NCBI GenBank assembly: GCA_029262235.1
Contig: JAJCZU010000004.1
Coordinates: 496,001-560,000 of the forward strand
Source of the DNA: Candidatus Eiseniibacteriota bacterium
GTDB taxonomy: Bacteria > Orphanbacterota > Orphanbacteria > Orphanbacterales > Orphanbacteraceae
DNA length: 64,000 bases
Direction: 5' to 3'
A program made the translations under genes and the position numbers. A model generated the notes under the pieces. The model had not been told where the DNA came from, did not search any database, and saw only the letters and a program-made list of their open reading frames with translations. How positions within the stretch are numbered: position 1 is the stretch's first letter; every line of letters begins with the position of its first letter. Shown here piece by piece: positions 1 to 64,000 of this stretch.

Positions 1-1494
1 CCGGCGCGCCGCTACGACTCGGCGTCCGACTTCGCGAAGGATATCGAGCGCCATCTTCAGGACGAGCCGGTGCTTGCCGGGCCGCCGAGCGCGCTTTATC
101 GATTCGGCAAGTTCGCGAGACGGCATCGCGTGGGACTCGCGGTGGCCGGCGCGATCGGACTCGGCGTGCTGATCGGAGCCGCCGGCCTGACGTACGCTCT
201 CTTCGAATCGGATCGCCAGCGCGCCGAAGCGCAGAAAGCGCGCGACGAGTCGGAGGCGGTTACGAGTTTTCTGCAGCAGATGCTGGCCGCCGCCAACCCG
301 GACGAATACGGTCCCGCGGTCAGCGTGCGAGACATTCTCGACGACGCGGCCGTCAACGTGGAAGAGCAGTTCCGCGACCGCCCCATGATCCAGGCGCGCC
401 TTCGCAACACAATTGGAAACTCGTATCGTACGCTTGGCGATTACGAAAAGGCGGAGACGCATCTCGAGCAGGCGGTCGAGACACAGAAACGACTGCTCGG
501 CCCGGATCACATCAACACGCTGCATTCGATGGTCGGCCTCGCCCTTTACTATCAGTATGTGGCGCGGTATGAAGAGTCCGAATCGCTGTACGTCTCCGCG
601 CTCCGGCAGTTTCGCTCCCGGAACGAGCCCGACAACGTCGCGATGTACGAGCTGATCGGGCACCTGGCACGGCTTTATCAGGTTGCGGGGCGCCTCGACG
701 AATCAGAAACGCTGTACGAGGAGGCTGTCGGTGAGCTGAACAGAATCGCCGGCCCCGACGACAAGATGAGCCTCAGCGTCGTGAACAACTACTCGCTCCT
801 GTTTCTGAACCAGGGACGCTTCGATCAAGCGGAGCCGATGCTTCGTGATCAGATCGAGCGGCATGAACGCGTGCACGGACCCGAACACCCGACAACTCTG
901 AACGTGAAAAGCAATCTCGCGCTCACGCTGCAGTACACGGATCGCTTCGCCGAAGCCGAGTCCGTCTACACGAGCATTCTCGGCCCGCAGCGCGAGATTC
1001 TGGGGCGCGATCATCAGAACACGCTCTCGACGTTCAACAATCTCGCGCTCGTATACAAATCGCTCGGTCGTTATGAAGACGCCGAAGCGATGAGTGCCGA
1101 AGTGCTCGATATTCAGCGGCGGCTCGTCGGCGAGAACCATCCGCGCACGATCATTTCGCTCGGGAATCTGGGCGATCTGCTGACTGAAGCGAGCCGGCCT
1201 GCCGAAGGCGAACCGTATCTGCGCGAAGCGGTTTCGCGTGCGCGCGCCGTGCTGCCCGAAGGTCACGCGATCCGCGGCGCTTCCATTCGCAAGCTGGGGG
1301 TATGTCTGACGGCGCTCGCGCGTTATGACGAAGCGGAGAAGACGTTGCTGGAAGCGTACGAGAGCCTCCGCGCCGGGCTCGGGCCCGACCACCAGCGAAC
1401 GCAGCACGCCGTCCGCGATCTCGTGGCGCTCTATCGCGCGTCGGGAAGAGACGAAGAGGCGGCCGACTGGTTCGCGAAGGTACCGGCGAGCTAG
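1..1494 (+). CDS. Ser/Thr protein kinase, C-terminal part: membrane segment and TPR domain (5' truncated)
   Basis: The frame is open from base 1, so the gene starts upstream; a GTG at 70 is only an internal codon. The first residues (RYDSASDFAKDIERHL) match the end of a Hanks-type kinase domain, where the C-lobe runs into the juxtamembrane linker. One hydrophobic segment follows at about 43-66 of the visible protein. The rest is built of kinesin-light-chain-like TPRs of about 42 residues, recognisable by repeated LGPDH and NLAL motifs. Such proteins are inner-membrane signalling kinases whose TPR part binds partners. The kinase catalytic loop lies outside the window, so kinase activity is inferred from architecture. 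Its stop codon overlaps the stop of the convergent sulfatase gene by 4 bp (CTAG). Confidence 0.75.
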   Translation, partial: PARRYDSASDFAKDIERHLQDEPVLAGPPSALYRFGKFARRHRVGLAVAGAIGLGVLIGAAGLTYALFESDRQRAEAQKARDESEAVTSFLQQMLAAANPDEYGPAVSVRDILDDAAVNVEEQFRDRPMIQARLRNTIGNSYRTLGDYEKAETHLEQAVETQKRLLGPDHINTLHSMVGLALYYQYVARYEESESLYVSALRQFRSRNEPDNVAMYELIGHLARLYQVAGRLDESETLYEEAVGELNRIAGPDDKMSLSVVNNYSLLFLNQGRFDQAEPMLRDQIERHERVHGPEHPTTLNVKSNLALTLQYTDRFAEAESVYTSILGPQREILGRDHQNTLSTFNNLALVYKSLGRYEDAEAMSAEVLDIQRRLVGENHPRTIISLGNLGDLLTEASRPAEGEPYLREAVSRARAVLPEGHAIRGASIRKLGVCLTALARYDEAEKTLLEAYESLRAGLGPDHQRTQHAVRDLVALYRASGRDEEAADWFAKVPAS

Positions 1495-3407
1495 TCGAGA
1501 TACCCGAACGCCTTCAGCTCGCGCACCGTTTCCGGATCGAGCGCGGGGGCGTCGACATCCCGCCCCGCTTCCTCGCCCCGTTCCGTGAGCACATGAGCCT
1601 CCCACGCTTCGAGCAGAGAGAGCAGGGAGTCCGCCACACCGGTTTCGACGTGCCAGAGATCGCGCTGTTCGTACGGATCCGCATCGTGACGATAGAGTTC
1701 GTGCGTCCCCTTCTTGCGATCGACGACCAGATGATACCGGTCGTCGAGAACGGAGAGCCGCCGCCCCACGGTCTTGTGCTCGAACTCGCTGAAAACGTAC
1801 GGCCGGTACGCGTCGTTTTCACCGCGGATCAGGGGCAGAAGCGAACGTCCGGACATCGGCGCCGGGTTCGTGAGCCCGCAAACGTCGAGCACGGTCGGGA
1901 GCAGGTCGATGAGGCCCACCGATCGCGGGAACCGTGAGCCCGCCGCTTCACCGCCGGGGAGGCGGATCATGAGCGGCACGTGCGTGATCGTGCGATACAG
2001 TTCCGAGTGCAGTACCGTGCCGTGCTCCATGAATTCTTCGCCATGGTCAGAAGTCAGAATCAGAAGCGTTCCCGCGGGAAGTTCGTTTCGCAGATACGAG
2101 AGAAACTCCGCGAGGATGTCGTCGGCACGCCGGATTCCGCCCGCATACATCGTCTTCAGATAACGCGCGTCATCCTCGTCGATTTCGTAGCCCTGCCCCG
2201 CGTCGCGGTCGAGCTTGCGCCGGAACAGACCGAGATGCCCCCGCGCCGGATCGATGTCGCCCCGGTAGTCGAAGTCGAGAAACATTTCCTTGTACTTCGC
2301 GTCGCGCGCGTAGGGCGAGTGAATGTCGTACATATGCAGGAACAGAAAGTACGGTTCGTTCCCGTGCCGCGCGAGCCACTCTTTCGCACGGGGAATGATG
2401 GAGAGCGCGCGGTTCCCGCGCGGGACGAAGTCGTCGTACCCCTGCTGCAGTCCATACTTCGCCGTGAGAAACGGCGTGTCGACGATGCCGGCGGTTCGAT
2501 AGCCCGCCTCCCGAAAGATTTCCATCGCCAGCACGCGCCAGGGGGGGAGCCGCTTCGTCTCTTCGGTCACGAGGTTCACCGTGGGATAGCGGGAAGTCAG
2601 AAACGACGAGTGACTCGGAAGCGTGCTCGGCGCCTGCGAGTACGCCTTCTCGAAAACGACGGACTGGCTCGCGAACGCGTCGAGTGCCGGCGATGTCTCG
2701 TCTTTGTAGCCGTAGCCGCTCAGAAAATCCGCACGCAACGTGTCGAGCGAGATCCAGACGACGCTCGGTCCCTGCGGTTTTGCGCGGAAGAAGATCGTGG
2801 GGATCACGATTGTCGCGATCAGGAGGCCGCATGCCGCGAACCGGAGGGGCGGCAGCCAGCCGGCGCCGGCACGGAGCAGGGCGCGGCCCGCACTCGCGCG
2901 CGCGATCAGCAATGGAAGAAAGTAGAGCCCGAGGCCGAGCGCCAGCGCGCCGAGAGTGATCGCCGCGTTCGTGCGCCAGACCGCGCCGTCGAAGAGGGCT
3001 TCGGGGAAGTGTCCGCCGAAGCGGTCGCTCTTCGTCACCCACGCAAGACGGAGGTCGTAGCGGTTCGCCTGATAGCCACGCAGGGCGAAGAACGAGAGCG
3101 CGGACACGAGCGCGAACGAGGATGCAACCGGGCGTGCGGTTCGGCCACCGCGGTCGCTTCGGTCGCTCTGGTCATTCTTCGAACCCTGCGCGCGGCGCGC
3201 AGGAAACGCATGCACGATCACGACGGCCGCCGCGAACAAAGCGCCGTATGCCGTGAACCGAAGCGCATGTTCCCGCAGAACGAGGAACGCGTTCCGCCAG
3301 AAGCCGAGCGAAGCGTAGCTTTGCTCGATGACTTCAGAGGCGCCGGACACGATACCGAACAGGATCGCCCCCGCGACAGCGGTCAGAAAAAGCGAAATCG
3401 ATCGCAC
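1491..3407 (-). CDS. Membrane-anchored sulfatase/alkaline-phosphatase-superfamily hydrolase
   Basis: The protein has 638 residues. The first 205 hold about five membrane helices (near 4-24, 48-66, 93-110, 145-167, 187-205). An extracytoplasmic alkaline-phosphatase-fold domain follows from about 215. Metal-binding motifs are visible: SLDTLRAD (Asp222) and TSDHGEEFMEHG. The active-site loop reads TLPSHSSFLT at 262-271. The formylglycine Cys/Ser of true sulfatases is Thr262 and the usual Arg is His266. Thr at this place is known in LtaS-type phosphoglycerol transferases, so a phospho-transfer or phosphodiester reaction is as likely as sulfate hydrolysis; the substrate is unknown. The C-terminal LKAFGYL ending is shared with the second family member at 51.1-52.6 kb. 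A 9-bp triplet repeat lies in the linker after helix 2. Confidence 0.85.
   Translation of the reverse strand: MRSISLFLTAVAGAILFGIVSGASEVIEQSYASLGFWRNAFLVLREHALRFTAYGALFAAAVVIVHAFPARRAQGSKNDQSDRSDRGGRTARPVASSFALVSALSFFALRGYQANRYDLRLAWVTKSDRFGGHFPEALFDGAVWRTNAAITLGALALGLGLYFLPLLIARASAGRALLRAGAGWLPPLRFAACGLLIATIVIPTIFFRAKPQGPSVVWISLDTLRADFLSGYGYKDETSPALDAFASQSVVFEKAYSQAPSTLPSHSSFLTSRYPTVNLVTEETKRLPPWRVLAMEIFREAGYRTAGIVDTPFLTAKYGLQQGYDDFVPRGNRALSIIPRAKEWLARHGNEPYFLFLHMYDIHSPYARDAKYKEMFLDFDYRGDIDPARGHLGLFRRKLDRDAGQGYEIDEDDARYLKTMYAGGIRRADDILAEFLSYLRNELPAGTLLILTSDHGEEFMEHGTVLHSELYRTITHVPLMIRLPGGEAAGSRFPRSVGLIDLLPTVLDVCGLTNPAPMSGRSLLPLIRGENDAYRPYVFSEFEHKTVGRRLSVLDDRYHLVVDRKKGTHELYRHDADPYEQRDLWHVETGVADSLLSLLEAWEAHVLTERGEEAGRDVDAPALDPETVRELKAFGYLD
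3151..3177 (-). repeat. In-frame 9-bp tandem repeat, 3 units
   Basis: Three 9-bp units (forward CGGTCGCTT, CGGTCGCTC, TGGTCATTC) sit inside the sulfatase-fold gene. They encode the NDQSDRSDRGG linker between membrane helices 2 and 3. The third unit is degenerate. Confidence 0.6.
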
Positions 3408-3419
3408 GGCCGGCTCCAG

Positions 3420-3452
3420 AAAACGGAAAGCCGGGCGAGTGCCGGCTTTCCG
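3420..3452 (-). terminator. Intrinsic terminator after the NTF2-like gene
   Basis: A perfect 11-bp stem (3424-3434 with 3442-3452) has a 7-nt loop. On the minus strand it is followed directly by TTTT. It lies 27 bp downstream of the stop of the gene at 3480-3848 and in front of the sulfatase gene, so it separates the two transcription units. Confidence 0.75.
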
Positions 3453-3479
3453 CTTGTAGTGATCAATGAATGCGAATTG

Positions 3480-3848
3480 CTACTCGCCCTGGTAGAAGAA
3501 CTCTTCTTTCACGATCTTGCCGTTCTCTACCGTGTAGAGACCGAGCTCCTGCATCTGCATGCGTTCTCCGCCCTTCGGCGTCGCGTCGAGTTTGAAGCCG
3601 ACGATGAAGCGGTCGTCGTGCGGGTACGGGCCCATGACATCCATGCTGTGCACTTCATGGTTCTCGTACCACCACTGGTTCTTCCCTTTGACGGCCTCTT
3701 TGCCCTTCATTTCGCGCCCGATTTCCGGCATCGGCATCGCTTCGATCGAGACGACATTGTCCGCGTACAGGTTTTCGATCGCGTCCATGTTCTTGCCCTG
3801 CTTGCAGAGCTCAACGAGCTTTTCACCGATTTTCATGCTGTCTTTCAT
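3480..3848 (-). CDS. SnoaL/NTF2-like small protein
   Basis: This 122-residue protein has the pattern of the SnoaL-like NTF2 fold: an N-terminal helix (VELCKQGKNMDAIENLYADN), a central FIVGFKLDAT strand and a final GKIVKEEFFYQ strand. Family members are cone-shaped ligand-binding or isomerase proteins, usually cytoplasmic. No catalytic residues can be assigned here. An upstream in-frame start at 3911 exists. The ATG at 3848 is preferred because it has AAGGAAA seven bases upstream, and the extra residues would be Arg/Gln-rich and unlike the family. The gene appears monocistronic and has its own terminator. Confidence 0.75.
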   Translation of the reverse strand: MKDSMKIGEKLVELCKQGKNMDAIENLYADNVVSIEAMPMPEIGREMKGKEAVKGKNQWWYENHEVHSMDVMGPYPHDDRFIVGFKLDATPKGGERMQMQELGLYTVENGKIVKEEFFYQGE

Positions 3849-3964
3849 GGCGTTTCCTTTTTGTCTTCGAGGGGCTGTTTGTTGATGGGGTTCCCGGCGA
3901 TCCGGCGTCATTGTGCGGGATCGATTCTACGAAATGTCCCGTCTCCGTGGCAAGGTTCGGCGCC

Positions 3965-4501
3965 TCAGCGGGGTTCTTCCCGGCTGTCGTCACCGAGGTT
4001 CCATTCGATCCGGGTGCTCCAGCCGCTTTTGCTCTCGTACCCTTTCGTGCTGCCGAGAAGCGCACCGCTGAGCGCGCCCGCCGCGGCCATGTACCCCCAC
4101 GTGTTCCGGTCCCAGAGCCCGGCGGTGTTTCCGAGCGCTCCGAGAACCCAGCCCATCGTGGTCGCCTGCCCGAGCCCCTTCATCGTGGCTTCGGATCGAG
4201 TGAGCGGGATGACCTGGGGACGGTAGAGCCGGTAGCCTGGATTCGTGCCACGATCCGTGAACGAGAGTCCGCTCGGGCCGTTGCCGTCAGCCAGTGCCGG
4301 CGAGTCTTCGAGAGGCGGGGGCGGAATCGGCATGCGAAGCGCGTAGGGATGCGGACCGACGGTCGCCCCCGTAATCAGCTCGCCGAGATCCATACGGGGG
4401 CCCGGGAGTCCGTTTCCCGCGGCGGCCGGGGACCAGTGAGCGACGATAAGAGCGCCGCATGCCAGGGTGTGGAGCGCGGCCCGGAAGTGCGTCGAAAGCA
4501 T
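3965..4501 (-). CDS. Hypothetical exported protein
   Basis: The protein has 178 residues. A cleavable signal peptide is likely (hydrophobic run at about 8-25, ending in AAAG). A Pro-rich stretch (MPIPPPPLEDSPALADG) follows near residue 60. A glycine/alanine-rich hydrophobic segment near 120-150 (MGWVLGALGN, MAAAGALSGALLGS) resembles glycine-zipper segments of small envelope proteins. I do not recognise the family. It is divergent from the lamin-tail/PHP gene at 4671 across a 169-bp gap. The gene to its right on the minus strand ends before it, so it is probably transcribed alone. Confidence 0.6.
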   Translation of the reverse strand: MLSTHFRAALHTLACGALIVAHWSPAAAGNGLPGPRMDLGELITGATVGPHPYALRMPIPPPPLEDSPALADGNGPSGLSFTDRGTNPGYRLYRPQVIPLTRSEATMKGLGQATTMGWVLGALGNTAGLWDRNTWGYMAAAGALSGALLGSTKGYESKSGWSTRIEWNLGDDSREEPR

Positions 4502-4595
4502 GAATCGTCCTTACGCAGGGGGAGGAACGCAGCCAGTATATCGGATTGGCCGCCCCGGCGCGAACTCCATGGATGAGATCGCGCCCGGAATCCGC

Positions 4596-4601
4596 TATAA
4601 T
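4596..4601 (+). promoter_or_regulatory. -10 box (TATAAT) for the lamin-tail/PHP gene
   Basis: A perfect TATAAT lies 69 bp before the chosen TTG start. No good TTGACA-like box is seen 16-18 bp upstream, so the assignment rests on the -10 alone. Confidence 0.4.
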
Positions 4602-4670
4602 GTAAGCTCATTTCAACATTCAAGCCGGACGCCATTCGCCGTTACACCCGCTCCCCGGGAGACACGCACC

Positions 4671-6911
4671 TTGCGCCACCAGATTTTTGCAGCGGGAGCT
4701 CTGCTCGCCGTTTTCGCCCTGCCCGTTTCCGCCGACATCGTCATCAACGAAATCCTGCCGAATCCGAGCGGCGACGATGTGGGAACCGAACGAGTCGAGA
4801 TTTATAACAACGGCCCGTCTGCGGTCGACGTTACCGGGTGGGCGATCGACGACGCCGCCACGATCGACGAGGTCGCCGTGCGCGCGCGGATTCCGGAAGA
4901 CTTCGACATTTCCGTATGTCCCGCCAGCGCGATCATTCAACCGGGCGAGTACCGGGTCGTCAAAGGGCAGAGCACGAGCCCGTATCTGAACAACGGCGGC
5001 GACGACGTCTATCTGATTTCCGATCGCACGCTGAACCCGAACGTAGTCGACGTGGTGACGTATCCGAGCGCGTCGTCCCAGGTGAACAATGTGTGGGCGG
5101 CCGTTCCCGACGGCTCGACGAACTTTGCGTGGCACGCGATCTCGCTCTGCGGGTCGAACGGCGGCGCCGGTGACACGACACCGCCCGCGACGATCACGAA
5201 CCTGCTGGCGGGGCCGGGCGACTTCCCGGGCGAAGTGCTCCTGACGTGGACGGCAACGGGCGACGACAGCCTTGTCGGCACGGCAAGCGAGTACGAGATC
5301 AAGATTTCGAGCGGCGCGATCAACTCCGGCAATTTCGCGGCCGCGACGGATCTCGAAGCGTACATCAACGAACCGCTTCCTCAGATTTCCGCCACGCTCG
5401 AATCGCTGTATGTGTTCGGGCTGAACCCGGCCCAGACGTTCTTCTTCGCACTGCGGGCCATCGATGACGCTTCGAACGAGAGCGGCGTATCGAACAGTCC
5501 GTCGACAATGCCTGCCGCGGGCGCGCTTCTCGATCCCGATCTCGGCTACAACGCGTACTACGGCAATCTTCATTCGCATACATCGTATTCGGACGGCGAC
5601 CTGACTCCGACCGATGCCTACAACTACGCGCGCAATACGGCGCAGACGCCGCTCGATTTTCTGGCGGTCACGGATCACAACCATTCGGGCGCGGGCATGA
5701 ATCTGCCCGACTATCATCTCGGCCTTGCGCAGGCGGCCGCGGCGAACTCGGACGGCAACTTCGTCGCGATCTACGGGCAGGAGTGGGGCCTCGGCGTGAA
5801 CGGCCATGCGAACATTTTCGAATCCCCCGTGCTCTACGGCTGGGAAGGCGGCAACTACGACGTTTTCGTTGCCGAGGGTGATTACGCGTCGCTTTACGCA
5901 GCCGTGAAGGCGAATCCGCCGGCCTCGTATCCCCCGATCGTGATGTGGTGCCATCCGCAGTCGTCCGACTTCAGCAATCTCGCCGTCACGGGAGACTCGC
6001 CGGATGTCGTGCACCTCATTTCGCTCGTGAACGGACCGGCGTTTTCGGTGGCGACCGACGAGTCGGACATCGGAAATACCGGATTCGACGACACGTATCA
6101 GGACGCGCTCCGCAAGGGGCATCGCGTTTCGCCGACCGCCGATCAGGACAACCACAATTCGACATGGGGTGCGGCGACGGAGAGCCGGACCGCGGTGCTC
6201 GCGGATACGCTGACGAAGAGCGGCATTCTCGGCGCGCTCTCGATCGGCCGCAACTATGCGACGCAGGATCACAACGTCGTCGTGCACATGTCCGTGAACG
6301 GACACGCGATGGGCGAAGCGTTTACGCAGCCGGAAGGCGCGTCGATCGTGATCGAGGTCATCGATCCTGACGGCGCCGACTCGACGGCGATGATCGAACT
6401 CTACCGCGGTATGACGGACTCGGTCACGGCCACACGAGTCGCGTTCAACGAAGGAAGCTCCACGTTTGCGTGGCGCGAAACCGAGACATTCACGGCCGGC
6501 ACGGAAATGCACTACTACGCGCGGATCCGCCAGGGCGATGCACAGCAGATCTGGACGGCCCCCGCTTACGTGACCTACGACGTGTCTACCGATGTTGCGC
6601 AGGAAGCCGATGTCGTGCCGCCGTTCTCACGCATTCGTTTCGAGAGTGTGCGGCCGAATCCGACACGCGGGCGGACTTTCGTTTCGTTCGCGCTTCCGAC
6701 CCGTGACGACGATGTTTCGGTTCGCGTGTACGACGTGGCCGGGCGTGCCGTGCGCACGCTTCTCGACGGATCGCTCGCGGCGGGAACGCGTACGATCGAA
6801 TGGGACGGACGCACGGATCGCGGCGAAGACGCGACGGCGGGCATCTACTTCCTGCATCTCGAAACGCGCGCGCACGGAAGCGCCACGACCAAGATGACCG
6901 TCCTCCGGTAA
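4671..6911 (+). CDS. Exported lamin-tail/PHP-domain protein with FlgD-like C-terminal tail
   Basis: The protein has 746 residues from TTG at 4671, chosen because GGGAGA lies eight bases upstream and a clean signal peptide (AAGALLAVFALPVSA) follows; the frame is open further upstream but without signal features. Domains in order are a lamin-tail domain (IVINEILPNPSGDD and VDVTGWAIDD), a fibronectin-III-like domain, and a PHP/CehA-like metal-dependent domain opening with GNLHSHTSYSDG and LAVTDHNHSG. The last part is a FlgD-like beta-sandwich (VRVYDVAGRAVRTLL, GIYFLHLETR) ending in MTVLR. The PHP part suggests a surface phosphoesterase, by inference. The tail is the type read as a sorting domain in FCB bacteria. 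Confidence 0.85.
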   Translation: MRHQIFAAGALLAVFALPVSADIVINEILPNPSGDDVGTERVEIYNNGPSAVDVTGWAIDDAATIDEVAVRARIPEDFDISVCPASAIIQPGEYRVVKGQSTSPYLNNGGDDVYLISDRTLNPNVVDVVTYPSASSQVNNVWAAVPDGSTNFAWHAISLCGSNGGAGDTTPPATITNLLAGPGDFPGEVLLTWTATGDDSLVGTASEYEIKISSGAINSGNFAAATDLEAYINEPLPQISATLESLYVFGLNPAQTFFFALRAIDDASNESGVSNSPSTMPAAGALLDPDLGYNAYYGNLHSHTSYSDGDLTPTDAYNYARNTAQTPLDFLAVTDHNHSGAGMNLPDYHLGLAQAAAANSDGNFVAIYGQEWGLGVNGHANIFESPVLYGWEGGNYDVFVAEGDYASLYAAVKANPPASYPPIVMWCHPQSSDFSNLAVTGDSPDVVHLISLVNGPAFSVATDESDIGNTGFDDTYQDALRKGHRVSPTADQDNHNSTWGAATESRTAVLADTLTKSGILGALSIGRNYATQDHNVVVHMSVNGHAMGEAFTQPEGASIVIEVIDPDGADSTAMIELYRGMTDSVTATRVAFNEGSSTFAWRETETFTAGTEMHYYARIRQGDAQQIWTAPAYVTYDVSTDVAQEADVVPPFSRIRFESVRPNPTRGRTFVSFALPTRDDDVSVRVYDVAGRAVRTLLDGSLAAGTRTIEWDGRTDRGEDATAGIYFLHLETRAHGSATTKMTVLR

Positions 6912-6942
6912 GGGGACGGCATGTAGTCGGGTCCTGACGGCA

Positions 6943-7029
6943 CGCGAGGTCATACTTCTCCTCGCCCCTCGCCCTGGCCAAATGGCCAGGTACGGAGGGC
7001 TCGGGGATTCGGAGAAGCATGACCTCGCG
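6943..7029. repeat. Long imperfect inverted repeat (87 bp)
   Basis: The outer arms (6943-6961 and 7011-7029, 19 bp) match at 18 of 19 positions. An inner perfect 8-bp stem, CCTGGCCA with TGGCCAGG, lies at 6973-6980 and 6983-6990 around a 2-base tip. The middle is bulged. No T-tract follows on either strand, so it is not a standard terminator. It fills the gap between two exported-protein genes. Confidence 0.75.
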
Positions 7030-7086
7030 CTCGGGCCCGCTCGCATCTGTAATGGTGGTGGGAGAAGAGCGGGGAAGGCGGACGGA

Positions 7087-8955
7087 ATGCGCGCGGGGCG
7101 AGAGCAACACGGAACTACATTGACGGCTCTGATCTGGGCGCTCACGGCGCTCGTTTCACTCTCTGGTAGAGCGGAAGCGTTTGAGGTGACGGGCACGAGT
7201 CCTGTCGCTCATTCGATGGCGGTGCGGGGCACGGCCATCGCGATCGACTTCGACGCGGTGATCGACCCGGCTACTGTTACGGCGAATGCGTTTCGCGTGT
7301 TCGCGAGCGGCACGGGACCGGTGGCGGGCGCGATCACGTACGAAAACGCCGGCACGCGGCTCGTGCTGACGCCGGCGGAACCTTTCGTTGCGGGCGAACT
7401 CGTGCACGTCAATCTCGCGCACGCGATCGCAACGGCTTCGAACGACTCGCTTCGTGCCGCGGGCTTCGCTTTTTCCTTCCTCATCGCATCGGATCCGGCT
7501 ACGAACGCCTTCACGATTCTCGACACGATGTCGAACCGTACAACTCCACTCTCACCGACCCAGATCTACGGCGCGAACGCGTGCGATCTGAACGACGATG
7601 GCTGGCTCGATCTGGCCACCGTGAACGAGTCGAGCGCGGATGTGCGCGTTTCGCTGAGTGCGGCGGACGGCACAGGATTGTTCGGGGCGTTTCTGGCGCC
7701 CTCTCCGATCGGAGTGAACGCAAGTCCCAACACGGCGAGCGATTTCGACGGCGACGGCGCGATCGATCTTGCCGTCAGCTCGAGCGCCGACACGCTCTAT
7801 CTGCTGTTCGGGGCCGGCGACGGCACGTTCAGCGCGACCGTCCCGTACTACGCCGGGGATCTGCCGAAGGGCGTCGTGGCGCTCGACGCGGACGGCGACG
7901 GCGATCCGGATCTCGCGGTATCGAGCCGAAACAATACCGAGGTCGGCCTTTTCACGAACGACGGGGCGGGCGTGTTTTCCGGACCGGTGTCGTTTAACGT
8001 GCCGGGAGTGGCGGGGGAGTACGGTCTCGCGGCCGGGGACGTGAACAACGACGGCATCACGGATCTCGTGGCGACGGGCCTGAACTCGTCCACGATGCGC
8101 GCCATGCTCGGGAACGGCGACGGCACGTTCTCGCCCGCAGACACGGGTGCCGTGCCGACGGGAGGCCCGTCGTGGGTTGTCGTGCTCGGCGACGTGAACG
8201 GCGACGGGAATCTGGACGCGGCGACCGCGGACGTCAGTGGAAACGGCGCCACGATTCTTCTCGGCGCCGGCGACGGGAGCTTCGTTCCGCACGCGGCATA
8301 CGACGCGGGCGGGATTGTCGTTTCGGTCGACCTGGGTGACCTCGACGGAGACGGCGATCTCGATCTCGTGATCTCTTCGTACGGAGCGGGGATCTGGCGC
8401 ATATACGACAACGACGGGGCCGGTAACTTTACGTTTCAACAGGACATTTTCGCAACGAGCAACCCCTCGTGCGCGATTCTGTTCGACTTCGACCACGACG
8501 GCGACCTCGATATGGTACTGACGGACGAGATCGCCGACGAGCTGCTGCTTGCGGCGAATCAGACGCAGGTCGGCGTGGCGGGTCCGGCGCTCGACGACGA
8601 CCCGGGCAGGCCGCCAGTTGGCAGTGGCGGTCAACCGGATCAGCGCGGGCGCGCCTTCGCTTCGCCCAATCCGTTTCGCTCACAGACGGAGATCCGGTTC
8701 CAGTCAGCGGCGTCCGGCGCTCTGCGTCTCGCGATTTTCGATGTGGCGGGAAGGCGCGTACGTACGCTGCCGGTCGGTCACGGCTCGGGCGGCTCTTTCG
8801 CGGGCGATGTCGCCGCGGCGCGCGGCGAACGGCTCGTGCACTGGAACGGGATGGACGATCGGGGCGCGCCGGTGGCGCCCGGCGTCTATTTCGGCAGGGT
8901 GGAAGGCGCCGCGGAGTCCGTGATGCCCGTCATACGGCTGATCCGGTTACGATAG
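7087..8955 (+). CDS. Exported FG-GAP/VCBS-repeat protein with Ig-like N-terminus and FlgD-like tail
   Basis: The protein has 622 residues. The start at 7087 (ATG) gives a clean signal peptide (TALIWALTALVSLSGRAEA). An earlier in-frame ATG at 6982 lies inside the inverted repeat and would add a Gly/Arg-rich stretch. After the signal comes a SbsA/Big_5-like Ig domain (VTGTSPVAHSMAVRGTAIAI). About seven FG-GAP/VCBS repeats follow, with calcium-loop motifs such as DFDGDGAIDLAV and DVNGDGNLDAA. This should be a calcium-stabilised beta-propeller outside the cell. The FlgD-like tail (IFDVAGRRVRTL, GVYFGRVEG) ends in IRLIRLR. Its role is probably adhesion or structural; no enzyme motif is seen. Confidence 0.85.
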   Translation: MRAGREQHGTTLTALIWALTALVSLSGRAEAFEVTGTSPVAHSMAVRGTAIAIDFDAVIDPATVTANAFRVFASGTGPVAGAITYENAGTRLVLTPAEPFVAGELVHVNLAHAIATASNDSLRAAGFAFSFLIASDPATNAFTILDTMSNRTTPLSPTQIYGANACDLNDDGWLDLATVNESSADVRVSLSAADGTGLFGAFLAPSPIGVNASPNTASDFDGDGAIDLAVSSSADTLYLLFGAGDGTFSATVPYYAGDLPKGVVALDADGDGDPDLAVSSRNNTEVGLFTNDGAGVFSGPVSFNVPGVAGEYGLAAGDVNNDGITDLVATGLNSSTMRAMLGNGDGTFSPADTGAVPTGGPSWVVVLGDVNGDGNLDAATADVSGNGATILLGAGDGSFVPHAAYDAGGIVVSVDLGDLDGDGDLDLVISSYGAGIWRIYDNDGAGNFTFQQDIFATSNPSCAILFDFDHDGDLDMVLTDEIADELLLAANQTQVGVAGPALDDDPGRPPVGSGGQPDQRGRAFASPNPFRSQTEIRFQSAASGALRLAIFDVAGRRVRTLPVGHGSGGSFAGDVAAARGERLVHWNGMDDRGAPVAPGVYFGRVEGAAESVMPVIRLIRLR

Positions 8956-8966
8956 AGCGCGATTTC

Positions 8967-9956
8967 TCAGCGCGCCAGCAGTTTTGCGAAGTCGAGCAGG
9001 GCGAGGTTCGGCTTTTTCGTGACCGCCACGACTTCCTGCAGCGGCGTCGACGTCACTTCGTTTCGAATGAGGCCGACGAGCACGCCGGTTTCCCCCCGCA
9101 GAATCCTGTCCACGGCACCCACTCCGAACCGCGTCCCGAGAATGCGGTCGAATGCGCCGGGCGCGCCGCCACGCTGCACATGGCCGAGCGTCGTCGCGCG
9201 CATCTGGAACCCGAGGCGATCTTTGTGCTCCTCGATATAGCGCACGAGATCGGTCGCGCTGTACTTCGCCCCTTCCGCGACAATCACGATCGCGTTCCGA
9301 TTGCCTCGCGCATAGGCTGCGGCCACGCCGTCGGCGACTTCCTGCGGTGTCGTTTCGACTTCGGGAATGCAGACGACTTCCGCGCCCCCTGCGATCCCGG
9401 TCATGAGCGCCAGGTACCCGCAGTCGCGGCCCATGACTTCGACGAGAAACGCACGACGGTGTGAGGAAGCGGTCGTCTTCAACATGTCGACGGACTGGAG
9501 CGCAACGTTCAGCGCGGTGTCGACGCCGATCGTGATATCCGACCCCACCAGGTCGTTGTCGATCGTCGACGCGATCCCGACCACGGGGAAACCCGCTTCG
9601 TGCAGCGACCACGCCCCGGCCTGGGAACCGTTACCGCCAATCACGACGAGCGACTCGGCGCCGGCCTCCCGCAATCTCTTGATCGCGCGCTCCGGGCCGT
9701 CAGGCTTTCGAAACGACTCGCAGCGGGCGCTGCCGAGCATCGTGCCACCGAGTTGAATGATGCCCCCCACGTCGCGCGCCGACATCGCCCGGATCTTGCC
9801 GTCAATGAGGCCCCGGTAGCCGTCGGTCACGCCGTAAACGGTCAGGCCGCGTGCGATGCCGGCACGAACCACCGCGCGAATGGCGGCATTCATCCCGGGT
9901 GCGTCGCCGCCGCTCGTAAGCACGGCGAGAGAACGAATGGATTGCTTCTCGGTCAT
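8967..9956 (-). CDS. pfkA: 6-phosphofructokinase
   Basis: The protein has 329 residues, a usual PfkA length, and phosphorylates fructose 6-phosphate in glycolysis in the cytoplasm. Visible motifs are LTSGGDAPGMNAAIRAVVR, the catalytic STIDNDL loop (catalytic Asp133) and VEVMGRDCGYLA for the sugar phosphate. The phosphate-donor loop reads IGGNGS at 106-111. Enteric ATP enzymes have GGDGS, so the Mg-binding Asp is Asn109 here and the donor (ATP or PPi) cannot be called with confidence. ATG at 9956 has AAAGGAC upstream; an earlier in-frame start would lack this. The gene converges on the FG-GAP gene with an 11-bp gap and diverges from the ECF sigma gene. Confidence 0.93.
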   Translation of the reverse strand: MTEKQSIRSLAVLTSGGDAPGMNAAIRAVVRAGIARGLTVYGVTDGYRGLIDGKIRAMSARDVGGIIQLGGTMLGSARCESFRKPDGPERAIKRLREAGAESLVVIGGNGSQAGAWSLHEAGFPVVGIASTIDNDLVGSDITIGVDTALNVALQSVDMLKTTASSHRRAFLVEVMGRDCGYLALMTGIAGGAEVVCIPEVETTPQEVADGVAAAYARGNRNAIVIVAEGAKYSATDLVRYIEEHKDRLGFQMRATTLGHVQRGGAPGAFDRILGTRFGVGAVDRILRGETGVLVGLIRNEVTSTPLQEVVAVTKKPNLALLDFAKLLAR

Positions 9957-10045
9957 CAAAGTCCTTTTCTCGAAAATCACAGACGCGCTGATTCCGCTGC
10001 GAGTGGGAATCATAAACCGGAATTCGAGCGCGCGTCACGTCGATC

Positions 10046-10054
10046 TGATAAAAT
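10046..10054 (+). promoter_or_regulatory. Extended -10 promoter (TGATAAAAT) eight bases before the ECF sigma start
   Basis: TGA-TAAAAT fits the TGn extended -10 pattern. Only eight bases separate it from ATG 10063, which predicts a transcript starting at or next to the start codon. No clear -35 box is seen. Confidence 0.5.
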
Positions 10055-10062
10055 AGAAGCTC

Positions 10063-10620
10063 ATGCCACAAGACCGATCAGTCACTGTCCTGCTGCAGGC
10101 CTGGCGCGGTGGAAACGCCGAGGCCCTGGAAGATCTGCTGCCCCTCGTCTATGAAGAGCTGCGCGCCCTCGCTTCGCGTTCGTTTCGCGGCGAGCGGCCG
10201 GGGCATACGCTGCAGCCTACGGCGCTCGTCCATGAAGCGTTCATCCGTCTCGTTACGGCGAAAGTCGACTGGAACGACCGCGCGCACTTCTTCGCGATCG
10301 CGGCCAACACGATGCGGCGCGTGCTGGTCGATCATGCGCGTCAGCACGGCGCGGAAAAGCGAGGGGGCGGCTGGATGCGAACGACGCTGGACGACGGGAT
10401 CGCGATCGCGGGGGCGCCGCCGCTCGAGATTCTCGACCTCGACCGTGCCCTCGACCAACTGGCCGAACAGGACCCGCGCGCGGCGCGTGCCGCCGAGCTT
10501 CACTACTTCGGCGACATGAGTCACGAGGATACGGCGGCCGTGCTCGCGGTTTCGCCTGCAACCGTCGACCGCGACCTGCGGCTCGCCCGCGCCTGGCTTC
10601 GCCGCGCCCTCACGGCGTGA
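10063..10620 (+). CDS. ECF-type RNA polymerase sigma factor (TIGR02999-like)
   Basis: The protein has 185 residues. Region 2 runs over about 5-95 and carries the family hallmark GHTLQPTALVHEAFIRLV, then FFAIAANTMRRVLVDHAR. An EKRGGG linker leads to region 4, about 125-180, with helix-turn-helix YFGDMSHEDTAAVLAVSPATV. This subfamily often accompanies Ser/Thr kinases in Planctomycetes, Acidobacteria and related groups. Here the nearest kinase is the fragment at the left edge, 8.5 kb away, and no anti-sigma gene is adjacent. The gene sits between pfkA (divergent) and ppc (same strand, 90 bp). A paralogue lies at 31305-31877. Confidence 0.9.
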   Translation: MPQDRSVTVLLQAWRGGNAEALEDLLPLVYEELRALASRSFRGERPGHTLQPTALVHEAFIRLVTAKVDWNDRAHFFAIAANTMRRVLVDHARQHGAEKRGGGWMRTTLDDGIAIAGAPPLEILDLDRALDQLAEQDPRAARAAELHYFGDMSHEDTAAVLAVSPATVDRDLRLARAWLRRALTA

Positions 10621-10710
10621 GCGAACTCGATTCAATCCGCACTCTGCGTTAGACTGGCGTTCTGATCACCGGCCCCGCGCCGATTTCTCGAACACGAATC
10701 AGGAGAGTCC

Positions 10711-13476
10711 ATGTCGTCCGAACGGTCCGGCAAAAAGCTGCGAATCGACGATAAGCTGCGCCGCAATATTCGCGAGCTGGGCGATCTGCTCGGCGAGGTG
10801 CTCGTAGAGCAGGAGGGCGCGTCCCTTCTGAAGAATGTCGAGAAGCTGCGCGGGCTGACGAAGAAGTGGCGCACGGGAAGCGGCGCGGGAGTGCGTCGCA
10901 GCATGAAGGCGATCGTCGCGAAGCTGACGGCGCCGGAAGCGTACAATGTCATCAAGGCGTTCTCGATCTACTTCATTCTCGTGAATGCGGCCGACGAAGT
11001 GCACGGTATCGTGAAACGGAAACGACGGTCGGGGAAAGGCGGGGGGGAAGGAGACTTCTACCGCGAGACGTTTGCGGAGATGAAGGGGCTCGGGATCTCG
11101 CCCGCCGCGCTCGAACGCGTGCTTGCCAGCATCGAGATCACGCCTGTGTTCACGGCGCATCCGACCGAAGCCACGCGCCAGACCATCCTGCGCAAGATTC
11201 TGAAGATCAGCTCGCTCCTGCTGCGGCGCGAGCTGCGCTCGATCGCGCCGGCCGGCGGCGACCGTGACCGCAGGCGGATCAAGAGCGAAATCACGCTTCT
11301 CTGGCAGTCGAACGAGATCCGTTTTCACAAAGTAACGGTTGAAGACGAGATCATGCGCGGCATCTTCTTCTTCAAGAACGTCTTTTACCGCGTGCTTCCC
11401 GACTTTTACGAAAACATCGAAGACCAGTTCGAGCAGCATCTCGGCTATGCGAAGCCGGTGCCCGAACTCATTCGCTTCGGGTCGTGGATCGGAGGCGATC
11501 GCGACGGACATCCGTTCGTTTCGGAGGAAGTCACGCGCAAGACGTGGGAGATCCAGCGGCGCGAAATCATTCAGCTCTACCTGCATGAGCTGAACGCGAT
11601 GTACCACGAGCTTTCGCCGTCCACGCTGATTCGCAAGGCCGACCGGAAACTCGTTGCCTCGATCCGGCGTGAACAGCAGGGGCTCGGCGTGGCGTCGACC
11701 GACAACACGCTGCGCGAAGCCTCCGAAGTCTACAGGGCCAAGCTCTACCTCATTCACAAGCGGCTCGAGAACACGCTCACGCGCACCGCGCCCTTCTACG
11801 AGACTCCTTCGGACTTCATGGCCGACCTGACCATGATGTACGACAGTCTGGCCGGAAATCGGGGCGCGTCGATCGCGCGGCAGGTTCTGCAGCCGTTCAT
11901 GCGTAAAGTGGGCACGTTCGGTTTTCATATGGCGCGTCTCGACATTCGGCAGAATGCGTCGCTGCTCCGCGCTGCGGTCGGTGAAATTCATGACGCGCTG
12001 CACACGAAGGGCGCGTACGAATCACTGGACGAAGCGGGGCGCGTCGCGTGGCTCACGCGCGAGATCATGAACACGCGCCCGCTGCTGAACCAGTTCAGCG
12101 AGCTGTCCGACAAGAACCGGACGATCGTGAACGAAGTCGCGCTGATTCGATGGGCGAAGGAGAATATCTCCGCGGAGGCGGCGGGTGATTACATCATCAG
12201 CAATGCCTCGTGCGCGTCGGACATTCTGCACGCGCTGCTTCTCGCGAAGGAAGTCGGCCTCGTGCAGGTCGGCAAAAATGCGGTAACGGAGTCGCGTCTC
12301 GATATCCTGCCGCTCTTCGAAACGATCGACGACCTGCGCCGCTCGGTCGCCGTGATGGACGAGCTCTACGACAACAAATCGTACGCACGTCATCTCAAAA
12401 AGCGCGGGAGCACGCAGAAAATCATGCTCGGCTACTCCGACAGCAATAAGGACGGCGGGATCGTTACGTCGAACTACGAGCTGTACCTCGCGCAGATCGA
12501 GCTGAACGAATCCGCACGCGCGCGCAAGTGCGACCTCGTGCTGTTTCACGGGCGCGGCGGCAGTATTTCGCGCGGAGGCGGCCCGGTGCAGCGTTCGATT
12601 CTCGCGCAGCCTCCGGGCACGATTCGCGGAAAGATCAAGATTACCGAGCAGGGCGAGATGATTTCGTCGAAGTACCTGCTGAACGACAACGCGCTGCACA
12701 GTCTCGAAGCGATCACGTCGGCCGTGCTGCTGAAAAGCGCGCGCCGGTATGCGCGCGAAGACGACGCGCGCGAGGCAAGTCATGTCAAAGCGTTCGCGCC
12801 GCTGTCCGAGTCCGCGTTCGGGCATTATCGTGAACTTGTCGAGCACGAACACTTCATCGAGTACTTCCGTACCGTGACGCCGATCGACGTGATCGAGAAG
12901 ATCGAAATCGGTTCCCGGCCCCCATCGCGAAAGAAGCAGGGCGATCTTTCTTCGCTGCGCGCGATTCCGTGGGTGTTCGCGTGGACCCAGAACCGGCAGA
13001 CGATTTCCGGCTGGTACGGCTTCGGGACAGCGATCGAGCGATCCATTCGCGAGAAGAAAGTGTCGCGCCGCGCCCTGAAACGAATGTACGCGGACTGGCC
13101 GTTCTTCACGACGCTCGTGCAGAACATCGAGATGGTGCTCGCCAAGACCGACATGCGTGTGGCCGAAGAATACGTATCGCTCAATCAGTCGCGCGGCGTC
13201 CGTGCGATTCATCGCATGATCAGCGAAGAGTACGCGCGCTCGGTCGAGCACATTCTCGCCATCACCGGCGAAGAGCACCTGCTCGATCACGACGCCACGC
13301 TCCAGGAATCGCTGGCGCTTCGCGAGCCGTATCTCGATCCCATTCACTTCATCCAGGTCGAACTGATCCGGCGCTATCGCGAAACCGGTGTCTCCGCGAG
13401 TGCGAAGAACACACTGCTCAACGTGCTGCGATCCAGCATCAACGGAATCGCCGCCGGAATCCGGAACACGGGCTGA
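10711..13476 (+). CDS. ppc: Phosphoenolpyruvate carboxylase
   Basis: The protein has 921 residues, the normal length for bacterial PEPC. It carboxylates PEP with bicarbonate to oxaloacetate and replenishes the TCA cycle in the cytoplasm. Signature motifs are VFTAHPTEATRQ with catalytic His150, IGGDRDGHPFV, GYSDSNKDGG at about 574 and FHGRGGSISRGGGP at about 612. The C-terminal motif is IAAGIRNTG, the conserved end of the family. The start is ATG at 10711 with AGGAGAG upstream. The gene follows the ECF sigma gene by 90 bp and may be partly co-transcribed with it. A 14-bp tandem duplication includes the stop codon. Confidence 0.97.
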   Translation: MSSERSGKKLRIDDKLRRNIRELGDLLGEVLVEQEGASLLKNVEKLRGLTKKWRTGSGAGVRRSMKAIVAKLTAPEAYNVIKAFSIYFILVNAADEVHGIVKRKRRSGKGGGEGDFYRETFAEMKGLGISPAALERVLASIEITPVFTAHPTEATRQTILRKILKISSLLLRRELRSIAPAGGDRDRRRIKSEITLLWQSNEIRFHKVTVEDEIMRGIFFFKNVFYRVLPDFYENIEDQFEQHLGYAKPVPELIRFGSWIGGDRDGHPFVSEEVTRKTWEIQRREIIQLYLHELNAMYHELSPSTLIRKADRKLVASIRREQQGLGVASTDNTLREASEVYRAKLYLIHKRLENTLTRTAPFYETPSDFMADLTMMYDSLAGNRGASIARQVLQPFMRKVGTFGFHMARLDIRQNASLLRAAVGEIHDALHTKGAYESLDEAGRVAWLTREIMNTRPLLNQFSELSDKNRTIVNEVALIRWAKENISAEAAGDYIISNASCASDILHALLLAKEVGLVQVGKNAVTESRLDILPLFETIDDLRRSVAVMDELYDNKSYARHLKKRGSTQKIMLGYSDSNKDGGIVTSNYELYLAQIELNESARARKCDLVLFHGRGGSISRGGGPVQRSILAQPPGTIRGKIKITEQGEMISSKYLLNDNALHSLEAITSAVLLKSARRYAREDDAREASHVKAFAPLSESAFGHYRELVEHEHFIEYFRTVTPIDVIEKIEIGSRPPSRKKQGDLSSLRAIPWVFAWTQNRQTISGWYGFGTAIERSIREKKVSRRALKRMYADWPFFTTLVQNIEMVLAKTDMRVAEEYVSLNQSRGVRAIHRMISEEYARSVEHILAITGEEHLLDHDATLQESLALREPYLDPIHFIQVELIRRYRETGVSASAKNTLLNVLRSSINGIAAGIRNTG

Positions 13477-13498
13477 GCGCTTCCGGCTGAGCGCTTCC
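13471..13498 (+). repeat. 14-bp tandem duplication at the ppc stop codon
   Basis: Two exact 14-bp copies of GGCTGAGCGCTTCC abut each other. The first contains the TGA stop of ppc. Unlike the other tandem repeats in this window, the unit is not a multiple of three and lies mainly outside coding sequence. Confidence 0.7.
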
Positions 13499-13628
13499 GG
13501 CCCACCCGCTTGCCCGCCCGCTTTTCTTTCCTTTATATGAGTGTGAACCCTCCCGCAATCCGCTTTTCCAGGTAGAAGGCATCGTGTCAAGGAGGCACAG
13601 GCCTCCCGCATCTGGAAAGGACGGAATC

Positions 13629-15356
13629 ATGACACGCAAACTGTTACTCATCATCATCTTGGCCGTGATCGCCTCGCCGGCTTCGGCCGCTCTGATCCCC
13701 GACTGGGGGCAGGAATACGGCGACGAAGGGACCGCCAATCGCGAAGATCAGAGGATCAAGGCGGTCGACGCGGACAGTTCGGGCAACATTTATGTCGCGG
13801 GCGATTTCATCGGCCAGATCGATCTCGGCGGCGCGACGTTCTATTCGACGACTTTGAATGAGCCCGACTTCTTTCTCGCGAAATTCACGTCCACGGGCCA
13901 GCACATCTGGTCGCTCGCGGGCGGGGGCGACGAATTCGATCAGGTGAACGACATTCACGTGATCCCGGGCGGCAGCGTGGTCGTCGTCGGCGGGACGAAC
14001 AGCCCGATCCTGCATGTGGGCGGTCAGGCCGACACGACGAACGGCAGTTACGACGCGTTCGTTTCCCAGTTCAGTTCGAACGGCACGCACGTCTTCACGA
14101 ACGTCTACGGCGGGTCTCTCCTCGATCAGGCCTTCAGCGTCACGTGGGACCCGTCCGCGCTCAGCCTGTACGTGGGCGGGCAGTTCTGGTCGAGCAATGT
14201 CGACTTCGGCACGGGACCGCTGCGCTCTTCGAACGGTCAGGGCGATCTGTTCCTGCTCGAGATCAAGGTCTGGGGCGCGTCGGCTGCTGTCGCGACAGCG
14301 GGAAGCACCGGCAATGACTTCATCGGCGGTGTCTGCCTGAATTCCGCGGGCGATCTCGGCATCATCGGAGGCTTCTCGGGCACGATCAATCTCGGCAACG
14401 GGGCGCTGACAGCGGTCGGCGGGAGCGCCGTGTTGATGGCGAAGATCGGTACGGTCGGGGCCGCGGCGATCTGGTCGCAGGCGCTTAACTCCACATCGGG
14501 CGGCAGCACATGCTGGGGAAATTCGATCGCGAGTGACGGCACGAACTTCTACGCATGCGGCGTGTTTACGGGCGGCGCGAACTTCGGGGCCGGAACGCAC
14601 ACGAGCAACGGCGATTACGATGTCTGGACGGGCGCGTACAAGAGTGGCGGAACACCCGTATGGAGCCGCACGGGCGGTTCCCCGGACTACGATGTTGCGG
14701 TTCATATCGATTACTACGACGGACAGGTCGTCGTTGCCGGCGCGTTCGAGGAAGTGGCGACCTTTGATTCGAAGACGGTGTCGCACTCGAATCGAAGCGA
14801 CGCGCTGCTGCTCGTCTACGACACCGGCGGCGATATCCAGTACGCCACGCATGGTGGCGGAGTCTGGGACGATTTCGGCTATCAGGCGCTCATGAACGAA
14901 AACGGGATCTACTTCGTGGGCTCGTTCGGTGAGAACGCGGGCTTCAACGGTCTTACGCTGAACGCGCTCGCGGTTGTTCCCGACGGCTTCCTCGTGAACT
15001 ACGTCGAAAACCAGTTCGTCGGCGTCGACGGCGGCATCGGCCCGATGCGCACGGGCCTCACGCTCGGAGCGCCGACGCCGAACCCCGTGCGGGCGGGCAC
15101 CGTGATCGAGTATCGGTCGAGCGCGAACGGCGGCGTGCGGTCGGCGGAAGTGTTCGATGTGACTGGACGCCGCGTGCGCACGCTGCATGCGGGTGCCGGC
15201 GCCGGTGCCGGTGCAGGCGCAGGCGCCGCGCAGACGGGCGCGCTCCAGTGGGACGGGCGAAGCGATCACGGCGATCGCGTGTCTCCCGGCGTCTACTTCG
15301 TGCGCGCGACCGATGGCGTCTCGACTACCCAGCGCCGCGTGACGGTGGTTCGATAA
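13629..15356 (+). CDS. Exported SBBP-type beta-propeller protein with FlgD-like tail (first of a tandem pair)
   Basis: The protein has 575 residues. The start at ATG 13629 has AAAGGAC upstream and a classic signal peptide (LLLIIILAVIASPASA). The body consists of repeated units such as GNIYVAGDFIGQIDLGG and DFFLAKFTSTGQHIWS. They follow the SBBP/seven-bladed-propeller repeat pattern (value-of-event reporting blades with A-G-x-F and W). The FlgD-like tail (VFDVTGRRVRTLHAG, GVYFVRATDG) ends in VTVVR. A six-fold Gly-Ala dipeptide run is inserted between its first two strands. It is probably a cell-surface or secreted structural protein. It is the paralogue of the next gene and overlaps it by one base. 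Confidence 0.85.
   Translation: MTRKLLLIIILAVIASPASAALIPDWGQEYGDEGTANREDQRIKAVDADSSGNIYVAGDFIGQIDLGGATFYSTTLNEPDFFLAKFTSTGQHIWSLAGGGDEFDQVNDIHVIPGGSVVVVGGTNSPILHVGGQADTTNGSYDAFVSQFSSNGTHVFTNVYGGSLLDQAFSVTWDPSALSLYVGGQFWSSNVDFGTGPLRSSNGQGDLFLLEIKVWGASAAVATAGSTGNDFIGGVCLNSAGDLGIIGGFSGTINLGNGALTAVGGSAVLMAKIGTVGAAAIWSQALNSTSGGSTCWGNSIASDGTNFYACGVFTGGANFGAGTHTSNGDYDVWTGAYKSGGTPVWSRTGGSPDYDVAVHIDYYDGQVVVAGAFEEVATFDSKTVSHSNRSDALLLVYDTGGDIQYATHGGGVWDDFGYQALMNENGIYFVGSFGENAGFNGLTLNALAVVPDGFLVNYVENQFVGVDGGIGPMRTGLTLGAPTPNPVRAGTVIEYRSSANGGVRSAEVFDVTGRRVRTLHAGAGAGAGAGAGAAQTGALQWDGRSDHGDRVSPGVYFVRATDGVSTTQRRVTVVR
15189..15227 (+). repeat. 6-bp (Ala-Gly) in-frame repeat
   Basis: Six GCN-GGN units plus one Ala codon code for a Gly/Ala run inside the FlgD-like tail. 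The third bases vary (T, C, A), so the run is not a recent exact slippage product throughout. Confidence 0.75.
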
Positions 15357-17086
15357 TGACACGCACTCTGACAGTCGCGCTCCGTGTCCCATGCGTGATT
15401 GCGCTTCTGCTCGCATTCGGATCGGGGCCGTCGGCAGAGGCGGACCTCGTGGCAGACTGGGGCGAGCGGTTCGGGGATCCGGGAGCACCGGGAGCCGATT
15501 TCCAAACGGTGTCGGCAGTCGAATCGGACAGCCAGGGAAATCTGTTCATTGCCGGCGAGTTCCGCGGCACGATGGAATCCGGCGATACGACACTCTCTTC
15601 GACAAACCTCGCCACATATGACGGTTTCCTGTCGAAGTTCACTCCGGCCGGGCAGCACGTCTGGTCCGTGACATTCGGCGGATCCGACAACGAGTTCGTA
15701 CACGATCTCAAATTCTGTGCGACCGGGGGGATTGTGGTCGTGGGGGTATCGCGCAGTCCCCAGCTTATCTCGAACGGGGACAGCATTGCGACCGCCGGCC
15801 AGGGCGACGCATTCCTGTCGTACTACGACGCGGACGGAGTGCATCAGGTGACGGAAGTGTGGGGTGGTCCGGGGTATGACCGTGCGCTCTCTGTCGATTG
15901 CGTCAGTTCGGGCAACTTTATCGTCACCGGTACATTCTGGGGAACAGTCGACTTCGGAAGCGGCCCTCCCGTGACTTCGGCCGGGCTTGCCGACTTCTAT
16001 CTGCTCGAAGTGCTTCCATCGGGGGGCGTCACGAGTGTTGCGACTTATGGGGGGTCAGGTGACGAGAAGTGGGCCTCCGTATGCGTGGATGACGACGATG
16101 ACATCACATTTGCGGGGACGTTCGAAGATACTGTCGATTTCGGGAACGGTCCACTCGTGTCCCTCGGCGTGCAGGACGCCTGCCTCGTTAACTTTGCGGC
16201 TGTCGGGAGTGCGGCCACATGGTCGAAGGATTTCGGGGCCACGGCAGGTAGCGACGCCGTCTGGGCGACGTCGGTTGCGACCGACGGGGACAATTTCTTT
16301 CTAACTGGTTTCTTTTCGGGGAGCGCCTCGATCGCGAAGCCGAATCTTACGAGCGCGGGCGGGTTCGACATGTTTGTCGGCGTGTTCAAGTCGAATGGCT
16401 CGTCCGTCTGGTCAGTGCGCGGTGGGTCGACAGGCGGCGACTACGGCAATCACATCACCTACTATGATGGCCAGCTTGCGGTGACGGGACTGTATGGAGG
16501 GAACGCCGACTTCGGGTCCTTCAATCTGCAGGCTGTCGGTTCGTTCGACGCGGTCATGTTCGTAACGGATCTCGCCGGCAATGTGACACTTGCGAAAAGC
16601 GGCGGCGGCTTGACGTACGACAGCGCACGTCAGTCGGTCATGAATGCGGCAGGTGTGACAGTTTGCGGCGACTTTTCAGGAAGCGCCGACTTCGACAGCC
16701 TGCAATTGACAACGTGGACCTCGACTGAGGCCGACGGCTATGTCGTGCGCTACAGCGACCTGACAGCGACTGATGTCATGGGCACGGTATTGCCGGCGGG
16801 CGTTGCGCTCCATCTCGGCGCGCCGACTCCCAATCCGGCGCGCGGCGCGACAAGGATTGAATATCGATCGAGCGTTGCCAGTGGCGTGCTGTCGGCCGAA
16901 GTGTTTGATATTGCGGGGCGTCGCGTGCGCACATTGCGCGCGGGCAGCGCGGGCAGCGCGCGGACGGGCGTGCTGCAGTGGGACGGGCGGGGTGATCGCG
17001 GCGCGCGCGTGCCTGCGGGCGTTTACTTCGTGCGCGCGACCGACGGCGTCTCGACGACGCAGCGTCGCGTGACGGTCGTGCGATGA
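15356..17086 (+). CDS. Exported SBBP-type beta-propeller protein with FlgD-like tail (second of a tandem pair)
   Basis: The protein has 576 residues and is closely parallel to the upstream gene along its whole length (GNLFIAGEFRGTMESGD, DGFLSKFTPAGQHVWSV, tail ending RRVTVVR). ATG 15356 shares its A with the TAA stop of the upstream gene (TAATG), so translation is likely coupled by termination-reinitiation; no separate ribosome-binding site stands out. A signal peptide is present (ALRVPCVIALLLAFGSGPSAEA). The tail carries its own insertion of 9-bp units at the same strand-strand loop where the paralogue carries Gly-Ala repeats. No enzyme motif is seen. Confidence 0.85.
   Translation: MTRTLTVALRVPCVIALLLAFGSGPSAEADLVADWGERFGDPGAPGADFQTVSAVESDSQGNLFIAGEFRGTMESGDTTLSSTNLATYDGFLSKFTPAGQHVWSVTFGGSDNEFVHDLKFCATGGIVVVGVSRSPQLISNGDSIATAGQGDAFLSYYDADGVHQVTEVWGGPGYDRALSVDCVSSGNFIVTGTFWGTVDFGSGPPVTSAGLADFYLLEVLPSGGVTSVATYGGSGDEKWASVCVDDDDDITFAGTFEDTVDFGNGPLVSLGVQDACLVNFAAVGSAATWSKDFGATAGSDAVWATSVATDGDNFFLTGFFSGSASIAKPNLTSAGGFDMFVGVFKSNGSSVWSVRGGSTGGDYGNHITYYDGQLAVTGLYGGNADFGSFNLQAVGSFDAVMFVTDLAGNVTLAKSGGGLTYDSARQSVMNAAGVTVCGDFSGSADFDSLQLTTWTSTEADGYVVRYSDLTATDVMGTVLPAGVALHLGAPTPNPARGATRIEYRSSVASGVLSAEVFDIAGRRVRTLRAGSAGSARTGVLQWDGRGDRGARVPAGVYFVRATDGVSTTQRRVTVVR
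16940..16957 (+). repeat. 9-bp in-frame tandem repeat, 2 units
   Basis: Two exact GCGGGCAGC units lie inside the FlgD-like tail of the second propeller gene. The loop is homologous to the Gly-Ala run of the first. Confidence 0.6.
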
Positions 17087-17149
17087 CGGTTCGTAATTCC
17101 GATCGGGGAGGGAGCGGAGTAGAAGGCATCCTTTTCGCCGAAACTCTGT

Positions 17150-17173
17150 TAGTAAGTAAACGTTTACTTACTA
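17150..17173. promoter_or_regulatory. Perfect 24-bp palindrome, operator-like
   Basis: The half-site TAGTAAGTAAAC is followed directly by its exact reverse complement, with a central CG. AT-rich palindromes with a central CG are typical LacI- or TetR-family operators. It lies in a convergent intergenic gap (17087-17201), where no promoter for either flanking gene is expected. It lacks a T-tract, so it is not a terminator. Confidence 0.6.
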
Positions 17174-17201
17174 GCAGCGCATCAGAAAATTCAGGGACAT
17201 G

Positions 17202-18368
17202 TCAGGGGCCGGCCGAAAACGCGTCGGCCCCTTTCAGCAACTCACCATCAAAGTCGAAGAGTCCGACATTTTCCCAGGGCGATCCGAATGCCTCGCTCGG
17301 CAGCCAGGCCGGCTCCCAGTAAAACCATCCCGCGACGGCGTTGCCCGGCACGGCCGTCATGATGTTCACGAGGTCGCGCAGGTACTCGAACTGGCGGTCC
17401 GGGGTCGCGTCGTAACACGTGTGAATCTGGTTCGGATCGCCCACCGGGTTGAACGTGTTGTCCGCCCAGCCCAGCGTCCATGGATACGCCGTCTCCGCGA
17501 TCACGATCTTCTTTCCGTAGCGCGTTGCCAGATCAATCACGTTGTCGCGAAAGTCGACGAGCGTTCCGTGCCACCACGGATAGTACGAGAGTCCGAGATA
17601 GTCGAACGTCACGCCTTCCGCGATCAGGTGATCGAAGAACCAGCGCGCGCCTCCGTTGTCGCCGCCCCGGTCGATGTGAATCATGATCGCGACCGAATCC
17701 CCGGTACCAAGCGCATCATCGATGCCGAGCGCGTCATCGATGCCGAGACGGGCCGACTCGATCAGCTGCGCGAGCTGCGTCCATTGTGCCGGCGTGTCGA
17801 ATGCGCCGCCGACTCGCCCGTCGTCCCAGAGCATCCCGGGCGTGATCTCGTTGCCGATCTGCACAATGTCGGGGATTGTCCCCTGCGCTTTCATCGCAAG
17901 CAGAACGTCGCGCGTGTACGCGCGCACGCTGTCGCGCAGCGCCGTGAAACCGAGCGCCGCCCACACCGCCGGCTTCGTCTGCTTGCCGGGGTCCGCCCAG
18001 TCGTCCGAGTAGTGCAGGTCGAGCAGAATCGCGAGCCCGAGGCTTTCCGCGCGCGCGGCCATCGCGAGAGTATGCGCGAGATCGCCGTGTCCGTAACCAG
18101 CGTCAGGCGTATGCCAGAGTCGCAGGCGCACCGCGTTCATGCCGCGCGCCTGCAGCATCGCTATCGCGTCGCCCGGCACGCCCGAGTCCGTGAACACGCC
18201 GCCCGCCGTTTCCACCGCCGGCAGCGACGACAGATCGCCACCGCGAAGGAACGGGAGTGTCGTCGCAACATCATCCCCGCCGGCGAACGCGACCTCGCCG
18301 AGAGTAATCAGCAACGTGGCACCGCTCATGGCAAGCGCAAATAGACGTATGCTATTCTTAATTCTCAT
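17202..18368 (-). CDS. Endo-beta-1,4-galactanase, GH53
   Basis: The protein has 388 residues with a signal peptide (about 8-29, ending AFA). Family GH53 hydrolyses beta-1,4-galactan side chains of pectin outside the cell. Visible hallmarks are MNAVRLRLWHTP, LLDLHYSDDWADPGKQ, the acid/base Glu174 in VQIGNEITPG and the nucleophile Glu292 in IVIAETAYPW. Length and order fit the family. ATG 18368 is chosen; AGGAGA abuts it, which is too close for an ideal ribosome-binding site. A TACAAT box six bases upstream instead suggests a leaderless mRNA. An alternative in-frame ATG at 18404 would overlap the divergent gene. An 18-bp duplication encodes a GIDDAL repeat near residue 212. Confidence 0.9.
   Translation of the reverse strand: MRIKNSIRLFALAMSGATLLITLGEVAFAGGDDVATTLPFLRGGDLSSLPAVETAGGVFTDSGVPGDAIAMLQARGMNAVRLRLWHTPDAGYGHGDLAHTLAMAARAESLGLAILLDLHYSDDWADPGKQTKPAVWAALGFTALRDSVRAYTRDVLLAMKAQGTIPDIVQIGNEITPGMLWDDGRVGGAFDTPAQWTQLAQLIESARLGIDDALGIDDALGTGDSVAIMIHIDRGGDNGGARWFFDHLIAEGVTFDYLGLSYYPWWHGTLVDFRDNVIDLATRYGKKIVIAETAYPWTLGWADNTFNPVGDPNQIHTCYDATPDRQFEYLRDLVNIMTAVPGNAVAGWFYWEPAWLPSEAFGSPWENVGLFDFDGELLKGADAFSAGP
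17707..17742 (-). repeat. 18-bp in-frame tandem repeat, 2 units
   Basis: Two 18-bp units differing by two bases encode the GIDDALGIDDAL stretch of the GH53 enzyme, in a surface loop after the acid/base residue. Confidence 0.65.
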
Positions 18369-18393
18369 TCTCCTATTGTAGAGGATTCCGCAT

Positions 18394-19485
18394 TTGGATC
18401 GCATGAAGCTTCTCGTACTGGACGATTACGAAGGGGAGATCGCCGGCTCGCCGTCGATGAGTGTGCTGCGCGGGATTGCAGACGTCACGATCCTGAATCG
18501 GCCGCTCGGCGCCGAGGATCGCTCGCTTCTCGAAGCCTGCCATGTTCTTCTCGCGCTTCGTGAGCGAACGAAACTGGACGAACGTTTCTTCGAGCGCTGT
18601 CCGAATCTCGAGCTCGTTCTGCAAACGGGCGGGCACGCCTACCACCTGGACGAGGCCTCCGCCACGAAACGGGGCATTGTCGTCGCATTCGGCCGTGGCG
18701 TGACGACGCCCATGATTGTCGTTCCCGAGCTCGTCTTTGCGCTGCTGCTCGGACTCGTCCGGCAGATTTACCCGCTCGCCACCGCGATGAAGGCCGGCGG
18801 CTGGCCCGAGACGATCGGCCGCTCTTCCGATTCCATCGGCTCTCCCGATTCCATCGGACCTTCCGATTCCATCGGCTCTTCCGATTCCATCGGACGATCG
18901 TTGCACGGTCAGGTCATCGGACTGCTGGGATACGGTCGCCACGGCCGCCCGGTGGCGAGACTGGCCGAAGCGTTCGGTATGAAAGTCATCGCGTGGGACC
19001 GTGACGAGTCGGCGCCGCCACCAGACGAGTTCGGCGTCGAGCGACTGCCGCTGAGCGCTCTGCTCGCCGCGTCCGACGTGCTCTCGATTCACCTTCGTCT
19101 GTCGGATGAGTCCCGCGGCCTTTTGAACGCGAATCGATTTGCGCAGATGAAAGACGGTGCCCTGCTGATCAATACGTCACGCGGGGCGATCGTCGATGAG
19201 TCGGCGCTCGTGGACGCCCTTCGCACGGGAAAACTTTCCGGGGCGGGGCTGGATGTTTTCGCGGCCGAGCCGCTCGCTTCGGATCATCCGCTGCGGTCAC
19301 TGCCGAACGTGCTTCTGACGCCGCACGTCGGATGGAAAGTGCGCTCCGTCTTTCACGAGTTCGCGCAGATCGCGGCTGCCCAGCTCGAGGCCTGGCTCGC
19401 GAAGGATCTCGCGGCCGCGGACATCCTGAACCCCGACGCGCTTCTGGTTGATCGTGCCCGCAGGGGCGGTGTCCGGCTGCCGTAA
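18394..19485 (+). CDS. D-2-hydroxyacid dehydrogenase family protein
   Basis: The protein has 363 residues and an NAD-dependent D-isomer-specific dehydrogenase pattern. The catalytic-domain start is MKLLVLDDYEGEIAG. The Rossmann motif is IGLLGYGRHGRPVA (GxGxxG) at about 171. Next come LINTSRGAIVDESALVDALRTG and DVFAAEP (Glu). TPHVGW with the catalytic His follows near 310. It is close to phosphoglycerate-dehydrogenase-like members; the exact substrate is unknown. TTG at 18394 is preferred since GAGGA lies eight bases upstream; ATG 18403 is the alternative. Only 25 bp separate it from the divergent GH53 start. A four-fold hexapeptide repeat (SSDSIG type, about 144-167) is inserted just before the NAD domain, where family members have a short hinge. 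Confidence 0.88.
   Translation: MDRMKLLVLDDYEGEIAGSPSMSVLRGIADVTILNRPLGAEDRSLLEACHVLLALRERTKLDERFFERCPNLELVLQTGGHAYHLDEASATKRGIVVAFGRGVTTPMIVVPELVFALLLGLVRQIYPLATAMKAGGWPETIGRSSDSIGSPDSIGPSDSIGSSDSIGRSLHGQVIGLLGYGRHGRPVARLAEAFGMKVIAWDRDESAPPPDEFGVERLPLSALLAASDVLSIHLRLSDESRGLLNANRFAQMKDGALLINTSRGAIVDESALVDALRTGKLSGAGLDVFAAEPLASDHPLRSLPNVLLTPHVGWKVRSVFHEFAQIAAAQLEAWLAKDLAAADILNPDALLVDRARRGGVRLP
18822..18893 (+). repeat. 18-bp in-frame tandem repeat, 4 units
   Basis: Four 18-bp units share the core CCGATTCCATCGG. Units 1 and 4 are identical. They encode four copies of a Ser-Asp-Ser-Ile-Gly hexapeptide in the hinge of the dehydrogenase. Confidence 0.9.
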
Positions 19486-19500
19486 CCGCTCAGGGTCGTG

Positions 19501-19509
19501 TGGTATAAT
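19501..19509 (+). promoter_or_regulatory. Extended -10 promoter (TGGTATAAT)
   Basis: TGG-TATAAT is a perfect extended -10, 32 bp before the start at 19542. No clear -35 is present, which is usual for extended -10 promoters. It drives the small secreted-protein pair. Confidence 0.6.
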
Positions 19510-19541
19510 GAGTCATAGGCTCATTGCAGGAGTTTCTGACA

Positions 19542-20102
19542 ATGAAAACTTTCTTCCCACTGCTGATGCTGCTGCTCGGCGTATTCCCCGAACAAGCCTC
19601 TGCTCATGACTACTTCGTCACCGCGGATGTGGATCGCCAGATTGACGGGATCGACGACACTCTCTACGTGGAGCCCGGCGACACGATCGAAGTGGCCGTC
19701 TGGTTCACGTCTGAGTACACGGGACCGGTTATCGCTGCGAACCCTGTCTTGTGTCACTCCGATCCCGGGATTGTTCTCGCCGGGTACGTCGATTCGATCG
19801 GGCCACCTTGGAGCATTGAGCCGCCGGTTCCGCTCAGCGACAGTTGCCACGTTTTCCAGGCCGTCGATTTCACGTTCGCAAGTCCCGTTGCCTGTCCGTT
19901 TCTTCATGGGGTAGCGCGGTACTCGGTCTCGCCTGGTTTCGTGGGTGGGTTTGTGCTCGCCAACGGCTCGTATTCAGGAGTGTTCGACACTTCATTCGAT
20001 GATTCCTTCGTCTTTTCCCTCGCCGGCGTCGTCCTGCTACCGGCGACAAAGACCGCAACGCAATCGAGCTCCTGGTCCGGCATCAAGACGTTGTTTCGAT
20101 GA
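19542..20102 (+). CDS. Small secreted protein with C-terminal WxxIKTLFR motif
   Basis: The protein has 186 residues. The start at 19542 has GCAGGAG about nine bases upstream and gives a signal peptide (PLLMLLLGVFPEQASA). The mature part is an all-beta-looking domain with the segments IDDTLYVEPGDTIEVAVW and GYVDSIGPPWSIEPP and a CPFLHGVARY motif. It ends in SSSWSGIKTLFR. The same ending and most internal blocks recur in the next gene, which is frameshifted. I do not recognise a named family. The tryptophan-lysine-arginine ending looks like a short sorting or anchoring tag, by inference. It is the first gene of a two-gene unit. Confidence 0.75.
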   Translation: MKTFFPLLMLLLGVFPEQASAHDYFVTADVDRQIDGIDDTLYVEPGDTIEVAVWFTSEYTGPVIAANPVLCHSDPGIVLAGYVDSIGPPWSIEPPVPLSDSCHVFQAVDFTFASPVACPFLHGVARYSVSPGFVGGFVLANGSYSGVFDTSFDDSFVFSLAGVVLLPATKTATQSSSWSGIKTLFR

Positions 20103-20133
20103 GAGATCGCTCCGTGAACGCGGAGGGGATGCT

Positions 20134-20686
20134 GTGAAACATGCCATGCTCTTTGCGATCGTTGCGATGTTTCTGTTCGTGGGGACAGGAAGGGCCGGAT
20201 ACTACTACCTGCATCTCGACGTGGATGGCGTCCTGGACGGCTCGGACGACACGCTTTACGTGGCCCCCGGAGATACAATTGAAATCGTGACCTGGATCAC
20301 GTCGAACAACTGCGGCTTCTTTAATCAGTGTTGGCTACACACTCTATCACTCGATTCCCGACTTGATGTTCGTTGATTATGCCGACTCGATCGGAGGGTT
20401 ATGGACGATCGAGCCGCCGCAGCCATCTGGGGAAAACGGTACCGTGTTTCAGGCGACGGACTATACGTTCAGCGACAACCGCGTCTGTCCTTTTCCATGC
20501 GGTGTCGCGCGGTACCGGATTGCGGAGCAGTTCGTCGGAGGAGCTGTTTACGGAGGGCCGGGTTTAGTCATCGATGACACGTTTGACGATGACCTGATCG
20601 AACCCGTGTCACGCGTGGTCCTCCAGTCTGCAATGACGGCGACGAACTCCACTTCATGGACGCGGCTGAAGACGCTGTTCCGTTAA
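20134..20686 (+). pseudogene. Frameshifted paralogue of the small secreted protein
   Basis: GTG 20134 with GGAGGGG upstream opens a signal peptide and 80 residues that parallel the upstream gene (SDDTLYVAPGDTIEIVTW) before a stop at 20374-20376. The remaining homology (DSIGGLWTIEPPQP, CPFPCGVARYRI, final STSWTRLKTLFR) continues in another frame to 20686. Removing one base around 20329-20331 joins the frames. The joined protein then aligns with its paralogue without gaps across the junction (16 residues between TS and the shared HS). It is a pseudogene, a sequencing error or a programmed shift. The rest of the reading frame is intact, which argues that the shift is recent or artefactual. Confidence 0.8.
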
Positions 20687-20784
20687 TCAGCGTCGTCCAA
20701 GCCGTCTGCCCCGCTGCGCCCCTGCTCGCGCGACAGACGCAAAACGCGCACACACCTTCGTTTGAGCCAATCGCCCGGCTCCGA

Positions 20785-20810
20785 TACAATGATCCCGATC
20801 AGGAGGGATC
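20785..20810 (+). promoter_or_regulatory. -10 box and RBS-occluding hairpin for the debranching enzyme
   Basis: TACAAT lies at 20785-20790. Directly after it, GATCCC (20791-20796) can pair with GGGATC (20805-20810). The AGGAGGG ribosome-binding site then falls in the loop and 3' arm of a 6-bp stem that touches ATG 20811. Confidence 0.45.
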
Positions 20811-22898
20811 ATGAAACGACGCAGCACCCCGAAACGCCGCCGGACGATTCCGTATCGGCGCATCGCTTTCGCCGCCCCCGCGATTCTGGCGGGGGCATTC
20901 CACGCTTCTTCGCCGGCACACGCCACTCCCGTCTCCGCAGACGACCCGCTCACGATCACGGTGACCGGCCCGAGCCGCGAAGTCATCATGAGCAACAAGG
21001 AGGCGACGCATTTCGCGACGGACACGCATGGCCGCGACCAGCGGAGCTACGCCGGGCTCTATACGGCGATGCACGAGTCGCTGAACGATTACGTGATTAC
21101 GATCGACGGGGCGGTTCTGGAACCGTCGGCCGCGCAATCGGTCGACGTGCTGCCGTGGTCGATGACGCGGAACTACGCGAACGGCGTGCGCGAGGAGGTC
21201 GCGCTTCTCGATCGTGAACCGGTTCTGACGCTACGCATTCATGCCGGTGCTGCGAAGCCGAAGCAGTGGACGCTCGCGCCGCGCGTCGATCATCGCTGGA
21301 TCTGGGAAACACCGTTCGCGCAGTTCGAAGACGAGATCGTCGAGGGCGCGTTCTGCATACGCCGCACGGGATGGGCGCCGCCGCCGAATGTGCCGGGGTG
21401 GCTTGCCGTCAAGGCGTCGGCGCCGGCGGCATGGACGGCGACGGGCGTGCGGAGGTCCGCGACGCACCCGCGCGACGCGGCGCGGAATGCGATGGCGAAA
21501 ACGAACCCGTACGAGCCGGGCGTGTTCACGGGCGCATGGCCGGCAGGCGCGGAGTATGTCGATATCGTGTTCGCGCTCGGAGCCGATGCGCGCGCAGCAG
21601 GCGCGCTGGCCACGCGCACACTGGCCGATCGCGACGCGAAGCTCGACGCGCGCCGTACGCGCATTCGTGAAACCATCGCGACAAACGCGCTCAAGATCGA
21701 AGACGCGCGCCTCGCGAAAGCGTACGACTGGGCGCGCGCAAGCATGGACGTGCTCGTCATGAACGTCCGCGGCCCCGGCATCTACGCGGGCTTTCACTGG
21801 TTCCCGAACTACTGGGGGCGCGACACGTTCATCTGCGTGCCGGGTGCGCTGCTCGTGACGGGCCAGTGGGACGAAGCACGCGCGATCCTGCGTTCGTTCC
21901 TGCAGTTCCAGCTGCTCGATCGCGGCAGCCCGCGCATGGGACGGCTCCCGAACATCGTGAACCCCGGAGAGCTGCAGTACGCGGGTGTCGACGGCACGTG
22001 GTGGTACGTACGCGCCGCCTACAAATACTGCAAGGCGCGCCGCGACGCGGGCGACGCGGATCTCGACTTCGAGCGCGAACTGCGGCCTGCGCTCGCGTTC
22101 ATGATCAAGGGCGCGGAGAAGATGGCTGTCGACGAACACGGCCTCCTGAAGCACGGCGACGGCGAAACGTGGATGGATGCCGGCGGGGAGGCGAACCCGT
22201 TTTCGCCGCGGGGGAATCGGGCGATCGAAGTGCAGGCGCTCTACTATAACGGGCTTCGCGCCGCGCAGCAGCTCGCGACCTGGCATGATGACCTCGAAGG
22301 CGCGAAAGAGTTCGGCGCGCTCGCTTCGCGTACGGCCGCGGGCATCGATCGCCTCTTCTGGAACGATTCGATGCAGTCGTGGGTCGATCATCTGAACGTC
22401 GACGGTTCGCAGGACATGCAGATTCGTCCGAATACGATTCTGGCGCTTACGGCAGTCGAGCGCGAATGGCCTCCCCTCGTCGACGAGAAGCGCGCCCGTG
22501 CGATCGTCGATCTCGCGTACGGGAAGACTGCGCTCCCGCAGGGTGTCGCTTCGCTCGATCCTGCGGACCCCGCGTTTCATCCGAAGCACCTCGACCTCGC
22601 GAACTACTACTACGACGAGGCGTATCACAACGGCGACGTCTGGCTCTGGCTGAGCGGGCCGATGATCTCCGCGCTCGCACGCACGGGCCGCATGGACGAA
22701 GCGCGCGCGATGCTCGATCCGCTCGTCGACGACCTGCTGGACCACGGCGCGGTGGGGGCGATTCGTGAAATCCGCGATGGCGTGGTCACGGATCAGCAGG
22801 AGGAATTCGGCGGCGCGACGTTCCAGGCGTGGAGCATGGCGGAAATGATTCGCGCGATGCACGAGGACCTCGGCCCCGGTCTCGGCTGGGCGAAATAG
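20811..22898 (+). CDS. Exported glycogen-debranching-type enzyme (GH133-like amylo-alpha-1,6-glucosidase domain)
   Basis: The protein has 695 residues. The basic N-terminus and hydrophobic run (IAFAAPAILAGAFHASSPAHA) indicate export, with many Arg before the hydrophobic core. An N-terminal beta-rich domain of about 230 residues (LYTAMHESLNDYVITIDG) precedes an (alpha/alpha)6 domain with FHWFPNYWGRDTFICVPG, GRLPNIVNPGELQYAGVDGT and GETWMDAGGEANPFSPR. This is the pattern of the GDE C-terminal domain that removes alpha-1,6-linked glucose at branch points. Cytoplasmic relatives lack a signal peptide, so an envelope location is unusual. It precedes the four-CBM GH13 gene on the same strand by 137 bp. 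Confidence 0.85.
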   Translation: MKRRSTPKRRRTIPYRRIAFAAPAILAGAFHASSPAHATPVSADDPLTITVTGPSREVIMSNKEATHFATDTHGRDQRSYAGLYTAMHESLNDYVITIDGAVLEPSAAQSVDVLPWSMTRNYANGVREEVALLDREPVLTLRIHAGAAKPKQWTLAPRVDHRWIWETPFAQFEDEIVEGAFCIRRTGWAPPPNVPGWLAVKASAPAAWTATGVRRSATHPRDAARNAMAKTNPYEPGVFTGAWPAGAEYVDIVFALGADARAAGALATRTLADRDAKLDARRTRIRETIATNALKIEDARLAKAYDWARASMDVLVMNVRGPGIYAGFHWFPNYWGRDTFICVPGALLVTGQWDEARAILRSFLQFQLLDRGSPRMGRLPNIVNPGELQYAGVDGTWWYVRAAYKYCKARRDAGDADLDFERELRPALAFMIKGAEKMAVDEHGLLKHGDGETWMDAGGEANPFSPRGNRAIEVQALYYNGLRAAQQLATWHDDLEGAKEFGALASRTAAGIDRLFWNDSMQSWVDHLNVDGSQDMQIRPNTILALTAVEREWPPLVDEKRARAIVDLAYGKTALPQGVASLDPADPAFHPKHLDLANYYYDEAYHNGDVWLWLSGPMISALARTGRMDEARAMLDPLVDDLLDHGAVGAIREIRDGVVTDQQEEFGGATFQAWSMAEMIRAMHEDLGPGLGWAK

Positions 22899-22973
22899 CC
22901 GGTCTCGGGCGCCGAACAGCACAGCCGGGACTTTCCCGCGGGCTGAAACTGGACGCGGCACTTCCGCGCCCCC

Positions 22974-22979
22974 TATAAT
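22974..22979 (+). promoter_or_regulatory. -10 box (TATAAT) for the multi-CBM GH13 gene
   Basis: A perfect TATAAT lies 56 bp before the GTG start at 23036. TGGACG 18 bp upstream is a weak -35 candidate. Confidence 0.45.
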
Positions 22980-23035
22980 AATGATCGCTTTACTCACTTC
23001 GAATCGTAACGTGAACCGTAGACAGGAATAGAAAC

Positions 23036-26000
23036 GTGACCCTTCGCAACTCTCTCGCTCTCCTTTTTGCCTGCGTCATCTTCGGCCTCACCGCCGGCTC
23101 GGCTTTCGCGGCTGACGTAACCTTTCACTTCAGCGCGCCGGGCGCGTCGACCGTTCACCTGGCCGGCGAATTCAACAGCTGGAATCCCGGCGCTCAGAAG
23201 ATGACCGACACAGGCGGCGGCGCATGGAAGACGACGATCAAACTCCAGCCCGGCGCATACGCGTATAAGTTCGTGGTGAACGGGACCGACTGGAAAGAGG
23301 ATCCGAACGCGGCCGAGTCGACGGACGACGGTTTCGGCGGCAAGAACAGCCTCGTTACGGTCGGCGCCGACAACATGACCGCGGGAACGGGCGGCGCTGC
23401 CCCGGCCGCAACGACGGCTGCCGCAAAGCCGGCAGAGGCGGGGAAGGATGGGAAAACCGCAACGGCAACCGGAGCCGCAACCGCAACGGCAACCGCGACG
23501 CTGACACCGATCATGCAGGGTCATCCCGCGCCGCCCGCGGGGCAGCGGAACGTCGTGTTCCTGTATCAAGGGAAACCGGGCGCGAAGGTCACGCTCGCCG
23601 GTGATTTCAACGGATGGGACCCGGCCGCGCTCCCGATTTCGGAAAGCGCCGTACCCGGCACCTACTTCGCGGCGGTTCCGATGGCGCCGGGGAGTCACCA
23701 GTACAAGTTCGTGATCGACGGCAACACCTGGAAAGAAGATCCGAAGGCGCTCGAGTACGCAGACGACGGGCATGGCGGGAAGAACGGCGTCGTGAATGTC
23801 ACAGCCGGGACGCTCGCGATGATGGCCGGCGACTACGGCGGCGGGGCTGCACCTGCGATGTCCTCGAAAGACGTGACTCCCCCGGGCACGGTCACGAACC
23901 TCGCCGCGCCGTCGGTGGCGACCCCCGTCGCGAAACCGGCGGCCGCGCCCGCAGTCGGCGATGTGCCGGAGGCGCCCGCCGGCCAGCGCAACGTTCTCTT
24001 CGTGTTTGCGGGGAGCGCCGGCGCGGCTGTGACAGTTGCCGGCGAGTTCAACGGCTGGGATCCGGGCGGACAGGCCGTGCCGGAAACGGAAGTCGCGGGC
24101 GTTTATCAGGTCGTGATGCCGCTCGCGCCGGGCAAGTTTTCGTACAAGTTCGTGGTGAACGGAAACGACTGGAAGGAAGACACGAACGCGCTCGAGTTCG
24201 TCGACGACGGCTTCGGCGGCAAGAACAGCGTCGTGAACGTCTCGCTGGGCGACGGCGTGCTCTCCGCCGGTGATTACAGCAACCTCGGCGCCCCGGCCGC
24301 GTCCGCTGCGGCGAAGCCGGTCGCCAAGCCGCTTGGTGAAGCCGTGACAGGGAGCCGGAGCGTCACGTTCTCGTACCAGCCGCTCATTTCGGGCGTGAAC
24401 GAAGTCATGCTCGCGGGCACGTTCAACGACTGGAACGTGGGCGCCACGCCGATGACGGATCCCGACGGAAACGGCACGTTCGAAGCGACGCTGCTCCTCG
24501 CCGCCGGCGACTACCAGTACAAGTTCGTCGTGGACGGCAACTGGATCACGGACGAAAACGCGGACGATTTTCTGGACGACGGCTTCGGCGGCAAGAACGG
24601 CATTCTGCATGTCGACTCACGCTACGACGCGATCGACGTCGAAGTCGGTGACGGCGACATCTTCCTCGAAGGCGTCGACATCCTGCTCGACTACAGCACG
24701 ATCAACGAGCACGCCGACGGCGAGTTTATCGTGCAGGCGGCCGCGTATCGCGGCGATGTCGAAGGCGTCACGCTTCACTGGAAACCCGAGGGGGGCGCGG
24801 CGCTCTCCATCCCGATGCGCGCGGCCGAAAAGGGCCCGGTGCATACGACGTATCGCGCCGACATGAAAGCCGCGCCGGGAACGCCCGTCCGATTCACGTT
24901 CGAGTACATCGACGGCGACGAACGCCAGTTCGCCACTGCGTCCGGCACATTCGCGGACGCGCTTCCGCCCGAGTCCGAGTGGCTGCGTTACACGCGCGAA
25001 GCGCTGCCGATTTTCCGCATTCCGACCTGGGCGCAGACCGGCATCTACTATCAGATTTTCCCCGAGCGTTACGCGAACGGCGACAAGTCGAACGACCAGG
25101 ACTTCACCGAACCGTACTATGACGGCAAGAAGTCGCTCCCGGCTTCGGGGAAGACGAACGGCGAGTACTTTCATCTCGTCGAAGACTGGAACGATGTCGC
25201 GGGCCTTCAGAAGAGCCCGTACCGGACCGACGGCAAGCCCGACTACTACAGCTTCTACGGCGGCGACATCGCGGGACTCACGGAGAAGATCCCGTATATG
25301 GCCGACCTCGGTATCACGATCATCTACTTCAACCCGATCACGGAAGGGCGCAGCAACCATCGCTACGATCCGTGCGACTACGTGAAGCTCGACCCGCATC
25401 TCGGCACCGAAGACGAGTTCAAGGCGTTCAGCGCCGCGTGCCTCGAGAACGGCATCCGCATCATCGTCGACATGGCGTACAACCACACGGGCGACTGCCA
25501 TTTCGCGTTCCAGGACGTCATCGCGCGCTGGAAGGATAGCCCGTACTACGACTGGTACGAATGGAAGAAGCGCCCGCCGTCCTATCCGCTGCCGGCCGGT
25601 GAAGAGTCGATCGACTACTACGACTGCTGGTGGGGATTCGGGCTGCACCCGAACCTGAACTTCGATCTCTCGCGCGCGAACGCGCAGGAGAACGGCATCA
25701 CGAATATCGAAGACGCGGACCCGAACTGGGAGGTCGTGAACTACCTGCTCTCGAGCGTCGACTACTGGCTCGGCGACATGGGCGTTTCCGGATTCCGGCT
25801 CGACGTGCCGAACGAAGTGCCGTTCTGGTTCTGGGATCTCTTTCGGGAGCGCTGCCGCGCCGCGCGCGAAGAGCACATCCTGATCGGCGAGATCTGGGGT
25901 GACGCGGGACAGTGGATCAATCCGAACGTCTTCGACGCCGTCATGAACTACCGGTATTTCAAGGACCCGGTCGTCAAATGGATCGGGCAGGGGCAGGGGA

Positions 26001-26620
26001 ATGCCGCGACGTTCGACCAGGAGCTGGCGGGGGGACGCACGCGCTACCCGATCCAGGCGGTGCGCGCGCAGATGAATCTGATCGACAGCCACGACACGAT
26101 CCGCTATCTGCAGATCGCGGGTGAGGATACGCGCAAGCTGAAGCTGGCCGCCACGTTCGGCATGACGTATGTCGGCGCGCCGCACATCTATTATGGAGAC
26201 GAAGTCGCGCTGACGGGCGGGCGCGATCCCGACTGCCGGCGTACGATGCCGTGGGACCAGATCGGGCTCGGCGAGCGGAAAGCGACGCTCGATCACTATA
26301 AGAAGGTGACCGCGCTCCGGCACGCGCGCCCGGCGCTCACGCTCGGGTCGTACCAGACGGTGCTCGCGAGCGGGCAGACGCTGGCCTATCTGCGCGAGCA
26401 TGGCGACGAACGCCTGCTCGTGGCGCTCAACAACAGCGCGTCGCCCGCGACGCTCGCGATCCCGGCCGGCGACTTCGCGATCGCAGACGGGGCGGGCCTC
26501 GACGTGCTGCTGGGCGACGGAAACAGGCTGGGCGGGGGCACCGCCCCGGTCGTGGCGAACGGAATCGTGCGCCTGAATCTGGGAGGCTATGAGGGGGTCG
26601 TTCTTTCGGTCAAGCCCTGA
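23036..26620 (+). CDS. Exported GH13 alpha-glucan hydrolase (neopullulanase/cyclomaltodextrinase type) with four CBM48-like modules
   Basis: The protein has 1194 residues from GTG 23036, with a signal peptide (LALLFACVIFGLTAGSAFA). Four AMPK-glycogen-binding/CBM48-like modules follow at about 28-111, 171-255, 318-404 and 441-528. Each has the core AGEFN-W and Y-YKFVV motifs, and they are joined by Ala/Thr/Pro-rich linkers. A fifth N-domain-like segment leads into the GH13 barrel from about 665. Conserved regions are DMAYNHTGD, GFRLDVPNEV (nucleophile Asp923), LIGEIWGD (acid/base Glu952) and IDSHDT (Asp1020). The GFRLDVPNEV form fits subfamily GH13_20. No FlgD-like tail is present, unlike the GH13 enzyme at 37.4 kb. 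Four tandem CBMs are far more than relatives usually carry. Confidence 0.92.
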   Translation: MTLRNSLALLFACVIFGLTAGSAFAADVTFHFSAPGASTVHLAGEFNSWNPGAQKMTDTGGGAWKTTIKLQPGAYAYKFVVNGTDWKEDPNAAESTDDGFGGKNSLVTVGADNMTAGTGGAAPAATTAAAKPAEAGKDGKTATATGAATATATATLTPIMQGHPAPPAGQRNVVFLYQGKPGAKVTLAGDFNGWDPAALPISESAVPGTYFAAVPMAPGSHQYKFVIDGNTWKEDPKALEYADDGHGGKNGVVNVTAGTLAMMAGDYGGGAAPAMSSKDVTPPGTVTNLAAPSVATPVAKPAAAPAVGDVPEAPAGQRNVLFVFAGSAGAAVTVAGEFNGWDPGGQAVPETEVAGVYQVVMPLAPGKFSYKFVVNGNDWKEDTNALEFVDDGFGGKNSVVNVSLGDGVLSAGDYSNLGAPAASAAAKPVAKPLGEAVTGSRSVTFSYQPLISGVNEVMLAGTFNDWNVGATPMTDPDGNGTFEATLLLAAGDYQYKFVVDGNWITDENADDFLDDGFGGKNGILHVDSRYDAIDVEVGDGDIFLEGVDILLDYSTINEHADGEFIVQAAAYRGDVEGVTLHWKPEGGAALSIPMRAAEKGPVHTTYRADMKAAPGTPVRFTFEYIDGDERQFATASGTFADALPPESEWLRYTREALPIFRIPTWAQTGIYYQIFPERYANGDKSNDQDFTEPYYDGKKSLPASGKTNGEYFHLVEDWNDVAGLQKSPYRTDGKPDYYSFYGGDIAGLTEKIPYMADLGITIIYFNPITEGRSNHRYDPCDYVKLDPHLGTEDEFKAFSAACLENGIRIIVDMAYNHTGDCHFAFQDVIARWKDSPYYDWYEWKKRPPSYPLPAGEESIDYYDCWWGFGLHPNLNFDLSRANAQENGITNIEDADPNWEVVNYLLSSVDYWLGDMGVSGFRLDVPNEVPFWFWDLFRERCRAAREEHILIGEIWGDAGQWINPNVFDAVMNYRYFKDPVVKWIGQGQGNAATFDQELAGGRTRYPIQAVRAQMNLIDSHDTIRYLQIAGEDTRKLKLAATFGMTYVGAPHIYYGDEVALTGGRDPDCRRTMPWDQIGLGERKATLDHYKKVTALRHARPALTLGSYQTVLASGQTLAYLREHGDERLLVALNNSASPATLAIPAGDFAIADGAGLDVLLGDGNRLGGGTAPVVANGIVRLNLGGYEGVVLSVKP
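23456..23502 (+). repeat. Ala/Thr-coding low-complexity repeat in a CBM linker
   Basis: A GCAACGGCAACCG block occurs twice with 24-bp spacing and codes for an Ala-Thr linker between CBM modules 1 and 2. Confidence 0.55.
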
Positions 26621-26688
26621 AACCGGTAAGAAATTGACCGCTTTTAGCGTAAAACAGCGCCGAAAGGCCCTTTCCGCCCACTAATAGC

Positions 26689-26717
26689 TTGACGTGGGGA
26701 TGGGAGGGACCGATACT
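26689..26717 (+). promoter_or_regulatory. Sigma70-type promoter of the RRM gene (TTGACG-N17-GATACT)
   Basis: TTGACG at 26689-26694 and GATACT at 26712-26717 are spaced by exactly 17 bp. The predicted start near 26724 leaves a leader of about 185 nt before ATG 26909. Confidence 0.6.
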
Positions 26718-26723
26718 TGGTAT

Positions 26724-26908
26724 GAGCTTTGAATGCCACTTCCCGGAGAGACTCGCCTGATTCGTCCCAACGATCGAGTTTAGATTTCGGAAGAGCAATT
26801 TCTAGCTTCCCAAGAACGGCCACTACGGCGTTTGGGTTCAGAAGCCGCATTTCTTTTTTGGATTGCAGCGATCAGTCAAACAGATGGGACGAATGGAGTA
26901 GTAGAAGA
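26724..26908 (+). promoter_or_regulatory. Long 5' leader with inverted repeat near the start of the RRM gene
   Basis: This 185-nt non-coding leader contains ATTCGTCCCA (26760-26769) and its exact complement TGGGACGAAT (26885-26894). The second copy lies directly upstream of the GGAG ribosome-binding site. A second imperfect stem pairs GCTTCCCAA with TTGGG...GAAGC around 26804-26848. Such long-range pairing could switch access to the start site, as in cold-shock leaders. The region between 26621 and 26908 has no credible gene of its own. Confidence 0.45.
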
Positions 26909-27172
26909 ATGAAACTGTATGTCGGAAATCTTCCTTTCACCGCGACGGAGAGCGAAATCCGTGAACTTTTCGAAGCCCACGGCACCGTTCACAGCGTTGC
27001 TCTGATCAACGACCGCGAAACGGGTCGTCCTCGTGGCTTCGGCTTTGTTGAAATGGAAGACGACGCAGGCCGTACCGCCATGGACGCGATCAATGGTCAG
27101 GATGTCGGCGGACGGAGTATCAAGGTAAATGAAGCCAGAGAACGCAGCCGCGATCGTGGCCCGCGCTGGTAG
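26909..27172 (+). CDS. RNA-binding protein with a single RRM domain
   Basis: The protein has 87 residues and is almost entirely one RRM. RNP2 is KLYVGNLPF at 2-10 and RNP1 is RGFGFVEM at about 42-49. It ends in an Arg-rich tail (EARERSRDRGPRW). Single-RRM proteins of this size are found in cyanobacteria and many FCB/Planctomycete bacteria, where several are cold-induced and bind mRNA in the cytoplasm. ATG 26909 is chosen because RNP2 begins right after it; an earlier in-frame start lies in the structured leader. The gene has its own promoter and a strong terminator, so it is monocistronic. The long leader suggests post-transcriptional control. Confidence 0.93.
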   Translation: MKLYVGNLPFTATESEIRELFEAHGTVHSVALINDRETGRPRGFGFVEMEDDAGRTAMDAINGQDVGGRSIKVNEARERSRDRGPRW

Positions 27173-27193
27173 CACAGTAACCCAGCTCTACAG

Positions 27194-27225
27194 AAGGCCC
27201 GGGCTTCTTGCCCGGGCCTTTTTTT
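27194..27225 (+). terminator. Intrinsic terminator of the RRM gene
   Basis: A perfect 11-bp GC-rich stem (27194-27204 with 27210-27220) has a TTCTT loop and runs into a T-tract (27219-27225). It begins 22 bp after the stop codon. Confidence 0.92.
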
Positions 27226-27335
27226 GCGATCGCCCTGCTCTCGATAGTTTCTTGGTTGCCAGGTCGATCCTATCCCCTTAAAGTCACCAGCGGAATATTG
27301 AATCAGCCTTTCCTTGGATCGGATTGAGGAGTCTC

Positions 27336-28220
27336 ATGACAGACAAGACCACCAAAGCGGCTGAAGTCCCGGCGCCTCGTTTCGCCATGGACCGCATGCT
27401 TTGGGACCATCTCATCGCGATTGGTACGTTGCACATCCTCTGCCTCTTCGCCCCCTTCACGTTTTCGTGGGGCGCACTGGCAGTCGCTGCGTTCCTATAC
27501 TGGGTTTCGGGATGCCTCGGCGTCACGCTCGGTTACCATCGCCTTTTCACCCATCAAAGCTTCGAGACGAGCAAGTTCATCCGTTACTCGCTCGCCATCT
27601 TCGGCACGCTTGCCTACCAGGGCGGCCCGATCAAATGGGTCGGTCAGCACAGAACGCATCATCGGGACTCGGACAAGAACGGCGATCCGCATTCGCCGAA
27701 GCACGGGTTCTTCTGGGGCCACATGCTCTGGTGCATGATGGACGACCATCTCGGCCGCGACCCGCGCGCACTCGCGAAAGATCTCCAGAAGGACAAGTTC
27801 ATGGTCCTGATCGACCGCTGGTTCTGGGTTCCGCAGGTCGTGCTCGCCATCGCTCTCTATTTTATCGGGGGCTTCGGCTGGGTCGTCTGGGGCGTGGCGG
27901 TTCGCACGGTTCTCGAATATCATTCGACCTGGTTCGTGAACTCCGCGTCGCATACGTGGGGCTACAAGAATTTCAAGACGAAGGACGACTCCCGCAACAA
28001 CTGGTGGGTGGCGCTCATCAGCTGGGGCGAGGGGTGGCATAACAACCACCACGCTCATCAGCGTTCGGCCCGTCACGGCATGCGCTGGTACGAGTTCGAC
28101 GTCACATGGTATACGATTCAGGCAATGGAGGCGCTCGGGCTGGTTCGCAAGGTTTACGTCCCCGACGTGGAGCTTGGCGAACGGTATACAGGCGGCGATG
28201 TCCCCCCTTCGGGGCACTGA
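27336..28220 (+). CDS. Acyl-CoA/acyl-lipid delta-9 fatty acid desaturase
   Basis: The protein has 294 residues. It introduces a cis double bond into membrane fatty acyl chains using a di-iron centre. The three histidine boxes are present: HRLFTH (starting at His68), HRTHH (about 105-109) and WHNNHHAHQR (about 234-243). Hydrophobic hairpins surround them (HILCLFAPFTFSWGALAVAA, VVLAIALYFIGGFGWVVWG). The start at ATG 27336 has GAGGAG just upstream. The neighbouring RRM gene with a cold-shock-like leader and this desaturase would both suit low-temperature adaptation, but they have separate terminators. The gene is flanked by the RRM terminator and its own terminator. Confidence 0.93.
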   Translation: MTDKTTKAAEVPAPRFAMDRMLWDHLIAIGTLHILCLFAPFTFSWGALAVAAFLYWVSGCLGVTLGYHRLFTHQSFETSKFIRYSLAIFGTLAYQGGPIKWVGQHRTHHRDSDKNGDPHSPKHGFFWGHMLWCMMDDHLGRDPRALAKDLQKDKFMVLIDRWFWVPQVVLAIALYFIGGFGWVVWGVAVRTVLEYHSTWFVNSASHTWGYKNFKTKDDSRNNWWVALISWGEGWHNNHHAHQRSARHGMRWYEFDVTWYTIQAMEALGLVRKVYVPDVELGERYTGGDVPPSGH

Positions 28221-28258
28221 CCCGCGCGATTTCCGCGCCACTCGATTGAGCCGATACG

Positions 28259-28291
28259 AGCCGGTCCGCACCTTCGCGGGCCGGCTTTTTT
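28259..28291 (+). terminator. Intrinsic terminator of the desaturase gene
   Basis: An 11-bp stem (28259-28269 with 28276-28286, one T-G pair) has loop ACCTTC and is followed by six T. It begins 39 bp after the stop. Confidence 0.88.
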
Positions 28292-28326
28292 CGCTCACGC
28301 CATCGACGGATCCGCATTTTCAGTCG

Positions 28327-28332
28327 TATAAT
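28327..28332 (+). promoter_or_regulatory. -10 box (TATAAT) for the LVIVD-repeat gene
   Basis: A perfect TATAAT lies 112 bp before ATG 28444. The leader holds a GCCC...GGGC hairpin at about 28342-28370. No strong -35 is seen. Confidence 0.4.
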
Positions 28333-28443
28333 TGATTCTTATCGCCCTGGGGGCTCTCCCATGCTCCCGGGCCTCGTGATGCAGGTATGCACCCCTTCAT
28401 CCAGAACCCACACGCACCCATGCCGATGAAGGAGAACCGTCCC

Positions 28444-29823
28444 ATGAGATTGAGTGCTATCGCCGTACCTGCCGCCGTTGCCTTTGTCCTTGCCCTTACA
28501 GCCGGGCCGGCCCTGGCATCCACCGACTCTCTTCACTGCAACGTGGACTCGCTCAGCAACGTGAACACGTTCTCAAACGGCTATATCGACTGCTGGGGAT
28601 TCGTAGGCAGCAACGGCGGCGAGTACGCCATCCTTCACGAGCAGAGCGGCACGATTTTCTACCGCATCACGGACCCCGCGAATCCCGTACAGGTCGCTTT
28701 CGTTCCCGGGACGAACACGTTCTGGCGCGACTCGAAGTTCTACGGCGATTATGTCTACACGGTTGCCGACGGCGGCGTGACGGACGGCCTGCAGATCGTC
28801 GACGTCTCCGATCCCGACAACCCCGTGCAGCTCCCTTCATACACGGGTTTCAACAGCGCCCACAACATCTTCATCGACTCGACGACAGCCCGCCTCTACG
28901 TGCTCGGTTCGAACAAGGTGAACGGCGGTGTTCGCATTCTCGATATCGGAACGGACCCCGAAAACCCCGTCGAGATCGGCTCGTGGGAAACGGACTATGT
29001 TCACGACTTCTATATCCGAAACGATACGGCGTACTGCGCTTCGGTCTATTCGAAACAGTTCTACGTTCTCGACATGAGCAATCCGGCCTCGGTGCAGCAG
29101 CTCGCTGTGCACAACTACAACAAGTCGTCGCACAGCACCTGGCTGCTCTCCGACTCGAACTATCTGCTGACGACCGACGAGGAGAACCGCGGGCGCATTC
29201 GCTGCTGGGACATCAGCGATCTGCAGAATGTCACGCAGGTGTCGGCGTACAGGCCGGCGGCGGCCGATCTCATTTCGACCGTGCATAACGTGTTCGTGAA
29301 GAACGACACGGCGTACGTTTCGTTCTACAAGTTCGGGCTGCGCGTGGTCGACTTCACGGATCCGCTGAACCCTGTCGAAATCGGGCACTACGACACGTAT
29401 CCGGCGCCGGTCGGGCAGCTCTTTGTGGGCTCGTTCGGCGTATATCCGTATCTGCCGTCCGGCACGATCATCATGAGCGACATGCAGACGGGCCTCTGGC
29501 TCTTCAAGTACAACGACCCGACGTCGACCGGTGTCGATACGGGCGGCGCGGTGCCGGGGCGTTTCACGCTCGAGCAGAACATGCCGAACCCGTTCAACCC
29601 GCGCACGACGATTCGCTATGCGCTCGATCGGAATGCGGACATCTCCCTCTACGTTTATGATCTGCGCGGGCGCGAAGTGCGCGTCGAACATCGCGGCATG
29701 AGCGGGGCGGGGGAGCAGAGTTTCGCGTTTGATGCGGGCAGTCTTCCGTCGGGCACGTATTTCTATCGATTAACGGTCGACGGCGTCTTCACCGAGGCGA
29801 AGAGCATGACGCTGATCCGCTGA
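28444..29823 (+). CDS. Exported LVIVD-repeat propeller protein (choice-of-anchor B type) with FlgD-like tail
   Basis: The protein has 459 residues from ATG 28444 (AAGGAGAA seven bases upstream), with signal peptide VPAAVAFVLALTAGPALA. The body is a set of LVIVD-type beta-propeller blades: GLQIVDVSDPDNPVQLPSY, GVRILDIGTDPENPVEIGS and GLRVVDFTDPLNPVEIGHY. HNIFIDSTTARLYV is typical of the choice-of-anchor B family. The tail is preceded by FTLEQNMPNPFNPRTTIRYAL, the usual junction to the FlgD-like domain, and ends SMTLIR. It is probably a surface or secreted protein of unknown function. It has its own promoter and terminator. Confidence 0.9.
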   Translation: MRLSAIAVPAAVAFVLALTAGPALASTDSLHCNVDSLSNVNTFSNGYIDCWGFVGSNGGEYAILHEQSGTIFYRITDPANPVQVAFVPGTNTFWRDSKFYGDYVYTVADGGVTDGLQIVDVSDPDNPVQLPSYTGFNSAHNIFIDSTTARLYVLGSNKVNGGVRILDIGTDPENPVEIGSWETDYVHDFYIRNDTAYCASVYSKQFYVLDMSNPASVQQLAVHNYNKSSHSTWLLSDSNYLLTTDEENRGRIRCWDISDLQNVTQVSAYRPAAADLISTVHNVFVKNDTAYVSFYKFGLRVVDFTDPLNPVEIGHYDTYPAPVGQLFVGSFGVYPYLPSGTIIMSDMQTGLWLFKYNDPTSTGVDTGGAVPGRFTLEQNMPNPFNPRTTIRYALDRNADISLYVYDLRGREVRVEHRGMSGAGEQSFAFDAGSLPSGTYFYRLTVDGVFTEAKSMTLIR

Positions 29824-29851
29824 CCGCGGCTCACGAAACGACTTGCGATAG

Positions 29852-29879
29852 AAGGGCGCCTCTCGCGGGCGCCCTTTTT
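29852..29879 (+). terminator. Intrinsic terminator of the LVIVD-repeat gene
   Basis: A perfect 9-bp stem AAGGGCGCC/GGCGCCCTT (29852-29860, 29868-29876) has a 7-nt loop, with five T closing it. The convergent membrane-protein gene ends at its edge. Confidence 0.88.
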
Positions 29880-30247
29880 CATTTCCTGAGCGTCGCGCCC
29901 CACACGTTGGCCGGAATCAGCAGCGCAAGAAACGGAATGTGGTACCAGAGCGGCATCAGGTCCCACGCCGAAATCTGCACGCCGAGGCCGATCGCAAGTT
30001 GTACGATCCCGAGGATGAGCCCGTGCTTCGCACGTTTCGCTCGCGCGACGGCGCCGGTCACGAATCCGGCCAGCACCGAAAGCACGACGCTGAGCGCGAG
30101 CCACGTGAACAGAAGCGTTCCGTTCGTGATCGGCTCTCCCGGCTCCATGGCGCCCGGGAAGAGCGAACCGATCCAGAGGCTGCCCGGAACCCATAGGGCC
30201 GCCCAGACGACCATTCCCGCGAAGACTGCAAGAATGCTGCGAATCAT
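29879..30247 (-). CDS. Small four-helix membrane protein, function unknown
   Basis: The protein has 122 residues with four hydrophobic segments: about 4-30 (ILAVFAGMVVWAALWVPGSL), 45-68 (LLFTWLALSVVLSVLAGFVTG), 76-93 and 98-116. It is an inner-membrane protein without recognisable catalytic motifs. AGAGGGGA lies upstream of ATG 30247. It is divergent from the ArsR gene with a 111-bp gap. Its stop touches the T-tract of the preceding terminator, which may work in both directions. Confidence 0.7.
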   Translation of the reverse strand: MIRSILAVFAGMVVWAALWVPGSLWIGSLFPGAMEPGEPITNGTLLFTWLALSVVLSVLAGFVTGAVARAKRAKHGLILGIVQLAIGLGVQISAWDLMPLWYHIPFLALLIPANVWGATLRK

Positions 30248-30337
30248 GTGTAATCCCCTCTCCTGAAGTGCAAGCCCCGTTCGATCGAGTGAACGTGACG
30301 GGGTGTTTCCGAATCTTCCGCTTGTCCTAGTCGTTAT

Positions 30338-30359
30338 TATGTGATAAAAATATCACATA
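30338..30359. promoter_or_regulatory. Perfect 22-bp operator palindrome over the ArsR start
   Basis: TATGTGATA and TATCACATA are exact inverted copies around a spacer AAAA. The palindrome ends on the A of ATG 30359. A TATTAT -10 candidate at 30335-30340 overlaps its left edge. Position and symmetry fit autorepression by the ArsR-family product. Confidence 0.7.
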
Positions 30360-30736
30360 TGCAAGACGAGAATGCACGACACGAGGAATTCGAGGCGGTC
30401 TGGAAAGCGCTCGCGAACCGGACGAGGCGCGAGATTCTGGACCTCCTTCGCGAGGGGCCGATGACGACCACGGAACTCACGGACGCGTTCCCGGCCCTCT
30501 CACGGTTCTCCGTGATGCAGCATCTGCGCGTGCTGGAGCAGGGCAATCTGCTCGTACGCCGGAAGGCGGGGCGGCAGCGGTTTCATCATCTGAATCCGAT
30601 CCCGCTGCAGCAGATCTATCATCGCTGGGTCGCGCAGTGGCAGGAGCCGTGGGCGGAATCGCTGGTGGCTCTCAAGGAAGAGCTCGAACGGAAAGAGGCG
30701 GGTTCCCATACGCGGGAACCGAAACGCGGGGCCTGA
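30359..30736 (+). CDS. ArsR-family winged-helix transcriptional regulator
   Basis: The protein has 125 residues. The family core is clear: EAVWKALANRTRREILDLLREGPMTTTELTD, then the recognition helix LSRFSVMQHLRVLEQGNLL and the wing RKAGRQRFHHLNPIPLQQIYHRW. Members of this branch, paired with an SRPBCC protein, lack the metal-binding cysteines, as here. ATG 30359 is chosen; GTG 30341 is also in frame but lies inside the operator palindrome. No ribosome-binding site is visible, so translation may start on a very short leader. The gene is followed 17 bp later by its SRPBCC partner, a frequent two-gene unit. Confidence 0.9.
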   Translation: MQDENARHEEFEAVWKALANRTRREILDLLREGPMTTTELTDAFPALSRFSVMQHLRVLEQGNLLVRRKAGRQRFHHLNPIPLQQIYHRWVAQWQEPWAESLVALKEELERKEAGSHTREPKRGA

Positions 30737-30753
30737 CGCCGCAGGGAGAAAGC

Positions 30754-31266
30754 ATGGACGAGAAGGTCATTTCGATCGAAATTCAAGTGCCGCGCCAGAA
30801 GGTGTGGGACGAGATCACGAAGACCGGGCGCATTCAGCGCGCGCTCTATAACTCGGTGATGGAGACGAACCTCGTGCCGGGCGCGAAACTTCGCTATTAC
30901 AGCCCGAATCACAAGCGTGTCTTTATTGTCGGGGAAGTGGTCGAAGTCGAGTCTCCGGCCCGTTTCGCCCACACGTATCGGATGACGCAGTGGCCGGACG
31001 ACGAGCCGACTCTCGTCACATGGGAACTCGAAGAGATCGCGTCGGGGTGCCGAGTGACGATCACGCACAGCGGCTGGACCGACGCCCACAAGACGAAGGA
31101 CCGCGTGACGGCCGGCTGGACGGAGATCCTGGGCATCCTGAAGTCCGAACTCGAAACCGGCACGATTCCTTTCAAGTGGAAAGTGATCTACGCGCTCATG
31201 GGAGCCTTCATGTTCGCGCTTCCGAAGACTACGAAGAAGGAGGAAGTGGACCGCCGCGGCTGGTGA
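30754..31266 (+). CDS. SRPBCC/AHSA1-domain protein
   Basis: The protein has 170 residues. The START-like AHSA1 fold is recognised from the opening ISIEIQVPRQKVWDEITKTGRIQRALYNS, the central VVEVESPARFAHTYRMTQWP and the TWELEEIASGCRVTITHSGW strand. The family binds hydrophobic ligands or acts as a co-chaperone-like protein; the ligand is unknown. The ATG at 30754 has AGGGAG six bases upstream. It is co-transcribed with the ArsR gene. A hydrophobic patch near the C-terminus (WKVIYALMGAFMFALP) is unusual for a soluble member and may contact membrane. Confidence 0.85.
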   Translation: MDEKVISIEIQVPRQKVWDEITKTGRIQRALYNSVMETNLVPGAKLRYYSPNHKRVFIVGEVVEVESPARFAHTYRMTQWPDDEPTLVTWELEEIASGCRVTITHSGWTDAHKTKDRVTAGWTEILGILKSELETGTIPFKWKVIYALMGAFMFALPKTTKKEEVDRRGW

Positions 31267-31286
31267 GCGATACGGTGGTCCCGGTG

Positions 31287-31295
31287 TGCTAAAAT
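31287..31295 (+). promoter_or_regulatory. Extended -10 promoter (TGCTAAAAT) nine bases before the second ECF sigma start
   Basis: TGC-TAAAAT is followed after nine bases by ATG 31305. There is no ribosome-binding site and no -35. The layout closely parallels that of the paralogous sigma gene at 10063. Confidence 0.5.
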
Positions 31296-31304
31296 ATTCA
31301 CACG

Positions 31305-31877
31305 ATGGATCCACGTGGTGAAGTGACCCAGCTGCTCGTTGCCTGTCACGAAGGCGACAGTTCCGCTCTCGACCGGCTCGTGCCGCTCGTTTACGCCGAT
31401 CTGCGCAGGATCGCACGCTCTCACGTGCGCCGCGGACCATCGGCCCACACGCTGAACGCCACGAGCCTCGTGCACGAGGCCTACATGCGGCTCGTCGATC
31501 AGACGCAGGTTGTCTGGGAGGGGCGTCAGCACTTCCTGTCAGTCTGTGCCCGCGCAATGCGCCAGATCGTGATATCGAACGCGAGAAAACACAGCGCGAA
31601 AAAGCGGGGCGGGGGAGAGCGGCTCGTTACGTGGGATGACGAGAAAGTGTCGGATCCGAGCCGCAGCGACTCTCTGCTGGAATTGAACGAAGCGCTGGAG
31701 CGTCTGGCGAAATGGGACGAGCGACTGGCGCGCGTGGTGGAGTGCCGTTACTTCGCCGGGTATACCGAAGCCGAAACAGCCGAGGCGCTCGGGAGTTCGC
31801 TTCGCACGGTACAGCGCGACTGGATGCGGGCCAGGGCGTGGCTGCGCGAGGATCTCGGCGCCGGCGCCGGTCTCTGA
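31305..31877 (+). CDS. ECF-type RNA polymerase sigma factor (TIGR02999-like), second copy
   Basis: The protein has 190 residues and is parallel to the protein at 10063. Region 2 contains SAHTLNATSLVHEAYMRLVD and FLSVCARAMRQIVISNARKH. The linker is AKKRGGGERLVTWDD. Region 4 carries CRYFAGYTEAETAEALGSSLRTVQRDWMRARAW. No anti-sigma or kinase gene is adjacent. It converges on the MscS gene with a single base between stops. The Arg-rich recognition helix differs from the first copy (SLRTVQRDW against SPATVDRDL), so the two probably read different promoters. Confidence 0.9.
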   Translation: MDPRGEVTQLLVACHEGDSSALDRLVPLVYADLRRIARSHVRRGPSAHTLNATSLVHEAYMRLVDQTQVVWEGRQHFLSVCARAMRQIVISNARKHSAKKRGGGERLVTWDDEKVSDPSRSDSLLELNEALERLAKWDERLARVVECRYFAGYTEAETAEALGSSLRTVQRDWMRARAWLREDLGAGAGL

Positions 31878-31878
31878 C

Positions 31879-32943
31879 TTACTCCTCGTTCTCCATGCGT
31901 TCTTCCCGCACCGTGATTACTTTCTGCACGCGGTCGAGCTTGGTCTTGAGGCCGGCCATGTTCTCATTGATCTGTTCTTTCTCCTCCTCGCTCGCTTTCT
32001 TGAGGCCTTCTTCCGCCTCAAAAATCTGCTCTTTCAGCTTCGTTTCCCGTTCCTTGAGCGACGCGATCGATTCCGCCTTCTCGGCCTTGTCGAAAGCGAG
32101 GCTCTCGGCAGCCCCCGCCCCACCGGACGAGGAATCCTCTTCGGAGGAATCCGGAGCTGACTGATTCACTTCCGGAATGAAGGTGTGACCCTCGTTGAAA
32201 ACCCGCTGGTTCATGAAAGTCGGGGAAACGATCTCGATCTTCGCCTCGTGAAGGGCGTCCAGAACCTTCGCACGAAGGCGGGACGGGGCCGTCATGATCT
32301 GCTTGATCTCTTCGAGAAGCCCGGAAATGCGATAGACGACGGAGAAATCTCCCAGTTCCGTGATCTGCACGAACGGTTCCTTGAGACCCGCTTTTTCGGC
32401 CCCGATCAACAGATTCTCTTCCACATCGTCATGCGGCGCATCGTATCCGATCGAAACGGACGCACTGATAATCGTCCCTGACGTTCGTACGGTCCGAACG
32501 GGGTGCGTTACGAGATAAAGATTCGGCAGCGTAATGAGATCCCGCTCGCGGGTCTGCACCTCGGTGTGGAAGAGCCCGCGCTCCGTGACCCGGCCGAACG
32601 TGTCCTTGACCTCGATGAAGTCGCCGATCCGAAAAGAGCGCACCGCGTTCAACATGATGCCGCCCATGGCATTGCCCAGGAACGTGGTAGACGACAGCGC
32701 GATGGCGGCCGTCAGAACGATCCCGATCAGGCTCAGAATCTGGCCGCGGAGTTCGTTGGAGATCGGGAGCGCCAGGACGACTGCAAGGATACCGATTGCC
32801 GTGAGCGCCAGCATGAGGAGCTGGTCACGAAGCCGGCTCGTGCCCTTCGACGCTTTCTCCAGCAGCCGGTCGGCGAGGATGAGCGCCACGATGACGAAGA
32901 CGAGCGTGCCGGCCGTAGGGAGCAGTTTCAGCAATAGTTCCAT
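31879..32943 (-). CDS. MscS-family mechanosensitive channel with coiled-coil C-terminus
   Basis: The protein has 354 residues. Hydrophobic helices lie at about 8-26, 45-63 and 70-95, the last being the pore-type helix (IGIVLTAAIALSSTTFLGNAMGG). The beta domain motif FRIGDFIEVKDTFGRVTERGLFHTEV is diagnostic. The cytosolic alpha-beta domain runs to about 265. An acidic linker (DSSEEDSSSGG) and a long Glu/Lys-rich coiled coil of about 80 residues (ESIASLKERETKLKEQIF) follow; this coil is absent from E. coli MscS. ATG 32943 has no ribosome-binding site, but TACGAT lies six bases upstream, consistent with leaderless expression. It would act as an inner-membrane osmotic release valve. Confidence 0.9.
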   Translation of the reverse strand: MELLLKLLPTAGTLVFVIVALILADRLLEKASKGTSRLRDQLLMLALTAIGILAVVLALPISNELRGQILSLIGIVLTAAIALSSTTFLGNAMGGIMLNAVRSFRIGDFIEVKDTFGRVTERGLFHTEVQTRERDLITLPNLYLVTHPVRTVRTSGTIISASVSIGYDAPHDDVEENLLIGAEKAGLKEPFVQITELGDFSVVYRISGLLEEIKQIMTAPSRLRAKVLDALHEAKIEIVSPTFMNQRVFNEGHTFIPEVNQSAPDSSEEDSSSGGAGAAESLAFDKAEKAESIASLKERETKLKEQIFEAEEGLKKASEEEKEQINENMAGLKTKLDRVQKVITVREERMENEE

Positions 32944-33036
32944 GAGGGGATCGTAGCCCGACGCGACACGGGACGCAACCGGCAACGTCCATGCCGGTCG
33001 TGCCCCGTGCGGGCGATGGGTCGCGAAAGGGGTGCG

Positions 33037-33969
33037 CTAGCGAAGAATCGTGATCTTGCGAAGCGCGTTTTCACCGCCGTTCGCGAGCTTCAGAAAGTAC
33101 GTACCGGCGGATACCCGGCGACCGGAGTCATCGCGGCCGTTCCATTCGATCCGGCGTGCCGCGACATTCGTGAAGTCGCGCACGAGACGGCCGCGAATGT
33201 CGTACACGGCGAACCGGAACGAAGACGTGGGCGTGAAGGTGTGGCTGATGACCGTTCCGCCGCGCGTCGGGTTCGGCGCGACAGTGAGCGTCTGCGCGGT
33301 ACCCGCGGGGATGCCGGTGGCCGCATCGAGCGCGAACAGCACGTCGATGAACTCGGAGAAACCGTATCTGAATTCGTACGGGTCGGCGTAGGCGTCGGAT
33401 CGCACGTCGATCGTAAGCGTGTAGCTGCCGGCCGCCAGAGTGCCGGACAGGTTCAAGATGTCCGAGCCGTTGAAAGGCGTTTCATACGTGACGTACCAGG
33501 TCGACTGATCATCGCGCAGCGAAAGCTGGCCGAATCCGCCGTCGAAACCGCCCATCTCGCCCGTGATCGTATAGCCTGACGGGGCTGTCAGGTCGAAGGT
33601 CACTTCGACATGCGATCGTCCGTCGGAGAGTCCGTAGTTGTCGTCGAAATACGACTCACTGTTCGCACTGGAACTGCCCGATGCGATGATGTGAGTCGGG
33701 AAGATGCTTGACGACTGAATGGCGGTACCGGTGCCGAAAGCGTCAGGAAGAGTGCCGGTCGCTGCCGCGTTGGATACGAACGGGCCGAACGTAGCGGTGG
33801 AGGCCGTATCGAGCTCACTATCGGAAGCACCGAAGTTGTCGTACGCGTCGCCGGTCGCGCGGATGTATCGGTTCTGGCTCGTCGGCACGATGTCGGCCCG
33901 GGACGCGGAAACAGACAGCATGAACGGAAGCGCAAGGGCGAACAGTGTCGGGAGAGAGCGGGCTTTCAC
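33037..33969 (-). CDS. Exported protein with FlgD-like tail, function unknown
   Basis: The protein has 310 residues from GTG 33969, which has GGAGG six bases upstream. An earlier in-frame start lacks this and would bury the signal peptide (LPTLFALALPFMLSVSASRA). The middle region is Ser/Thr/Gly-rich and beta-like (SHVEVTFDLTAPSGYTITGE, DILNLSGTLAAGSYTLTIDV). It resembles generic beta-sandwich surface domains, and I cannot name it. The tail follows VAPNPTRGGTVISHTF and reads FAVYDIRGRLVRDF, GTYFLKLANG, ending RKITILR. It is transcribed from an extended -10 about 54 bp upstream and is divergent from the cyclophilin gene. Confidence 0.75.
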   Translation of the reverse strand: MKARSLPTLFALALPFMLSVSASRADIVPTSQNRYIRATGDAYDNFGASDSELDTASTATFGPFVSNAAATGTLPDAFGTGTAIQSSSIFPTHIIASGSSSANSESYFDDNYGLSDGRSHVEVTFDLTAPSGYTITGEMGGFDGGFGQLSLRDDQSTWYVTYETPFNGSDILNLSGTLAAGSYTLTIDVRSDAYADPYEFRYGFSEFIDVLFALDAATGIPAGTAQTLTVAPNPTRGGTVISHTFTPTSSFRFAVYDIRGRLVRDFTNVAARRIEWNGRDDSGRRVSAGTYFLKLANGGENALRKITILR

Positions 33970-34022
33970 GTGGGACCTCCGGAAGGCTGGCGTCGTCGAA
34001 TGACTACCGGGCAGGTTTTGAT

Positions 34023-34031
34023 ATTGTAGCA
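34023..34031 (-). promoter_or_regulatory. Extended -10 promoter (TGCTACAAT)
   Basis: On the minus strand TGC-TACAAT lies about 53 bp before the GTG start at 33969. No -35 is evident. Confidence 0.5.
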
Positions 34032-34091
34032 CAGCTGCACGAATCGATGGAGACTGGAATACGATCCGCACTGCCTCCTCGATGCTCGAGG

Positions 34092-34100
34092 TGCTAAGAT
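34092..34100 (+). promoter_or_regulatory. Extended -10 promoter (TGCTAAGAT) six bases before the cyclophilin start
   Basis: TGC-TAAGAT is followed by six bases and ATG 34107. The expected +1 falls on or next to the start codon. No ribosome-binding site is present. Confidence 0.5.
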
Positions 34101-34106
34101 CACAAT

Positions 34107-34718
34107 ATGAAATCGAAACATCGTTTCTACACGGCTCTCATGATCCTGGTCACGGCTCTGGGCCTCTCGTGCGCCACCTTTTCCGGAAAAAGCGAGCCTG
34201 CCAGAACTCTCGTGCGCATGGAAACGGAGATCGGGCCGATCGTGATTGCCGTCAACGAGAGCGAAGCGCCGGTTACTGTCGCGAACTTCCTGCGCTATGT
34301 GGACGAAGAGCGATGGACCGGCGCGCACTTCTACCGCGTGGTCACGAGCGAAAACCAGCCGAACAACTCGGTCAGAATCGCGGTTGTGCAGGGCGGGCTC
34401 GGCTGGGAGGAGAGTGACGCGGGGCTGCCGCCGATTCGGCACGAAACGACGAAGGAGACCGGGCTCGCTCACCTCTCCGGAACGATATCGATGGCGCGGA
34501 ATGAACCGGGTACGGCTTCTTCGGAGTTCTTCATCTGTCTGGGCCCGCAACCGGCGCTCGATTTCGGCGGCCCCCGCAATCCGGACGGCCAGGGATTTGC
34601 GGCGTTCGGTCGCGTCATCAAAGGGATGGATATCGTCCGTCGCATTCATGCGCTGCCCGAAACCGATCAGCTCCTCGATAACACGGTCGCGATCCGTTCG
34701 ATTACGCGCGTGCGGTAA
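34107..34718 (+). CDS. Cyclophilin-type peptidyl-prolyl isomerase lipoprotein
   Basis: The protein has 203 residues. The lipobox LGLSC near residue 22 predicts lipid anchoring in the periplasm. The cyclophilin fold is seen from METEIGPIVIAVNESEAPVTVANFLRYVDE, the active-site HFYRVV, VVQGGLGWEE, SGTISMARNEPGTASSEFFI and GFAAFGRVIKGMDIVRRI. It catalyses prolyl cis-trans isomerisation, helping exported proteins fold. The Phe/Gln of the usual FHRV/GGD loops are partly changed (HFYRVV, QGGLGWE), as in other bacterial cyclophilins. The GH13 lipoprotein follows 25 bp later, so the two envelope proteins probably share a transcript. Confidence 0.9.
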   Translation: MKSKHRFYTALMILVTALGLSCATFSGKSEPARTLVRMETEIGPIVIAVNESEAPVTVANFLRYVDEERWTGAHFYRVVTSENQPNNSVRIAVVQGGLGWEESDAGLPPIRHETTKETGLAHLSGTISMARNEPGTASSEFFICLGPQPALDFGGPRNPDGQGFAAFGRVIKGMDIVRRIHALPETDQLLDNTVAIRSITRVR

Positions 34719-34743
34719 CCGCCCTCGATTGTGGAGTGGACCG

Positions 34744-36993
34744 ATGATCTTACGCCTTACATTTCTCCTTTTACTGACGATCGGTCTGGTCGGGTGCGGC
34801 GGGAGCGACGAGGTCACGCAGCCTGACCCGGGCAACGGGAACGGCGGCGATGACACGACCGCGACCGGCGATGCCGCCCTCTCGCTGGCGTTTGCGTTCG
34901 TCGGATCGGACGGCACGGTCAGCCCGGGCGAAACGCCCGTGAGCCGGGCGACGGTCGTGAACGAATCCGGCGCGCGGGCGGAGGACGTGCGCATCACCCT
35001 TCTCGTTCACGACGACTTCGAACGTGTGTCGGTTTCCTTCGATTCCGGCGCGGCGAAGATCACGGCGATCGATACCATTCTGTCCGCCACGTTTTCACTG
35101 GAAGCGGGAGACACCGCACGCTTCGAAGTGACAGAACGCGTTCCCGCTTTCTACCCGGACGACACGCCCTTTGTCGGCGCCGCCTGGTTCGAATACGACC
35201 ACGACCGGGCCGACTCGACGGCCCCGATCCGCGACACGGCGTTTGCGATCGACACGATTCAGACAGAGGGCGCCACGTTTCGGCTGTTCGCGCCCGGCGT
35301 GCAGAAGGTCCATCTCGCCGGCGCGTTCAATCACTGGACGACCGGCGGCGATTACGCCATGCACCGCCCCTTCGTCGGTCCCGAAACCTTCTCGATCACG
35401 GTTCCGGCCTCGGCCGGCGACCAGTACAAGTTCGTTCTCGAAGACACCGTGATGCACCGCACGGAATGGATTGCCGATCCGTATGCCGTGAACCTGGCGC
35501 CCGACGGGTTCGGCGGTTTCAACTCCGTGTACGGCGCGGCTCTGCCCGATCCCGTCGCGACGCTTCCCGGCGGCCTGGATCCCGCGCGCCTCGTGATCTA
35601 CGAACTGCTCGTGGACGATTTCAGCGCGGGCCGCGACTTCGCGGGCGTAACGGGCGGTCTCGCCGGCGGGATGCAGAACCTCGCGGAACTCGGCGTGAAC
35701 GCGATCGAACTGCTCCCCGTAACGGGAGTCGAAATCGCCGGCAGCTTCAACTGGGGGTACGAGCCGCACCACTTTTTCTGCCCGAACCCGAACTACGGAA
35801 CTCCCGAAGACTTCGCGAACCTGGTCGAAACCGCCCACGCGAACGGCATGGCCGTTCTGCTCGACATGGTGTTCAACCACGTGGGGCGCCGCGCGCCTCT
35901 CGAAGCGATCGACCTGCTCGGTACGTTCGGCACGTACATCAACTGGGACCAGCCCGTCGTGTTCGGCATGAACCAGACGAACTGGGGATCGCTCGCGTTT
36001 CTCGACTTCGCCGTCGAGTCGGCGCTCTTCTGGATCGAGCAGTACGGGATCGACGGCTTTCGCATGGACTTCGTGGACGCGAACGACTACTCGGGGTGGC
36101 GCGAATGGGTTCGCCGCGTCCGGGAGCGCCATCCCGGCGTGTTCATCGTCGGCGAAGACTTCTCCTATCCGCCGTTCAGCGCCGTGAACCAGACCGGCAT
36201 GGATGCGCAATGGGGCGGACAGGATACGGACGTCTGGGGCAACAACGCGAACAACTTCATGCATAACGTAATGGCTCTGCTGAAAGAGAGCCCGTATGTC
36301 GGGCGTGCGTGGTTTCCCGGGCGCGGATCGTTCGATGTGGCGGACAATCCGATGTGGTCACTCGCGAACGTGATCAGCTGGAACATGGATTTCCCGAACC
36401 ATACGAGTGAAATCAAGTACATCGTGAGCCACGACGAACATCACGTCGTAAACGAGGTCGACGATTTCGGCACGCAGGAGGCGCAGGCGATCGGGGGCCT
36501 GCAGAAGGCGAAGCTCGGAGCGGCGACGCTCCTTACTTCCGTGGGCGTGCCGATGTTCTACATGGGCGAAGAGATCGGCGAGGATGATTTCGTGCCGCCG
36601 CTGCCGGCGCCGAACCCGATCGACTGGAACGCGGGGGACGCGGACCTGCGCGCGTATTACGCGAAGCTGATCGCCCTTCGCCTCTCGCACCCCGCGCTTG
36701 CGGGCGGCGGCGTCGATTTCCACTGCCCGAACTGGGACCAGGACCAGGGACCGTGCCAGCAGAACAAAACGATCTGCTACTGGCGCTACGATGGCCTCGA
36801 TCCGGCCGATTCCGAAATCGTGGTCGTTTCGAATTTCGATCATGAGGATCACGACTTCGCGATCCCGTTCCCTTCCGCGGGGGAATGGCGCCTGATCCGG
36901 CCGGACGGGGAGGAGACCGTGACGCTGAAAGGCGCGACCACGCTCGTGGAGACGCTCCCGGCGTCGGTTTCGTATATTTTCGTGAAGGAGTGA
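34744..36993 (+). CDS. GH13 alpha-amylase-family lipoprotein
   Basis: The protein has 749 residues from ATG 34744. A lipoprotein signal peptide (LTFLLLLTIGLVGC, Cys18) indicates lipid anchoring. Domains in order are an acidic linker (QPDPGNGNGGDDTT), a beta-sandwich of about 120 residues, a CBM48-like module (ATFRLFAPGVQKVHLAGAFN) at about 178-265 and a GH13 barrel. The conserved regions are LLDMVFNHVG, GFRMDFVDAND (nucleophile Asp442), FIVGEDFSYP (acid/base Glu471) and YIVSHDEHH (Asp564). The arrangement is nearest branching-enzyme or trehalohydrolase relatives. Exact specificity on alpha-glucan is unknown. It has no FlgD-like tail. The frame is open well upstream, but only this start gives an export signal. 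Confidence 0.9.
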   Translation: MILRLTFLLLLTIGLVGCGGSDEVTQPDPGNGNGGDDTTATGDAALSLAFAFVGSDGTVSPGETPVSRATVVNESGARAEDVRITLLVHDDFERVSVSFDSGAAKITAIDTILSATFSLEAGDTARFEVTERVPAFYPDDTPFVGAAWFEYDHDRADSTAPIRDTAFAIDTIQTEGATFRLFAPGVQKVHLAGAFNHWTTGGDYAMHRPFVGPETFSITVPASAGDQYKFVLEDTVMHRTEWIADPYAVNLAPDGFGGFNSVYGAALPDPVATLPGGLDPARLVIYELLVDDFSAGRDFAGVTGGLAGGMQNLAELGVNAIELLPVTGVEIAGSFNWGYEPHHFFCPNPNYGTPEDFANLVETAHANGMAVLLDMVFNHVGRRAPLEAIDLLGTFGTYINWDQPVVFGMNQTNWGSLAFLDFAVESALFWIEQYGIDGFRMDFVDANDYSGWREWVRRVRERHPGVFIVGEDFSYPPFSAVNQTGMDAQWGGQDTDVWGNNANNFMHNVMALLKESPYVGRAWFPGRGSFDVADNPMWSLANVISWNMDFPNHTSEIKYIVSHDEHHVVNEVDDFGTQEAQAIGGLQKAKLGAATLLTSVGVPMFYMGEEIGEDDFVPPLPAPNPIDWNAGDADLRAYYAKLIALRLSHPALAGGGVDFHCPNWDQDQGPCQQNKTICYWRYDGLDPADSEIVVVSNFDHEDHDFAIPFPSAGEWRLIRPDGEETVTLKGATTLVETLPASVSYIFVKE

Positions 36994-37042
36994 TTTTTTT
37001 GTTGGTGCACCCCCCGCGGTTGGACTAGTTTAGCTGTGATCG

Positions 37043-37302
37043 TCTCGCGGTTGAATCCGCGACGGCCTCTGACCTTCGGGTGGGAAGGGGGCTGGGCGAG
37101 GATGGGTCTCGCCGAACGGCGTACGCCCGGAGAGGAGGTGGTCCATTGAGTTCTGACAGATCTGGTTGTACGGAGGTGGCGGCCCTGTAAGGGCAACCTT
37201 CCCAGCGCCTTGTGGTGTTTGTTAGTGATTTCCCGATAAGGGAACCCACCGCCACCGACGCAGACCAATTTGCGGCCTCTCTCTTCGGAGGGAGGCCGCT
37301 TT
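37043..37302 (+). ncRNA. Candidate structured RNA between two GH13 genes
   Basis: The 388-bp gap 36994-37381 has no convincing gene. It holds a dense set of hairpins: TCGCGG/CCGCGA (37045-37062), CCTTC/GAAGG (37073-37088), GGCGAG/CTCGCC (37095-37113), and an 8-bp closing stem GGTGGCGG/CCGCCACC (37175-37182 with 37249-37256). That stem encloses GCCC-TGTAA-GGGC and TTCCC-GATAA-GGGAA. The region ends in a UUCG-capped hairpin. It does not match tRNA, tmRNA, RNase P or the common riboswitches as I know them; 6S-like or a novel RNA is possible. The 5' end is a guess. Confidence 0.35.
37272..37302 (+). terminator. UUCG-capped terminator hairpin
   Basis: A 12-bp stem (37272-37283 with 37288-37299, one T-G pair) is closed by a C(TTCG)G tetraloop. 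Only three T follow, so termination may be partial. It sits just before the promoter of the next GH13 gene. Confidence 0.65.
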
Positions 37303-37310
37303 GCTATATA

Positions 37311-37319
37311 TGGTATAAT
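37311..37319 (+). promoter_or_regulatory. Extended -10 promoter (TGGTATAAT)
   Basis: TGG-TATAAT is a perfect extended -10, 62 bp before ATG 37382. It lies directly behind the UUCG hairpin and is identical to the box at 19501. Confidence 0.6.
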
Positions 37320-37381
37320 CGTAAGAGCTTACGAAAGAAAACCTGCCCCCCGCCTGTAAAAGAACACTAATACGGAGACGT

Positions 37382-39886
37382 ATGCATATGCGCACGCTTT
37401 TCGCCGTCTGGACGGTCGCCTTTCTGTTCGGAAACATCGCGACCGCGGAAGCCGCTTCTCACGACAACAACGTCGAGTGGGACGGCGTTTCCCACGTCAT
37501 ATGGCAGGACCTTCGCCCTGTATGTCCCGAAACGAACGAAGCGTTTTCCGTTCGCTTCCAGACCTGGGATTTCGACATCACATCCGCCCGCGTGCGAATG
37601 GACGACGGCGGTCTCATCACATGGAAGAACGCGTACTTTCTCGAAGACAAAGGTCCGTACGACGTGTGGCAGGCGGATCTCGACTCTTCGTTCTGGACCG
37701 ACGTGAATTACGTGATCGAACTGACCGACGGTACGGACACCGACTTCTACGGCATTTACGGCATGACCGACACGCTCCCGGCCGACACGGCATTTACGGT
37801 CGACTATGTCCGGTACACGCATGCGCCGTACGGCGCGGTCAAGACGACAAACGGTGCGGTCTTTCGCACCTGGGCGCCGGGCGCGACCTCGGCGCGGACG
37901 CGCGGGGACTTCAACGGCTGGACGACAGTCAATCCGCTCCAGCAGTGGGGGAACGACTGGATCGCACGCGTGGGAGGCGTTGCCGATCGCGATAATTACA
38001 AGCTCTACTTCAACGACGGTGCGAGCCCGATCTGGAAAACCGACGCGCATTCGCGTTCGATCAACGCGGGCGACAACAACAACTCCATCGTCGAAGATCC
38101 GTCGCGCTACGTGTGGAACAGCAATTCGTTCGTAACGCCCGCGCTCGAGGAAATGATCATCTATCAGGTGCACGTCGGCACGTTTGCCGGGCGGAACGAT
38201 CCGCACGGCACGGCGTCGTTCCCTTCGAAATACGTCGATGTCGCGGACCGGGCCTATCAGCTGGCGGAACTCGGGATCAACGCCGTACAGGTGTGCCCGA
38301 TCAACGAATTCCCAGGCGATGAATCGGCCGGCTACAACCCCATCGGCCTCTACGCGCCCGAGTGGATCTACGGTACGCCCGACCAGTTCAAAGAGATGGT
38401 GGACTCGCTGCACGCACACGGAATCGCCGTTCTGCTCGACATCGTCTTCAACCATTTCTCCGACACCGATAACTTTCTCTGGCAGTACGACGGCACGCAG
38501 ATCTTCTTCGACGATCCCGCTGTCGGGACGCCGTGGGGATCGCAGGCCGACTTCGATAAACCCGAAGTGCGCGACTACTACATTCAAAACGCGATGATGT
38601 GGCTCGAGGATTATCGGATCGACGGATTTCGCATGGACGCGACGGACTTCATGAACATCGCCCCGCAGGAGGCCGCCGGCTGGTTCCTGATGCAGGAGAT
38701 GAACGACATGATGGACTGGCGCTACGCGGACCGCGTTTCGATTGCCGAACAGCTGCCGGACGATGATTTCGTGACGCGGCCGGTGAACATCGGCGGCGCG
38801 GGTTTCGACTCGCAGTACTACGACCAGTTCACGGACGATCTGCGCCAGGAGATCTTCGACGCGGCGCTCGGCGATCCCGAAATGTGGAAGATCAGCAATG
38901 TGCTGAACGGCGGTGGCGCGTACCTTTCGGGCGCGAAAGCGCTGCACTATCTCGAGCTGCACGACGAAGCGTGGCCGAGTTCGGGCGGGCAGCGCATCGT
39001 GAAGACGATCGACGGTGGTTTCCCGCACGACGACATGTGGGCCAAGGGGCGCGTCAAGCTCGGGCAGGGCGTCGTGATGTTTTCCGCGGGCGTGCCGGCG
39101 CTTCTCCAGGGGAGCGAGTGGCTCGAGGACACCGACTTCGGTACGAGCCTCGGGAACCGGATCGACTGGAGCAAGAAGATCACGTACGCCCCGATCTATC
39201 AGTACATGAAGGACATCATCGGACTGCGGCGCACGAACTCGGCGTTCCGTGCGAACGCGGGCATCGACGTATACAAAGTCGACGAAGCGAACAACGTAAT
39301 CGTATGGCAGCGGTTCGACGGGTCGGGGAACGTGGCGGTGGTCGTCGCGAACTTCGGCAACGCGAACCGTTTGAACTATCGCATCGGGATGCCTTCCGCC
39401 GGAACCTGGTATGAACTCATCAACAGCCAGGCCCTCGTTTATGACGGCAACGGCCTCGGCAACGGCGGCCAGGTGAACACCGAGGGCATCGCCTGGGACG
39501 GACAGTCGCAGAGCGCGGTGCTCACGGTTCCGCAGATGGGGGTTCTCGTATTCTCGCAGACGCCCCCGATTCCGACCGATGTCCCGACCGGTCCCGCGCC
39601 GCAGCTCGAAGGGCTGCGCTTCGAGTCCGTGCGTCCGAATCCGGCGCGCGCCGAAGCGATCGCGGTCTTCCATCTGCCGGCGTCTACGGATGTGCGTATG
39701 AACGTGTTCGATATTCGCGGCCGGCTCGTGGCGCGCCTCGCAAACGAAACGTTCCCGGCGGGACGTCAGCATGTCGTATGGGACGGCCGCGCGAACAGCG
39801 GCGAACGCGCCCCGGCCGGGATTTACTTCCTGAAGCTGGAGTCGGGCGAATCGACGGTGACGAAGAAGCTGATCCTGCTCAAATAG
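37382..39886 (+). CDS. Secreted GH13 alpha-amylase-family enzyme with FlgD-like tail
   Basis: The protein has 834 residues, with GGAG four bases upstream of ATG 37382; ATG 37388 is an alternative with better spacing. The signal peptide is LFAVWTVAFLFGNIATAEA. An N-terminal beta domain and a CBM48-like module (GAVFRTWAPGATSARTRGDF) precede the GH13 barrel. Conserved regions are LLDIVFNHFSD, GFRMDATDFMN (nucleophile Asp419), VSIAEQLPDD (Glu456) and YLELHDEAWP (Asp528). Region II and the general look resemble branching-enzyme-type members. The C-terminal FlgD-like tail (VRMNVFDIRGRLVARL, GIYFLKLESG, ending KLILLK) marks it for surface display or secretion. It should act on external starch or glycogen. 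Confidence 0.92.
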   Translation: MHMRTLFAVWTVAFLFGNIATAEAASHDNNVEWDGVSHVIWQDLRPVCPETNEAFSVRFQTWDFDITSARVRMDDGGLITWKNAYFLEDKGPYDVWQADLDSSFWTDVNYVIELTDGTDTDFYGIYGMTDTLPADTAFTVDYVRYTHAPYGAVKTTNGAVFRTWAPGATSARTRGDFNGWTTVNPLQQWGNDWIARVGGVADRDNYKLYFNDGASPIWKTDAHSRSINAGDNNNSIVEDPSRYVWNSNSFVTPALEEMIIYQVHVGTFAGRNDPHGTASFPSKYVDVADRAYQLAELGINAVQVCPINEFPGDESAGYNPIGLYAPEWIYGTPDQFKEMVDSLHAHGIAVLLDIVFNHFSDTDNFLWQYDGTQIFFDDPAVGTPWGSQADFDKPEVRDYYIQNAMMWLEDYRIDGFRMDATDFMNIAPQEAAGWFLMQEMNDMMDWRYADRVSIAEQLPDDDFVTRPVNIGGAGFDSQYYDQFTDDLRQEIFDAALGDPEMWKISNVLNGGGAYLSGAKALHYLELHDEAWPSSGGQRIVKTIDGGFPHDDMWAKGRVKLGQGVVMFSAGVPALLQGSEWLEDTDFGTSLGNRIDWSKKITYAPIYQYMKDIIGLRRTNSAFRANAGIDVYKVDEANNVIVWQRFDGSGNVAVVVANFGNANRLNYRIGMPSAGTWYELINSQALVYDGNGLGNGGQVNTEGIAWDGQSQSAVLTVPQMGVLVFSQTPPIPTDVPTGPAPQLEGLRFESVRPNPARAEAIAVFHLPASTDVRMNVFDIRGRLVARLANETFPAGRQHVVWDGRANSGERAPAGIYFLKLESGESTVTKKLILLK

Positions 39887-40358
39887 TGGGAAACAGATGC
39901 TCGAAACGCGCGGAGAGTCTTTCGTAAACGGGCCGGCGGAAGTCGGCGGTCTGTTGAATGAGTTCGTGAATCGTCGTTCGCTTCCAGGCGCGGAATTCTT
40001 TCCGATCGCCGAGCGTGATGTGCGAATCGTCACCGAGAAATCGGAAGGCGAACCAGTAGTGGGCCTGGCCGCGGCCGAGTTTGGAGCGCCGCCGGCCTTC
40101 GGGCAGTTCGTATGCGAGAAGTTCCGGTTCGGGATCGAGAAGCTCGAGATGCTTCCGCTTGATTCCGGTCTCCTCCTTGATTTCGCGGTAGGCGGCTTCG
40201 AGCGGCTCTTCGCCGGGATCGAGGCCGCCCTGGGAGAGCTGCCAGTTTCCACGGGCGTCCGAGCGTTCGAATGCGAACACGAGGCCGGCATCGTCGACGA
40301 TCAGTCCGCCGGCGCCGGCACGGAAAAACTGAGTGACATGGGGTCGCGGCTTCGGCAA
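39879..40358 (-). CDS. Nudix hydrolase
   Basis: The protein has 159 residues from TTG 40358, chosen because GGGGA lies five bases upstream and the fold begins right after it. A longer TTG start at 40415 overlaps the promoter of the divergent gene. The Nudix box is complete: GGLDPGEEPLEAAYREIKEETGI, of which G-x5-E-x7-REIKEETG are the invariant positions, at about 45-67. It hydrolyses nucleoside diphosphates linked to another group. The spacing and the later AHYWFAFRFLGDDSHITL recall RppH or diadenosine-polyphosphate hydrolases, but the substrate is uncertain. The 3' end overlaps the end of the convergent GH13 gene by eight bases. Confidence 0.85.
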   Translation of the reverse strand: MPKPRPHVTQFFRAGAGGLIVDDAGLVFAFERSDARGNWQLSQGGLDPGEEPLEAAYREIKEETGIKRKHLELLDPEPELLAYELPEGRRRSKLGRGQAHYWFAFRFLGDDSHITLGDRKEFRAWKRTTIHELIQQTADFRRPVYERLSARFEHLFPTI

Positions 40359-40410
40359 ATGAGTCCCCGTTCGCAATAGAGGTATCAACGTGCGAGATCG
40401 ATCAACTCCA

Positions 40411-40416
40411 TACAAT
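40411..40416 (+). promoter_or_regulatory. -10 box (TACAAT) for the endonuclease/phosphatase-fold gene
   Basis: TACAAT lies 27 bp before ATG 40443 and is followed by a short leader with a GGGAG ribosome-binding site. No good -35 is seen. Confidence 0.4.
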
Positions 40417-40442
40417 AGGTTACGGCAGAACGGGAGACAATC

Positions 40443-42200
40443 ATGAGAACGCAGAAGAATACAGGCCCCCTGATTGCCTCAATGGTCATGGGCGGGCTTT
40501 GCCTGACAGCTTGCGCCGCCTGGGCGGCCGCGGCACCGATCGAGATGAACGGCGATTACGCGGACTGGGCGCCGGTTGCCGTGGCGCATGACGACGCCGC
40601 GGGCGACGGGGGCGGGTCGGGCATCGACTTCGACCGCATGTGGGTCAGCAACGACGGCACCCACCTCTTCATCCGGATCGAGATCGGGACGCCGCTCGTT
40701 CTGCAGGAGAGCAATAATCTGCGCCTCTACATCGACACCGACAACAACAGCGGAACCGGGACTTCGGCCGCCGGCCTCGGCGCGGACCTCGTCTGGAACT
40801 TCGGTTCCCGCAGCGGGACTTTCGGGGGCTCTTCCGTGAACTGGGACGATCTCGGCCTTGTCGCGTCTCCGGCGTTCGGGGCCGATGAATTCGAACTGTC
40901 GCTGCGCCGGGACGCCACGCCGGGCGGCCCGATTTTTTCGTCGAATACGATCCGTCTTGCGTTTCGCGACACGGGCGGCGGCGGCGACTGGATTCCGTCG
41001 AGCTCGACGAATGTTTCGTTCACGTTCGACAATTCCGCGGCCCTCGACCCGCCGTTGATCGACCTGGCGAAGGACGACCCGGGGCATGTGCGCGTGATGA
41101 CGTACAACGTGCTGAACGACGGTCTCTGGAGCCGGCCGAACGAACACACGAGAATGCATGAAGCGATCGTTCCCGACATCATCGCGTACCAGGAAATCTA
41201 CAGCCACGACGGTACGGAAACGACGGACTGGGTCGACAACGTGTTCGGCGGCACGTGGTATAACGACTACGACGGGTTCGAACTGCATACGATCTCGCGC
41301 TATCCGATTCTGAACGCATGGGACACGGGGCTCGATCGCGCGCGAGCCACGTTGATCGATCTGCCGGGAACGTTCGACCACGATCTTCTGCTGATCAATC
41401 TCCATCTGAAGTGCTGCGCCAGCGGCAACGGGCAGCGCCAGGAGCAGATCGACGATGTCATGTCGTTCGTGCGTGACGCGATGACTCCGGGCGGCGCGAT
41501 TACGCTGGCGGCCGACACGCCGATCATGATCGTCGGCGATACGAACATGTACGGCGACGCGCAGCAGGTCACGACGCTGCTTACGGGAGACATCGACGAC
41601 AACGGCACGTACGGTCCGGACTTCGCGCCCGACTGGGACGGCTCCGACATGGACGCGATGCTGTCGCGCAATCCGGCCAAGCGCCAGACCTACACCTACT
41701 ACAACGAAGGCAGCAGCTACGGGCCGAGCCATATCGACCGCGTGACCGTGACCGGCAGCGCGATCAACATCAACAAGAACTACGTGCTGCATACGCCGGA
41801 TCTGCCCGCCGGAACGCTGAGCGCGTACGGTCTGCAGGCGAACGACTCGAAGGTCGCGTCGGACCACATGCCTCACGTGATCGACATTACGCCGGGCACC
41901 GTTTCGACCGACGTCGGCGGCAGTACGCCTCCCGTGATGCGCGATCTGTTCGAGGCGCGTCCGAATCCGTTCAACCCGACGACGAACCTCTCGTTCCGGC
42001 TCGCGGAACGGCAGCAGGTCACGATCGCAATCTATTCCGCCGCGGGCCGTCTGATCGAAACGCTCGCGAACGAAAGCATGGCGGCGGGGGAGCACACGGT
42101 GATCTGGTCACCGGATACGAACGTGGGTTCGGGTACGTACTTTGCACGATTCATGACCGGAAGCACGAGCCGCACGATCAAGATGGCCCTGATCCGGTAG
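40443..42200 (+). CDS. Exported endonuclease/exonuclease/phosphatase-fold protein with FlgD-like tail
   Basis: The protein has 585 residues with a signal peptide (LTACAAWAAAAP). The N-terminal domain of about 170 residues (IEMNGDYADWAPVAVAHDD, LRLYIDTDNNSGTG) resembles CBM9-like sugar-binding domains. An EEP-fold domain follows, with VMTYNVLND, IIAYQEIYS (metal Glu), MIVGDTNMYGD and SDHMPHVIDI (catalytic Asp-His). EEP enzymes cleave phosphodiesters in nucleic acids, lipids or sugars, so this could be an extracellular nuclease or phospholipase. The tail begins after EARPNPFNPTTNLSFRL and ends IKMALIR. The gene is followed by a terminator that overlaps the convergent acyltransferase gene. Confidence 0.88.
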   Translation: MRTQKNTGPLIASMVMGGLCLTACAAWAAAAPIEMNGDYADWAPVAVAHDDAAGDGGGSGIDFDRMWVSNDGTHLFIRIEIGTPLVLQESNNLRLYIDTDNNSGTGTSAAGLGADLVWNFGSRSGTFGGSSVNWDDLGLVASPAFGADEFELSLRRDATPGGPIFSSNTIRLAFRDTGGGGDWIPSSSTNVSFTFDNSAALDPPLIDLAKDDPGHVRVMTYNVLNDGLWSRPNEHTRMHEAIVPDIIAYQEIYSHDGTETTDWVDNVFGGTWYNDYDGFELHTISRYPILNAWDTGLDRARATLIDLPGTFDHDLLLINLHLKCCASGNGQRQEQIDDVMSFVRDAMTPGGAITLAADTPIMIVGDTNMYGDAQQVTTLLTGDIDDNGTYGPDFAPDWDGSDMDAMLSRNPAKRQTYTYYNEGSSYGPSHIDRVTVTGSAININKNYVLHTPDLPAGTLSAYGLQANDSKVASDHMPHVIDITPGTVSTDVGGSTPPVMRDLFEARPNPFNPTTNLSFRLAERQQVTIAIYSAAGRLIETLANESMAAGEHTVIWSPDTNVGSGTYFARFMTGSTSRTIKMALIR

Positions 42201-42216
42201 GCATACGCGTCATTCT

Positions 42217-43287
42217 TTACTGAGAGGCCGGGTCCGGAAGCGGATCCGGCTTTTTCATTCTGTGCAGCAGATACGCCAGCAGCCAGAAGAGCGTGCCCGC
42301 ACCGAGCGGAGGAATGATGTCCGTGAGCGGCCCGGATCGAATGACGGGCCGGATCGCGAACTGCACGAAATCCGCCACATGATTGCCGAACAGGTTGAAC
42401 AGCACGTAGATGACCAGGGCATTCCGTCCGACGACCGCGAAGGAACGAAAGAGCTGCTTTCCAGGCGTGGTCCGCGCGATGAGCGTGAACAGCATGAGAT
42501 GCGCGTAGTAGATCGCGAGCACGCAGAAGTGGTACGACGATGTCCAGGCGCGCTTGATGAACGGTATCCCGGCAGCCTCGAGGCCGAACGCGAGCGCAAG
42601 GCAACCGAGAGTGGGAATCAGCATTCTCCTCACGCTTCGATCCGTATCCCGGTAGTAGCGCACGCTCCAGAGTCCCGCCACCACGACAGCCGCCCCGCCG
42701 ATCACGTTCAGCGACGCATAGCCGCCCGGGTCGGATCCCCAGGGCAGCGCCCGGTCGATTACGAGCCCGATGTTCTGTGTGCGGTCGAACGGTCCGTCAG
42801 GGCCCGGGAAGAGGAAGTACAGGGCATCATGGAGCAGCGGGATCGCGAGAGCAAAGCCGAGTTGCAGAGACGGTTTGAAAAACTGGAATCCGAACCCGAT
42901 CAGATAGCCGATTGCGATCGTGCGCAGCACGCCGGAAGGGCGAAGAGTCAATTCTCCCGTGGTGAAATACGTGAAGACCGTACCCACCGCGAAGAGCGCA
43001 AGGGCGCGCAGAACGGCTCGCTTCACGATCAGGGCCCTGTTCTCCCCGCGCCCTTCGTGTCGTTCGCGCGAAAGCATGATTGCGACTCCGGCCATGACCA
43101 GAAAGGCGGCCTGGCCGATGTCCCAGTACGATATTCCTTCCCACTCGGCGTGATCGAACGAGCGCGTAAACGCGTTGTCGAGCCATCCGATCAACCCGTC
43201 GCCGTAAACGATGACGAGAATCGCGAAACCACGCATGGCGTCGAGTACGAGATTTCTACGGCTGCGGCGTTCCACGAATGCGGTCAT
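42217..43287 (-). CDS. Multi-span membrane acyltransferase (heparan-alpha-glucosaminide N-acetyltransferase-like)
   Basis: The protein has 356 residues and about ten membrane helices. The opening RRNLVLDAMRGFAILVIVYGDG matches the start of the DUF5009/NagX and HGSNAT-like acyltransferase group. In that group a histidine and conserved Arg/Asp near the first helices take part in acetyl transfer across the membrane. The pattern continues with WDIGQAAFLVMAGVAIMLS and RTIAIGYLIGFGFQF. It probably acetylates a sugar or glycan precursor at the inner membrane; the substrate is unknown. ATG 43287 is chosen. No ribosome-binding site is seen, and TATGGT lies six bases upstream. The last codons contain the terminator of the opposing gene. 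Confidence 0.75.
   Translation of the reverse strand: MTAFVERRSRRNLVLDAMRGFAILVIVYGDGLIGWLDNAFTRSFDHAEWEGISYWDIGQAAFLVMAGVAIMLSRERHEGRGENRALIVKRAVLRALALFAVGTVFTYFTTGELTLRPSGVLRTIAIGYLIGFGFQFFKPSLQLGFALAIPLLHDALYFLFPGPDGPFDRTQNIGLVIDRALPWGSDPGGYASLNVIGGAAVVVAGLWSVRYYRDTDRSVRRMLIPTLGCLALAFGLEAAGIPFIKRAWTSSYHFCVLAIYYAHLMLFTLIARTTPGKQLFRSFAVVGRNALVIYVLFNLFGNHVADFVQFAIRPVIRSGPLTDIIPPLGAGTLFWLLAYLLHRMKKPDPLPDPASQ
42227..42255 (+). terminator. Intrinsic terminator of the EEP-fold gene
   Basis: A 9-bp stem (42227-42235 with 42242-42250, one G-T pair) is capped by GGAAGC and followed by five T. It begins 27 bp after the stop and lies inside the 3' coding end of the convergent gene. Confidence 0.85.
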
Positions 43288-43325
43288 GGCGAGACCATAG
43301 CGCAAACGCGCCCCATTCCGAAGCG

Positions 43326-44117
43326 TCAGCCGTCGCTCTTTTTCTTCATCGAAAGATGGGAGAGGGGGAGCAGGACGTTGCGGGGAAGGAGTCGCGTGGC
43401 CCCCTCGATCAGGACCCGGTTGCCCAGTCCGTGGATCGTGAGCGTCCTGCCGCGCTCCATGGCCCGATAACCGTGCTCTGCGACGGGGCGCGGCCCGGGA
43501 CCGGTTCGGCCGTCCAGCATGCGAAGGTCCGTGAGGTCGGCCTTTTCGACAAACTCGGTTTCCGTAAAACCGGGGCAGAGGGTCGTGATCGTGACCCCCG
43601 ATCCGCGGATCTCCTCGGCCACGGCCTGCCCGAACGATACGACGTACGCTTTACTCGCGTAGTATGTCGCCTGCAGCGGCCCCGGCAGGAACCCGGCCGT
43701 CGAGGCCACGTGCAGAATGCGGCCCGCGCCGCGTTCCAGCATGGCGGGCAGAAATGCGCGCGTCAGCTCGGCGACGGCAAGCACGTTCACCTGGATCATC
43801 GCGTGATCCGACTCCCAGGGTCGCTTCGCAAACGGCCCGTGCCCTCCGAATCCGGCATTGTTGATGAGGTATTCGATCGCGATCTTGCGCCCGAGGACCG
43901 TTTCGATCAGACTCCGGCGGGCGGCGGGGTCCGCCAGGTCGCAGGCAAGAACCACCGATTCGACCCCGTGCTCCCGGCGCAGTTCGTCCGCGAGCGCCTC
44001 CAGACGATCTTCCCGCCTGGCGACCAGAATCGCGTCCCGCCCGCACGCAGCGTGAATTCTGGCCAGTTCGCGCCCGATTCCGCTCGATGCTCCCGTGATC
44101 AGGGCCGTATGTTTCAT
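43326..44117 (-). CDS. Short-chain dehydrogenase/reductase
   Basis: The protein has 263 residues. Classical SDR motifs are present: TALITGASSGIGRELA (NAD(P) binding), VLACDLAD, the structural LINNAGFGG, ILHVAST (catalytic Ser) and YYASKAYVVSFGQAV (Tyr-Lys). Basic residues after the second strand (VARREDR) favour NADP(H). The substrate specificity cannot be read from the sequence; related proteins are the DltE/YdfG-like SDRs. A GGAG site lies about 11 bases before ATG 44117. The gene is divergent from the propeller gene at 44187 and may be read together with the acyltransferase 38 bp downstream. Confidence 0.9.
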   Translation of the reverse strand: MKHTALITGASSGIGRELARIHAACGRDAILVARREDRLEALADELRREHGVESVVLACDLADPAARRSLIETVLGRKIAIEYLINNAGFGGHGPFAKRPWESDHAMIQVNVLAVAELTRAFLPAMLERGAGRILHVASTAGFLPGPLQATYYASKAYVVSFGQAVAEEIRGSGVTITTLCPGFTETEFVEKADLTDLRMLDGRTGPGPRPVAEHGYRAMERGRTLTIHGLGNRVLIEGATRLLPRNVLLPLSHLSMKKKSDG

Positions 44118-44186
44118 TCGATTTCATCTCCGTCCGCGAAGTCTTGTCCTTGGAACTCGCGCGTATCCATATTATTCTGTTTCATC

Positions 44187-46973
44187 ATGCGACCGATTCT
44201 CACTCTGCTGTCATTTCTGTATCTCACTGCGGGCCAGGCCTCCGCGCAGCTCATCGATTCGCTCCGGGTCGACCAGGACGGCGTGACGGGTCAGTGGACA
44301 TCCCTCGCGCTCGACGCCGCCGAGAACCCGTACATCGCCTATTTCGATTCCACGGACCAGCGCCTTCGATTCGCTGCATGGAACGGCACGGCCTTCGACA
44401 TCGAAGCCGTAGACTCCACGCAGGACGGCGGGATGAACTGCGATCTCGCGCTCGACGGCGACGGCAATCCCCACATCAGTTACTACGCTTACAGCACGGA
44501 CCGCGACAGCGTCTCCTTATATTATGCGAATCGATCCGGCGGCAGCTGGACGGTGGAGCACGTGGAAGGCGGACCGGTGGAGTCATTCGGCCGGTCGACC
44601 TGGACGAGCATCGGACTCGGCGAAGACGGTCCGAGTATCGCCTATCTCGAGGTGGCGCCGTCGCACCGGCTCAAGTACGCGGCGCGCGGTGTCGGGGGCG
44701 CGTGGGGAACGGCCGTTGCCGACCCCACGAGCGGGAGCGGATTCGAGGCCGCGCTCGTGCTGGACGACAGCGGCACACCGCACATCTCTCATCTGCATTT
44801 CGTGAGCGGTGGCGGGCTCGAACTTCGCTACAGCACGCTGACGAATCTCGTCGCCTGGTCGAACGAAGTCGTCTCGAACGCCGACACCATCGACATCGGC
44901 TGGGCCGACATCGATCTTCTTGCCGGTGACGTTCCTGCCATCGCTTACTTACGGGGCACCTCCAACCTTCTCTACGTGGCAGTGCAATCCGGCGCAGGGA
45001 ACACATGGGCAAAGTCATTCTATGACACGGCCGGAGTCGGTCCGAACAACGATACGAAACCCGTAGCGATCCATGTCGACGAACAGAACCGCGTCAACGT
45101 CGCGTATCACTATGGCCCGGGCGGCACGCTCCGCTATGCGCGCACGTTCCACGGCATCCCGTTCTGGGTGACGGTCGACGAGAACGGCACGGTCGGCGAA
45201 TACAACTCGATCACCCTCGACGGCGCCGAAGCGGCTCATTTGAGCTACTACGACATGGGGCGCAAGGATCTCAAGTACGCGACCGCCGGAATCCGGCTCG
45301 ACGGAATCACGGCGATTCCCGCCACGGCGGACATGCTCGTCGACTCGGTGCGGGCGCTTTCCGCGCAGGCTGATTTTCGTTCCGGATTCGTCGACATCAC
45401 GTTCAACGCGTTCTGGAACTCGCGCGACGCATCGATCGCGCGAGTCGACAGCTTCGGTTTTGTGAAGGCCGTGCGCGCCGGTTCGACGTATGTGGTGGCG
45501 GATTTCGACGTCTTCAGCGACTCGGTACTCGTCCGCGTCGACGATCCGAATCGTGTCGCGGTCCAGCTCGACTATCCGATGAACGGACGCATCTGGGATC
45601 TCGTGGCGTTTCCGCTCGAACCCGAAAGTGCGGGGGACGACATATTCTCGAAGATGTTCGCCCTGATCGGCACGCCGACGGACGAGTCGTGGAAAGTGGG
45701 ACGATGGGACCCCGCGCTCGGGATGTACGCGACGCTGAACAGTGGTTCGGCTCGATCCGCTCCCTGTGAAGGGTACTGGTTCATTACCGAAGACACCCTT
45801 TCGTTTCGATCGCCGCGCGGTTTTTATTCGAATAGAACGCGCGGAATCGCGCTCGAGAACGGACCCGCCGACGCGCCCGGCTGGAATCAGCTGGGCATGC
45901 CGCACGAAGGCGTGCTCGATGTCGACGACATGCTCGTGACGGACGGCACCGACACGCTTGCGATCACGGATCCCACGAACACCTGGACGGAGCGGAGCGT
46001 GGTGGGATGGGTGAATCGCGACTACGCGAACCTGGGCGACGTGCGGACCGGACGCGGATTCTGGGTTCGAAAGCTTACGGCCGATCCCGTCAGTATCGTT
46101 TTCCCCGTCGACCCCGTGACGGCAGGCCAGGATTTCGTGCCACCGCGCGATTCGGGTGTCACGAAACGAACCGAATCCGCGCTCTGGTCGCTCGGACTTC
46201 GCGTGCTCGACGAGGGCCGGTCTTCGAACGAACTCGTACTCGGCGCCGGTTCATTCGCCTCTGACGAATGGATCCAGCACGCGCGCGCGCTGCCGCCCGC
46301 CTCGCCGTCGGGTGGTCCGCGTCTCGCGGCCCTGCACGACGACCGGGGCCGATGGAACGGCGCCTATCGCGAGTCGCGTCTCTCGCAGACGGAGCCTTTC
46401 GCATGGACGGTCGTGATCGAGCGCGAGGAACGCGAAGAGCGCGTGGAACGCGACGAAAATGGTCCCGGCACGATCACGATACGGACGGAGGACCTGGCCG
46501 CACACGATCGCCACGGCGCCGACGGGGCACAGGGCGCCGCGACCCCGCTTCTATGGGAATGGGAAGATCCGCGATCGGGAGCGCGCGGCGAGTTCGTCGC
46601 CGGCGAGACTTTCTCGCTCGCGGTACACGGCAGACGGACCGAGTATTTCCTGCGCGCGAAGAGCGCGTCGGATGACGTTCCCGTGAACGGCGCGGTTACG
46701 AGCGTGTTCCGCTTCGCCTATCCGAACCCGTTTCGTGAAACGAGCGGTTTTCGTTTTCAACTGGCCGGACCGACGGAAGTATCCGTTACGCTTTATAACC
46801 TCGCGGGGCGCGAAGTCCGTTCCCTTCGATCGACCGCCGCAACGCGCGGGGACTTCGTTCTCGTCTGGGATGGCCGCGACGCTCGCGGCAAGTCCGTGCC
46901 GCCCGGCGTCTATCTTGCACGCATGGAGTGGGGCGGGCGCCAGCAGACGGCGCGCGTCGTAAAAATTCGCTAA
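44187..46973 (+). CDS. Large exported propeller-repeat protein with FlgD-like tail
   Basis: The protein has 928 residues from ATG 44187. A TATTAT -10 candidate lies at 44170, and a signal peptide ends GQASAQ. An open frame extends further left but overlaps the SDR gene on the other strand and lacks an export signal. The N-terminal half holds repeated blades such as ENPYIAYFDSTDQRLRFAAW and GNPHISYYAYSTDRDSVSLYYA, a propeller-like pattern common in surface proteins. A beta-sandwich and a domain of unknown type follow (LVAFPLEPESAGDDIFSKMF). The FlgD-like tail (VTLYNLAGREVRSL, GVYLARMEWGG) ends ARVVKIR. An acidic EREEREERVERDE stretch interrupts the region before the tail. It is the first gene of a six-gene operon. 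Confidence 0.85.
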   Translation: MRPILTLLSFLYLTAGQASAQLIDSLRVDQDGVTGQWTSLALDAAENPYIAYFDSTDQRLRFAAWNGTAFDIEAVDSTQDGGMNCDLALDGDGNPHISYYAYSTDRDSVSLYYANRSGGSWTVEHVEGGPVESFGRSTWTSIGLGEDGPSIAYLEVAPSHRLKYAARGVGGAWGTAVADPTSGSGFEAALVLDDSGTPHISHLHFVSGGGLELRYSTLTNLVAWSNEVVSNADTIDIGWADIDLLAGDVPAIAYLRGTSNLLYVAVQSGAGNTWAKSFYDTAGVGPNNDTKPVAIHVDEQNRVNVAYHYGPGGTLRYARTFHGIPFWVTVDENGTVGEYNSITLDGAEAAHLSYYDMGRKDLKYATAGIRLDGITAIPATADMLVDSVRALSAQADFRSGFVDITFNAFWNSRDASIARVDSFGFVKAVRAGSTYVVADFDVFSDSVLVRVDDPNRVAVQLDYPMNGRIWDLVAFPLEPESAGDDIFSKMFALIGTPTDESWKVGRWDPALGMYATLNSGSARSAPCEGYWFITEDTLSFRSPRGFYSNRTRGIALENGPADAPGWNQLGMPHEGVLDVDDMLVTDGTDTLAITDPTNTWTERSVVGWVNRDYANLGDVRTGRGFWVRKLTADPVSIVFPVDPVTAGQDFVPPRDSGVTKRTESALWSLGLRVLDEGRSSNELVLGAGSFASDEWIQHARALPPASPSGGPRLAALHDDRGRWNGAYRESRLSQTEPFAWTVVIEREEREERVERDENGPGTITIRTEDLAAHDRHGADGAQGAATPLLWEWEDPRSGARGEFVAGETFSLAVHGRRTEYFLRAKSASDDVPVNGAVTSVFRFAYPNPFRETSGFRFQLAGPTEVSVTLYNLAGREVRSLRSTAATRGDFVLVWDGRDARGKSVPPGVYLARMEWGGRQQTARVVKIR

Positions 46974-46981
46974 GGGGAACA

Positions 46982-48508
46982 ATGACGGAGAAAGCGAAAG
47001 GGGCCGTGCAGACGGTCGCACGTTCCCGTGCGGTCGAGCTGAGCCCTGAGGAGTTCCGGCGGCTCGGGAAAGATCTCGTGGATCGTCTTGCGGATATCCA
47101 GGCGGGAATACGCGAGCGCCCGGTTACCGTTTACAAAACGCCCGCGGATATCGGCGCCCTGCTCCCGGAAGCGGCCCTTCCCGAACAGGGGACGAACCCC
47201 GAGTCGTTGCTGGCTGCGCTCCCCGACCTGCTGTTCGACCATTCGCTCCTGAACGGCCATCCGCATTTCTACGGCTACGTGACTTCGTCGGCGACGCCGA
47301 TCGGCGCGCTGGCGGATCTGCTCGCGGCGTCCGTCAACGCGAACGTGGGGGGCTGGCAGCTCTCTCCGATTGCGTCCGAAATCGAAAAACAGACCGTGGA
47401 CTGGCTTCGCCAGATGCTCGGCATGCCGGACGGTTCGCGCGGTATTTTCGTAAGCGGCGGCAACATGGCGAACATGGTCGGCTTCATGGCCGGTGTACGC
47501 GCGAAGATGCCGCGCACGATCCGCACGCAGGGCCTCGCATCGCTTGACGAGAAGTGGCTCGTTTACGCCTCGCCCGAAACGCATACGTGGATCCAGAAAG
47601 CGGCCGATCTGTTCGGCCATGGGACCGACTGTGTGCGCGCGATCCCTGTCGACGAAGAGCTGCGCGCGGATCCGGTGGCGCTGGCGGCGATGCTGCGCGA
47701 AGACCGCGACCGCGGGGACCGCCCGTTTCTGCTGATCGGGACCGCCGGCACAGTGAGCACCGGCGCGGTCGACCCGCTCGACGACATGGCCACGCTCGCG
47801 AAAGAGCACGATCTCTGGTTTCACGTGGACGGCGCCTACGGTGGTTTCGCGGCGATGCTCCCCGAGCAGCGCGAGCGGTTCCGGGGGCTCGATCGCGCGG
47901 ATTCGATTGCGGTCGATCCGCACAAGTGGCTGTACGCTCCGATCGAAGCGGGGTGTACGATCGTGCGCGATCCGGCGATTCTGCCCGCCACGTTCGCGTA
48001 CCGCCCTCCTTACTATCACTTCGACGCGGAAGGCGAGGAGACGAACTTTTTCGAATACAGCCTGCAGAACACGCGCGGGTTTCGGGCGCTCAAAGTATGG
48101 CTCGCGATTCAACAGGCGGGTCGCGCCGGCTACGAAGAACTGCTTCGTGGCGATATCGCACTGGCGCGGGAGCTTTTCGATCAGATGAACGCCCGCCCCG
48201 ACTTCGAGGCGTTCACGCACGGTCTCAGCATTGCGACGTTTCGGTACGTGCCCGAGGGTCTCGCTCTCGCGGGCGAAGAGCGTGAAGCGTATCTGAACGA
48301 TCTGAACGAGTCAGTGCTCGAGGCGGTCAAGAAATCGGGCGAGCTTTTTGTTTCGAACGCCGTGCTGCGCGGTGCGTTCGTGCTCCGCGCGTGCATCGTG
48401 AATTTCCGAACGACGACCGACGACGTGCACGCGGTTCCCGACCTGATTGCCAGGCACGGGAAGCTCCTGCACGAAAACAGAATACATACACGCGAACGAG
48501 GAGATTGA
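46982..48508 (+). CDS. Pyridoxal-phosphate-dependent group II amino acid decarboxylase
   Basis: The protein has 508 residues; ATG 46982 has AAGGGGA upstream and lies eight bases after the previous stop. Family motifs are HPHFYGYVTSSATPIGALADLL, the VDGAYGGFAA cofactor loop and the Schiff-base Lys315 in VDPHKWLY. The flexible-loop and C-terminal segment NTRGFRALKVWLAIQQAGRAGYEELL also matches. This is the aromatic-L-amino-acid/tyrosine/glutamate decarboxylase group, which makes an amine and CO2 in the cytoplasm. The exact amino acid is not decidable by eye; sequence spacing looks nearer aromatic amino acid decarboxylases. Its place in an operon with envelope proteins is unexpected. Confidence 0.9.
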   Translation: MTEKAKGAVQTVARSRAVELSPEEFRRLGKDLVDRLADIQAGIRERPVTVYKTPADIGALLPEAALPEQGTNPESLLAALPDLLFDHSLLNGHPHFYGYVTSSATPIGALADLLAASVNANVGGWQLSPIASEIEKQTVDWLRQMLGMPDGSRGIFVSGGNMANMVGFMAGVRAKMPRTIRTQGLASLDEKWLVYASPETHTWIQKAADLFGHGTDCVRAIPVDEELRADPVALAAMLREDRDRGDRPFLLIGTAGTVSTGAVDPLDDMATLAKEHDLWFHVDGAYGGFAAMLPEQRERFRGLDRADSIAVDPHKWLYAPIEAGCTIVRDPAILPATFAYRPPYYHFDAEGEETNFFEYSLQNTRGFRALKVWLAIQQAGRAGYEELLRGDIALARELFDQMNARPDFEAFTHGLSIATFRYVPEGLALAGEEREAYLNDLNESVLEAVKKSGELFVSNAVLRGAFVLRACIVNFRTTTDDVHAVPDLIARHGKLLHENRIHTRERGD

Positions 48509-48512
48509 CTTC

Positions 48513-49292
48513 ATGCTGTACCAGGCTCTGTTCTGCGGAATCCTGCTGCTCCAGGCCGGCGCCGCCTCCGCACAGTCGAAAGATCCGCGCATTATCGTGG
48601 AGAGCGCCGTGAAAGCCATGGGCGGCCAGGAGCGCTTTTACGCACAGAAGAGCGTGGAGTACACATACATTTACAGTGATCCCGATGGAAAGATGGATCA
48701 ATCAACTGAGCGCTACGTGTTCGATGGCGAACTTTCCTGGGCGAAATACGGGACGCGCGATCTGATGTTTCCGGATCAGAAGGGTACGTTCGTGCAGGGC
48801 TACGACGGGCAGAACACCTGGACCACAATCGACGGAAAGCTGAGTACGGACGAGGGGGTGCTTCGCCGGGCGGACTTTCTCCGCAAGACGAATTACTACT
48901 GGTTCGCCATGATGTTCAAGCTGCTCGACCCGGGCATCAACTACACCTACGAGGGTTCGAAGATTGTCGACGGGGTTTCGTACGATCTCGTGCGCATGGC
49001 ATTCGAAGACGGAGTCGGCGACGCATCCGACACCTACATACTCTACGTCAATCGGCGCACGCGCCTGGTCGACCGCTTTCTCTTCACGGTGATGGACTTC
49101 GGTAGAACCGACCCGCTCTTGATGCTGGTCGAGTATGAAGAAGTGAACGGGATCAAGCTTCCCGCGAAACGGAAGTACGGTCCCTCCGACTGGGACGGCG
49201 CGGAGCCCGAAGCGTGGACGCACGAGATCATGAAGAACATCAAGCTGAATGTCCCGATCAAACGCGAACTTTTCCGGGCGCCGGGATCCTGA
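48513..49292 (+). CDS. Exported protein of LolA-like appearance, function unknown
   Basis: The protein has 259 residues from ATG 48513, with GAGGAG nine bases upstream and a signal peptide ALFCGILLLQAGAASAQ. The pattern AVKAMGGQERFYAQKSVEYTY at the start of the mature protein, then FDGELSWAKYGTRDLMF and GYDGQNTWTTIDGKL, is typical of half-barrel proteins. Such proteins are related to outer-membrane lipoprotein carriers and uncharacterised exported relatives. VDRFLFTVMDFGRTDPLLMLVEYEEVNGIKLPAKR near the C-terminus supports this. It is an inference from pattern, not a confirmed family. It lies 4 bp after the decarboxylase gene and 7 bp before the glycosyltransferase. Confidence 0.65.
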   Translation: MLYQALFCGILLLQAGAASAQSKDPRIIVESAVKAMGGQERFYAQKSVEYTYIYSDPDGKMDQSTERYVFDGELSWAKYGTRDLMFPDQKGTFVQGYDGQNTWTTIDGKLSTDEGVLRRADFLRKTNYYWFAMMFKLLDPGINYTYEGSKIVDGVSYDLVRMAFEDGVGDASDTYILYVNRRTRLVDRFLFTVMDFGRTDPLLMLVEYEEVNGIKLPAKRKYGPSDWDGAEPEAWTHEIMKNIKLNVPIKRELFRAPGS

Positions 49293-49299
49293 GCGCGGC

Positions 49300-50688
49300 A
49301 TGAGTCGCGCGCTCCTGCCGATTCTGTTTGCGGGGCTCGCGATCCGTCTTCTGTTTCTATGGCTCGCGGGGAATCCGGAGCCTTTCGCCGACGAATCGAA
49401 CTACATCACCCTGGCTCTGTCCCGCATCCGGTTCGGCTTCTTTCCCGACTCCGGACATTTTCTCTGGCCCCCCGGTTATCCTTTCGTTCTGTTTCACGCA
49501 CTCCGTGAGGGCGGCGCCGGCGGTGTCGCAATCGTGCGCGTGTTTCAGGTTCTCGCTTCCGGAGTCGTGGGCCTTCATGTCATGCACTTCGCGCAGAGCC
49601 TGAGCGGGGTGCGCGCCGCCCGGATCGCGGGCTGGCTCTGGGTTTTCGCATTCCCTCTCATCGAATTCTCGCACGCGCTCTGGCCGGAAACGCTGTTCCT
49701 CGCACTCTTCATTACTGGGCTGCGGCTTCTGATCGATTCGCGCGGGCGTTCGCTTCCGCTCGTTGCGGCCGGCGCGCTCTTCGGGCTTTCGCTGCTGCTC
49801 AAAGAATCGGCGCTCTATTTCTATCTCGCCCTCCCTTTCCTGCTGTTCTGGCGGCACCGGGAAACGTTCTCGCTCGCGGGTGCGCTGACCGTCGTGCTCG
49901 CGGGCACCGTCGTGGTCACGCCCTGGATGCTGCGGAACCAGGAGTATTACGGGGAGCCGGGCGTAATCGGCGCGACGCTCGGCGAAAACATGTACCGAAG
50001 GGTGAACGCGAACTACAGGAACCTCGACTACCCTGTGGAGCATCGGCTCGCGGTCTACGAGGCGAACGCGCTCGTGCATGACGCACTGGTCGCCGACGAG
50101 CGGCCGAAGTGGATCCGGCATCGCGAGGAAAATGTGGTTCGGAACGATGCGATCAACTTCCAGGCGGGGGTGGCGTTCATTCGGGAAGACCCTGTCGCGT
50201 TCGCGAAAGGGCGCGTGAAACGAGTCGCCGATTTCTTTTCTCCTCATTCGTTTTTCGTGCGTCATCTCGTCATGGCGCGGCATGAAGGCCTGCAGTCGCT
50301 CCCGGTTCGCCGCGCTCTCGCGGTGAGCGCGATTCTTCTTTCGCTCTTCACGATGGCAAGTGCGACGCTCGGAATCGGACGCGTTTCCGGGAGCGGAGAC
50401 AAGCGCACTTCCGGGCGCACGCCGGAGTGGACCGTGTTCGTGGCGTCCGTGCTCTACTTCGCGCTGCTCGTAGGTTCGCTCGGAGGTCTCACGCGGTACC
50501 GGGTGCCGATCGAGCCGATTCTGATCGTGCTGGCCGCGCTCGCATGGGGCGGGGCCGGCGGTATCCGGGCGTCGTGGAAGCAGACGTCACTGCCCGCGCG
50601 GGCGGCGCTCGGACTGCTCCTCGTTCTGTGGGCACTGAACGCGCGCGAGTGGATCGCGCTTCTGGGTCTCATGGGGGGCGCCTCATGA
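49300..50688 (+). CDS. GT39/ArnT-like membrane glycosyltransferase
   Basis: The protein has 462 residues and about ten hydrophobic helices. The first periplasmic loop contains PFADESNYITLALSRIRFG. The Asp-Glu pair after the first helix is the catalytic motif of the PMT/ArnT superfamily, which moves sugars from polyprenyl phosphate. FLWPPGYPFVLFHALRE follows, and later LIEFSHALWPETLFLALFITGLRLL. A periplasmic-type segment after the last helices of the first half (MLRNQEYYGEPGVIGATLGENMYRRVN) fits. The acceptor is unknown. The 3' end overlaps the next gene by four bases (ATGA), indicating coupled translation. Confidence 0.85.
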   Translation: MSRALLPILFAGLAIRLLFLWLAGNPEPFADESNYITLALSRIRFGFFPDSGHFLWPPGYPFVLFHALREGGAGGVAIVRVFQVLASGVVGLHVMHFAQSLSGVRAARIAGWLWVFAFPLIEFSHALWPETLFLALFITGLRLLIDSRGRSLPLVAAGALFGLSLLLKESALYFYLALPFLLFWRHRETFSLAGALTVVLAGTVVVTPWMLRNQEYYGEPGVIGATLGENMYRRVNANYRNLDYPVEHRLAVYEANALVHDALVADERPKWIRHREENVVRNDAINFQAGVAFIREDPVAFAKGRVKRVADFFSPHSFFVRHLVMARHEGLQSLPVRRALAVSAILLSLFTMASATLGIGRVSGSGDKRTSGRTPEWTVFVASVLYFALLVGSLGGLTRYRVPIEPILIVLAALAWGGAGGIRASWKQTSLPARAALGLLLVLWALNAREWIALLGLMGGAS

Positions 50689-51110
50689 AACCGTGGACCG
50701 TCGTTCTTCTGCTCGTGGCTGTTCTTGCAATCGAGATCGTGGCCTCCCGTTTCGGCTCGCGCCCGCTCGATGAATGGGAGAGCGTGTTCGAAACGGTCCA
50801 CGGGGCGTCGCGAGTGGAAGCACTTTACGTTCTGCTGAACCGCAGCCCCGCATGGTCGATTACGCCTGCGCTCACGGAAACGCTGCTCGCTTCCGGCGAT
50901 GCATGCCTGATCGACTGGACGATGACGTCTTCCTACTGCTATCCCGGCGAAGATCGCGCCCAGCGTCGCTTTCTGAATGCGCTTCCCGATTCTCCAGGGA
51001 AGACGCGCGGTTCGATCCTGCTCGATACGCGCATGGGGCAGCAGCAATGGCTCACCTGGAGCGACGTGCGCGCCTTTCTTGACGCGGCTCATGACAAGTC
51101 CATACACTGA
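50685..51110 (+). CDS. Small hypothetical membrane or exported protein
   Basis: The protein has 141 residues. A hydrophobic N-terminus (TVVLLLVAVLAIEIVASRFG) looks like a signal anchor. The rest is soluble, with two cysteines (DACLIDWTMTSSYCYPG) and no motif I recognise. The start overlaps the stop of the glycosyltransferase gene (ATGA), so it should be made together with it and may be an accessory of that enzyme. This is inference from position only. Its stop lies seven bases before the sulfatase-fold gene. Confidence 0.7.
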   Translation: MKPWTVVLLLVAVLAIEIVASRFGSRPLDEWESVFETVHGASRVEALYVLLNRSPAWSITPALTETLLASGDACLIDWTMTSSYCYPGEDRAQRRFLNALPDSPGKTRGSILLDTRMGQQQWLTWSDVRAFLDAAHDKSIH

Positions 51111-51117
51111 TCGCACC

Positions 51118-52551
51118 ATGCTGAACCGAACGAAACTGCTCATGGCGGCCGTACTCGTGGCCGCGCCGATTCTCGCGTGCGGCGCCGAACGCGCGGCGCA
51201 CGATCCGGATCGCCCGAACGTGCTTCTCGTTACGATGGACACGACGCGCGCGGATCGCATCGGATGCTACGGCTATGCGGGCGGAACCACGCCTGTGCTC
51301 GATCGCCTCGCGCTCGAGTCGATTCGCTATACGCGTGCATTCTCGACCGCCGGCATCACGCCGGTCGCCCACGCTTCGATCCTCACGGGTCTTTTTCCGT
51401 ATCAGCATGGCGCGCGGGTCATGTTCGGAAGCGTCGAGCACCGACTGGGCGAGGAGCATCCGACGCTTGGAACCGCACTGCGCGACGGCGGCTGGCGCAC
51501 CGGCGCGTTCGTGAGCGCGTACCCGGCGTCCGAAGAGTTCGGCCTGGGGCGCGGCTTCGAGACGTTCGACTCCGGCGTGCGCGACGAACTGCGCGACGAG
51601 TTTCGTGAAACGCCGCCCCGGCGCGAGGGGCTCTGGCTCGATCAGACATCCGTGGACGCGCAGCGGCGCGGGGATGCCACGGTCGACCGCGCGCTCGACT
51701 GGCTCGCTGCAGGCGACGCGCCGTTCTTCGCGTGGGTGCACCTGTTCGACCCGCACGATCACACGCTCGTTCCTCCCGCGGCCGTTCTCGAGCGGTTCGG
51801 CGTGCCGGCGGACGGATCCGGAACCCGCGATCAGGCGTACGACCCCGAAATCTACTTCATGGATCAGCAGATCGGCCGGCTTGTCGGCGCGTTGAAAGCG
51901 AGCGGGCGCTACGACAATACGGTGATCGTGGTGACGAGCGATCACGGGCAGGGTCTCGGCGATCACGGCTGGTTCCAGCACCGCCTTCTCTATCAGGAAC
52001 AGATCCACATTCCGCTGCTCGTCAAGCCTGTGAAAACCGCAGGTTCGAATCCAGGCGTGGAAAGCGCGCTCGTTCGCAACATCGATCTGTTTCCGACGAT
52101 ACTCGCCCTGGCGGGCGCCGAACACCCGGTCGAAACGGAGGGCAGCGTTCTGCCCGGTATCGCGGAAGTCGCGGGGAGCGCGGGGAGCGCGGGGAGCGCG
52201 GGGAGCACAGGGCCCCGTATCGCGTATGCGGAGGCGCTGATCCCGCTCGACACCTACAGCAGTCCGCGACTTCCGAAGCAGCAGTGGGATAATCTGCACA
52301 TGATCGTGGAGGGCCCGTGGAAGCTGATCCACCATGCCGTGACACCGTCGAACGGCGAGCTCTACCACCTCGAAGACGACCCGGGCGAAGCCCGCAATCG
52401 ATGGGAGAGCGAACCGGAAGTTCGCGAACGGCTTCTCGGGCGGCTTCGTGCGATGGGCGCGCTGCACGTCGTGGTGAAATCCGAAGGAGAGGGCACCGTC
52501 GACCCCGAAGCCGAGCGGAAGCTCCGGTCGCTCGGCTATATCGGCGGATGA
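51118..52551 (+). CDS. Sulfatase/alkaline-phosphatase-superfamily lipoprotein
   Basis: The protein has 477 residues. A lipobox (APILAC, Cys21) predicts lipid anchoring on the periplasmic side. The fold is evident from NVLLVTMDTTRADRIGCYGY (metal Asp41), VHLFDPHDH and VVTSDHGQGLGDHGWFQH. The active-site loop reads TPVAHASILTG at 81-91. The nucleophile position is Thr81 rather than Cys or Ser, and the consensus Pro-Ser-Arg is Val-Ala-His. Formylglycine modification is therefore not expected, and phosphotransferase or phosphodiesterase activity is more likely. A Gly-Ser-Ala 9-bp repeat interrupts a loop near residue 350. It is the last gene of the six-gene operon. No ribosome-binding site is obvious. 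Confidence 0.85.
   Translation: MLNRTKLLMAAVLVAAPILACGAERAAHDPDRPNVLLVTMDTTRADRIGCYGYAGGTTPVLDRLALESIRYTRAFSTAGITPVAHASILTGLFPYQHGARVMFGSVEHRLGEEHPTLGTALRDGGWRTGAFVSAYPASEEFGLGRGFETFDSGVRDELRDEFRETPPRREGLWLDQTSVDAQRRGDATVDRALDWLAAGDAPFFAWVHLFDPHDHTLVPPAAVLERFGVPADGSGTRDQAYDPEIYFMDQQIGRLVGALKASGRYDNTVIVVTSDHGQGLGDHGWFQHRLLYQEQIHIPLLVKPVKTAGSNPGVESALVRNIDLFPTILALAGAEHPVETEGSVLPGIAEVAGSAGSAGSAGSTGPRIAYAEALIPLDTYSSPRLPKQQWDNLHMIVEGPWKLIHHAVTPSNGELYHLEDDPGEARNRWESEPEVRERLLGRLRAMGALHVVVKSEGEGTVDPEAERKLRSLGYIGG
52171..52206 (+). repeat. 9-bp in-frame tandem repeat, 4 units
   Basis: Four exact GCGGGGAGC units encode Ala-Gly-Ser triplets (GSAGSAGSAGS) in a loop of the sulfatase-fold lipoprotein. Identical units point to recent expansion. 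Confidence 0.9.
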
Positions 52552-52633
52552 TTTTTTCGTTCGATTCGCGCGTTTTCCCGTCTTAGGGGAGTACGAATCC
52601 GTTCCGTTCACCCCGCAAAACAAGGAATCGAAG

Positions 52634-53977
52634 ATGAAACGAATGTTCTCGCTCGTGGCGCCGGCCCTGCTTCTGCCCGCGCTTGCCGTCCCCGCATTCG
52701 GGCAGGCCGTCATGAACGCCGACCCGCTTCCGGCCATCGACCAGGCCGATCGCAAGGCCATCGTGGACAGCGTCGCGCGGGCGATCCGCGACGTGTACGT
52801 TTTCCCTGACGTTGCAGAGAAGATGGCGACGCTGATCGAGAAGAACGCGCGCGGCAGGAAGTATGACAGCGCCGATCGCCCTGCCGACTTCGCGGATCTT
52901 CTCACGCAGGATCTGCGGTCGATCAGCAAGGATCTTCATCTGAACGTGCGGGCGGGCGTGCCCTATGTTGCGCCAGTGAACGATGAGGAGGAGCAGGCCG
53001 AACACGAAGCGCAGCTGACCCGCATGGCGCGCGACAATTACGGCTGGAAGAAGGTCGAGCGCATGGAGGGGAACATCGGATACGTGCGCCTCGACGGATT
53101 TGTCGATGCGGCTTATGCGGGAGCGACCGCGATCGCGGCGATGAATTTCCTCGCGAACGTGGACGCACTGATCTTTGATCTGCGCACGAACGGCGGCGGT
53201 TCCCCCTCGATGATCCAGCTCATCACGAGTTATCTGCTCGAAGAAAGTACACATCTCAATAGTTTTTACGTGCGCAGCACCGACTCGATGGAGCAGTACT
53301 GGACGCAGGCTTTCGTGGAAGGCCCGCGCCTCGCGGACGTACCGGTTTATGTTTTGACGAGCAGTTACACGTTCTCGGCGGCGGAGGAGTTTTCCTACAA
53401 TCTGAAGAATCTGGAACGGGGCACGATCGTCGGCGAGACGACGGGGGGCGGCGCGCACCCGGTCGACCGTCGCACGTTCTCGTTCGACGGGTTTTCGATC
53501 ACCATGTCGCTTCCGTTCGGCCGCGCCGTCAATCCGATCACGGGCACGAACTGGGAGGGGACCGGCGTCGAGCCCGACATCGCCGTTCCCGCGTCCGACG
53601 CGCTCGATGCGGCGCTGGAAGACGCGCTCCTGAGGCTCATGGAAGGCGCCGGAGAGGATCGGAAGTACGCGCTGCAATGGACGCTCGACGGCTACCGGGC
53701 GCGCAGGATCCCGGTGGTGCTGAGCGAAACGGACGCGCTGGCGTACGCGGGCCAGTTCGGTCCCCGGCGCATTCGGCTCGAGGGCGGTGAGCTCTACTAC
53801 CAGCGCACGGGTCGTCCCGAAATCCGCATGATTCCACTCGGAGAGGATCGCTTCTCGCTCGACGGTCTCGACTTCTTTCGCATCGAATTCGTCCGCGACG
53901 AGACGGGCCGGGTGATCGAGTTCGTCGGGCATTATCAGAACGGCAGGAGCGATTCGAATCCACGCTCCGACTCGTAG
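52634..53977 (+). CDS. Exported S41-family peptidase
   Basis: The protein has 447 residues with a signal peptide (VAPALLLPALAVPAFGQA). The S41 (tail-specific/IRBP-like) pattern is seen in the N-terminal helical bundle, GNIGYVRLDGFVD, and the FDLRTNGGGSPSMIQLI oxyanion loop. The nucleophile is Ser248 in SSYTFSAAEEFSY, followed by IVGETTGGGAH. No PDZ domain lies between the bundle and core, unlike CtpA; this matches the IRBP-like branch seen in FCB bacteria. A C-terminal domain of about 100 residues follows (GQFGPRRIRLEGGELYYQ). It would degrade peptides in the periplasm or outside. The next gene on the strand is the PDZ-hydrolase 40 bp later. Confidence 0.9.
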   Translation: MKRMFSLVAPALLLPALAVPAFGQAVMNADPLPAIDQADRKAIVDSVARAIRDVYVFPDVAEKMATLIEKNARGRKYDSADRPADFADLLTQDLRSISKDLHLNVRAGVPYVAPVNDEEEQAEHEAQLTRMARDNYGWKKVERMEGNIGYVRLDGFVDAAYAGATAIAAMNFLANVDALIFDLRTNGGGSPSMIQLITSYLLEESTHLNSFYVRSTDSMEQYWTQAFVEGPRLADVPVYVLTSSYTFSAAEEFSYNLKNLERGTIVGETTGGGAHPVDRRTFSFDGFSITMSLPFGRAVNPITGTNWEGTGVEPDIAVPASDALDAALEDALLRLMEGAGEDRKYALQWTLDGYRARRIPVVLSETDALAYAGQFGPRRIRLEGGELYYQRTGRPEIRMIPLGEDRFSLDGLDFFRIEFVRDETGRVIEFVGHYQNGRSDSNPRSDS

Positions 53978-54017
53978 GTCTGCGCATGTATCTGATTCTC
54001 GAATCCGGGAGCTGTCG

Positions 54018-55394
54018 ATGAAACACATTTTTTTCGTATTCATTATGACCTGCCTTCTCACGACACAGACCGCGGACGCCGAAACACTCGCGCGTCGCGG
54101 TTCGCTCGGCGTGCGCCTGAGTCCGACGCCGGAGGAAATGGCCGGCGCAGACGGCGCCTACGTCTCGGAAGTGATTGCGGGAACGACGGGCGAAGAGATC
54201 GGCATCATGGCGGGCGATTTCATCGTGCGCGTCGATGACGAGCCCATGGCGACCACGCAGGAAGTCGTGGCGGCGGTATCCGACTGGCGCGCGGGGGACA
54301 CGGCGCGCGTCGTCGTCATGCGCGACGGCAGGGAGCTGGCGCTTGCGGGCGAAATCGCGCCCCGCCCGCAGGAGAGGTCCGACGAGTGCCGCATCGAATA
54401 CGGCTCCGTGCCGTTCGACGGCGGTCACCTGCGTACCATCACGTATCTGCCGCACGACGAAGGCGTGTATCCCACCGTGTACATGATTCAGGGGTACACA
54501 TGCGGCTCGATCGACCTCTATTACTGGCCGAACTCCCCGCAGCGCCAGCTTTCGCTCGGCCTCGTGCGCGCGGGGTACGCCGTGTTCCACGTCGAGAAGC
54601 CGTTTGTCGGCGACAGTGACGGACCGGCAGACTGCTACGACATCGACTACGACTACGAAATGAAGGCGTTCGACGAAGTGTACGTCGCGCTGAAGGAATA
54701 CGACTGGGTCGACCGCGAGAACATTTTTCTGTTCGGGCATTCGCTCGGCGGGATCGCGGCGCCGATTCTGGGCGCGGAGCATCATCCGCGCGGGATCGCC
54801 GTGTACGGAACGGTGGCGAAATCGTGGTACGAGTATCTCGTCGACCTCTATCGCGTGCAGGAGTCGTACTTCGGAACGGACTACGAAACGATCGAAACGC
54901 AGGCGCGCGCGAGCATCGGTGTGCTCTACGAGTTTCTGATCAACAAGCGGAACCCGGCCGACTTCGCGGACGACCCGCGATTCGCGAAAGCATTTGAAGA
55001 AGACATTCTCGGCTGGGATGCCGCGAACGAAACCGTACTCGACCGGCATTACACGTTCTGGCAGGGATTGCAGGATCGTGACCTGACGCGTGCCTGGAAA
55101 GAGGCGGGGTGCGCGACGCTTGCGATGCACGGCGAATGCGACGTGCAGGCGCTCAACTCGGAGGGTGCGGAGACGATCGCGGACATCGTGAATCAGTATC
55201 ATCCGGGGAAGGGGCGCTTCGTGCTCCTCGAGGGGACCGATCACGGCTTTGCGAAGGTGCCGCCGATGCGCGAGTACGCGACGATGCGGCGTGACGGCCG
55301 GTATAACGGGCGCTACTTGTCCGAGAACTTCAACCCGCAGGTCGTGACCGAACTCGTGCGCTGGCTGAACGAAAATCTGTCAGAGCCTGGATAG
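54018..55394 (+). CDS. Exported PDZ-alpha/beta-hydrolase fusion
   Basis: The protein has 458 residues with a signal peptide (FFVFIMTCLLTTQTADA). Residues about 28-115 form a PDZ-like domain with the carboxylate-loop GSLGVRLSPTPE and AGDFIVRVDDEPMATTQEVV. An alpha/beta-hydrolase follows with FHVEKPFVGDSDG, the nucleophile elbow GHSLGG (Ser242), an acid in HGECD and the catalytic His in GTDHGFAKVP. Such hydrolases cleave esters or peptides. PDZ fused in front is uncommon and may bring C-terminal peptides to the enzyme. With the S41 protease just upstream, a shared role in peptide handling is possible, as inference. The substrate is unknown. Confidence 0.88.
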   Translation: MKHIFFVFIMTCLLTTQTADAETLARRGSLGVRLSPTPEEMAGADGAYVSEVIAGTTGEEIGIMAGDFIVRVDDEPMATTQEVVAAVSDWRAGDTARVVVMRDGRELALAGEIAPRPQERSDECRIEYGSVPFDGGHLRTITYLPHDEGVYPTVYMIQGYTCGSIDLYYWPNSPQRQLSLGLVRAGYAVFHVEKPFVGDSDGPADCYDIDYDYEMKAFDEVYVALKEYDWVDRENIFLFGHSLGGIAAPILGAEHHPRGIAVYGTVAKSWYEYLVDLYRVQESYFGTDYETIETQARASIGVLYEFLINKRNPADFADDPRFAKAFEEDILGWDAANETVLDRHYTFWQGLQDRDLTRAWKEAGCATLAMHGECDVQALNSEGAETIADIVNQYHPGKGRFVLLEGTDHGFAKVPPMREYATMRRDGRYNGRYLSENFNPQVVTELVRWLNENLSEPG

Positions 55395-55450
55395 CGGTAA
55401 TAGAAGCGATAGCCGGGAGAGGCGTGCAAGACGAGTTTGATGATATGGAC

Positions 55451-55504
55451 GAGCTGGACGAGCTGGACGAGCTGGACGGGTTAGACGGGCTGGACGGGCT
55501 GGAC
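55451..55504 (+). repeat. 9-bp tandem repeat, 6 units, between hydrolase and glgX
   Basis: Three GAGCTGGAC units are followed by GGGTTAGAC and two GGGCTGGAC units. The array starts 57 bp after the hydrolase stop and ends five bases before the glgX stop on the other strand. An open frame runs across it (Asp-Glu-Leu type), but I do not call it a gene because nothing outside the repeat looks coding. Confidence 0.85.
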
Positions 55505-55509
55505 GGGCG

Positions 55510-57600
55510 TCACGCGCGCAGCGCGACGAGCACCACCGTTGACTGCGCTCCTACCGGAACCGTGCGCGCGCCAGGCTCGATCGGAGGCATCGCGCCCTCT
55601 TCGTGAAAATCGTCAGGCGACTCAGCGGCGGTGTCACAGAGCAGATGCCATCGGCGTCCGGCCGCGGGAGCCGGAATCGTAAACGCCACGTTCTTGATTC
55701 CGTGATGAAAAATCATCAGGATTTCGCGCTTCTCGTTTTCGGTCGTCAGGTGCAGTCCGAGCGTTTCGGTCGCGCCTTCCCAGACAGTGGACTGACCGTC
55801 CGGTCCGATCCATCGTATCGACTCGTCTCCGTGCGGCGTATGGTCCGACCCTCGCAGCGCCGGGTGCTTCAGGCGAAACGCGATCAGGCGTTTCACGAAA
55901 CGGTGCAGATCCTGATACTTCTCGATCAGTGACCAGTCGACCCAGGCCGTTTCGTTGTCCTGACAGTACGCGTTGTTGTTTCCGCGCTGCGTGCGCCCGA
56001 ACTCGTCTCCCCCCAGGATCATCGGTATGCCGCGCGCGAGCAGAACGATCGAAAGCAGGTTCTTCATCTGCTTTCTGCGAAGCGCCGCGATCTCCACAGA
56101 GTCCGTTTCCCCTTCGATCCCGTGGTTTGCGCTCACATTGTGATTGTGGCCGTCGCGGTTCTCTTCACCGTTTCGCACGTTCCATTTCTTCTCGTAGGAA
56201 ACGATGTCGCGCAGCGTGAAGCCGTCGTGGCACGCCGCGAAGTTCACGCTGCAGAGCGCGCCGCTTTCGTATGCGCCGTAAAGGTCCGAACTGCCGGTGA
56301 GCCGCGTGGCGAGTTCGGCCACGCTCCCGGCGTCGCCGCGGACGAAGCCGCGGACCTGGTCACGGAATCGATCGTTCCATTCGGACCACGGCCCCCACGA
56401 GGGAAAGCGGCCGACAAGATAGAGCCCCGCCGGTCCCCACGGTTCGGCGATCAGGCGTGCGTGCGACAGAATCGGATCGTTCTTCATCTCGCGAAGGATC
56501 GCGGGCTTCAGTTCGATGCCGCCTTCCGGCGCCTCCGCGAGAATCGGCGCAATGTCGAACCGGAAGCCGTCGACTCCCATCTCGGCGTACCAGTAGCGGA
56601 GCGTATGCAGAATCAGGTCCTTGCCCGGCTTCTGCGAACAGATGAATGTATTGCCGCACCCCGAATGGTTGCGATACTCCCCGTCGTCGAAGGCATAGTA
56701 CGCGTGCTCGGCGAGGCCGCGAAAGCTCGTCGTGCGGCCCTGCTCGTTCCCTTCGCCCGTGTGATTGAACACGACGTCGAGGATCACTTCGATGCCGGCT
56801 GCGTGAAACAGCCGCACCATTTCTCTGAACTCGTCGATCGGGTTGGCGCTGTCGCTTGCGTACGATGCCTTCGGCGACAGAAAATGGATCGGATTGTAGC
56901 CCCAGAAGTCGAACAGGCGCTGGCCCGTTTCCGGGTCGACGCGCGGGTTGTCCGTTTCGTCGAACTCAGCGATCGGAAGCAGCTCGACCGCCGTTACACC
57001 GAGGTCTTTCAGGTACGGGATCTTCTCTGTGAGTCCGAGATACGTGCCCGGATGCGCGACGCCGGCGCCTGCATGCTTCGTGAAGCCCCGGACGTGGAGT
57101 TCGTAGATCACGAGGTCGCGGAGCTCGTGCTGCGGGCGTTCGAAGTGCGGCAGTGATGTCTCGGACGGAATGACCACCGAACGATACTGCTTTTTTTCGT
57201 CGCCCCATTCTTCGCCGCCCGTAATGCGACGCGACCACGGATCGATCAGATCGGGCGTTTCGTTTCCGTCCTGATCCGTGAACCGCCAGACGTATTCGGT
57301 TCCCGCCTTCAGCTTCGGTACAAATACGTGCCACACGTCGCCCGTGCGATTCGATTTGTCGAGCGCGATTTCGCGCGCACCACTCGCGGCACGCGCTTCG
57401 TGCTGCCCGCGTCGCGGTCTTCCGTCGGCCTCGCGCACGCGGGGGAAGAGCCGCAGCGTGCCCCCCGTCTTGCCGGTCGCGAAGATCGCGAAATTAACGC
57501 CGTCAGGGAGTACCGTGGGGCCGAGGGGATAGGGGACTCCGCGCCCCGTGCTGCCCGCGTTCTCACCGGCCTCACTCCCCGAGTCTGCTTTCGATCGCAT
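55510..57600 (-). CDS. glgX: Glycogen debranching enzyme GlgX
   Basis: The protein has 696 residues from ATG 57600, chosen for the GAGGAGA site about eight bases upstream; earlier in-frame starts add an unrelated Arg-rich region. GlgX removes alpha-1,6-linked short chains from phosphorylase-limit glycogen in the cytoplasm. It has the N-terminal CBM48 (YPLGPTVLPDGVNFAIFAT), YELHVRGFTKH, the GYNPIHFLSPKASYAS insertion and DVVFNHTGEGNEQG. Catalytic residues are Asp349 in GFRFDIAP, Glu386 in LIAEPWGPAG and Asp459 in ACHDGFT. GGDEFGRTQRGNNNAYCQDN is diagnostic for the isoamylase/GlgX group. No signal peptide is present, in contrast to the other GH13 enzymes here. Confidence 0.95.
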   Translation of the reverse strand: MRSKADSGSEAGENAGSTGRGVPYPLGPTVLPDGVNFAIFATGKTGGTLRLFPRVREADGRPRRGQHEARAASGAREIALDKSNRTGDVWHVFVPKLKAGTEYVWRFTDQDGNETPDLIDPWSRRITGGEEWGDEKKQYRSVVIPSETSLPHFERPQHELRDLVIYELHVRGFTKHAGAGVAHPGTYLGLTEKIPYLKDLGVTAVELLPIAEFDETDNPRVDPETGQRLFDFWGYNPIHFLSPKASYASDSANPIDEFREMVRLFHAAGIEVILDVVFNHTGEGNEQGRTTSFRGLAEHAYYAFDDGEYRNHSGCGNTFICSQKPGKDLILHTLRYWYAEMGVDGFRFDIAPILAEAPEGGIELKPAILREMKNDPILSHARLIAEPWGPAGLYLVGRFPSWGPWSEWNDRFRDQVRGFVRGDAGSVAELATRLTGSSDLYGAYESGALCSVNFAACHDGFTLRDIVSYEKKWNVRNGEENRDGHNHNVSANHGIEGETDSVEIAALRRKQMKNLLSIVLLARGIPMILGGDEFGRTQRGNNNAYCQDNETAWVDWSLIEKYQDLHRFVKRLIAFRLKHPALRGSDHTPHGDESIRWIGPDGQSTVWEGATETLGLHLTTENEKREILMIFHHGIKNVAFTIPAPAAGRRWHLLCDTAAESPDDFHEEGAMPPIEPGARTVPVGAQSTVVLVALRA

Positions 57601-57777
57601 GAACAGTCTCCTCACTGCAGATGAGAGATCGCGGACCCGCCGCGCGCCTCGATCGGCTATCATTATAAGGCCCCCGCTGCCGAATGCGCGTTTCAACCGA
57701 GAGGATTTCATCGTGCGGCTCTTGCCCGGGGCAAGTTCGATCCGTTCGATCATGATGCGGAGAGAGCGTCGCGCGGC

Positions 57778-58551
57778 CTACTCGATATCGATCAGAACGG
57801 GGGCGTGGTCCGAGGCGACCATGCCCTCTTTCTTCTTGCGGTACTCACGGTCGATCTCGACGTTCGTAACGCGCTTCTTGAGAGCCTCGCTACTGAGAAT
57901 GAAGTCGATACGGAGCCCGAGGTTCCGGTGAAAACCGCCGCCGCGATAATCCCACCAGGAGAAATCACCCGCATCGGGATGTTTCCAGCGGAAGAGATCC
58001 GTGAAGCCGAGGTCGAGCAGCGCGCGCCACCGTGCGCGTTCTTCATCGGTGTGAAAGATCTTTCCCTTCATGCGTGCCTCGTCGAACGTGTCGATCGCCT
58101 CCGGACACAGATTGAAGTCGCCGCAAACGACATTCTGATCGCCGGCCGGATGCGTGGCGCCGAGATGCTTCACGAGATCGTCGAGCCACGCGAGCTTCTT
58201 CGGGAAGTCTTCGTGTTCGACGCGCTTTCCGTTCGGCACGTAAACCGTCGTGAAACGGATGTCGTTCACGCGCGCCGTGATGAGTCGCGCGCCGAATTCG
58301 TCCTGGCCGGGAAGCCCGCGCTGTTCGACTTCGATACCGTTTCTGGCGAGCACGGCGACGCCGTTCCACGCCTTCTGCCCGTGCGTCTCCACCTGATAGC
58401 CGGCCGCTTCGATCTCGAGGCGCGGAAACTGCCCGTCGTCGGTCTTGATCTCCTGCAGACCGACGAGGTCGGGTTTCCGCGCATCCAGCCAGTGCAGCAC
58501 GAAATCGAGTCGGGCCCGCATGCCGTTGATGTTCCATGTGGCAATTCGCAT
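57778..58551 (-). CDS. xth: Exodeoxyribonuclease III
   Basis: The protein has 257 residues, close to the 268 of E. coli XthA. The EEP-fold motifs are complete: MRIATWNINGMRARL, LVGLQEIKTDDGQFP (metal Glu), TVYVPNGK, VVCGDFNLCPEAID and the catalytic SDHAPVLID. FSWWDYRGGGFHRNLGLRID is typical of exonuclease III. It acts in base-excision repair as an apurinic endonuclease and 3'-exonuclease in the cytoplasm. Upstream in-frame starts exist, but ATG 58551 opens exactly at the conserved first strand. There is no ribosome-binding site. TGTTAAGAT ends ten bases upstream, predicting a very short leader. It is divergent from the B12-type regulator. Confidence 0.95.
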   Translation of the reverse strand: MRIATWNINGMRARLDFVLHWLDARKPDLVGLQEIKTDDGQFPRLEIEAAGYQVETHGQKAWNGVAVLARNGIEVEQRGLPGQDEFGARLITARVNDIRFTTVYVPNGKRVEHEDFPKKLAWLDDLVKHLGATHPAGDQNVVCGDFNLCPEAIDTFDEARMKGKIFHTDEERARWRALLDLGFTDLFRWKHPDAGDFSWWDYRGGGFHRNLGLRIDFILSSEALKKRVTNVEIDREYRKKKEGMVASDHAPVLIDIE

Positions 58552-58561
58552 GATGCGCCGG

Positions 58562-58570
58562 ATCTTAACA
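58562..58570 (-). promoter_or_regulatory. Extended -10 promoter (TGTTAAGAT) of the exonuclease III gene
   Basis: TGT-TAAGAT on the minus strand lies ten bases before ATG 58551 and lacks a -35. It is one of the short-leader promoters in the window. Confidence 0.5.
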
Positions 58571-58646
58571 GGGGGAACGTGCGGGATAAAGGGGGTGGGC
58601 TCGCAGCACGAAATCTCTACAAAGTGAGATGCCGTGTTCCCGATTC

Positions 58647-58675
58647 TTGACAATACCTGTACAGATCCTGATACT
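58647..58675 (+). promoter_or_regulatory. Promoter and putative operator of the B12/MerR-type regulator
   Basis: TTGACA (58647-58652) and GATACT (58670-58675) are spaced by exactly 17 bp, and ATG 58682 is six bases beyond the -10. Two T-n-n-A-C-A motifs, TTGACA at 58647 and TGTACA at 58658, are exactly 11 bp apart; the second forms the palindrome CTGTACAG in the spacer. CarH-type regulators are reported to bind 11-bp-spaced direct repeats over the -35, so this is likely an autoregulatory site. Confidence 0.65.
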
Positions 58676-58681
58676 GAAGAC

Positions 58682-59623
58682 ATGAATGCCACGCCACAGG
58701 AACCGGCCGCCCGCCATCCGATCCGCATCGTTTCGCAGCGAACCGGGATTTCGCAGGAACTGCTGCGCGCCTGGGAACGCCGCTACGAGGTGGTCACGCC
58801 TCAGCGCACGAAGACGGGCAGGCGCCTCTATTCCGATGAGGACGTGCGACGTCTCCGCCTGCTGCGGGACGTGGTAGAGGGGGGGCGGCGCATTTCGGAC
58901 GTCGCTTCGCTGAGTGTGGAGGAGCTGATACGTCTGAAGGAGGAGGACGCACGCGCCGTGCGCCCGGAAGTTCCGAAGGAGCGCGCGCCATCTGCGGGCG
59001 GCGATCACGTGGAAGAAGCGCTGGCACTGATTCGGGCCTTCGATCAGGAGGGGCTCCGCGGATTGCTCGAGCGGGCGACGCTCGAACTGACGCGGCCGCG
59101 GATGCGGGAAGCGTTTCTCGTGCCTCTGATCCGGGCCATCGGCGCAAAGTGGGCGGAAGGGACGCTTCGAATCGCTCACGAGCATATGGCAACCGCGGTG
59201 ATTCGATCGTTTCTGGCGGCGGTCCCGGGGCGAATCGGGAGCGTGGAAGGCGCTCCCCTTGCGATCGTCGCGACACCAGCCGGCCAGCGCCATGAACTCG
59301 GCGCGCTTCTCGCGATGGCCACGATCATCGAAGCCGGCTGGCGGGCGCTCTACCTCGGCCCCGATCTGCCGGCGGAAGAGATCGCCGCGGCCGCAAAGTC
59401 ACGCGAGGCGTCAGTCGTCGCGCTCAGTCTCGTTTTTCCCGCAGGCGATCCCGCCGTAGTGCATGAAATCCGCCGGCTCCGCGATCTTCTGGGCGAGAAC
59501 GTAGCCATCCTGCTCGGGGGCTCCGCGGCCTCGCACTATCAGCAGGTCGCGGATGAAGTGGGTGCCCGTCTGACCCCCGATCTGGGTTCGCTGATGCGGA
59601 CTCTCTCCGCCGCGCAAAGCTGA
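58682..59623 (+). CDS. CarH/LitR-like B12-binding MerR-family transcriptional regulator
   Basis: The protein has 313 residues. The MerR-type winged-helix head (about 12-75) has HPIRIVSQRTGISQELLRAWERRY and GRRLYSDEDVRRLRLLR. A helical-bundle cap and a cobalamin-binding Rossmann domain follow. Residues matching the light-sensing AdoCbl pocket of Thermus CarH are Trp157, Glu167, His168 and the lower-axial His204 (in GQRHELG), with the same spacing W-x9-E-H. The Asp of the usual DxHxxG motif is Gln202. The residue equivalent to CarH His132, which binds cobalt after light, is Ala158. It should repress in the dark with AdoCbl. It starts six bases after its -10, so it is probably leaderless. Confidence 0.88.
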   Translation: MNATPQEPAARHPIRIVSQRTGISQELLRAWERRYEVVTPQRTKTGRRLYSDEDVRRLRLLRDVVEGGRRISDVASLSVEELIRLKEEDARAVRPEVPKERAPSAGGDHVEEALALIRAFDQEGLRGLLERATLELTRPRMREAFLVPLIRAIGAKWAEGTLRIAHEHMATAVIRSFLAAVPGRIGSVEGAPLAIVATPAGQRHELGALLAMATIIEAGWRALYLGPDLPAEEIAAAAKSREASVVALSLVFPAGDPAVVHEIRRLRDLLGENVAILLGGSAASHYQQVADEVGARLTPDLGSLMRTLSAAQS

Positions 59624-59754
59624 CCAGGTCTTCGTTGTCTGATAACCACTGTAACTTGTTATTATTAAATATGATAAGCACAGCCGAGCGTTCGCCCCGG
59701 CCCTCGCGGCACGCTTCTGCTCCTGGTCGCCATTTCCTTTGTTGTGTTTTTGTA

Positions 59755-59794
59755 TAGAAAAAGTATTGACAAGGATGTGACAATTCAATATTCT
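59755..59794 (+). promoter_or_regulatory. Promoter with three 11-bp repeats for the DUF4397 lipoprotein gene
   Basis: TTGACA (59766-59771) and TATTCT (59789-59794) are spaced by 17 bp. Three 11-bp blocks begin TAGAAA (59755), TTGACA (59766) and GTGACA (59777); the central one is the -35. The same 11-bp periodicity is found over the regulator's own promoter. The gap 59624-59868 otherwise holds an AT-rich stretch around 59650-59680 and a CCCCGC/GCGGGG leader hairpin at 59824-59839. Confidence 0.65.
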
Positions 59795-59868
59795 CTCCTC
59801 GTATCGCACTGGTACTGAAGTCTCCCCGCTCAGGCGGGGGCAGTGTTCACACAAGGAGGAATAGCAAG

Positions 59869-61302
59869 ATGCTTCGCAAAGTACGTTTCCCGATGATGAT
59901 CGTTCTCGCGGCCGCCCTGGCTGTCGGGTGCGGTGATGATGACAACAACAATCCCGTGGGTGTCAACAACATGGGCGACGAGGCGATGATGCGTGTCGTG
60001 CACGCTTCACCGGACGCGCCCCCCGTTGATGTTTACGCCGAGGGCGTTTCGGATCCGCTCATCTCCAACCTCGCCTATGGCGAAACGAGCGCCTACCTCG
60101 GCCTCGACGCCGGCACCTACAACATCGAAGTGAGAGCGGCGGGCGCAGCGTCCGGTTCCGCGCCCGTGATTGAAACGGGGGACCTCGTGGTTCCGGCCGG
60201 CGCGCGTATCACCGCCGTCGCGGCCGGCCTGCTCTCCGGTCTGAGTAAAGATGACGGGGACGCGTTGCGTGTGCTCGTTTACGCCGAAGACTTCACGGAC
60301 CCCGGCGCCGGAAATTCCGCCGTCCGCATCGTGCACGCGGGATCGGATGCCCCGCCGGTCGCCATCGACGTGAACAATGACGGGACGCCGGAACTCATGG
60401 ACGTCGCACGCTTCGCCGAGTCGGGCGCGGCAGGAGTCGCGCTTCCTTCCGATCAGGCGCTGCAGGTCGCGATCTGGGCAGGCAGCCCGCGCGAGCGCGT
60501 GACCGTATTTACGACGCCCGCGGCGATTCCCGGAGAACTCTTCCTGATCGCGACGGGACTGCTCGGCGAGTATCCGCGCGAAGATGACGGATTCGCTCTT
60601 CTCGCGGTAGGACCGAACGGCACGATCGGTTTCGTGAAGCAGAATCCGGTCGTATTTGCTCTGCATGCTTCGCCGGACGTTCCGCCGGTCGACCTCTATG
60701 CCGGTGACGCCGAACTCTACGACAACCTCGCGTTCGGCGAACTTTCGAGCGCGATTCAGGTTCCGCCGGCGTCGTATACGTTGAGCTTCCGTCCGAACGA
60801 TGACGGACCCGTGGCGGCCACTGCGACGACGCCGACTCTGGCAGCCGGTGAGCGCTACCTCGCCGTCGCGAGCGGTTTCCTTACGGCCGAAACGGGCCGG
60901 GCGGACTTCACACTGCTTCCGTTCGGTGACGGGTTCGATCTTGAAACGAGCAATCCGCTCGTCCGCATTGTGCACGGATCGGGTGACGCACCCGCAGTTG
61001 ATGTCGGCACGTTCGACGGCGCGAAAGTAACCGCCCTCGGCGAATTCTCGAATCTCTCCTTCGGTGATGCGTCCGCTGCCGCCGGTACGGCTGTCCCGGC
61101 CGCTTCGCTGACGCTCGGAGTCGCGGCCGCCGGCACCGACGCGGCGGTTGCCACGTTCGATGTCACCACCGTGAACGGGCTGCGTGCCTATGCGGTGGCC
61201 GCCGGCGCGCTGGCGCCGGGCGCCGCGGACGAGGCGTTCCGGCTCCTGCTCGTACAGACCCAGGTATTTCCGTGGACCGTGGCGGAGGTATTTCCCCACT
61301 AG
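59869..61302 (+). CDS. DUF4397-repeat lipoprotein
   Basis: The protein has 477 residues with a lipobox (LAVGC near residue 21) followed by an Asp/Asn-rich tether (GDDDNNNPVGVNN). Four DUF4397 repeats begin with MMRVVHASPDAPPVDVYAEG (about 40), AVRIVHAGSDAPPVAIDV (about 151), VVFALHASPDVPPVDLYAGD (about 261) and LVRIVHGSGDAPAVDVGTF (about 364). The third and first repeats are the most alike. DUF4397 is a beta-sandwich of unknown function, common on surfaces of FCB and actinobacterial cells. The ribosome-binding site AAGGAGG is nine bases before ATG 59869, a strong one. The promoter carries the same repeat array as the adjacent regulator gene, which suggests control by it. Confidence 0.9.
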   Translation: MLRKVRFPMMIVLAAALAVGCGDDDNNNPVGVNNMGDEAMMRVVHASPDAPPVDVYAEGVSDPLISNLAYGETSAYLGLDAGTYNIEVRAAGAASGSAPVIETGDLVVPAGARITAVAAGLLSGLSKDDGDALRVLVYAEDFTDPGAGNSAVRIVHAGSDAPPVAIDVNNDGTPELMDVARFAESGAAGVALPSDQALQVAIWAGSPRERVTVFTTPAAIPGELFLIATGLLGEYPREDDGFALLAVGPNGTIGFVKQNPVVFALHASPDVPPVDLYAGDAELYDNLAFGELSSAIQVPPASYTLSFRPNDDGPVAATATTPTLAAGERYLAVASGFLTAETGRADFTLLPFGDGFDLETSNPLVRIVHGSGDAPAVDVGTFDGAKVTALGEFSNLSFGDASAAAGTAVPAASLTLGVAAAGTDAAVATFDVTTVNGLRAYAVAAGALAPGAADEAFRLLLVQTQVFPWTVAEVFPH

Positions 61303-61313
61303 AACGCAAACTT

Positions 61314-61373
61314 GAGGGCCCTTGTCACTCCGGCCTGGAATTCCCGCTCGAACAAGAACCGGACGGGGCCCTC
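61314..61373 (+). other. Long inverted repeat downstream of the DUF4397 gene
   Basis: GAGGGCCC (61314-61321) pairs with GGGCCCTC (61366-61373), and inside it CTTGT (61321-61325) can pair with ACAAG (61352-61356). It begins 12 bases after the stop. The region 61303-61556 shows no gene; it holds this stem, a terminator and the ribosome-binding site of the next small open frame. Confidence 0.5.
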
Positions 61374-61411
61374 ACTTTCTTCCTCCTGCCCTCCATACAA
61401 GAGCAGGTACG

Positions 61412-61447
61412 AGGCGGTCTCCTTCATGGAGGCCGCCTTTCTTTGTT
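61412..61447 (+). terminator. Intrinsic terminator after the DUF4397 gene
   Basis: An 11-bp stem (61412-61422 with 61428-61438, one T-G pair) has loop TTCAT and is followed by TTTCTTTGTTT. It is placed 110 bp after the stop. Confidence 0.8.
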
Positions 61448-61556
61448 TCCTGCACTTGCGCGAACAAAAAGCCCGTTTGATGTGGCGCATTGCGCCCCAC
61501 ACATACGGATGCTACTTTCTGCGTGACGAGCCACCCGCGAAACGACAGGAAACGCC

Positions 61557-61646
61557 ATGGACTTCCCGAAGCCGTACGAGCGTGAGCATGCGGAGACGGT
61601 CATCCGCGCCGCGATGCAGAACTACGAAGACGAGTTCGGCGGCTGA
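61557..61646 (+). CDS. Short open frame in phase with the M14 peptidase, separated by one TGA
   Basis: ATG 61557 has AGGAAA seven bases upstream, the same ribosome-binding context as the NTF2-like gene. It codes for 29 residues (starting MDFPKPYEREHAETVIRAAM). It stops at TGA 61644 and, after one CGG codon, the peptidase ATG 61650 continues in the same frame. It may be a leader peptide, or the N-terminus of a longer peptidase broken by a nonsense codon. Selenocysteine or readthrough at TGA is possible, though no obvious SECIS hairpin is seen. Confidence 0.45.
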   Translation: MDFPKPYEREHAETVIRAAMQNYEDEFGG

Positions 61647-61649
61647 CGG

Positions 61650-62762
61650 ATGTTCGAAGACGCCATCGATGCCGTTCTGCGATGCGCCGCCGCGGACGAA
61701 CGAGGCGGAATCGAGATCGGTCGCTCGCGCGAGGATCGTCCGCTCCACGCGCACACATTCGGGAGCGGCCCGCATCTCGTCAGCCTGCTCGCCGGATGTC
61801 ACGCGGACGAACCGACGGGGCCGGCGCTGCTCGCGCGCCTCGTCACTTGTCTCGAATCGATTCCCGCCGATCATCCGATGCTTACGCGCGTCACCTGGGC
61901 GATCGTGCCGAACGCGAATCCTGACGGTGCCGCCCGCAACCGCGCCTGGTTTCGTGATGCCGCAGAATCTTTCGACCTCGTCGCTTACCTCGAACACGTG
62001 CAGCGCGATCTTCCCGCCGACGATCTCGAGTTCGGCTTTCCGATCGACGGCACGCATGACTCGAAACGCCCCGAGAATGCCGCGATTCACGCGTTCTGGA
62101 AGTCGTTCGATCGTCCGTTCGATCTGCACGCCACTCTGCACAGCCTGAGCATCGGATACGGCCCGTGGTTTCTCGTGGAAGAATCGTGGAGCGGGAGACT
62201 TGCGCCGCTGTATCGTGCATGCGCCGAAGCCGTGCACGCGCTCGGCTATCGTCTGCACGACATCGATCGAGCCGGCGAGAAGGGCTTTCGCAGGCTGGCG
62301 CCCGGATTTTCGACGCGGCCCGACTCGCGCGCCATGCGCGCTTACTTCCTCGCGCAGAAAGACGAGAAGAGCGCCGCCCATTTCCATCCGAGTTCGATGG
62401 AGTCGATCCGGGCGTTGCAGGAGGGTACTGGCGATACGCTCACTCTCGTGACGGAGATGCCGAACTTTCTGATGCCGCCCGATTGCGCGCCGCAGATCAA
62501 GACCTGGCCCGATCCCGGTCTCGAAGCGTTTCGCGCGCGCCTGGCGTTCTGGATGATGCGGCTGCGCGGCAGCGATGGCAGCCGCGATGCAGGCCGCGAT
62601 GCAGGCCGCGACGCAGGCGGTGACGATACGCGCGGTCGCGCGCGCGACGATACGTTGCGCGCCATCGAAACGTCAGGCATCACCCCCATGCCGATTGCCG
62701 ATCAGATGCGGCTGCAGTGGGCGTTCGTTGCCGCGGGTCTCGACGCCGCTTTGAGCGAGTAG
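61650..62762 (+). CDS. M14-family zinc carboxypeptidase-like protein
   Basis: The protein has 370 residues and no signal peptide in this frame. Zinc ligands are visible as H51 and E54 in AGCHADEPTG and H160 in FDLHATLH. The NPDGAARNR motif (89-98) binds the substrate carboxylate. The catalytic Glu is probably E269 in VTEMPNF. This is the pattern of the succinylglutamate-desuccinylase/M14 group, which cleaves C-terminal residues or amide bonds. The exact substrate is unknown. A 12-bp in-frame repeat encodes Arg-Asp-Ala-Gly triplets in the C-terminal third. ATG 61650 lies three bases after the upstream stop. Confidence 0.85.
   Translation: MFEDAIDAVLRCAAADERGGIEIGRSREDRPLHAHTFGSGPHLVSLLAGCHADEPTGPALLARLVTCLESIPADHPMLTRVTWAIVPNANPDGAARNRAWFRDAAESFDLVAYLEHVQRDLPADDLEFGFPIDGTHDSKRPENAAIHAFWKSFDRPFDLHATLHSLSIGYGPWFLVEESWSGRLAPLYRACAEAVHALGYRLHDIDRAGEKGFRRLAPGFSTRPDSRAMRAYFLAQKDEKSAAHFHPSSMESIRALQEGTGDTLTLVTEMPNFLMPPDCAPQIKTWPDPGLEAFRARLAFWMMRLRGSDGSRDAGRDAGRDAGGDDTRGRARDDTLRAIETSGITPMPIADQMRLQWAFVAAGLDAALSE
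62581..62616 (+). repeat. 12-bp in-frame tandem repeat, 3 units
   Basis: Three GCCGCGATGCAG-type units (one base change in the third) encode Arg-Asp-Ala-Gly tetrapeptides in a loop of the M14 peptidase. Confidence 0.85.
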
Positions 62763-62780
62763 CGCGACCAGCGTCCCGGT

Positions 62781-64000
62781 CTATCCCAGATCGGCGCTCC
62801 TGAGGCGCAGCGAGTTGGCAATGACCGACACGGAACTCAGGCTCATGGCACCGGCCGCGATCATGGGACTCAGCAGCACTCCGAAGAACGGATAGAGCAC
62901 GCCGGCCGCAACCGGAACGCCCACCGCGTTGTAGATAAACGCAAAGAACAGGTTTTGTTTGATGTTGGCCATCGCGAGGCGACTCAGGCGGCGTGCGCGC
63001 AGAATGCCGTGCAGATCGCCTTTCACGAGGGTGATCGAGGCACTCTCGATCGCCACGTCGGTACCCGTGCCCATCGCAATCCCGATGTTTGCGGTCGCGA
63101 GCGCGGGGGCGTCGTTGATGCCGTCGCCCGCCATGGCGACCACCGCACCCTCTTTCTGCAGATCGCGCACGATCGCGGCTTTCCCTTCGGGCAGCACTCC
63201 CGCGTACACGCTGTCGATCGACAGCTGACGGGCGACGGCCTGCGCCGTGGTCTCGTTGTCGCCCGTCACCATGATGACGCGGATCTTCTCCGCCCGCAGT
63301 CTGTCGATCGCCGCCGCGGTCGTTTTCTTGATCGGGTCCGTTACGCCGAGAAGGCCCGCGAACCTGCCCCCGATCGCAACGGACATCACGGTCTGCCCTT
63401 CGCGGCGCAGTTCTTCGGCGCGCTTCGATTCCGCCTCGGTCGGCTTCGCACCGGCGTCCGTCATGAGCGCGTTGTTGCCGATCGCCACTTTGCGACCGCC
63501 GACCGTTCCCAGCACGCCTTTTCCCGTTACGCTCTGAAAGTCCGTCGGCTCCTCGAACCGAATCCCGCGCGCCTGCACCTCTTCCACGATCGCCTGCGCG
63601 AGCGGATGCTCGCTTGCACGCTCGATCGCGGCGGCGGCGCTGAGCAGCGTTGTTTCGTCGACACCGGCCGCGGGTTCGACCGTTACGAGTTTCGGATTTC
63701 CTTCTGTAAGCGTCCCGGTCTTGTCGACAACGAGCGTGTCGACTTCACGAAGACCCTGGATGGCTTCCGCATTGCGAAACAGGACGCCGACACCGGCGCC
63801 TTTGCCCGTTGCCACCATGATCGACATCGGTGTCGCGAGGCCGAGTGCGCACGGACACGCAATGATCAGCACGGCAATCGCGTTCAGAAGGGCGTAGGCG
63901 AGCTTCGCTTCGACACCCAGCCACGCCCATGCGACGAACGTAATGACTGCAATGATGAGAACGGCCGGCACGAAGTAGCCGGCCACGGTGTCCGCCAGTT
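62781..64000 (-). CDS. Copper-type heavy-metal P-type ATPase, C-terminal part (5' end outside window)
   Basis: The frame runs out of the window at its 5' end; the first codons visible read [11 protein letters not shown], which belongs inside the membrane domain. The ion-binding motif is [12 protein letters not shown]. The phosphorylation site is [11 protein letters not shown], and [12 protein letters not shown] is the Cu-ATPase HP motif. [14 protein letters not shown] and [13 protein letters not shown] complete the P-domain. Two membrane helices close the protein ([23 protein letters not shown]). Copper(I) export from cytoplasm to periplasm is the likely task, as for CopA. The N-terminal metal-binding domains and early helices cannot be seen. 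It converges on the M14 peptidase gene 18 bp away. Confidence 0.93.

Follow-up and report, generated by a model that had tools for sequence, protein, structure and literature searches.

A CarH-like gene and a DUF4397 lipoprotein gene with shared 11-bp repeats over their promoters: a predicted light/B12-controlled surface-protein target set

The LitR/CarH photoreceptors have been described chiefly as regulators of light-induced carotenoid production (PMC9758184). According to PMC9304148, the CarH operator is formed by tandem 11-bp repeats, nnnnTnnACAn, with the -35 element within one of them, and the tryptophan of the Wx9EH motif, which contacts the adenosyl group, sets CarH apart from the B12-independent CarA. 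The light signature of cobalamin photoreceptors is composed of GxxW, EH, GxxH, and GxxxP (PMC11796333). A different kind of control is described for fasciclin genes. In R. sphaeroides, fasciclin is in the singlet-oxygen RpoE regulon, with a log2 change of 2.8 at 7 min and 4.5 at 45 min (PMC7074977), and the fasciclin of Azospirillum brasilense was reported to mediate flocculation under RpoE-ChrR (PMC10949492, citing Dubey 2021).

Here we describe a locus in a 64,000-nucleotide stretch of DNA (the window) where a carH-like gene, hereafter carH, is followed by a DUF4397 lipoprotein gene. The features are collected in Table 1.

Table 1. Position, strand, and description of the features of the carH-DUF4397 locus (window coordinates)
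Feature	Position	Strand	Details
Predicted CarH operator at carH, two tandem 11-bp repeats	58643..58664	+	TTGACA 58647-58652, TGTACA 58658-58663
carH core promoter	58647..58675	+	-35 TTGACA 58647-58652, 17-bp spacer, -10 GATACT 58670-58675
carH-like gene, 313 aa	58682..59623	+	MerR-type DNA-binding domain and AdoCbl-binding domain
Predicted CarH operator at DUF4397 promoter	59751..59782	+	TGTATA 59751-59756, TAGAAA 59755-59760, TTGACA 59766-59771, GTGACA 59777-59782
DUF4397 core promoter	59766..59794	+	-35 TTGACA 59766-59771, 17-bp spacer, -10 TATTCT 59789-59794
DUF4397 lipoprotein gene, predicted target, 477 aa	59869..61302	+	Lipobox-like AVGC; Pfam PF14344 2e-49
Terminator-like hairpin 3' of DUF4397 gene	61411..61439	+	Such sites no commoner than in shuffles; weak alone

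Tandem repeats over the carH and DUF4397 promoters

A previous sequence-only reading of this DNA had assigned TTGACA followed by A as the -35 element of both promoters, with another ACA exactly 11 bp downstream in each; both observations were confirmed at the positions of Table 1. The carH promoter, TTGACA-atacc-TGTACA-gatcct-GATACT, contains two full nnnnTnnACAn repeats overlapping the -35, so that the likeness to CarH operators proposed in that reading agrees with the operator in PMC9304148. In the DUF4397 promoter, TGTATAGAAA (starting at 59751) is followed by TTGACA-aggat-GTGACA and then by TATTCT. One of its repeats is full and the second, GTGACA, keeps ACA and loses the T. Taking into account that TTGACA always fits TnnACA, the evidential weight lies on the second repeat; considered singly, GTGACA at +11 had a shuffle p of ~0.07 and by itself is only suggestive of a CarH repeat. 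The TAGAAA block claimed 11 bp upstream of this -35 was located there. A preferable reading makes it part of TGTATAGAAA; the TGTATA of this element is 15 bp away from the -35 repeat, in agreement with the wider layout of the target promoters described below.

A consensus scan of positions 58400-61600 detected just two sigma-70-like promoters, those of carH and DUF4397, with 0.3 expected from shuffles. The genome-wide tests were performed as pattern searches. TTGACA-N8-ACA was found 4 times in both strands of the 4.47-Mb genome, two of them being the carH and DUF4397 promoters; neither of the remaining two (L009 and L052) precedes a convincing gene start. TTGACA-N5-TNNACA occurred twice in the whole 4.47-Mb genome. 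With TNGACA-N8-ACA 41 matches were obtained, and among the handful whose surroundings were read the pair was at a plausible promoter in carH, DUF4397, and a fasciclin gene.

In L011, a contig of the same genus, the order exonuclease-III-like gene, carH, and DUF4397 is kept together with both promoters, including the carH -10 GATACT, and the DUF4397 orthologue is 88% identical. Both repeat pairs are kept while the flanks diverge, and the substitutions spare ACA (TGTACA to TATACA and GTGACA to ACGACA). Orthologues of carH were found in 23 of 80 genomes from the phylum of G031. The counts are not independent events because the sequences share ancestry: TnnACA-N5-TnnACA was present in 22 of 26 carH upstream regions, compared with 0.4% after shuffling, and the distance from TNGACA to ACA peaked at +11 (23 of the 36 TNGACA in these regions), other distances having ~1 each and the background being 0.6%. 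The repeat pair was found in 29/32 carH promoters from several phyla, a count that includes Litoricola-type Gammaproteobacteria and accepts ACG in the second repeat. Since many carH promoters carry TGGACA instead of the optimal -35, the pattern is not mere promoter strength. ACA at +11 was seen in 18 of 25 promoter-like sites of carH/target regions and in 0 of 7 elsewhere in the same loci. The sequence-only reading had given the lack of repeats at orthologous positions as grounds for its own refutation; they are conserved in L011 and in other carH and target promoters.

Some other characteristics of these loci were observed. GATACT ends 6 bp from the carH ATG (58670-58684), with a similarly short distance in L011, and therefore the carH mRNA is probably leaderless. 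Upstream of carH and divergent from it there is an exonuclease-III-like gene (57778-58551, minus strand); a block between them, ATCTCTACAAAGTGAGA (58610-58632), is kept in L011, and the distant CarH-like gene of L007 also comes after an exonuclease-III-like gene. No riboswitch or other RNA family was found near either promoter in the 52-64 kb region. In the Litoricola-type CarH relatives (L016, L020, and L023) the adenosyl-stacking Trp is replaced by Thr, as in B12-independent CarA, and three ACA repeats 11 bp apart precede their own carH-like gene.

Target promoters and gene linkage

The fasciclin site is outside the window, near G000:C3:578128-578165, and reads TTTGTATAGAAA-aaaga-TAGACA-aaaac-TTGACA, with a -10-like TACATT 17 bp past TTGACA; the gene encodes a secreted fasciclin-domain protein. 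Across the genome, TTGTATAGAAAN5TNGACA matched perfectly at two places only, the DUF4397 and fasciclin promoters. At the fasciclin promoter the final repeat serves as the -35, and at the DUF4397 promoter the next-to-last one does; the module is thus displaced 11 bp with respect to the core promoter, which fits what is expected for a protein-binding site. Three observations support the prediction of DUF4397 as target: the kept adjacency, the presence of the repeats at orthologous promoters, and the lack of them in a CarH-less genome of the same family. The target set had to be amended, as the fasciclin gene, elsewhere in the genome, probably belongs to it too.

In the CarH-less genome (G004, same family, no CarH match) the DUF4397 gene is ~60% identical and has no such repeats before it. 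Its sister G006, likewise with no CarH match, showed no repeats either, the DUF4397 gene being split over contigs. The only fasciclin match in the same-genus genome looked spurious, inside a trehalose-phosphate-synthase-like gene; as this genome is 82% complete, a fasciclin gene may have been missed. By search of the window's own genome, the window copy was the sole DUF4397 gene found. We know of no function for the DUF4397 family, and the fold search, which yielded beta-sandwich repeats and weak matches (PepT extracellular domain and AlgF), was uninformative on function.

The carH gene adjoins a fasciclin and/or a DUF4397 gene in 15 of the 21 Krumholzibacteriia loci with readable flanks, frequently as carH, fasciclin, and DUF4397 in a row, and a Gemmatimonadetes MAG has the same linkage in divergent orientation. 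Some carH genes that lack the fasciclin link adjoin photolyase-like, epimerase-like, or SRPBCC-like genes, as read from sequence, and such neighbours are consistent with a light regulator. The carH genes of L144 and L150 diverge from a photolyase/cryptochrome-like gene, with a NAD-dependent-epimerase-like gene next in line; a similar epimerase-like gene is near the carH-fasciclin locus of G031 (L112). In L155:7145-9502, carH is followed by fasciclin and DUF4397 matches whose reading frames are broken, pointing to decay or sequencing errors.

No carotenoid genes were found beside the window carH. The genome search yielded a single squalene/phytoene-synthase-type gene (G000:C2:992832-993644, L164), located directly after a folE-like gene (GTP cyclohydrolase). 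Its promoter had no CarH-like pair, and the only TnnACA-N8-ACA in the 18 kb around it was ~2.9 kb upstream. Carotenoid genes may be additional CarH targets.

The pattern of the target promoters was TGTAYA-11-TGTAYA, 14/15 bp, TTGACA-11-TnnACA/G, and the +11 repeat was found at 8 of their 19 TNGACA. Combined shuffle tests in 15 target promoters yielded 1e-6 (downstream repeat) and 2e-14 (upstream pair); these values are indicative only, since the promoters are related and the layout was picked with the sequences in view. A +11 repeat of good quality was absent at several target promoters of relatives (L145, L149, and L153). The TGTAYA element could be bound by another regulator, and it is conceivable that CarH regulates only itself, perhaps with other genes, while this regulator binds TGTAYA(GRAA) at the DUF4397/fasciclin promoters and the ACA is incidental. 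We consider this unlikely: the TGTATAGAAA element is not in carH promoters and lies 14-15 bp from the -35 repeat, outside the 11-bp register, which speaks for a separate factor, but the +11 repeat is enriched at the target promoters too, the TGTAYA elements keep an 11-bp spacing of their own and are similar to T(G/A)TACA, the consensus of LitR, and the adjacency to carH is kept, with the repeats gone where CarH is gone.

The CarH-like protein

The regulator had been read as CarH-like, which was borne out by family searches, motifs, and predicted fold. The Pfam domains of the protein were MerR_1 (6.7e-14), B12-binding_2, and B12-binding. The best NCBIfam family was CarH (3e-35, 121.7 bits), below the 400-bit cut-off of the CarH equivalog NF052513, which is narrow. 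T. thermophilus CarH was the best PDB relative (5c8d, 4e-28), and the AF2 model resembled it in Foldseek. The DNA-recognition motif RxWERRY appears as RAWERRY in residues 29-35 and Wx9EH as W157 and E167-H168. The B12-binding motif D/ExHx2G/P-x41-SxT/V-x22-27-GG is present with the right spacing (H204-E-L-G207, S249-L-V251, and G279-G280), with Gln replacing D/E two positions before the axial His. The light signature is complete (GAKW, EH, GQRH, and GPDLP), and a cobalamin adenosyltransferase is encoded in the same genome. As judged by sequence, motifs, and predicted fold, the protein is a member of the class I LitR/CarH photoreceptor-repressor family. In the tree, most fasciclin-linked Krumholzibacteriia CarH grouped together and the window pair lay apart from them.

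Residue His132 of Thermus, the upper ligand in the light state, is next to the light-signature Trp and is found in many, not all, CarH. Its position is occupied by Ala in the window CarH and in L011 and by residues other than His in most relatives; the light-state chemistry of the window protein may therefore differ. The Thermus H132A mutant was impaired in light-driven disassembly and remained mostly tetrameric in light (PMC10442372), as would be in line with a repressor of the CarH type able to bind both promoters but not to sense light, either reporting AdoCbl (B12) status or being B12-independent like CarA. However, some cobalamin photoreceptors naturally lack a His132 equivalent, and CtMerR, with Arg at this position, is light-responsive (PMC11796333), which indicates that His132 is not defining for CarH. 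Moreover, the Wx9EH Trp, the discriminator between CarH and CarA in PMC9304148, is intact, and close relatives adjoin photolyase-like genes. Loss of light sensing is thus rather improbable.

Proposed mechanism and comparison with known systems

That the 11-bp spacing is due to chance in A-rich promoters or is a generic promoter feature is extremely improbable, and was rejected, given the genome rarity of the pair, the sharp +11 peak in orthologous promoters, and the 0/7 control sites, even though TTGACA itself meets TnnACA and further repeats have modest odds in any single promoter.

Taking as established the family and motifs of the protein, the repeats and their conservation, and the fasciclin/DUF4397 linkage, we infer binding, the direction of regulation, the dependence on light and B12, and the role of the targets as follows. 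In the dark, AdoCbl-loaded CarH would oligomerise and bind the tandem 11-bp TnnACA repeats, which overlap the -35 of carH, DUF4397, and fasciclin, and the bound protein would block RNA polymerase. Light would break the Co-C bond, CarH would leave the DNA, and the surface proteins would be produced, with cell aggregation or photoprotection of the surface as their probable function. By analogy, the photooxidative control of fasciclin and its part in flocculation elsewhere would make light-induced aggregation or surface protection a sensible role. We regard as probable, from the sequence evidence, a CarH that regulates itself together with DUF4397 and fasciclin, with repression in the dark and release in light.

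The TGTAYA pair would be occupied either by CarH, as a split operator with two dimers, or by a second factor. We give an even chance to a light/B12-controlled surface module formed by carH, fasciclin, and DUF4397 with a split operator of four repeats (two pairs, each with 11-bp spacing, separated by 14-15 bp and serving one CarH dimer each), extending over Krumholzibacteriia, the window genus, and one Gemmatimonadetes MAG. Considering that the same neighbourhood and DNA signature occur in many distant bacteria, the light switch probably governs the cell surface and not pigments alone. If true, such a conserved link in uncultured phyla would place light-controlled adhesion/aggregation beside carotenoid production as the second main output of B12 photoreception, a counterpart to the fasciclin that RpoE controls in Rhodobacter and Azospirillum; there would also be a testable role for DUF4397, and natural operators of a novel spacing would become available. 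The open-access literature searched, which excludes most subscription journals, contained nothing relevant that connects fasciclin with CarH, LitR, or DUF4397. The protein family is known; the surface-protein target set and the operator layout are apparently new.

With Thermus thermophilus CarH and class I LitR, the window system shares domain order, DNA-recognition motif, Wx9EH, axial His, fold, and the tandem 11-bp TnnACA repeats over the -35. It differs from Thermus thermophilus CarH in sequence (~31% identity, His132 replaced by Ala), in the number of full repeats at the carH promoter (two instead of three), and in being linked to DUF4397/fasciclin rather than to carotenoid genes. In the available part of PMC9304148, the myxobacterial CarH/CarA operators likewise combine full with imperfect 11-bp repeats, one of which includes the -35, but they control carotenoid clusters, and a TGTAYA pair 14-15 bp from the -35 pair, as in the window-type targets, is not described for them there. 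Pseudomonas LitR/PplR, of class II, is similar in its consensus, T(G/A)TACA, and in having light-inducible non-carotenoid genes, for example, photolyase and folE; in contrast, it lacks a full B12 domain, acts via a LOV protein in P. mendocina, and has neither fasciclin nor DUF4397 among the targets named (PMC9758184). The RpoE-ChrR fasciclin genes of Rhodobacter and Azospirillum depend on a singlet-oxygen-sensing ECF sigma/anti-sigma pair instead of a B12 photoreceptor, and the likeness to the targets proposed here is that of fasciclin under photooxidative control (PMC7074977).
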